22,032 nucleotides of DNA. Origin: a virus. The stretch spans positions 1 to 22,032 of the IMG/VR virus record IMGVR_UViG_3300049719_000025, one strand, 5' to 3'. Made by a program: the position numbers and the translations under genes. Shown in pieces: positions 1 through 22,032 of the stretch. Position 1 is the stretch's first letter; each line of letters opens with the position of its first letter. The notes below the pieces were generated by a model. It saw nothing but the letters and a program-made list of their open reading frames with translations. It did no database searches and was not told the origin of the DNA.

Positions 1-462
1 CATACCATTGTTCGGTGTAAACGCATTGTAAGTGATTTGATTTGCGGCGAGGAAGGAAACTCCTGTGCCACCCGTCTGCCCTGTATAGGCAGTACCACCC
101 ATAGCGGCGATAATTAAATCGTCTGTGGTGCGGCTCGCGGCGGCAATCTTCGCTTGCATCATCGTTGACTTAGGGTCAACAATCATCTGCAAGGCATCCT
201 TCGGGTCTTCCAAAGTGGCCGACACGAAGTAACGAGGGGAAACTGCCCTGCGCCTAAAGTCAGGCAACTGCACAGGGGTCGTGGCGTAACGGGTGACTAA
301 CTCCACCATCACGTCTTGATTATATTGGTCATAAAATTTGGTATTACCTACCCAGTTGGTATCAACACGGACGGCTCCGCGAAGGCGGGTGTCCATCTGT
401 TGAGCCAAAAGGTAAATCGTATTTGCGTACTCTTGGATTTGAACTACTGTTGGTGAACCCAT
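1..462 (-). CDS. Major capsid protein, N-terminal part (runs off left edge)
   Basis: The frame is open for 154 codons from the ATG at 462 to the window edge, so only the N-terminal part is present. The start has a good ribosome binding site (AAAAGGAG, 7 bases upstream). The protein begins MGSPTVVQIQEYANTIYLLA and continues with blocks such as LPDFRRRAVSPRYF, LEDPKDALQMIVDPKS and AAASRTTDDLIIAAMGGTAY. These are typical of the phage capsid protein family found just after the scaffold gene in podoviruses with a head-to-tail connector portal. It would assemble the icosahedral shell around the scaffold. The position, last in the visible leftward head operon and separated from it by a 134-base gap with its own promoter candidate, fits a highly expressed structural gene. 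The call rests on recognised sequence style plus context; the missing C-terminus prevents a length check. Confidence 0.85.
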   Translation of the reverse strand, partial: MGSPTVVQIQEYANTIYLLAQQMDTRLRGAVRVDTNWVGNTKFYDQYNQDVMVELVTRYATTPVQLPDFRRRAVSPRYFVSATLEDPKDALQMIVDPKSTMMQAKIAAASRTTDDLIIAAMGGTAYTGQTGGTGVSFLAANQITYNAFTPNNGM

Positions 463-550
463 TTTAGTCTCCTTTTAAAATTATCTTTTGGGCAGATAAT
501 CCGTGAAGGGTCTGCTAACTAAAATGGGGTCTCTTAGGTGAGATAATCCC

Positions 551-578
551 AATATGCCTTGAAGGAAGTTAAGGTCAA
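551..578 (-). promoter_or_regulatory. Possible promoter for the capsid gene
   Basis: On the minus strand TTGACC (573-578) is followed after 16 bases by CATATT (551-556), a partial sigma70-like pair. It lies in the 134-base gap between the 63-aa gene and the capsid start. The same gap holds two copies of AGATAATCC (494-502 and 541-549, plus-strand reading), which could be binding sites. An extra promoter for the capsid gene would make sense, but the -10 match is only 4 of 6. Confidence 0.3.
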
Positions 579-596
579 TTCCTATCGTTCAGGGTC

Positions 597-788
597 TTAC
601 GATTGTCCATCCCGATATTCCTTGAGAGTCTTAATTGTTTCCTTCCATAATTCTTTGCCAAGTGCTACTGGTGCGCTCCGCTCCATTTCTAAACGTGAAG
701 CGGTCTGTGCGAAGACTTCGGTGCATTTAATGAAAAGCTCACAAATATCAAAATCTGTCAACGTGCCAATATTCTTATCTTCCTTCAT
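597..788 (-). CDS. Small hypothetical protein between HNH and capsid genes
   Basis: A 63-aa acidic/amphipathic protein starting MKEDKNIGTLTDFDIC and ending KEYRDGQS. The frame is open further upstream to a TTG, but the ATG at 788 is preferred because GAGG lies 9 bases before it. It follows the HNH endonuclease gene by 18 bases and precedes the capsid gene. I do not recognise a family. Its place between scaffold and capsid (interrupted by the HNH gene) suggests a head-assembly or decoration accessory, but that is only context. No membrane segment, signal or metal-binding motif is visible. Confidence 0.6.
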   Translation of the reverse strand: MKEDKNIGTLTDFDICELFIKCTEVFAQTASRLEMERSAPVALGKELWKETIKTLKEYRDGQS

Positions 789-806
789 AAATTTATACCT
801 CAAAAT

Positions 807-1262
807 TTATACTGTCAACATATTTTTAAAATAATATCTTCTTGTTCTATTTTCATTCATCTCAATAAATCTACAATTATCAATCTCATAATCCTTATTG
901 CTATCAATTCTATCAATGGAAGGTTCTCTTAATAAACAGGCTTTATCTCTCTCCCATAAGTTTAACAAATCCTCTTTAGTAAGAAAAACTTTTATACCTC
1001 TTCCTCCATAAAATTTATATTTCTTATCATTTGGATTGCTACATCTATGATTTATGTTTCCCCATAATCTTTGCAATCTCCTGTTTCCATCAAACACATG
1101 AAGATGTCTAGATTTATCAAATATATCAAAACCTAGTCTATCCCATTCGCTTAAAGTTCCAGGAGAAATTTTAAGTCTCTTAGATAAATCCGACAATCTA
1201 CATCCGTACTTTTTTACGAATTTGCTTTTATATAAAACAAGACACGTCTTAATTCTACCCAA
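807..1262 (-). CDS. HNH homing-type endonuclease
   Basis: A 151-aa protein. Residues about 14-40 look like a helix-turn-helix (RLSDLSKRLKISPGTLSEW). Residues 68-140 carry the hallmark pattern of phage free-standing HNH endonucleases: RCSNPNDKKYKFYGGRGI, then SIDRIDSNKDYEIDNCRF and a trailing N/R-rich segment. Such enzymes nick or cut DNA at a site in phages lacking the gene and spread by repair. The start is TTG at 1262, supported by GGAGG 6 bases upstream; no ATG is available near the N-terminus. It overlaps the scaffold stop by 8 bases. The gene is visibly more AT-rich than the scaffold and capsid genes around it, consistent with a recent mobile arrival. Whether it is active cannot be seen. 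Confidence 0.85.
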   Translation of the reverse strand: MGRIKTCLVLYKSKFVKKYGCRLSDLSKRLKISPGTLSEWDRLGFDIFDKSRHLHVFDGNRRLQRLWGNINHRCSNPNDKKYKFYGGRGIKVFLTKEDLLNLWERDKACLLREPSIDRIDSNKDYEIDNCRFIEMNENRTRRYYFKNMLTV

Positions 1263-2061
1263 ACGCGACCTCCGTTAGTTCGTGATACTTCTTCACAGTC
1301 GCAACATGGTCTTTATGTTTCTCGTCATTAAACGCGTGGGTCTTTCCTGTCTTAACAATATCGCTCATCAACTCGTCGAGGGCTTTCTTCGCCCCCTCTT
1401 TGGTTTTTGTATCAGCACTTGTACTTGTGTTCGCCCCTAACTTCCCAATGCTGTCCTCTGACAATAAGGAAGTAAGTTTGTGAATAGCCTTTAACTTTAC
1501 GGGGTCGCCGGAAATTTCTTTCCCGAAATCATCAAGTCCAAGACGCTTAAAAACATTCTCAATGTTCGCCTTGTTAGTATCATACTTGTCTGCCCATTCA
1601 TTACGAAGGGCGGTCTCAACTTCTTTGGCCTTATCCGCACGGGCTTTATCTGCCTGAACCATTCCGTTGTGTAGACCAAGAAGAATCTCTTGCTGTAGCT
1701 TGTCTGCACGGTCATTATCAATATCCAATGCGTGAAGGCGGGTAGCCAAAAACTTCTGCGTACCTTCTGCTGATAGCCCTGCATGAAGGTCTTTAAGGGC
1801 GGTAAACTTATACTCTTCCGGTTTCGCAGGGGCGTGTTTAATAGTGCCGACAAGTTTCTTTGTCTCAATAAAACTTTTTGCTAAGTCGTTGACGTTTTTA
1901 AAAGTGGATAGAGCTGGGTCTTTCCTCGCTTCTTCTCCCACCAAGCTAATGTCTCCACTTGCCGCTCTTGCGTTTAATTCAGTGTATGCCTTTGCTAAAT
2001 CATTTGGTGTGGCAAAATCTTTTGTCGACTCTGCGTATGTGGCTTCAATTCCTTCAATCAT
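1255..2061 (-). CDS. Putative scaffold protein
   Basis: A 268-aa, Lys/Ala/Glu-rich, largely helical protein with no membrane segment. It contains the phrase APAKPEEYKF followed by helical segments (LSAEGTQKFLATRLHALDID, a Lys/Ala/Asp-rich stretch, KKALDELMSDIVKTGK). This layout, with P-E-x-Y-x-F before long helices and a charged C-terminus, is typical of phage scaffold proteins encoded immediately before the capsid gene. It would form an internal core for procapsid assembly and then leave. The ATG at 2061 is chosen over an upstream GTG because GGAGG sits 5 bases before it, and it forms an ATGA overlap with the 84-aa gene upstream. The HNH gene begins inside its last codons. The alternative is another internal head protein. 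Confidence 0.65.
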   Translation of the reverse strand: MIEGIEATYAESTKDFATPNDLAKAYTELNARAASGDISLVGEEARKDPALSTFKNVNDLAKSFIETKKLVGTIKHAPAKPEEYKFTALKDLHAGLSAEGTQKFLATRLHALDIDNDRADKLQQEILLGLHNGMVQADKARADKAKEVETALRNEWADKYDTNKANIENVFKRLGLDDFGKEISGDPVKLKAIHKLTSLLSEDSIGKLGANTSTSADTKTKEGAKKALDELMSDIVKTGKTHAFNDEKHKDHVATVKKYHELTEVAFG

Positions 2062-2312
2062 TTTGCCTCCCACGGTTGTAATGTAGTCCTATCAACTTTC
2101 TTTCCCGTCTTAGCATCAATCACCCAGGGCGATTTTTTCATCACCCGTTGAAAATTGTTTTTAAGAACAGTCGTCCTCATGGGGCTTGGGTCAGTATCAC
2201 AAATTCCCTCTAACCTTTGAATGTCCGGCCCGTTCCTTCTCACCGCAAGAACCCTCAACTGCTGTCCGTCCTTCGTTAGAATAATGTCATTTACTTCAAC
2301 TGAATTGTCCAT
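2058..2312 (-). CDS. Small hypothetical virion-operon protein
   Basis: An 84-aa protein beginning MDNSVEVNDIILTKDGQQLRV, with alternating hydrophobic residues and a basic tail (KSPWVIDAKTGKKVDRTTLQ). The beginning looks like a small beta-rich (SH3-like or hub-like) fold: a V-x-x-x-D-I-I-L-T-K-D-G-Q turn, then strands. No family is recognised. AGGAG lies 7 bases before the ATG. Its start is inside the end of the Bbp19-like gene (17-base overlap) and its stop overlaps the scaffold start, so it is translationally coupled within the head operon. Confidence 0.65.
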   Translation of the reverse strand: MDNSVEVNDIILTKDGQQLRVLAVRRNGPDIQRLEGICDTDPSPMRTTVLKNNFQRVMKKSPWVIDAKTGKKVDRTTLQPWEAK

Positions 2313-2526
2313 TAGGGTTCTCCTCTGGTTCTGGTACTGGGTTTATCATATTATTAATGTGCTTTATAACATTCTCCGAGCCAACCTCGGTTAAGTCTTT
2401 CACGGGGGAATAGAAAAAGAATCTCCTTTTTAAATCTTCCAATACCAATTTAGCATCAGAGGTTTCAAACACTCGCTGGTACAGCAGTTCCAACTCTCCC
2501 CGATTCATCTTTAGGACTTGATTCAT
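2296..2526 (-). CDS. Bbp19-like phage protein
   Basis: A 76-aa protein with the pattern LYQRVFETSDAKLVLEDLKR, then about 15 residues, then GSENVIKHINNMI. This is the layout of the small Bbp19-like family (VFxTxxGxxVLxDL...G....V...I), named from Bordetella phage BPP-1 and common in podoviruses with the same portal type. Its function is not established. The first ATG (2526) is preferred over the second Met because AAGGTG lies just upstream. Its first 62 bases overlap the end of the 244-aa gene in another frame, which is a long overlap even for this packed operon. Confidence 0.6.
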   Translation of the reverse strand: MNQVLKMNRGELELLYQRVFETSDAKLVLEDLKRRFFFYSPVKDLTEVGSENVIKHINNMINPVPEPEENPNGQFS

Positions 2527-3199
2527 CTTTCACCTTTGGTTTTAATTCATGCGTTGATTCCTTCAAACAACTCATACACTTCCCGTGATACTTCCCGTCA
2601 TCTTCCTTAACGGCCACCATAAGCATAAAACAATGAGGACAAAGGAATGTACTTTCAAATTTCCCAATGACTTTCGCCGGAGCGGGCTTCCGCTTCTGAT
2701 AGAACTCCATCTCACTCGGAGCGGCGAATATCCTTCGAGGGGTTTCAGACTTATCATCAATAATATCAAAGCCGTCAATAATCTGTTTGACCTTACCGTC
2801 AATAGTCAATCGTGGGCCGTGAACTTTAAGCACACGGTAAATATTCCCTACCACAATATCAATAGGAGCGTCCTTCGCCCGTGGTTCAACCTTAATGCAC
2901 CGGACTAAATCCTCTCGTCCTATTTGATTATCCTCAACAGAGGGAACGGCGACGGAGGAAGAAAGGGAGACCTCCGCCGCCGGAGTCGCTACGGAAACAA
3001 GGGGAACCGTAGCTAATGGTACTACAATCTTTTCATCAGTAACATTCTTTACAGAATCATAAAGGTCTGAAATCTTCCTATTAGCTTCATAAGGAAATTG
3101 AACCTTCTTTCCACTATCAAGAGTTACATGAATAATAATCATGTGGGCTTGTCCGTCTGTATGAAGAAAAGCGTCAGACTCGCCAAGCGTAATAATCAT
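2465..3199 (-). CDS. Hypothetical protein with C-terminal zinc ribbon
   Basis: A 244-aa protein. Residues 20-60 hold short strands with a KKVQFPYEANRKISDLYDSV segment; a Val/Ser/Ala-rich linker follows (about 60-92). A middle domain (VRCIKVEP..., IVVGNIYRVLKVHGPRLTID) looks like a small beta domain. Near the C-terminus CPHC and CMSC, about 21 residues apart, form a probable four-cysteine zinc ribbon, followed by a charged, Ser-rich tail. Good ribosome binding site (AGGGGG, 8 bases from ATG). The start overlaps the stop of the 57-aa gene (ATGA). No family recognised; the position between portal and scaffold genes suggests a virion or morphogenesis role. Confidence 0.7.
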   Translation of the reverse strand: MIITLGESDAFLHTDGQAHMIIIHVTLDSGKKVQFPYEANRKISDLYDSVKNVTDEKIVVPLATVPLVSVATPAAEVSLSSSVAVPSVEDNQIGREDLVRCIKVEPRAKDAPIDIVVGNIYRVLKVHGPRLTIDGKVKQIIDGFDIIDDKSETPRRIFAAPSEMEFYQKRKPAPAKVIGKFESTFLCPHCFMLMVAVKEDDGKYHGKCMSCLKESTHELKPKVKDESSPKDESGRVGTAVPASV

Positions 3200-3369
3200 A
3201 TATAATCCCCCTTTGAGTCCGCCAATTTATTCGCCTCTTGATACATCTTAGAATATTTATTTTTAGGAATTATCGTGTGGCGATAAAGTGGAATGGGTTT
3301 TTTAACGTCCTTACCCTCTCGATCAAGTGTTCTTAGGAATCCTTTAGTTTGTTTAATTATGTGAGACAT
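3196..3369 (-). CDS. Small basic hypothetical protein (57 aa)
   Basis: A 57-aa Lys/Arg-rich protein, MSHIIKQTKGFLRTLDREGK at the start and KMYQEANKLADSKGDYI at the end. The start overlaps the end of the 163-aa gene by 17 bases, and its stop TGA overlaps the next ATG (ATGA), so it fits the coupled operon perfectly and fills an otherwise empty 153-base gap. GGAG lies about 13 bases upstream of the ATG, which is somewhat far. No family recognised. Confidence 0.65.
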   Translation of the reverse strand: MSHIIKQTKGFLRTLDREGKDVKKPIPLYRHTIIPKNKYSKMYQEANKLADSKGDYI

Positions 3370-3844
3370 AATCGTCAGGGTTCTCCTTCTTGGCTTGTTC
3401 TAAATTCGCTTGTCCCTTCGCATAGTCCGTCGGTATCTCTGGAAACCAAAACTTACAGTGAATAGATTTCCGATAATCAATATTGTGAATACGAAGCGTG
3501 TCCTTATGATAATCCCAAAGCCCTTCTTCGTTATCGACAAGGGTCTTACACATCATGCCAACTTGATACTCCAATTCATCTATTACGTTTCCTTTTTGTC
3601 CAGTGGGATTGACGTCGCTCTCGGTAGGCCCATACTTATCTTTACGAAGTCTTTTTTGGAAGGTTATAATTTTATTCCATTTGAGGATTTCTGATTCTAT
3701 ATCCTTGCGGAATCCAAGAGGGCATTTGAACTCATCGAAAGTCCAACGCCATATCGCCCTCCAAAGAAGTGCTATGGGCATTACCTTGTCCGGCGAAGCG
3801 TCGGAAAAAAGCATTTCATTTGGAGTTTTGTTTTTATGAGACAT
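3353..3844 (-). CDS. Hypothetical head-module protein (163 aa)
   Basis: A 163-aa soluble protein, Trp- and Lys-rich (LLWRAIWRWTFDEFKCP near residues 26-42), with a charged C-terminal helix (QANLEQAKKENPDD). It starts 2 bases after the portal stop with no clear ribosome binding site, so translation is probably coupled to the portal. No catalytic or metal motifs are evident. Position directly after the portal suggests a connector or head-completion accessory, by context only. Confidence 0.65.
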   Translation of the reverse strand: MSHKNKTPNEMLFSDASPDKVMPIALLWRAIWRWTFDEFKCPLGFRKDIESEILKWNKIITFQKRLRKDKYGPTESDVNPTGQKGNVIDELEYQVGMMCKTLVDNEEGLWDYHKDTLRIHNIDYRKSIHCKFWFPEIPTDYAKGQANLEQAKKENPDDYVSHN

Positions 3845-3846
3845 AA

Positions 3847-5493
3847 CTATTGTTTCATTGCCGCTTGGCCTTCACTAACGTCTTTGTGCGCTCCGGCCAG
3901 ATTCTTGCCAATCTTAGATTTCTCCTCGGCAATTTTAAGTTGCATCATCTGCTGTTGCATCTGCTGATCAGCCTGTCGTCTCTTATCCATATCCGCTTGC
4001 TCGGCGACGTTATCAGGATTAACCCCAAAAAGGTCAGCAGAGCTTCTGCCAATCTTGTCAATGTTAAGAATATATTTAGCGTCGGAGAATCCACCTTCGA
4101 TAAGGCCGGTGATGTATGTCGTCCAAGCATTGAGGCCGTTCATTTCTGCCGACCTTTGGGCCTTAGCTAATGGCGAGAGATACACAATACTCATATCCAA
4201 ATTGCGAAGTTCTTTCGGAGCCGGAGGAAACATCAACTGTCTCTCAAGAATCGCTCTCGTCCTAAAAAGAATCGGAGTAATCCCCTCATCGAGAACGTGA
4301 CCGATATACGGAGAAATAAGGTTGAGGGCTTCTGCAAGTCTTTGTTGAACCTCTGGTATCGTCATCTGCTTCGTGACGTTCATAAGGTTCTCAAAGAGAT
4401 TGACAAAAAGCCCCGCGTCTATAAGGTCTTGTTCGAGCTTCATAACATCGGCGGTGATAGGAATGTTCCCTTTATTTTCCATCTGTGCGAATTGCTCAAG
4501 TTTAAACTTGCTCGCGTCATAATAATTCATAGCGGAAGGGTTGAGGTTTAGCGGGGCAATCCAAAATTTATATGGTGAAGCATACGCAGGGTCGGATTGT
4601 TTCATAGAGACACGAATAAGAGTCCTCTTTTGGGCATTGGCCAGCTTAATCGAACCAAGAACATTCATGGTCGGACTATAAGCATAAGGACTCCCATCCA
4701 TGGTGTCTTTCCACCAACGGGCAGTAGCATAGGGGTCTTCAACGAATCCGCTCTCTTCAAATAAAAACTCATCATCAATGCCAATCCAAACGGAAAAATA
4801 TTCCATATTGGAATTATCCATCATTGCCACGTTACGCATATACCGAGGGGCAACGTAATGGAGTAAATCAAATTCTTTGTAATAATCCCCGTCCTTTAAA
4901 GCGGTCTTAATGGAATCGGGCAATCTATTGCCCCACCTCTCCATACATTGAACGGCGGTAAAACGAAAAGGTCTGTAGGTCTCGTTGACATAACCTTCGT
5001 CGTCCTCGACGAGAACGGCGGACTCAATAGGTATTGGTGTGTAGCGAACCTTCTTCTTGGCACTTGATTCTGTGAGTATCGTGGAAACTCCGCCGACAAG
5101 AAGATTAGGGTAGAACTCCATCATGCTACGATTGAAGTTAGAACCATTCATTACATCATACTGAATATCATCACATTCTCTAAAATATTTTTGCGCTCGT
5201 CCTGTTTGCATATACTTATCTTCAATCAATCCTGATTGCCACCAACGGGTTGATGGGTTTGTAAGGTTAGAATGGAAACCTGCGGATGATTTCATTACGG
5301 CGAGAGTCGCACGTGAGTCATATAGGAAATTAAGATTTAATTCCTGTGCTTCTTTTTTTATCGTAGAAATCCATGCCTTACGAGGTAATGCAAAATTAAA
5401 AACATCTTGCCAGTAGGACTCCCACGTTCCCCGTTTTCCCTTATGCCATTTAAAATTCCCTATAGCCTTCTTTACAAATTCTTGATTTACCAT
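3847..5493 (-). CDS. Head-to-tail connector (portal) protein
   Basis: A 548-aa protein close to the usual 500-560 aa of the podovirus head-to-tail connecting protein family (T7 gp8 / BPP-1 type). Recognisable blocks: WESYWQDVFNFALPR near residues 23-37, LYDSRATLAVMKSSAGFHSN with the following TNPSTRWW (about 57-84), YFRECDDIQYDVMNGSNF (about 103-120) and a PPAPKEL..DMSIVYLSPLAKAQR segment late in the protein. The C-terminal 60 residues are Gln/Met/Lys-rich and probably helical (QQMQQQMMQLKIAEEKSK). Twelve copies would form the ring at the capsid vertex through which DNA is packaged and ejected. Ribosome binding site GAGAGG, 8 bases upstream of the ATG. It lies downstream of the terminase, as expected. 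Confidence 0.93.
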   Translation of the reverse strand: MVNQEFVKKAIGNFKWHKGKRGTWESYWQDVFNFALPRKAWISTIKKEAQELNLNFLYDSRATLAVMKSSAGFHSNLTNPSTRWWQSGLIEDKYMQTGRAQKYFRECDDIQYDVMNGSNFNRSMMEFYPNLLVGGVSTILTESSAKKKVRYTPIPIESAVLVEDDEGYVNETYRPFRFTAVQCMERWGNRLPDSIKTALKDGDYYKEFDLLHYVAPRYMRNVAMMDNSNMEYFSVWIGIDDEFLFEESGFVEDPYATARWWKDTMDGSPYAYSPTMNVLGSIKLANAQKRTLIRVSMKQSDPAYASPYKFWIAPLNLNPSAMNYYDASKFKLEQFAQMENKGNIPITADVMKLEQDLIDAGLFVNLFENLMNVTKQMTIPEVQQRLAEALNLISPYIGHVLDEGITPILFRTRAILERQLMFPPAPKELRNLDMSIVYLSPLAKAQRSAEMNGLNAWTTYITGLIEGGFSDAKYILNIDKIGRSSADLFGVNPDNVAEQADMDKRRQADQQMQQQMMQLKIAEEKSKIGKNLAGAHKDVSEGQAAMKQ

Positions 5494-5494
5494 A

Positions 5495-5677
5495 TCAACG
5501 GCCTCTCTGTGCGACTCTCATCGCTCTGGATGAAGCTCTATTCGCTACCGTTAAATTATGTGCATATTCAGGCGGTACGGCTGGCCCGTGCGCCGCGTGA
5601 ACGCCGGTTGTTTTGTTTTTAGTGGAAACCCTGAACTGCGCCTTCGCGTGAGATTTACCAGAAATATGAGATTTCAT
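5495..5677 (-). CDS. Small basic hypothetical protein (60 aa)
   Basis: A 60-aa Arg/Ala/His-rich protein, MKSHISGKSHAKAQFRVSTK at the start and RASSRAMRVAQRGR at the end. It has an ATGA overlap with the preceding gene and a GGGGAG just before the ATG (short spacing). It ends 1 base before the portal ATG. Strongly basic composition suggests nucleic-acid contact or a structural peptide, but no family is recognised. Confidence 0.55.
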   Translation of the reverse strand: MKSHISGKSHAKAQFRVSTKNKTTGVHAAHGPAVPPEYAHNLTVANRASSRAMRVAQRGR

Positions 5678-6096
5678 GAACTCCCCACTAATGAGACTGA
5701 ACTTATATCGCTTCCTAATATAATCCCCGAACCACCCGTTACGTTTGTCCCACCACCTGCGGCAAGGACTGACCGCCTCTGCGCTGTCTGTGCTTCCGTG
5801 GCGGTTTGTTGGGCGGTTGTAGAGCTTGGAGCGGTTGCTTGGGCGGGTTGTCCTGATTGAGAAGAGCTTGTCATTGATACAATCCCTTCTGCTAATCCTG
5901 CAACTCCTCCTACAATAGCTGTACCTGCGGCAATAGACATTCCTGCTGTAACCCCCGCACCAGTAACGCCAGCGGCGGCTCCTACTGCACCAAGACCTGC
6001 ACCCACCGCTCCAACAATATCAGAAACTACTGCGGCAATAGCAGAAAAAAATCCTTTGTTATTAAGAAAAAATTTCCAATTTACTTTGCGTTTCAT
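5674..6096 (-). CDS. Ala/Gly-rich hydrophobic protein, possible internal virion/ejection protein
   Basis: A 140-aa protein. After a basic N-terminus (MKRKVNWKFFLNNKG), residues 17-75 are almost entirely Ala, Gly, Val and Ile with GxxxG-like spacing (VGAVGAGLGAVGAAAG), able to insert in or pack against membranes. Residues 78-105 are a low-complexity Ser/Thr/Gln/Ala stretch, and the C-terminus is Gly/Ser-rich (LAAGGGTNVTGGSGIILG). Small proteins of this composition just upstream of the portal are common in podoviruses and are suspected internal virion or DNA-ejection proteins; that role is an inference. The start overlaps the GNAT gene stop (ATGA). AAAGG lies 8 bases upstream. Confidence 0.6.
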   Translation of the reverse strand: MKRKVNWKFFLNNKGFFSAIAAVVSDIVGAVGAGLGAVGAAAGVTGAGVTAGMSIAAGTAIVGGVAGLAEGIVSMTSSSQSGQPAQATAPSSTTAQQTATEAQTAQRRSVLAAGGGTNVTGGSGIILGSDISSVSLVGSS

Positions 6097-6545
6097 CTGT
6101 CGAGCCTTTTTGTTAGGTTCATTTCTTGACGGTCATACCCCATCCGCAACAATATTTTACTCCAATCGTGGTCAAACTTAACATGATGACTAACAACTTG
6201 AACTCCTAATTTTCTCAACTCATCATCACAAAATTTAATAAGCCTTGTCCCTATCGTGCCTCTTCGATATTCTTGAGCAACATAAATAATATCTTCCGTC
6301 GCTACTAAAGATTGTTTATAATGAAGATTACCTTTAACAAAGAACACGGCGTAGCCAATAAGTTTGTTGCTGTCATCCCGAGCCGTATACACTCTCGTAA
6401 GACCCGCCTTCTCTACCTTCAAGTACGCTTCATAGTCAACATCTAATAAAATATCTTTATAAAATGCAATCTCTTGTCTATGAATTTCAAAGAGCGGCTT
6501 CATTTCCTCAAGTGCGTCAGATAATTTTTCTTCTTTAAAAATCAT
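6093..6545 (-). CDS. GNAT-fold N-acetyltransferase-like protein
   Basis: A 150-aa protein with the GNAT layout. Strands with KLIGYAVFFVKGNLHYK lead to IIYVAQEYRRGTIGTRLIKF, which holds the acetyl-CoA pyrophosphate loop (Q/R-x-x-G-x-G/A, here RRGTIG) followed by the long helix, and a closing LLRMGYDRQEMNLTKRL segment. GNAT-like proteins occur in the head modules of many podoviruses, and T7 gp13 belongs to a related fold family. It may therefore be a virion-assembly factor rather than a metabolic enzyme. The start overlaps the 75-aa gene by 11 bases; no strong ribosome binding site is seen, so coupling is likely. Confidence 0.8.
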   Translation of the reverse strand: MIFKEEKLSDALEEMKPLFEIHRQEIAFYKDILLDVDYEAYLKVEKAGLTRVYTARDDSNKLIGYAVFFVKGNLHYKQSLVATEDIIYVAQEYRRGTIGTRLIKFCDDELRKLGVQVVSHHVKFDHDWSKILLRMGYDRQEMNLTKRLDR

Positions 6546-6762
6546 ACTTCCGTGGATTCTTATACTTCTTTTTCATCGTCCCAATCATAGAGGCGATGGT
6601 AGTGTTTATATTGCCTATTCCATGAACGTGATAATTCCCCAATGTCGCCGTAACCCTAATCACACCCTTCTTCTTATCCTCCGTAATCACATACGTCATT
6701 TTCTTTCGTATGGTAGATAAGTAATCAATCAACTCCCCGATAGTCGGTCTGTCCAACTTCAT
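6535..6762 (-). CDS. Small hypothetical protein (75 aa)
   Basis: A 75-aa basic protein starting MKLDRPTIGELIDYLSTIRK, followed by strands (TYVITEDKKKGVIRVTATLG) and a Lys-rich end. It overlaps the 86-aa gene by ATGA and the GNAT gene by 11 bases. No known family or motif is seen. Confidence 0.65.
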   Translation of the reverse strand: MKLDRPTIGELIDYLSTIRKKMTYVITEDKKKGVIRVTATLGNYHVHGIGNINTTIASMIGTMKKKYKNPRKYDF

Positions 6763-7019
6763 TTCTTTATAATCCTATCACCAAACCTGTTAATCGCCTT
6801 CTGTTCCTTAAACCAATTCGCCAACTGTGCCTTCGCGGAATCCATCATTGCCATAATGAACGCCTCGTTGCGTAAGTCCTTCATCAGATGGCTCTGCACG
6901 TCCTGAATGATATTTCCTTTTGCGTCCTTATATTGTATTATGGAAAGTATGACAAAATCTTTTGGTGGGTTAAGGGGGTCAATGTGTTGAGCTGTTTGTA
7001 GTTTTCCATTATCGCCCAT
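6759..7019 (-). CDS. Small hypothetical protein next to terminase (86 aa)
   Basis: An 86-aa soluble protein with a first beta-rich half (PPKDFVILSIIQYKDAKGNI) and a helical second half (EAFIMAMMDSAKAQLANWFK). It starts 2 bases after the terminase stop; the GGGGG in the last terminase codons lies 7 bases before its ATG. No family recognised. Confidence 0.65.
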   Translation of the reverse strand: MGDNGKLQTAQHIDPLNPPKDFVILSIIQYKDAKGNIIQDVQSHLMKDLRNEAFIMAMMDSAKAQLANWFKEQKAINRFGDRIIKK

Positions 7020-7021
7020 AA

Positions 7022-8365
7022 TTAAACCCCCATGTCTGTTATAGCGTAGGATTGAAACTTCTTTTTACTCGGCGTTACACCTGGAACTATAATATCGTCA
7101 ACTTCAAAAACCCTATCTTCGTCCGCATAATACAACGCAAGTACAGTTGAGTCAACTTTATTCGGAGATTTTATTCCCTTACTCCGCATCTCTTCCTTAC
7201 TCACAATATACTTCTTTGACTCCCCTCTGTAATAAAAACGCACGGTCATAAACTCCTCTTGCAATTTTACGTCGGGTAATATCTCAAGCCAGTCTTTAGA
7301 AATATACTCTTCAAGTTTAAAAATCCCTTCTGCCTTCTTATTAGGGTAAGGACTTTCCCCATTAGGTTTTTCATTTGCGATAAATCCATAGGTCGTAAAA
7401 CTGTTTGAGTCCCCCAGGTAATCGCAGACACCGCCACCCACCCCTATATCATCAACCCCGATTGTATCGAAAGGAAATTGCTTCCACATATCCTTAACCC
7501 ACCCGACCACCTCCGGCGCACCAGCCCCAAACTTCTCCTCCTGAAACACCATCTTCCACTTCCGAATCCCAACCAAAGCAAGTATGGTAAGGCAGGTACT
7601 ATCCGCACCATACCGCCCCACATCAAGCCCCGCCGCATACTGACAGAACTTAGGAAGCACATACCCCAACTGTGAAGATCGTATCAAGTCCCTACTGTGA
7701 AACACATTATCATCACTCAACTCCTCATCAAAACTATTCATCACCATTCGCGCGAAGTGGCGGGGGGAATCCTTCTCGCGAGCCTTCTGGTCATCAATAA
7801 ATTTCTGCGGTAGGTTAATAGCATTATCGAAAGTCGTTGCGGTAATAACGTGGAAATCATCGGACGAAGGATTGTTTATCCACATCCGCCAGCACCAGTT
7901 CCGGCCATTAGCGTTGCTGATTAAGGCAATCTGTTGGTATGGTCCTGCCTTCCCGCGCATACGGTCACGAAGGAAGTTAAACTGCATATCGTTCTCAAAC
8001 TCTTCCGCCTGTTCAATTCCGCACCAGTCCAAGTTAATGTTTTTAAGAACCTCGATTTCCGAACCGTGCCGGAACATAATTCTCGACCCATTCTCAAACC
8101 GCACTTCCTTATGAGTGTCTACTGTCAACCCAAAGTATTTAGTGAAGTCGGCCAGCGTCGAGTCATGCAGGTCAGTAAAGGTCTTGCGGACTATCATGCA
8201 GACAGCCCCCGGATAAGCCTGCGCGAACTGGACGCATTTCAGTAATAGGCAATAAGTTTTGCCTGTACCGATGCCGGCAATCATGTGAGGGAATCTTTTG
8301 GTAGAGGTAACAAATTCAGCTTGCTGTGGTATCAGAGTAATGCTTATTACTTTTTTTTCGTCCAT
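7022..8365 (-). CDS. terL: Large terminase subunit (DNA-packaging ATPase/nuclease)
   Basis: A 447-aa protein, normal length for a phage large terminase. Residues 13-24 (PQQAEFVTSTKR) form the adenine/Q-motif region, GIGTGKT (31-37) is the Walker A loop, and WCGIEQAEEF (114-123) is the Walker B/catalytic Glu region. The nuclease domain has GLDVGRYGADST (246-257), IGVDDIGVGGG (302-312) and a late DSTVLALYYADED, giving the acidic triad. It pumps DNA into the procapsid through the portal and cuts it. The ATG at 8365 is chosen because the conserved part starts about 12 residues later; the frame is open to a TTG at 8392, inside the HNH gene. The ribosome binding site is poor, and the first 50 bases overlap the 3' end of the HNH gene. 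Confidence 0.95.
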   Translation of the reverse strand: MDEKKVISITLIPQQAEFVTSTKRFPHMIAGIGTGKTYCLLLKCVQFAQAYPGAVCMIVRKTFTDLHDSTLADFTKYFGLTVDTHKEVRFENGSRIMFRHGSEIEVLKNINLDWCGIEQAEEFENDMQFNFLRDRMRGKAGPYQQIALISNANGRNWCWRMWINNPSSDDFHVITATTFDNAINLPQKFIDDQKAREKDSPRHFARMVMNSFDEELSDDNVFHSRDLIRSSQLGYVLPKFCQYAAGLDVGRYGADSTCLTILALVGIRKWKMVFQEEKFGAGAPEVVGWVKDMWKQFPFDTIGVDDIGVGGGVCDYLGDSNSFTTYGFIANEKPNGESPYPNKKAEGIFKLEEYISKDWLEILPDVKLQEEFMTVRFYYRGESKKYIVSKEEMRSKGIKSPNKVDSTVLALYYADEDRVFEVDDIIVPGVTPSKKKFQSYAITDMGV

Positions 8366-9026
8366 AATTATCCGTATGTTTATGACAATCAATACAAAGC
8401 GTTTCTCCGTTATCTAAATCAAAGAATGGATGATATATAATTGCAATCCTAAGAAGAACCTCTTTATCCTCTATTGGAGAGAACTGATTGAATGTATTGA
8501 TGAAATTATGAAACAGAATCGAGAAGGATTGTTTGTGGTGTGCTTCTAAATTTCCGCCTACTGAATCGCCACAGTTGACACAGGCGTAATTATCCCTTTT
8601 AAAAATCTCGTCCCTCCATTTAAACATCTCTGGAAGACGACGAACCATTTGGTATAAATCTAATCTACCCCCCTGCCACGCAGGAGTTTTCTCTCTTCGT
8701 AATGTTTTAAGATACTCTGCACGACAGTCCCTATTACAAAAAATTCTATTATTCCTCTGCTCACTTGCCCGTATAAACTGATTAACCTGAATCTCTTTTT
8801 CTTTGTTACAGAAAAAACAATTAACGATAACCCGTTTTCGTGCCTTTATATTTAACCGACCCGTCCAATACTTGCTTAATTTCTCCCTGCAGTCTTTACT
8901 TATAACGGGGTCAGCTTTCCCCTTATTCATACAGACCTTTGAACAATATTTCCCTCTACCATCCTTAACCCTCGATGGATATTCAAGAATTACTTTCCCA
9001 CAAATTAAACAATCCTTTTTTATCAT
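8316..9026 (-). CDS. Zinc-finger HNH endonuclease in the terminase locus
   Basis: A 236-aa protein. Two treble-clef-like zinc fingers come first: C6-x2-C9 with C28-x3-C32, and C70-x2-C73 with C97-x3-C101. A spacer containing TPAWQGGR follows, then an HNH nuclease domain: YACVNCG (C149, C152), LEAHH (H163, H164) and NGETLCIDCHKHTD (N206, C211, C214, H215). All expected metal and catalytic positions are present, so it may be active. It starts as ATGA on the upstream gene stop and its last 50 bases overlap the terL start. It could be a free-standing homing endonuclease, or a packaging-associated HNH protein, as HNH genes beside terminases are known to act in packaging (HK97 gp74). The homing type seems more likely from the N-terminal fingers. 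Confidence 0.85.
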   Translation of the reverse strand: MIKKDCLICGKVILEYPSRVKDGRGKYCSKVCMNKGKADPVISKDCREKLSKYWTGRLNIKARKRVIVNCFFCNKEKEIQVNQFIRASEQRNNRIFCNRDCRAEYLKTLRREKTPAWQGGRLDLYQMVRRLPEMFKWRDEIFKRDNYACVNCGDSVGGNLEAHHKQSFSILFHNFINTFNQFSPIEDKEVLLRIAIIYHPFFDLDNGETLCIDCHKHTDNYGRKKSNKHYSDTTAS

Positions 9027-9421
9027 TTAAACGAAAACCCCGGCGGTAAATGAATGTTTATCTGCGGACACTTCTGTGCTCCTACCTCCGCCCTCCTCGC
9101 CCCCAACATATCAACCGCCACCGCCACAAACTTCGCCCGCTCACTATTCGCCGGACATATCGGATCCCCAGTCTCCGCATTGCACACCATTGCCATCAAC
9201 CCCTTCGCCACCGTCTCACAAAGCTGTTCATACGTCAGCCCCGCCTTCTTCCTTATCTCCGCCCGCTCCGCCTCCTCATCCTTCAAAGTCGTATTGTTTT
9301 TAGCGATAGCAACTTCCGGGTGAAATACATTATCCGGTATCAAAGCAGTCTTTAGGGTAGGTAAAACAGAAACTTCTTTTACTGCGGAACTAACAATCCT
9401 TTTTGGCTTATAACGACCCAT
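9023..9421 (-). CDS. Candidate small terminase subunit
   Basis: A 132-aa protein, first gene of the leftward operon. A basic N-terminus (MGRYKPKRIV) leads to a charged helical segment (LKDEEAERAEIRKKAGLTYE) and a helix pair (LCETVAKGLMAMV ... SERAKFVAVAVDMLGARRAE). It ends with a proline-rich tail (INIHLPPGFSFK). Position immediately before terL (apart from the HNH gene) and size match small terminases, which recognise the packaging site and regulate the motor. The sequence itself is not diagnostic, so this rests mainly on context. No good ribosome binding site precedes the ATG, possibly because transcription starts very close to it. Confidence 0.55.
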   Translation of the reverse strand: MGRYKPKRIVSSAVKEVSVLPTLKTALIPDNVFHPEVAIAKNNTTLKDEEAERAEIRKKAGLTYEQLCETVAKGLMAMVCNAETGDPICPANSERAKFVAVAVDMLGARRAEVGAQKCPQINIHLPPGFSFK

Positions 9422-9426
9422 AGAAA

Positions 9427-9455
9427 AATGTTACTACTAAACAATCCTTTGTCAA
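9427..9455 (-). promoter_or_regulatory. Candidate promoter for the leftward head/packaging operon
   Basis: On the minus strand TTGACA (9450-9455) is followed after 16 bases by TAACAT (9428-9433), ending 6 bases from the ATG of the first gene. The -35 box is perfect. The sequence running on from it, TTGACAAAGGATTGTTT, nearly matches the start of the plus-strand promoter candidate at 10315. If used, the transcript would have almost no leader. Confidence 0.5.
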
Positions 9456-9745
9456 ATGAAATCGTAAAAAGTTAGGAGTCCCTTTTATAACATATGAAGA
9501 TACATATATATCGAGCGAGACCCCCCCACTTTGCCTCCTACGGGTAGCAAAAAGAATGCTTATCTCGGTTGTATAGATGATGTTGTGTTTATGAAGTAGC
9601 GATCTTCAACAACTTCCTATAATGTACATATTGTCAAGTACCCACACAGGGATTTAGAGACTATGCAGTTATGGCCGATTATATGAGGATTCGTCAAGAG
9701 TTCTACTATATATAGATAGAGAATATCATATAAGAAACCGTCGTT

Positions 9746-10080
9746 AACACCTCGAATTATTTGGGTGTTGTTAAAATAAACCTTCAGAACAAAGGACTTA
9801 TGTATTTATAACCACTGAAATATAATATTCTATTTCATTTCATTTTTATTATTATATATGCCACACATAAATAAAATTACAAAGGTTGAAACTCATTTTT
9901 GGGTGTTATGGGTGTGATTCTATACTTAACACTAATAATATCAAGTAGATATAATTAACAACACTCAAAAAAACGAGGGTGTTATAGGGTGTTATGAAAA
10001 GAGTTTTTCAATATTGATATTATATATATACATAGAAGGAAAAAATTGAGGTGTTATTTAGGGTGTTATTTTGGGTGTTA
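9746..10080 (+). repeat. Cluster of GGGTGTTAT repeats (iteron-like)
   Basis: Direct copies or near-copies of GGGTGTTAT lie at 9763 (GGGTGTTG), 9901, 9910 (GGGTGTGAT), 9977, 9987, 10049 (one mismatch), 10061 and 10073. Inverted relatives are AACACC at 9746, TTAACAC at 9926 and a TTAACAACAC-type copy at 9956. Pairs are spaced 9, 10 and 12 bases apart, close to one helical turn, so a protein could bind them on one face. AT-rich DNA separates the pairs. They could be iterons for an initiator or operators for a repressor. Confidence 0.65.
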
Positions 10081-10118
10081 AGATCAGCCGGGAGCGGATA
10101 AAATGAGGTTTTTTAAGT

Positions 10119-10142
10119 CCTCGACGGGGACCTCGACGGTGA
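10119..10142 (+). repeat. Tandem 12-base repeat
   Basis: CCTCGACGGGGA is followed directly by CCTCGACGGTGA, differing at one base. It lies between the GGGTGTTAT cluster and the rightward promoter candidate. Function unknown. Confidence 0.6.
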
Positions 10143-10240
10143 TTTGGTATTACTGTTTTTGTGGTTTTGGTTTTGCTGTTTGTGAGGTTTTTTGTTATCC
10201 GGCAAAACTATTTTGAGGGTCAACAGCGAGAAGGAATTGA

Positions 10241-10287
10241 GTTTTATCGTCGGTGCGAAATAGTTTTTGGGGGTTTTATCGTCGCTG
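10241..10287 (+). repeat. Two direct repeats upstream of the early promoter
   Basis: GTTTTATCGTCGGTG (10241-10255) and GTTTTATCGTCGCTG (10273-10287) differ at one base and are offset by 32 bases, about three helical turns. They end 28 bases before the TTGACA at 10315, so they could bind an activator or repressor of the early operon. Confidence 0.5.
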
Positions 10288-10314
10288 AGGTGTTTGTGAT
10301 TTTGTTTGGGGGGG

Positions 10315-10343
10315 TTGACAAAGATTGTTTGTCATGGTAGCTT
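10315..10343 (+). promoter_or_regulatory. Candidate promoter of the rightward early operon
   Basis: TTGACA (10315-10320), 17 bases, then TAGCTT (10338-10343), followed 41 bases later by the first plus-strand gene. The -35 box is perfect and the -10 box weak (3 of 6), which suggests it needs help from an activator. Its first 17 bases match the leftward promoter candidate except for one inserted base. Confidence 0.45.
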
Positions 10344-10384
10344 AGGGCGTTCTCAATGATGAGGACAAAACAAGGGGGCGGAAA

Positions 10385-10597
10385 ATGAAATTACCATTCA
10401 CAGTATACGCAAGACTAAGACAAGATAGGCAAGGGGACACTTACTCACTATTCTACGGAGAAGAACCTAAAAACCTTCTTGGTAATGAGAAATCAATATA
10501 CTTAGGGGAAATAAAAACAGAGGAACAATATAATAAAATAAGTTTTATGAACGGCAGAGCGTCGGTTCAACAGTTAAAAAATGAGATGGAGGGTTAA
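10385..10597 (+). CDS. Small early hypothetical protein (70 aa)
   Basis: A 70-aa protein beginning MKLPFTVYARLRQDRQGDTY, with alternating hydrophobic residues and a helical, acidic end (ASVQQLKNEMEG). First gene of the rightward operon, with a strong site (GGGGGCGG) before the ATG. No family recognised. Early small genes at this place often encode host-takeover or regulatory peptides, but nothing here shows that. Confidence 0.65.
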   Translation: MKLPFTVYARLRQDRQGDTYSLFYGEEPKNLLGNEKSIYLGEIKTEEQYNKISFMNGRASVQQLKNEMEG

Positions 10598-10598
10598 T

Positions 10599-10766
10599 AT
10601 GGACAAGCAAACAGTAATAGAAATTGAGAAGTACACTTCAAAGATATTAGACTTAATTGCAGACAAAGACAATATGACTACAAGCGATTTTCAAGGGTGT
10701 TTGGACGCAATCGTGGACAATATTTTTTGTTATGGAGTAGGTAAAGGCACAAGGGCTATTAAATAA
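10599..10766 (+). CDS. Small early hypothetical protein (55 aa)
   Basis: A 55-aa acidic, helical protein, MDKQTVIEIEKYTSKILDLI at the start and GVGKGTRAIK at the end. The ATG at 10599 is preferred over an in-frame ATG 18 bases earlier because GGAGGG lies 6 bases before it. It starts 1 base after the previous stop, so the two are co-translated. No recognised family. Confidence 0.6.
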   Translation: MDKQTVIEIEKYTSKILDLIADKDNMTTSDFQGCLDAIVDNIFCYGVGKGTRAIK

Positions 10767-10792
10767 TCATCATCTGGGAAAGCGGGGCAGGT

Positions 10793-10949
10793 ATGAAATA
10801 TAGTTTTACACCTAACAACAGATGAGGCGTTGGCTTTACAAGGTTTTATAGAATATGGCTTAGAAAACGGCGACTTTGACTACCTAAGCCCTGAAGAAGA
10901 AATGGAAAAATCCCGCATTATTAACATTTTGAATATATTGAAAGGATAG
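10793..10949 (+). pseudogene. Frameshifted small gene (51 aa if one T is removed)
   Basis: The ATG at 10793, with GGGGCAGG before it, reads only 10 codons. A second open frame (LTTDEALALQGFIEYGLENG ... RIINILNILKG, stop 10947) has no start of its own. Removing one T from the run at 10804-10807 joins them into one 51-aa protein starting MKYSLHLTTDEALA. The joined product is a typical small acidic helical phage protein. This may be a real frameshift mutation, a sequencing error in a short homopolymer, or less likely ribosomal slippage. Confidence 0.55.
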
Positions 10950-10969
10950 ATATACATATAGAATAGGGG

Positions 10970-10993
10970 AAAGCCGACCGTAAAGGCTTTTTT
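10970..10993 (+). terminator. Possible intrinsic terminator after the first early genes
   Basis: AAAGCC (10970-10975), a 9-base loop, GGCTTT (10985-10990) and a run of six T. The stem is short and half A/T, so it is likely leaky, but its place after the frameshifted gene fits a terminator or transcript-attenuating site. Confidence 0.4.
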
Positions 10994-11045
10994 AAGGGCT
11001 ACAATAGGCCTACAATCGATTATTTTAAAAGAAAGGTCAAATGCT

Positions 11046-11216
11046 ATGGGTGAATACTATGTACCACCAAACAAGAGGGAATTGATTATCTGGATACAAC
11101 AAAGATACTGGAACGCGGGACAGACCGCGGCCGGCCTGGAACGCTATCCCAAGAAGCGCTTACTCGCTATTTACTATGAGTTAATCAGGCGAATAAAAGA
11201 ACCGGTACAACTGTAA
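11046..11216 (+). CDS. Small hypothetical protein (56 aa)
   Basis: A 56-aa basic protein: MGEYYVPPNKRELIIWIQQR at the start, then LERYPKKRLLAIYYELIRR in a helix near the end. This pattern (L-I-x-W-I, then K-K-x-L-x-A-I-Y-Y) recalls a common class of small phage proteins found in early regions, of unknown function. AAAGG lies 9 bases before the ATG. A nearby ATG at 11041 in another frame ends after 14 codons and is not the start. Confidence 0.6.
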   Translation: MGEYYVPPNKRELIIWIQQRYWNAGQTAAGLERYPKKRLLAIYYELIRRIKEPVQL

Positions 11217-11261
11217 ACAAGAGTTAGCTAAACAATTATAAACCAAAAAAAGGAGAATACC

Positions 11262-11504
11262 ATGACAAGCGAAATGCCGTATAACAGAAATGAAATGACA
11301 GAGAAAGAAGAAAAATGTTTTGAGGGGATAATGGCTTTTTGGTATTGGTTTGTCCTGCTGGCAATCTTATGCACAGCTTTTTACGTTTTGATAGTGCCAG
11401 GGTTAGCTCACGCGGCCAGGGTTCCGACCTATGGACATGATACTTGTGATACAAGCTGCACGCCGACTTATGGGGGCGGGTTTAATTGCAGTACAACCTG
11501 TTAA
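11262..11504 (+). CDS. Membrane-anchored or secreted Cys-rich small protein (80 aa)
   Basis: An 80-aa protein. Residues 1-22 are polar (MTSEMPYNRNEMTEKEEKCF), residues 24-47 are a strong membrane segment (MAFWYWFVLLAILCTAFYVL), and residues 48-52 read GLAHA, an AxA signal-peptidase-like site. The last 28 residues hold four cysteines in two CxxxC pairs (CDTSC and CSTTC) with Gly, Thr and Tyr. So the tail may be exported and disulfide-bonded, or remain anchored. Ribosome binding site AAGGAG, 7 bases upstream. A role in lysis, superinfection exclusion or envelope change is possible but not shown. Confidence 0.6.
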   Translation: MTSEMPYNRNEMTEKEEKCFEGIMAFWYWFVLLAILCTAFYVLIVPGLAHAARVPTYGHDTCDTSCTPTYGGGFNCSTTC

Positions 11505-11521
11505 AATATCACAAATAAATA

Positions 11522-11548
11522 TTGACAACAATAGTACCAAGGTATAAT
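11522..11548 (+). promoter_or_regulatory. Strong promoter candidate upstream of the VirE gene
   Basis: TTGACA (11522-11527) and TATAAT (11543-11548) are both perfect matches but only 15 bases apart; TAATAT two bases on would give 17. They sit inside a 7-base inverted repeat, ATTGACA (11521-11527) and TGTCAAT (11550-11556), which would suit a repressor operator covering the promoter. Confidence 0.6.
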
Positions 11549-11598
11549 ATGTCAATATGCTAAGAGTTAAAAGAACAACGATTAAAGAATGTAATATT

Positions 11599-11632
11599 GC
11601 CCGACGGGAATTATCCTTGTCGGGCTTTTTTT
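11599..11632 (+). terminator. Intrinsic terminator 1
   Basis: GCCCGAC (11599-11605) pairs with GTCGGGC (11619-11625). The stem continues as GGGA/TCCT around an ATTA loop with one bulged T, and is followed by seven T. This is a textbook intrinsic terminator. Confidence 0.85.
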
Positions 11633-11695
11633 GTGCCCGCCCCAACTCTTAGCAGAGCGTTACGCGTTGTTTGTAACACGGGGCGGCACTTTTTT
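11633..11695 (+). terminator. Intrinsic terminator 2 with large loop
   Basis: GTGCCCGCCCC (11633-11643) pairs with GGGGCGGCAC (11680-11689) with one bulged C, followed by six T. The 36-base loop contains a GTTAC/GTAAC hairpin. Its 5' arm starts directly after the T run of terminator 1. Efficiency is uncertain because of the large loop. Confidence 0.55.
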
Positions 11696-11708
11696 ATTTT
11701 AGGTTACT

Positions 11709-12971
11709 ATGGCAGACACGGTACAAAAAACTTCCGCAAAACAAGAACCAATTTTAGTGCAGATTGTAAAACAATTTGAAGGCACAGAAGATTTAATAAA
11801 TTTAATTGCCTTTAATGAAACTTACCAAAATATCCAATTTCTTAAAGACTGGAATAAATGCAGGAAAGATACTTACCTTGAAGATGAACATGAGTCCTTT
11901 CTCTTATATTATCTAACACAGAAACTAAATAAAAATGTTAATAAGGGTCAATTAGGCGATGCTATTACAGAAATTGCCCACAGAAAGATTATAAGACCTG
12001 TCAGAGATTACTTAGATACTCTTAAATGGGACGGAACACCACGATTAGGGACATGGCTATATACTTACGCGGGAGCAAATCAAAACGAATATACTGGACA
12101 GGCAGGTAAGATAGTGTTGACTGCGGCAGTTGCAAGGATTTACGAACCCGGCGTTAAATTTGATTATTTACTCATACTGGAAGGGCCACAGAGAACGGGT
12201 AAAAGCACATTAGTAAAAGCCATTGGAGGAAAATGGTATTTAGACATGGCCCTAAAGGACAGCGACAAGGAAATTATAGACGAATTGCGCGGATGTTGGA
12301 TTGTAGAAATGGGGGAGTTAGCTGGTTTTAATAAAAAAGATATTGATTGGTTAAAATCATTCTTGAGTCGTCAGGTTGATCGTTGCAGGCTTTCTTATGG
12401 TCGCAGAAGCAAAGACTTTTCAAGACAAGTTGTCTTTATAGGAACAATGAATCCTTCAGGAGACAACACATATTTTAGAGACGATACCGGTAATCTTCGT
12501 TTTTGGCCTGTTTTATGTAGGGATATAAATATTCCAAGATTTATATTAGACCGAGATCAATTATTTGCAGAAGCGAAAGCCATATATTTTAATTTAAAAA
12601 AACAAAAAGATGATGGAATTCTTACAGGAGACTATCCATTTTACCTCCAAGACAAAGCCTTTAAAATTGCTGAGGAAGAGCAAAAACAAAGAGAAATTAT
12701 AGACCCGTGGGAAATGGATGTTTTAAGGATTATTACAGGAAAGCCAGAAGTAACTACAATGCAAGTATTATCTGATATTGGAGTTCCGGTTTCTCAACGG
12801 GGACAATACGAATTGACAAGAATTGGTAAAATTCTTAAAAAGTTTAAATGGCATAAAAAACAGTTAGCAGACGGAACAAGAATATATACAAGAAATGAAG
12901 AAGTTAAACATCAAGGAAGATATGCAAAACAAGAGGAGGTTGCATGGAGCGAGGAAATCATAAAGACTTAG
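11709..12971 (+). CDS. VirE-family ATPase (virulence-associated E; phage helicase/initiator)
   Basis: A 420-aa protein. Residues 92-120 (RPVRDYLDTLKWDGTPRLGT) and 138-148 are the conserved entry to VirE-family ATPase domains. GPQRTGKST (159-167) is the Walker A loop, GCWIVEMGEL (195-204) the Walker B, GTMNPSGD..Y..D.TGNLRFWPV (245-268) the sensor and arginine-finger region. Residues 347-395 look like a winged helix (VTTMQVLSDIGVPVSQRGQY). Related proteins act as replicative helicase or primase-helicase and, in satellites such as SaPIs, as origin-binding initiators. No primase domain precedes it here, so it is a helicase-type member. It follows the double-terminator leader, and the ribosome binding site is weak (AGG), suggesting tight control. 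Confidence 0.9.
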   Translation: MADTVQKTSAKQEPILVQIVKQFEGTEDLINLIAFNETYQNIQFLKDWNKCRKDTYLEDEHESFLLYYLTQKLNKNVNKGQLGDAITEIAHRKIIRPVRDYLDTLKWDGTPRLGTWLYTYAGANQNEYTGQAGKIVLTAAVARIYEPGVKFDYLLILEGPQRTGKSTLVKAIGGKWYLDMALKDSDKEIIDELRGCWIVEMGELAGFNKKDIDWLKSFLSRQVDRCRLSYGRRSKDFSRQVVFIGTMNPSGDNTYFRDDTGNLRFWPVLCRDINIPRFILDRDQLFAEAKAIYFNLKKQKDDGILTGDYPFYLQDKAFKIAEEEQKQREIIDPWEMDVLRIITGKPEVTTMQVLSDIGVPVSQRGQYELTRIGKILKKFKWHKKQLADGTRIYTRNEEVKHQGRYAKQEEVAWSEEIIKT

Positions 12972-13108
12972 AAGAATTTTTAAAGAAAACGTGTAGTTTA
13001 ATAGAAGATTATTATCCTTCTAAAATAACGATTGTTGAATTATATGGAGCATTTGAAACTTTAAAAGGTTTTATAAGTTCACAGAATGATAATTTTAATT
13101 TGAACTAA
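12944..13108 (+). CDS. Small hypothetical protein (54 aa)
   Basis: A 54-aa helical protein, MERGNHKDLEEFLKKTCSLI at the start and SSQNDNFNLN at the end. It overlaps the end of the VirE gene by 28 bases in another frame and has a strong AGGAGG, 4 bases from the ATG, inside the VirE coding sequence. No family recognised; co-expression with the helicase suggests a replication accessory at most. Confidence 0.6.
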   Translation: MERGNHKDLEEFLKKTCSLIEDYYPSKITIVELYGAFETLKGFISSQNDNFNLN

Positions 13109-13109
13109 T

Positions 13110-13162
13110 CCCCGTGTGCCTTCTGTCAAAACGTGCGGGCGGGCTTTCAATAGTCAACGGGG
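13110..13162 (+). promoter_or_regulatory. Stem that may cover the next ribosome binding site
   Basis: CCCCGT (13110-13115) is complementary to ACGGGG (13157-13162). The GGGG of the second arm is the only ribosome-binding candidate for the gene starting at 13174, so the stem would hide it. A GC-rich internal segment (CGTGCGGGCGGGC) adds structure. Speculative. Confidence 0.3.
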
Positions 13163-13173
13163 TTTAAAATATT

Positions 13174-13359
13174 ATGACAGAACAAGAACGAGAACAATGG
13201 GCGAAAAACGCACCAAGCTGTTTTGTAAAATGTCCGATTTGCCGTAAGGATGTTTTTAAATATAGCATGGTTGGGGTGTCTAACGAAATTACCTGTGATG
13301 AATCGCATATCTTTATGATGTGTGCAGAGTGTTACCATAAGAACTATGACAAAACGTGA
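13174..13359 (+). CDS. Small zinc-binding protein (61 aa)
   Basis: A 61-aa protein with CPIC (20-23), a lone Cys in EITCDES (41) and CAEC (50-53), arranged as a single zinc-ribbon-like or treble-clef domain. Starts MTEQEREQWAKNAPSCFVKC. The start is preceded only by a distant GGGG (11 bases). Phage proteins of this kind often bind nucleic acids or host RNA polymerase, but no target is evident. Confidence 0.6.
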   Translation: MTEQEREQWAKNAPSCFVKCPICRKDVFKYSMVGVSNEITCDESHIFMMCAECYHKNYDKT

Positions 13360-13501
13360 ATGGCAGTTACACAACGGTTTTACCGACGAGGAAATGAATA
13401 AGATTAGCGTTTTCGTACCAACAGGAAAAATTATCTCTATCAAAGATTGTGTTGACATTCCAAAGAATGATAGTATACTTGTATCAAAGGAGGTTAAATA
13501 G
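13346..13501 (+). CDS. Small hypothetical protein (51 aa)
   Basis: A 51-aa protein, MTKREWQLHNGFTDEEMNKI at the start with a beta-like second half (VFVPTGKIISIKDCVDIPKN). It overlaps the zinc protein by 14 bases. No ribosome binding site is obvious, so it is probably coupled. Its last codons contain the AAAGGAGG used by the next gene. Confidence 0.5.
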   Translation: MTKREWQLHNGFTDEEMNKISVFVPTGKIISIKDCVDIPKNDSILVSKEVK

Positions 13502-13503
13502 AT

Positions 13504-13656
13504 ATGAAAAAATATACAAAAGAATGGATGTTAAGCAACTGCCGTAAAGCCGGACAATCCAAGTCCGAAAAGAAATTGAGGGCGATCAATGAGAATCTTA
13601 AAAAAGCGAGGGCTAATAGGTGGCCTGTTAAGCCTGTTAGTCCTGATGGGATGTAG
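13504..13656 (+). CDS. Small basic hypothetical protein (50 aa)
   Basis: A 50-aa Lys/Arg-rich helical protein: MKKYTKEWMLSNCRKAGQSK at the start and WPVKPVSPDGM at the end. AAAGGAGG lies 10 bases upstream. The 3' part is shared, in another frame, with the start of the lipoprotein gene (68-base overlap). Could bind DNA or RNA by charge alone; no family recognised. Confidence 0.55.
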   Translation: MKKYTKEWMLSNCRKAGQSKSEKKLRAINENLKKARANRWPVKPVSPDGM

Positions 13657-13963
13657 TCAACAAGGGGAGGTTTTGAATGAAGAAAGGCTCGCAACAGCAA
13701 TTTTCTACTCAGAGGGCGGGGATAGAACGAATTATCCCTACGGTATCAAGTCTGTTTCTTGTGAGACTAAGGATGAGTGCAGAATTAAATGTCTTGAAAG
13801 CATTAGGAATAACGAAAAGCGTTTTGCACGACATGGGGGTAAGGGAGTTGAGGATTTTATCCGGTTTATGTCAAGACGCTACGTCTATTGTGGCTTCGGA
13901 GAGTGCCAGGCGAGGATTGACTGGCAAAAAAACGTAAAGGAGATTTATTATGGCAGAAAATGA
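13589..13963 (+). CDS. Putative lipoprotein, possibly lysozyme-like
   Basis: A 124-aa protein. Residues 1-22 are a signal (basic MRILKKR, then hydrophobic GLIGGLLSLLVLMGC) ending in a lipobox-like LMGC, so Cys22 could be lipidated. The mature part has AIFYSEGGDRTNYPYGIKSV, a Glu-Gly-Gly followed about 8 residues later by Tyr-Gly-Ile. This loosely resembles goose-lysozyme or transglycosylase active sites. Then come ECRIKC and YCGFGEC, likely disulfides, and WQKNVKEIYYG. A cell-wall-degrading (lysis) role is a weak hypothesis. The start lies 68 bases inside the previous gene with GAGG 7 bases before it. It overlaps the next gene by 14 bases. Confidence 0.6.
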   Translation: MRILKKRGLIGGLLSLLVLMGCSQQGEVLNEERLATAIFYSEGGDRTNYPYGIKSVSCETKDECRIKCLESIRNNEKRFARHGGKGVEDFIRFMSRRYVYCGFGECQARIDWQKNVKEIYYGRK

Positions 13964-14552
13964 ATTAGCAATACCAGATGTCTTCAAAGAATTAACTCCA
14001 ATGTGTGAGGTATTCGTAAAGTCAGGATTCTTCAAAGATATTAAATCCGTGGCTCAAGCTATGGTCAAGGTCATGGCCGGACGGGAATTGGGATTAACAC
14101 CCTTCCAAAGCCTTTCAGGGATTTACATAGTCAATGACCGGCTTGCCTTACAAACAAACGTCATGTCCGGTATGATTCGCAAGTCAAAGCGGTATGATTA
14201 TACCGTGGTTAAGCTGGATGATGAAGGGTGTACGATTGACTTCGTTGAGGTTTCCGATAAGGAAACGCCAAAGAAGTTAGGTACAAGCTCATTTGGTAAG
14301 GCCGAGGCCGCCAAGTCTGGCAAGATTAACAGCGAAACGTACAAGGCATATCCACGTAATATGTACTTTGCCCGCGCCCTAGCCAACGGTGCGCGCTGGT
14401 ATTGTCCAGACGCAATCATGGGCTATCATTCCTACGAAGAGATGCAGGACACGGAACCTGAGATTATCCCCGCCAAAACCTCTGTGGTTATTGATGTGGA
14501 TAAAGAGGTTGACAAGAAAGATAATAAGAAAGAAATGGAGAGAATACTTTGA
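13950..14552 (+). CDS. RecT-like single-strand annealing protein candidate
   Basis: A 200-aa protein. Residues 43-75 (AGRELGLTPFQSLSGIYIVN, then RLALQTNVMSGMI) and 134-154 (YPRNMYFARALANGARWYCP) are hallmark blocks of a widespread phage protein family related in style to RecT/Bet annealing proteins. These proteins coat single strands and pair homologous ends. The acidic/Lys C-terminus (VDKEVDKKDNKKEME) looks like a flexible tail. The next gene is a PD-(D/E)XK exonuclease, the normal partner of an annealing protein. Ribosome binding site GGAG, 7 bases from the ATG. The annealing role is inferred from motif style and neighbourhood. Confidence 0.65.
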   Translation: MAENELAIPDVFKELTPMCEVFVKSGFFKDIKSVAQAMVKVMAGRELGLTPFQSLSGIYIVNDRLALQTNVMSGMIRKSKRYDYTVVKLDDEGCTIDFVEVSDKETPKKLGTSSFGKAEAAKSGKINSETYKAYPRNMYFARALANGARWYCPDAIMGYHSYEEMQDTEPEIIPAKTSVVIDVDKEVDKKDNKKEMERIL

Positions 14553-15214
14553 AAAAAAGAGAACATCGCTCGTATGACAATTTGTACCCCAGTGTTACGC
14601 AGATAATCGGAATTTTAAACAACCCTGCTCTAAATCAGTGGTTCATAAAAAACACACCAGAATTTGTCCGAAGGGAGTCCGGGAAGGGTCGGACGATAGG
14701 GACGGATATACACAAGAGCTTGGAGAACTACATCCTTACCGGCCAGGCCACGGTGGAAACGGAGTACCCGGAAGAGGTTACTTGTGCGCTTCATAGCTTC
14801 ATTAAGTTCCGCAAGGAAAGACCCGACATCTTTATTGAGTGGTCAGAAATGGCCTTAACAAGCGAGAAACACGGGTACAACGGAACCATTGATGCCATCG
14901 GCAAGACCGATAAAAACCTTGTCCTTCCAGACATTTGTATTGACTGGAAGTCGGGAAAGGCTGGTGAGAAGGACGCGCCGGACATATACGACAGCTACAA
15001 AGTCCAGGTGGCCGCCTACACCTTCCTGTATAACGAAGTAAAACAAAACTGTATTGACCGAGCGATCATCGTGTCCATCGCTAAGGACAAGGTGGCTTAT
15101 AACGTGTACGAAATGGGACATGACGAAATCTTTGACTGTTTCAACGAAGTGTTCCTGCCAGCGTTAAGAATTTACAATTATCAGAAAAGAGGAAGTAAAA
15201 ACATCTTACTATAA
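14549..15214 (+). CDS. PD-(D/E)XK exonuclease (RecB/Cas4-like)
   Basis: A 221-aa protein with the RecB-type nuclease motifs in order: GTDIHKSLENYI (H55), an acidic patch near FIEWSEMAL, GYNGTIDAIG (D115), DICIDWKSGK (D132, K134) and VQVAAYTFLYNE (Q153, Y157). All key residues are present, so it is probably active. It would resect double-stranded ends to make single strands for the annealing protein upstream. The start is TTG, supported by GGAG 8 bases upstream and by a TTGA overlap with the previous stop. Confidence 0.85.
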   Translation: MKKREHRSYDNLYPSVTQIIGILNNPALNQWFIKNTPEFVRRESGKGRTIGTDIHKSLENYILTGQATVETEYPEEVTCALHSFIKFRKERPDIFIEWSEMALTSEKHGYNGTIDAIGKTDKNLVLPDICIDWKSGKAGEKDAPDIYDSYKVQVAAYTFLYNEVKQNCIDRAIIVSIAKDKVAYNVYEMGHDEIFDCFNEVFLPALRIYNYQKRGSKNILL

Positions 15215-15222
15215 GGAGAATT

Positions 15223-16122
15223 ATGGAAACTGAATTAGTAGAGAAAAAATCATTAGCAGTTATTGTTCAGGAGTCAGGGCTTGATTCAACAAAAGCTAAA
15301 TTTATTTTAGATAAGTTTAGCAATTATTTTGAAATAGCGGCGGAGTGGGAACGGAAAGCCAAAACATTATCAGTTACTAATGCCAGTCAGATAACTGAAA
15401 TGCAGATGGCAAAGACCGCCCGTTTATTTCTTCGGGAAAAACGTATTGATATTGAAAAAGCCCGCAAGGAATTGAAAGAACAGGCATTAAGGGAAGGCAA
15501 GGCCATTGATGGCATTGCCAATGTCTTAAAGGCTTTAATTGTTCCTATTGAAGAGTATTTAGAAAAACAAGAAAAATTCATTGAATTTAAAAAAGCCGAA
15601 GAAGAAGCAAGAATCCGTATTGAAGTAGAAAAAAAGATGGAAGAAGAACGTATTGCAAAAGAAAAGGCCGAAGCTGATGAACGGGAACGCATACGACTTG
15701 AAAATGAGCGTTTAAAGCAAGAGGCCGAGGCTAAAGAAAAAGCCCTGCAAGCGGAACGCCGAAAGGTTGAGGCAGAGAAAGCAGAAGCCGAACGCAAAGC
15801 AAAAGCCGAACAAGACAGGCTAAAACAAGAGGCCGAGGCTAAACTTAATACTGAAAGAAATCGAATTGCCGCTGAAGCTGAAGCAAAAGCAAGAAAAATC
15901 AGGGAAGAAAATGAACAAAAACGCAAAGAAGCCGAAGCCAAAGCGAAAGTAGAACAAGACCGTATCAGGAAAGAAGCCGAAGTTAAACGTAAAGAAGAAC
16001 AGAAAAAGGCTGAGATAAAACTTGCCAAAGAAAAAGAGGAACGATTAAAATTAGAAGAGGAATTAAGTAAAATCGAATGTCCGTATTGTCATAAGAAGTT
16101 TTCACTAAAAAAGGAGAACTAA
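15223..16122 (+). CDS. DUF1351-like coiled-coil protein with C-terminal zinc finger
   Basis: A 299-aa protein. Residues 50-120 (QMAKTARLFLREKRIDIEKA, then an I-x-x-I...YLEKQEKFIE end) match the style of DUF1351-type phage proteins found with annealing proteins and exonucleases. Residues 120-285 are a nearly unbroken, highly charged coiled coil of Glu, Lys, Ala and Arg. The end holds CPYCHKKF, half of a zinc finger. It may be a recombination or nuclease scaffold. Good ribosome binding site (GGAG). The long coiled coil is unusually extended for the family and may reflect repeat expansion. Confidence 0.75.
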   Translation: METELVEKKSLAVIVQESGLDSTKAKFILDKFSNYFEIAAEWERKAKTLSVTNASQITEMQMAKTARLFLREKRIDIEKARKELKEQALREGKAIDGIANVLKALIVPIEEYLEKQEKFIEFKKAEEEARIRIEVEKKMEEERIAKEKAEADERERIRLENERLKQEAEAKEKALQAERRKVEAEKAEAERKAKAEQDRLKQEAEAKLNTERNRIAAEAEAKARKIREENEQKRKEAEAKAKVEQDRIRKEAEVKRKEEQKKAEIKLAKEKEERLKLEEELSKIECPYCHKKFSLKKEN

Positions 16123-16123
16123 A

Positions 16124-16561
16124 ATGCCCGAGTACAATATGTCCGAAGAACGTCGCCCGCCTTCAATCCTTCAAGAAGGTGCAAGGTTAGTCCGTATTAC
16201 CGAAATGATTTTTGGAACGAGCAAAAATGGTAACGAGATGTATACGGTTACTATTGAGGACACCAAGACCCACAAATCCATGCAGGTTTGGTTAGTGGCT
16301 ACGCCAAAGAAGCGTTGGATGTTAAAGTCCCTCTTGGCGGCCTGCGAGGTTCCAGCTTCCGAAGACGGTGTATATTCCTTTGAAACGAAGGATATTATCG
16401 GCAAATCCGTGATCGCCATGATAGAACACGTCACCGAACCCTGGACGAACCGCGAAGGGGTCGAGGTTATGCAGACCAAAGCGAAGGTCACGGAGTTTAT
16501 ACAGCCGGAGAAGGACGCTACTGGGCAGGCGACGGCGTGGGAGGAGGAAGAAGCCAAATGA
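16124..16561 (+). CDS. DUF669-like candidate single-stranded DNA-binding protein
   Basis: A 145-aa protein. LQEGARLVRITEMIFGTSKN, then NEMYTVTIED and KDIIGKSVIAMIEHV, followed by an acidic Ala/Thr/Glu-rich tail (ATAWEEEEAK). This is the layout of DUF669-type phage proteins: a beta-rich, OB-like core that starts with a G-x-Y/L-V-x-I phrase, and an acidic C-terminus as in SSB. These sit next to annealing proteins and exonucleases. Ribosome binding site AAGGAG. The ssDNA-binding role is inferred from fold style and place. Confidence 0.6.
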   Translation: MPEYNMSEERRPPSILQEGARLVRITEMIFGTSKNGNEMYTVTIEDTKTHKSMQVWLVATPKKRWMLKSLLAACEVPASEDGVYSFETKDIIGKSVIAMIEHVTEPWTNREGVEVMQTKAKVTEFIQPEKDATGQATAWEEEEAK

Positions 16562-16650
16562 AATATAAAAGCCCTGAATATAACAAAAAATATAATCAAA
16601 TAGCTTATAAGAAAGTCAGAAGAAATTCTGTTCTTTGGGAAGATAACTGA
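16558..16650 (+). CDS. Tiny basic protein (30 aa)
   Basis: A 30-aa Lys/Tyr/Asn-rich peptide, MKYKSPEYNKKYNQIAYKKV at the start and NSVLWEDN at the end. It overlaps the previous stop as ATGA and has GGAGGAAG about 9 bases upstream. Its short length makes it uncertain, but the junction is typical of a real gene. Confidence 0.45.
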   Translation: MKYKSPEYNKKYNQIAYKKVRRNSVLWEDN

Positions 16651-16673
16651 CATCATCAATCTCTAAAGAGAAA

Positions 16674-17135
16674 ATGATAATTATAACCGATAGTCGTGAA
16701 CAGCGACCTTTAGAGTTTGAAGTACCAACCATCCGAGAGTGCTTGCCGTGCGGGGACTATCGCGCGAAGTTTTCCGACGGAAGCACGTCTCAGGTGGTTT
16801 TTGAAAGGAAGAGTATAAATGACCTTTTCTCCACCCTTAGTTCAGGATATCCGAGATTTAAGAGAGAAATTGAATTGTCGCATGAATTACGAATATCAAT
16901 TATTATTATCGTTGAGGGAAGCCTGCGACGCATACTTAGGGGGTGTTCTCACTCTCAACGAACTCCAATCTCGATTGTGTACCAATTATTCACTATTAGA
17001 CTTAGACACAATGTTGAAACCGTATTCTGCCAAGATAGAGATGAGATGTCGGAATATATAACTCACTATTTCTTAGCCGAAGAAAGGGAACACAATGATA
17101 CCAAATCTCCCGAGGTCAGGAAACCACTTAGTTGA
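16674..17135 (+). CDS. ERCC4-type nuclease
   Basis: A 153-aa protein with the ERCC4/XPF nuclease signature: an early Asp in MIIITDSREQRPLEF (D6), PCGDY (G27-D28-Y29) and FERKSINDL (E44, R45, K46, D50), i.e. the GD...ERKxxxD core. Nucleases of this domain cut branched or flap DNA. In phages they are found in recombination modules and could act with the exonuclease and annealing protein here. The second half (HELRISIIIIVEGSLRRILR and the following helix) fits the rest of the domain. No HhH domain is present. AAAGAG precedes the ATG. Confidence 0.85.
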   Translation: MIIITDSREQRPLEFEVPTIRECLPCGDYRAKFSDGSTSQVVFERKSINDLFSTLSSGYPRFKREIELSHELRISIIIIVEGSLRRILRGCSHSQRTPISIVYQLFTIRLRHNVETVFCQDRDEMSEYITHYFLAEEREHNDTKSPEVRKPLS

Positions 17136-17217
17136 CAACTACGATGACGAACTCGAAGAAGAATCCCGCCGAGATGACGAAATTGACGAGGCGGAGTACA
17201 AAATGGGGGAAAGATGA
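17095..17217 (+). CDS. Small acidic protein (40 aa)
   Basis: A 40-aa, strongly acidic peptide starting MIPNLPRSGNHLVDNYDDEL and ending EAEYKMGER. It overlaps the ERCC4 gene by 41 bases and has AGGGAA before the ATG. Acidic mini-proteins of phages can mimic DNA, but nothing beyond charge supports that here. Confidence 0.5.
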   Translation: MIPNLPRSGNHLVDNYDDELEEESRRDDEIDEAEYKMGER

Positions 17218-17300
17218 CACCTACAGATACCAAAGCCGACGAAGGCCTTTATTACGCAACACAACAAGGAGTTTGGGATGATACAGACGTGGTTTTGTAA
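17214..17300 (+). CDS. Tiny hypothetical protein (28 aa)
   Basis: A 28-aa peptide, MTPTDTKADEGLYYATQQGV then WDDTDVVL. ATGA overlap with the previous gene and GGGGGAA just before the ATG. The next gene starts inside it with its own ribosome binding site (AGGAG). Could be chance; the coupled junctions argue for it. Confidence 0.4.
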   Translation: MTPTDTKADEGLYYATQQGVWDDTDVVL

Positions 17301-17499
17301 TAACTGCCAATCTGGTCATGCGGTTGGCGAAGTTTGCGATAAGTCTAAGCTCTCCGAAGTCGAGCGAGATCAAGAGCGATTAAAAGCAATTTTCCGCAAG
17401 GAGATAGTGGGGTACGGTGAGGTAACTACTGTGATACTGCGGACTTTATATCGCAAATTATTTAACGAAGGCTTGCCGGAGGAAAATGAAGGTGCTTAA
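17278..17499 (+). CDS. Small hypothetical protein with CxxC motif (73 aa)
   Basis: A 73-aa protein beginning MIQTWFCNNCQSGHAVGEVC, with Cys7, Cys10 and Cys20 plus His14 able to bind zinc, followed by charged helices (SEVERDQERLKAIFRKEI). AGGAG lies 6 bases before the ATG. No family recognised. Confidence 0.6.
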   Translation: MIQTWFCNNCQSGHAVGEVCDKSKLSEVERDQERLKAIFRKEIVGYGEVTTVILRTLYRKLFNEGLPEENEGA

Positions 17500-17508
17500 A
17501 GGAGGGAT

Positions 17509-17778
17509 ATGTTAGGGAAACATGAATTAGAAATAGAAATGGGAAAACGGGTTGGTCGTTATATGGAAACAACAAAACAAAACCCCACCTATTCAATGGT
17601 TTATATTATGTGTGCCGAAGTAGCAATACAAGAATTTAAGAAAGAATGTCCAATTACAATGACAGATTTAAAAGCTATTTTTAAAGAAATAAACGCAAGA
17701 AATGATGGAAAAAATGATTATATTTCGAGGGGTGATGTCGCTGTCATGCTAAGTTGCATAAAAGGAATTGAAGAGTAA
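17509..17778 (+). CDS. Small hypothetical protein (89 aa)
   Basis: An 89-aa helical protein, MLGKHELEIEMGKRVGRYME at the start. The C-terminal half (LKAIFKEINARNDGKNDYIS, then RGDVAVMLSCIKGIEE) superficially resembles an EF-hand-like helix-loop-helix but lacks a full calcium loop. The upstream sequence TTAAAGGAGGGAT is the same as the downstream half of the repeated leader found from 18787 onward, although the GGCATTG part is absent. Confidence 0.6.
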   Translation: MLGKHELEIEMGKRVGRYMETTKQNPTYSMVYIMCAEVAIQEFKKECPITMTDLKAIFKEINARNDGKNDYISRGDVAVMLSCIKGIEE

Positions 17779-17806
17779 CCCCATCTCCCCGACAGAGGGG
17801 AAGAAG

Positions 17807-18077
17807 GAAGTCAAGTAGTTTGTGCCAACTAATTTCGGAGGGGGAATAAATGAAAGAATTGGTTTTAATAATATGGCTTATAGTTGATTTGATTAGAGAC
17901 TTGTTTTGTTTGGGAGGGGCGGTCTATTTAGTTATATGGCGACACTGTTCTGGATGGTGGATAGCTTTAGCAATCGTGCTATGTATTGGAGATAGTCTGT
18001 ACAAAAGTCTAAGGAATTATTTTGATGTTAAAAGTACCTCCACCAGTGAGCGTGAAGTCAAGTAGCTTGTACCTAAC
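17807..18077 (+). repeat. Pair of about 24-base direct repeats around a membrane-protein gene
   Basis: GAAGTCAAGTAG followed by TTTGTGCCAAC (17807-17829) and by CTTGTACCTAAC (18054-18077) are two near-identical blocks. The second contains the last codons of the 71-aa gene between them; the first lies in the gap before it. The pattern suggests the gene arrived, or could be lost, by recombination between the blocks. Confidence 0.6.
17850..18065 (+). CDS. Small membrane protein (71 aa)
   Basis: A 71-aa protein with two membrane segments: residues 3-29 (MKELVLIIWLIVDLIRDLFC and on, interrupted by a few charges) and 36-50 (WWIALAIVLCIGDSL), then a charged tail (KSTSTSEREVK). A strong GGAGGGGG precedes the ATG. 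Size and two membrane segments are compatible with a holin or an inner-membrane exclusion protein, but there is no endolysin next to it. It lies between the 24-base direct repeats. Confidence 0.6.
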   Translation: MKELVLIIWLIVDLIRDLFCLGGAVYLVIWRHCSGWWIALAIVLCIGDSLYKSLRNYFDVKSTSTSEREVK

Positions 18078-18079
18078 AT

Positions 18080-18144
18080 CTGGCATTGTGGCGTTTAAGG
18101 ATAACCTTAAAACCCGAAGTAGGCGAGAGTCCTGCCAATGCCAG
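18080..18144 (+). ncRNA. Predicted three-way-junction RNA element in the 5' leader
   Basis: Three perfect or near-perfect helices nest here. P1: CTGGCATTG (18080-18088) with CAATGCCAG (18136-18144), 9 pairs. P2: TTTAAGG (18094-18100), loop ATAA, CCTTAAA (18105-18111). P3: GTAGG (18119-18123), loop CGAGAGT, CCTGC (18131-18135), with no gap to P1. It is followed by AAAGGAG and the start of the 18175 gene, so it would sit in that mRNA's leader. The 5' arm contains GGCATTG, the same word that begins each repeated leader downstream. No known riboswitch, ribozyme or tRNA consensus recognised. Confidence 0.55.
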
Positions 18145-18174
18145 AAGATTTCGTTGTGAAGGAAAGGAGATGTT

Positions 18175-18519
18175 ATGACGGAGCGTGAGAAGTTGATAGA
18201 TGAATTAGAATGGTTACCACATCATATAAATTGTAGTAAAGTTCTTGAAATTTCAGATTCTATATGTGATTGCTTTACAATTTCTGTTAAAGAAAGAATA
18301 GCCGACTTCATCCTCAAGGACAGGGCGAGAATCGTGGATCCGTTGGTTAAAGCATTAAGAGATGCTATTGATACTATTCGCCAAATGCCAGATGCTTCAT
18401 TTATACCAAGAAGAAAAGATGCTAAACAAGTGGATATTATTACAAGTCATCAATTAGCTAATAGGTATGACGAAACCCTCAAGCTCGCCGGAGCCGGAAA
18501 GGACAGTTTAGATGAATGA
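18175..18519 (+). CDS. Hypothetical protein (114 aa)
   Basis: A 114-aa helical soluble protein, MTEREKLIDELEWLPHHINC at the start, with VDPLVKALRDAIDTIRQMPD in the middle. No recognised domain. GGAAAGGAG lies about 5 bases before the ATG. The 110-base gap upstream holds the three-way-junction element, so this gene may be controlled by it. Confidence 0.6.
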   Translation: MTEREKLIDELEWLPHHINCSKVLEISDSICDCFTISVKERIADFILKDRARIVDPLVKALRDAIDTIRQMPDASFIPRRKDAKQVDIITSHQLANRYDETLKLAGAGKDSLDE

Positions 18520-18784
18520 ACAGCATAGAGTAACTAAGGTAGAGAAATTGATTCAGAAATTGTGTGACGGGGATATTGACTATATCGCTTGCGATATGAA
18601 TATTGAGGAACTGTATAGCCCCGCCAAAGCACAGAAACCAGAGCTGGAATGTCAAGTATGTAAAGGGCAGGGATGGTATGCCCAACAAGTTTCAGACACA
18701 GAACAAGAGCAAAGACGGTGTGATTTATGCGATGGTAGAGGAATGTTAGAATTAATAGAAGATGAGCCAGAGTTTAGTGCTTAA
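18512..18784 (+). CDS. Small CXXCXGXG zinc-finger protein (90 aa)
   Basis: A 90-aa protein with two DnaJ-type zinc-binding motifs, CQVCKGQG (about 47-54) and CDLCDGRG (about 70-77), which together form one DnaJ-like zinc site. No J domain is present. It may bind unfolded protein or nucleic acid, or act as a redox module. It overlaps the previous gene by 8 bases. Stop TAA lies 2 bases before the first GGCATTG leader. Confidence 0.65.
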   Translation: MNEQHRVTKVEKLIQKLCDGDIDYIACDMNIEELYSPAKAQKPELECQVCKGQGWYAQQVSDTEQEQRRCDLCDGRGMLELIEDEPEFSA

Positions 18785-18811
18785 CCGGCATTGTTAAAGG
18801 AACGGAGAGAA

Positions 18812-19279
18812 ATGAAAACATTATTTATGGAAACAACAAAAATTCCTGTCGGACAAACAGTGGCACAAATTCAGCGTATTTTAGGTGAGTATGGAGCTTG
18901 CGCTGTAATGACCGAATATAAGGACAAAGAAGTAACCGCTGTATGTTTTAAAGTAATGTTCCTTGATAAATCTATTCCTTTTAGACTCCCATGCCGCTGG
19001 GAGGCCGTCTATAAATCTATTATGGACAGACCTCGTAAGCGTATGCTTGGAAACGATGAAGCTGAGGCGTGCAAAGATCAAAGCAAGCGTATTGCGTGGC
19101 GCCAAATATTGCGTTGGGTTGAGGCTCAAATGGCTCTCGTAGAAACAGAGATGGTCAAAGTCCATGAAGTATTTTTACCTTATGTCCAAGTTGGGATAAA
19201 TTCAAAAGGACAGGTTCAAACCTTATCAGAAAAATTTGAATCTGAAACGTCTAAATTCTTATTACTTGATAAAGTTTAA
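18812..19279 (+). CDS. Conserved phage protein of unknown function (155 aa)
   Basis: A 155-aa protein. It follows the pattern of a common phage family: an opening PVGQTVAQIQRILGEYGACA, strands with CFKVMFLDKSIPFRLPC, then KRIAWRQILRWVEAQMALVE with the following helix ending in FLPYVQV, and a variable tail. The helix with AWR-x-I-x-x-WVEAQ-x-ALVE is the family's most recognisable part; the function is not known. The ATG at 18812 is chosen over a TTG at 18791 because the TTG lies in the repeated leader. Its leader is type B. Confidence 0.7.
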   Translation: MKTLFMETTKIPVGQTVAQIQRILGEYGACAVMTEYKDKEVTAVCFKVMFLDKSIPFRLPCRWEAVYKSIMDRPRKRMLGNDEAEACKDQSKRIAWRQILRWVEAQMALVETEMVKVHEVFLPYVQVGINSKGQVQTLSEKFESETSKFLLLDKV

Positions 19280-19316
19280 TCCCATCACCCACAACATTAA
19301 AGGAACGGAGAGCGTT

Positions 19317-19655
19317 ATGAATCAATATATTTGGAGAGTTTCGGACGTTCTAGATGATGGTCATAATGGGATTATTACCTGTAAAAATGAGCCTGATTCA
19401 TATGGTCTTCACGCTGATAATAGAATAGTTATTGGTTCAGCTTCTCTGCTTACGAAAGAACAGGCACAAAAAATTTGTGATGTTCATAATGATGAAATAA
19501 GAGAATACGTTGAAACAAGGATTGAGAAAATCAGACAAGAGGCTATGGCTGAACAGAAGAATACACTTAAAAATCATTTTGACTATTGCCATTCACATTT
19601 AGGGCATAAACATGAAGTTGCTTGGTTGCGTAATGAATTATTTGGTAAGGATTAA
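19317..19655 (+). CDS. Hypothetical protein (112 aa)
   Basis: A 112-aa protein, MNQYIWRVSDVLDDGHNGII at the start, with a charged helical centre (VETRIEKIRQEAMAEQKNTL) and a His/Cys-containing end (HFDYCHSHLGHKHEVAWLRN). The frame is open 81 bases further upstream, but the ATG at 19317 has the GGAACGGAGAG ribosome binding region and no conserved sequence lies before it. No family recognised. Confidence 0.6.
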   Translation: MNQYIWRVSDVLDDGHNGIITCKNEPDSYGLHADNRIVIGSASLLTKEQAQKICDVHNDEIREYVETRIEKIRQEAMAEQKNTLKNHFDYCHSHLGHKHEVAWLRNELFGKD

Positions 19656-19677
19656 AAGGCATTGTTAAAGGAGGGGT

Positions 19678-20040
19678 ATGAACGAAGTTAAATTCTCAGC
19701 TAAAGCATTAATGTTATGCCCGATATGTAAGAATAGTTATTATTCCGAATTAGAAGTAACTGTGCCTGATAATTTTAGAGACATGAAACAAATTAATACT
19801 GCTAGAGATAACAACGGAGACATTGTTCATTTGGACATATGTTCATCAGCTGCCCCTATTAAAAAAGAACCTTGCCATATATGTGGAGTGAATGATGAAA
19901 TTAATGCTCTTGCAAGGGTTTTGTGGAAATTAGAAATAATAGGACACATTGAGTATTGTGCTGATTACTGGGTTCCATTAGCTAAGAAGATTTATGACAT
20001 TGGATATAGATTGTCCAATGCCAATCAACAGTTTACTTAA
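19678..20040 (+). CDS. Zinc-binding hypothetical protein (120 aa)
   Basis: A 120-aa protein with CPIC (14-17) and CHIC (66-69), a likely pair of zinc-binding turns about 50 residues apart. It starts MNEVKFSAKALMLCPICKNS and ends in a helical segment (LWKLEIIGHIEYC). Leader type A, ATG exactly 20 bases from GGCATTG. No family recognised. Confidence 0.6.
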   Translation: MNEVKFSAKALMLCPICKNSYYSELEVTVPDNFRDMKQINTARDNNGDIVHLDICSSAAPIKKEPCHICGVNDEINALARVLWKLEIIGHIEYCADYWVPLAKKIYDIGYRLSNANQQFT

Positions 20041-20062
20041 CCGGCATTGTTAAAGGAGGGAT

Positions 20063-20188
20063 ATGAGAACTACAGATTTAGTAATAGAGATTTTAATTAA
20101 TATCGTTTGCGTGTGCATTGTTATAGATGCCATTTTTAACATAATCTTTTTTATAAATTATACAGTAAAACACATAAGATTAATTTAA
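20063..20188 (+). CDS. 41-aa membrane peptide, copy 1
   Basis: A 41-aa peptide starting MRTTDLVIEILINIVCVCIV, with one membrane segment of about 25 residues (to FNIIFFI) and a basic end (VKHIRLI). Leader type A; it is 37 of 41 residues identical to the peptide at 21130. The pair shows 11 base differences, 7 silent. The gene fills a 169-base gap between longer genes. The charged end after a membrane segment is typical of small inner-membrane regulators or toxins. Confidence 0.65.
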   Translation: MRTTDLVIEILINIVCVCIVIDAIFNIIFFINYTVKHIRLI

Positions 20189-20209
20189 CGGCATTGTTAA
20201 AGGAGGGAT

Positions 20210-20473
20210 ATGAAACACAATATAAAAATAGAACAACATTATTTAATCCACATTGTCGAAGGTATAAAGACATTTGAAGTTCGCAAGAATGATAGAGATT
20301 ATCAAGTGGGCGACACCATTTATTTTATGCCTATTGAAAGTAAAGGTGGCTATGACGCTTACAAGTCAGGATATTCAACGCATTTTAAAATTACTTATGT
20401 TCACCATTGTTTCGGTATGCAAGAAGGATACGTTGTGTTAGGCATTATGCCATCTGAATCATTTAAAGATTAA
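20210..20473 (+). CDS. DUF3850/ASCH-like protein (87 aa)
   Basis: An 87-aa protein with the DUF3850 layout: MKHNIKIEQHYLIHIVEGIK, then TFEVRKNDRDYQVGDTIYFM and a closing YVVLGIM. This is a small PUA-like ASCH fold, related to RNA-binding domains. The K-x-F-E-V/I-R-K-N-D-R motif is intact. It may bind RNA or a modified nucleotide; the phage target is unknown. Leader type A. Confidence 0.85.
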   Translation: MKHNIKIEQHYLIHIVEGIKTFEVRKNDRDYQVGDTIYFMPIESKGGYDAYKSGYSTHFKITYVHHCFGMQEGYVVLGIMPSESFKD

Positions 20474-20495
20474 CCGGCATTGTTAAAGGAGGGAT

Positions 20496-21107
20496 ATGGA
20501 CATCCTTAAATTTTGTGGAGAATATGAAAAATTAAACTTACCTTTTACAGTAGGCCAAGATGTCTATGTATCTGATGGTCGAATGGCTATCAAACTTCAA
20601 AGCGTAGATTTGTCCTTAAAATACAGGGACAATAAATATCCCGAAGCCACCCAAAAGATTGATGAATTTTTTACTAAAGCCGTTAAAGATACTCCCGTTG
20701 ATTTTAGATTTGAAAATTATCGGGATGAGTATATAGAGTGTTCAATTTGTCATGGATTGGGTAAGCTCACAAAGTGCGGTGAATGTAATGGGAAAGGCAT
20801 CGTTGAATGTTGCGAATGTGGTCAAGACAGGGATTGTCCTGATTGTGATGGTACGGGGAATAGAAGCAAAATTGACGCTGATAATTTTCAATGCGGAGAA
20901 TGTGCTGGCGTGGGAAAGGTTTTAAAACAACAAGAAACAATTTTAACTGATAAGTTAAAAGTTCAATCAAAATATTTATGCAGGATATTCTCAGAATTAA
21001 AGAACGTTAGATTGTACGCCGAGCATGACACGTCATTTAGTAAATTCGGATTTATATATTTTACTTTTGAAAACGGTCAAGGGATATTATTACCATTAAG
21101 TCATTAA
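20496..21107 (+). CDS. DnaJ-type zinc-finger protein with flanking domains (203 aa)
   Basis: A 203-aa protein. The N-terminal 75 residues contain FTVGQDVYVSDGRMAIKLQS, then a Cys-rich centre (about 76-150): CSICHGLG, CGECNGKG, a CCECGQDRDCPDCDGTG block and CGECAGVG, i.e. four CXXCXGXG-like motifs as in the DnaJ zinc domain, and a C-terminal domain (LCRIFSELKNVRL ... FIYFTFENGQGILLPL). The flanking parts look like one domain split by the zinc insert; the DGRM and GILLP phrases recall common phage proteins of unknown function. There is no J domain. Leader type A. Confidence 0.7.
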   Translation: MDILKFCGEYEKLNLPFTVGQDVYVSDGRMAIKLQSVDLSLKYRDNKYPEATQKIDEFFTKAVKDTPVDFRFENYRDEYIECSICHGLGKLTKCGECNGKGIVECCECGQDRDCPDCDGTGNRSKIDADNFQCGECAGVGKVLKQQETILTDKLKVQSKYLCRIFSELKNVRLYAEHDTSFSKFGFIYFTFENGQGILLPLSH

Positions 21108-21129
21108 ACGGCATTGTTAAAGGAGGGAT

Positions 21130-21255
21130 ATGAAAACCAAAGATTTAGTAATAGAAATTTTAATTAATATCATTTGCGTCTGTATTGTTATAGACGCACT
21201 TTTTAACATAATCTTTTTTATAAATTATACAGTAAAACACATAAGACTAATTTAA
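21130..21255 (+). CDS. 41-aa membrane peptide, copy 2
   Basis: A 41-aa peptide starting MKTKDLVIEILINIICVCIV with one membrane segment and the same basic end as copy 1 at 20063. Only residues 2, 4, 15 and 24 differ. Most base differences are silent, so the protein has been kept after duplication. The duplication unit may include the leader, and the two copies are separated by the DUF3850 and zinc genes. Leader type A. Confidence 0.65.
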   Translation: MKTKDLVIEILINIICVCIVIDALFNIIFFINYTVKHIRLI

Positions 21256-21276
21256 CGGCATTGTTAAAGGAGGGAT

Positions 21277-21351
21277 ATGAAATATTCAGACATTAAGGTT
21301 GATGAATGGTTTAAGAGATGGTCGGATGGTTGGCATTGGTGGTGGGAATAA
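21277..21351 (+). CDS. Trp-rich 24-aa peptide
   Basis: A 24-aa peptide, MKYSDIKVDEWFKRWSDGWH then WWWE. Six of 24 residues are Trp, four of the last six. It has the full type A leader and a TAA directly before the next leader, so it sits in the array like the longer genes. It could be a real microprotein or a translated leader peptide that reports tryptophan supply. Confidence 0.6.
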   Translation: MKYSDIKVDEWFKRWSDGWHWWWE

Positions 21352-21379
21352 CCGGCATTGTTAAAGGAATGGAGAGAGA

Positions 21380-21925
21380 ATGAAGAAGTATAAGATTATC
21401 TATGCTGACCCACCTTGGCCGATAAAGATTATATCAAGACGAGTTCGCCCCAAACAACTTGATATGCCATATAAAATTATGAGCCTTGATGATATTTGTA
21501 AACTGCCAGTAAGAAGTATTGCTGATGATAATGAGTGTTCTTTGTTCTTGTGGACTACACATAAGTATTTACCAAAGGCATTTAAGGTAATGGAAGCATG
21601 GGGATTTTCTTATAACTGCACCTTGACTTGGAATAAGACTTATGGATTTACGCCCTTTAGTTTTATGTGGTCAACAGAGTTTATTCTTTATGGACAGCTA
21701 AAAGATAAATGGGTAAGACAGCCAGGGATTGGAAAATATAAGACTTGTTTTGAACATAAGCCAATAGGTCATAGTGTAAAACCGCAATTATTTAGGGATG
21801 TAGTTAAAGGGTTCTGCGGAGATAAACCAGCTATTGAATTATTCGCCCGTCAAAAGACAGAAGGTTGGGATGTTTGGGGAAACGAAGTTGAGAGTGATAT
21901 TGATTTACTTAAACGGCATTGTTAA
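21380..21925 (+). CDS. MT-A70 family adenine-N6 methyltransferase
   Basis: A 181-aa protein with the MT-A70 motifs: YADPPW (catalytic DPPW, 10-13), LFLWTTHKYLPKAFKVMEAW (SAM-related strand and helix), HSVKPQLFRDVV near residue 133 and AIELFARQKTEGWDVWGNEV near the end. It transfers methyl from SAM to adenine N6, in DNA most likely, which can protect phage DNA from restriction. Its last four residues (KRHC) and stop codon are read from the next leader, suggesting a cassette junction. Leader type B, with GGAGAG before the ATG. Confidence 0.9.
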   Translation: MKKYKIIYADPPWPIKIISRRVRPKQLDMPYKIMSLDDICKLPVRSIADDNECSLFLWTTHKYLPKAFKVMEAWGFSYNCTLTWNKTYGFTPFSFMWSTEFILYGQLKDKWVRQPGIGKYKTCFEHKPIGHSVKPQLFRDVVKGFCGDKPAIELFARQKTEGWDVWGNEVESDIDLLKRHC

Positions 21926-21934
21926 AGGAGGGAT

Positions 21935-22032
21935 ATGAAAAGTTATAGAAATAAATGGATGGAATTTTGCCCTAAGTTTGGCTTAAGAATTGAATATGAT
22001 GTTGCAGGATATTTTGACAGTCGCCCCATGAT
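21935..22032 (+). CDS. Hypothetical protein, N-terminal part (runs off right edge)
   Basis: Open frame from the ATG at 21935 to the window end, 32 codons: MKSYRNKWMEFCPKFGLRIE, then YDVAGYFDSRPM. Leader type A, ATG 20 bases from GGCATTG. Too short to identify; it shows that the leader array continues beyond the window. Confidence 0.6.
   Translation, partial: MKSYRNKWMEFCPKFGLRIEYDVAGYFDSRPM

Follow-up and report, generated by a model that had tools for sequence, protein, structure and literature searches.

The closest described counterparts of the element reported here are the SeqA-CI system of P4, the c4 system of P1 and P7, and the IsrK/STnc1160 RNA of Salmonella Gifsy-1. In P4, according to published work summarised in PMC10111431 and PMC4825925, pairing of CI with seqA leads to termination, and translation of eta prevents it. 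The P4 leader contains GTGAGAA and TTCACAGG, complementary to CI (8 and 7 nt), followed by GACGCGCCACGCGTC-T7 and then by CI; an ORF crossing the terminator has its ribosome-binding position covered by the TTCACAGG target. In P1, the promoter is followed by a1, b1, the terminator and c4, and a1 and b1 flank the ATG of an ORF that crosses the terminator. The c4 RNA of P1/P7 (Rfam RF01695 and RF03163) controls icd/ant (antirepressor), not a helicase, and possesses a second set of targets. In Gifsy-1, a small RNA is terminated, the read-through mRNA goes on into a structured RNA, and the system acts on its own operon (PMC4825925); orf45/anrP is controlled.

The same layout is found at positions 11519-11708 (plus strand) of the window, i.e., the whole 22-kb stretch of DNA analysed (22,032 nucleotides). 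A promoter is followed by a leader with two segments (a and b), an intrinsic terminator (T1) and a predicted Y-shaped RNA (Y) carrying the complements a' and b'. Like in P4, a gene for a P4-family helicase (alpha in P4) lies downstream, and an ORF crossing the terminator overlaps the target with its start. Like in P1/P7, the terminator separates the target segments from an RNA of the three-way-junction type. Like in Gifsy-1, a terminated small RNA would come first and a structured RNA upon read-through, although the predicted RNAs of the window are unrelated to IsrK in sequence. Since P4 CI, P1 c4 and Salmonella IsrK use this layout, it is not unprecedented. In the literature, no report was found of a C4/CI-type layout with VapE or with these phages. 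The element is probably a miniature C4/CI-type antisense-RNA attenuator, located before a replication helicase.

Genomic setting and relatives

The window is a fragment of a tailed-phage genome (virus record G000). It contains terminase and head-tail connector/portal genes, so the replicon is that of a tailed phage and not of a plasmid. The structural block (1-9421) reads leftward, and the early block reads rightward from ~10385. On its 5' side, the element is flanked by a small ORF (11262-11504) that has a membrane-like segment, and on its 3' side by the presumed regulated gene (11709-12971, plus strand). This gene, initially labelled a VirE initiator (a putative role), encodes a VapE-like helicase domain (PF05272, 6.7e-66; PHROG DNA helicase, 3.5e-89) and no primase domain. 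No similarity to the window DNA was found among 50,697 phage records, and a search with the helicase in 84,980 bacterial and archaeal genomes gave relatives only at ≤33% identity. An ARAGORN tRNA-Asn (anticodon ATT) at 3084-3166 on the minus strand is located within a predicted coding frame (2465-3199, minus strand) and is probably a false positive.

Seven relatives with the same layout were collected: L024 and six further, unrelated sequences (L005, L030, L031, L033, L035 and L036). L024, part of the 42-kb contig 3300050026_000207, was the one true relative obtained from an exact-pattern search of IMG/VR for the complementarity; a further match, L025, is a chance match in which no stems were seen. 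Close relatives were gathered through a portal search. The portal of L005 is 93% identical to that of the window, and its element has a different sequence and the same order of parts. Helicase searches gave L030, L031, L033 and L035; in L034, L037 and L038, the sequence directly upstream of the helicase does not hold the element. Throughout the eight members, TTGACA is followed by a 16-17 bp spacer, a leader of 41-57 nt and T1 with its U-tract; a second stem, 7-18 nt past T1, encloses 31-42 nt, and the next start codon lies 8-22 nt past the end of Y.

The layout was first recognised by eye and later formalised as a descriptor, which alone provided L036. Without the promoter, the descriptor matched only members among the loci collected at that stage, and nothing in 5.1 Mb of shuffled DNA. 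A relaxed version recovers the P1 c4 module through the a1 and b1 matches, and P4 is not listed. Its extra matches are the L042-L045 group, L052, L095, L173 and one in P1. The L042 group is made up of repeats. The L173 match (Marinobacter phage PS3, 4135 (+)) lies past a VapE-type gene and combines a T1-like hairpin with a 9-bp stem and a leader-loop complementarity of 11 nt; a further module of this kind may be present there.

Just upstream of the promoter, L030, L031, L033, L035 and L036 encode a protein of ~50-64 aa that is ribbon-helix-helix-like by eye; a Pfam search with these proteins gave no match. Different small proteins are encoded just 5' of the promoter in the window, L005 and L024. 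The combination of a regulatory RNA with a small protein upstream, in those five relatives, resembles the copy control of pMV158 by CopG and RNAII. RNAII of pMV158 is transcribed from the opposite strand, whereas the window has both pairing partners on one strand. In L036, the RNA element is separated from the helicase gene by an HNH-like gene (by eye; 2459-2946) that looks like an insertion.

The contigs of five relatives (33-43 kb, possibly incomplete) yielded no integrase, HTH_3 repressor, ParA, ParB or resolvase; hence, lysogeny or a plasmid state is unsupported. The phages carrying the element are perhaps virulent, or perhaps do not integrate, and this is why an immunity-type RNA is of interest in them.

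In the window, a ~29-nt sequence (TTTAACGGCATTGTTAAAGGAGGGATATG and variants) recurs about ten times between 18782 and 21938, directly 5' of small early genes. Most copies take in the ribosome-binding site and the start codon, and the repeat is perhaps a common start signal or a cassette boundary. A 666-bp cassette bounded by this repeat (20470-21135) is 99.85% identical to L024 313-978, while other stretches common to the window and L024 are mostly 67-92% identical. This suggests a recent exchange between phages at the ~29-nt repeats.

Promoter, leader and terminator

The promoter, TTGACA-N17-TAATAT (11522-11550, plus strand), has the same hexamers and spacing in L024, in which the spacer, upstream of the stretch shared with the window, has a different sequence. 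Both boxes had been annotated as perfect. This is correct for the -35 (TTGACA, 11522-11527); a perfect TATAAT does exist at 11543-11548, but it is merely 15 bp from the -35 and overlaps the conserved -10, which is TAATAT (11545-11550) at 17 bp, likewise in L024. An inverted repeat surrounds the promoter, ATATTGACA-N22-TGTCAATAT (11519-11558), and is a possible operator; its arms (11519-11527 and 11550-11558) are 9 bp long and not 7, as was initially noted. Among the relatives, L005 alone has one, different in sequence (8 bp), and the rest have none of at least 7 bp. Because it is missing in most relatives, the repeat was dropped from the conserved device as lineage-specific. A promoter-like site on the minus strand (11555-11528) arises from this same repeat.

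The predicted transcript start is at about A11557, directly 3' of the promoter. The DNA identity between the window, L024 and L007 starts exactly at 11557 (92% over 11557-11717). T1, GCCCGACGGGAATTATCCTTGTCGGGC-T7 at 11599-11632 (plus strand), is built of a hairpin (11599-11625) and a T7 tract, as originally described, and is the sole terminator-like site between 10.5 and 13 kb of the window. A GC hairpin with a U-tract occupies this position in 8/8 members. As T1 is strong and conserved, an RNA of ~76 nt is expected: the predicted SeqA/IsrK-like leader RNA would begin at the inferred start and finish with the U-tract of T1 (11557-11632, plus strand). An antiterminator pairing of the leader with the arms of T1 was sought by eye, and nothing consistent was found.

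Segment a (TGCTAAGAGTT) is located at 11558-11568 and segment b (AACAACG) at 11574-11580, both on the plus strand; no other site for segment a was found in the window, with up to one mismatch allowed. A possible leaderless ORF of 31 codons (11557-11652, plus strand) starts at the inferred start site, overlaps a, crosses T1 and ends in a'. An ATG ORF adjoins a in all eight members, with its stop at, in or past T1 (5 nt short of it in L005). In the window, L024, L005, L030 and L036, the ATG is situated 7-8 nt past the -10, where the transcript is expected to begin. In L031, L033 and L035, a takes the ribosome-binding position 5' of the ATG. The protein sequence of the product is unconserved among the members. 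Against shuffled leaders, the placement of the ORF at a has a joint P of ~9e-5, in a post hoc test. The element shares with SeqA, IsrK and c4-a1b1 both the promoter-proximal leader ending in an intrinsic terminator 5' of the Y-RNA and, as judged post hoc, the target overlapping the start of a terminator-crossing ORF.

The predicted Y-shaped RNA and its complementarity to the leader

Past T1, a GC-rich closing stem (11633-11643/11680-11689) encloses a' and a hairpin, B (11659-11677), together giving the predicted Y-shaped, C4/CI-like RNA (11633-11689; all on the plus strand). Segment a' (AACTCTTAGCA, 11644-11654, plus strand) lies in the loop of the GC-rich stem, and b' (CGTTGTT, 11665-11671, plus strand) lies in the loop of hairpin B. 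The Y is followed by a U-rich translation start region (11690-11708, plus strand) with a weak AGG (11701-11703), in agreement with the weak ribosome binding site annotated before the helicase gene.

A three-way junction, composed of the long GC closing stem and two hairpins, is the minimum-energy fold in six of the eight members (L024, L005, L030, L031, L035 and L036). The two exceptions are the window, where the minimum-energy fold differs inside the closing stem and is not a three-way junction, and L033, with just one inner hairpin; the near-identical L024 shows the junction clearly. Y is more stable than its shuffles in all members (z of -2.3 to -6.0), and the whole 158-nt RNA of the window has a z of -3.5, with 0/200 shuffles equally stable. 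The P1 c4 and P4 CI RNAs fold into the same three-way junction. The second stem had initially been considered a second terminator. However, L024 keeps it as a perfect 11-bp stem, then GATTATTTT, with no proper U-tract, and the relatives fold into the three-way junction. According to these predicted folds, the stem more likely belongs to a three-way-junction RNA of the kind seen in P1 C4 and P4 CI.

Segments a and a' are 100% complementary over 11 nt. The complementarity of 10 bases described in the first-pass annotation is real and does reach into the loop of the second stem, with a length of 11 nt. Compared with dinucleotide shuffles of the leader, this match has a P of 0.0004. The shorter pair b:b' accompanies it, and a second leader:loop pair of at least 7 nt is present in the window, L024, L005 and L031. 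The longest exact a:a' matches in the eight members are 11, 11, 9, 7, 7, 8, 6 and 9 nt, so that, as in C4/CI, a loop complementary to the upstream leader occurs in every one. At least seven pairing-sequence types exist among the eight phages: the pairing, whose conservation in relatives had been proposed as a check, is kept in all seven by wholly different sequence. Over six independent types, the longest match has a Fisher P of 1.5e-6, with the leader and loop boundaries drawn by eye on sequences already seen; at single loci, the pairing is non-significant in L030 (P 0.09), L031 (P 0.12) and L035 (P 0.23). When seven leaders were crossed with seven loops, the cognate assignment ranked first among 5040 permutations in match length as well as in duplex energy, with a mean match of 8.1 nt for cognate combinations vs. 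4.9 nt off the diagonal.

That the two stems are ordinary tandem terminators insulating the operon, with an accidental complementarity, is hardly credible. In the window and L036, the second stem does run into T6, but these are the only members in which the U-tract is clear; L024, L031 and L035 lack it, and for this reason, tandem terminators were rejected as a full explanation. The cognate pairing in all members and the absence of the layout from shuffled sequence speak against them as well.

A rather unlikely alternative is that a and a' of a single molecule form an H-type pseudoknot with the closing stem, serving as an attenuator or translation element with no diffusible RNA. Both pairing partners are located on one transcript, and in the window, a' is directly 3' of the 5' arm of the closing stem, which is favorable for coaxial stacking. 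In L030, L031, L033 and L035, on the contrary, a' lies 5-9 nt inside the stem, within or close to the loop of a closed hairpin, a position that better fits a kissing contact. Moreover, the conserved strong terminator between a and a' would free a as a separate RNA.

The similarity with the described systems is one of architecture. The Y of the family is 45-58 nt long and begins 7-18 nt past T1, compared with ~70-80 nt and ~100 nt in P4. Segment a' is 5' of hairpin B or in hairpin A, whereas in P4, it is 3' of hairpin B; in the window and L005, the order is a,b / a',b' as opposed to a,b / b',a' in P1 and P4. No second target like the a2/b2 of P1 or the seqC of P4 was found: within 300 nt downstream of Y, there is no excess of complementarity, except for an 8-mer in L024 (P = 0.03). 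There is no sequence similarity with P4 either. The Rfam C4 model (RF01695) gave no match up to E = 10 in the window or the seven relatives, with P1 c4 (68.8 bits) and P4 CI (74.9 bits) as positive controls, and neither isrK (RF01394) nor c4-a1b1 (RF03163) matched the window or the relatives, with P1 and P4 found as controls. Rfam as a whole, at curated thresholds and at E up to 10, gave sub-threshold matches only.

Possible mode of action and module mobility

The proposal of a riboregulator or attenuator with a small RNA of ~75 nt before the replication gene is well supported, as seven relatives retain the layout and the pairing but not the sequence. The layout, the conserved pairing, the position of the ORF and the match with P1/P4 architecture are direct observations. 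As a putative mechanism, transcription would start at ~11557, and most transcripts would end at T1, yielding the 76-nt RNA. A ribosome on the short ORF at or next to a would stop T1 from forming, and the RNA polymerase would then read into Y and the helicase gene. Y-RNA from these read-through transcripts would build up and pair with a on new leaders, blocking leader translation; T1 termination would be restored, and helicase expression kept low. Because the Y-RNA would accumulate from read-through and restore termination, helicase output should fall as the copy number rises (copy control), and another infecting genome that shares the pairing type would be kept in check (immunity). We infer the processing and diffusion of the Y-RNA, the repression, and the copy control or immunity from the arrangement of the parts.

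The circuit could also work in the opposite sense, like IsrK, which we regard as possible though doubtful: the T1-ended leader RNA would be the active small RNA, bind Y in the read-through mRNA via a:a' and alter helicase translation. An action of this kind, on its own read-through mRNA, is described for Salmonella IsrK (PMC4825925). T1 is both conserved and strong, and the end of Y is only 8-22 nt 5' of the start codon. However, the folds reveal no visible sequestering of the helicase start site by Y, and the consistent presence of a at the start of the leader ORF is not needed by such a circuit. The C4/CI-type attenuator is the preferred reading.

The element precedes a D5/DUF5906 helicase in all seven relatives; behind the element of L024, for example, the gene encodes a D5_N/DUF5906 helicase, not VapE. 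The block of 92% identity between the window and L024 runs from the inferred transcription start to codon 3, and the genes behind it differ. These boundaries indicate that the module moves as a unit. The position directly 5' of a helicase without a primase domain would also suit a replication primer or origin RNA, with a structure like ColE1 RNA II and no role as a gene regulator. This is very unlikely: the site shows no origin-like repeats, the helicases that accompany the module are of two different types, and the strong T1 and the partner loops look like those of known regulators.

On sequence grounds, the element is a real, conserved RNA device and, in design, a sequence-divergent, miniaturised relative of the RNA immunity modules of P4 and P1. 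More speculatively, phages without a detectable integrase, partition genes or a classical repressor might use a pared-down, sequence-free C4/CI-type RNA circuit as a swappable cassette before any replication helicase, the pairing type acting as an RNA-only identity that limits the copy number and keeps out co-infecting phages that share it. The known C4, CI and IsrK RNAs are recognised through sequence-dependent models, and the family described here shares their architecture with essentially no common sequence; such modules have thus probably been overlooked in many phages. If the proposed mechanism is true, the element would represent a minimal P4 immunity (leader ORF, terminator and Y-RNA in <200 nt) that exists in many pairing specificities and sits immediately 5' of a replication helicase. 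RNA-based superinfection control would then be directly testable in these phages, and the parts would be simple enough for orthogonal gene control.
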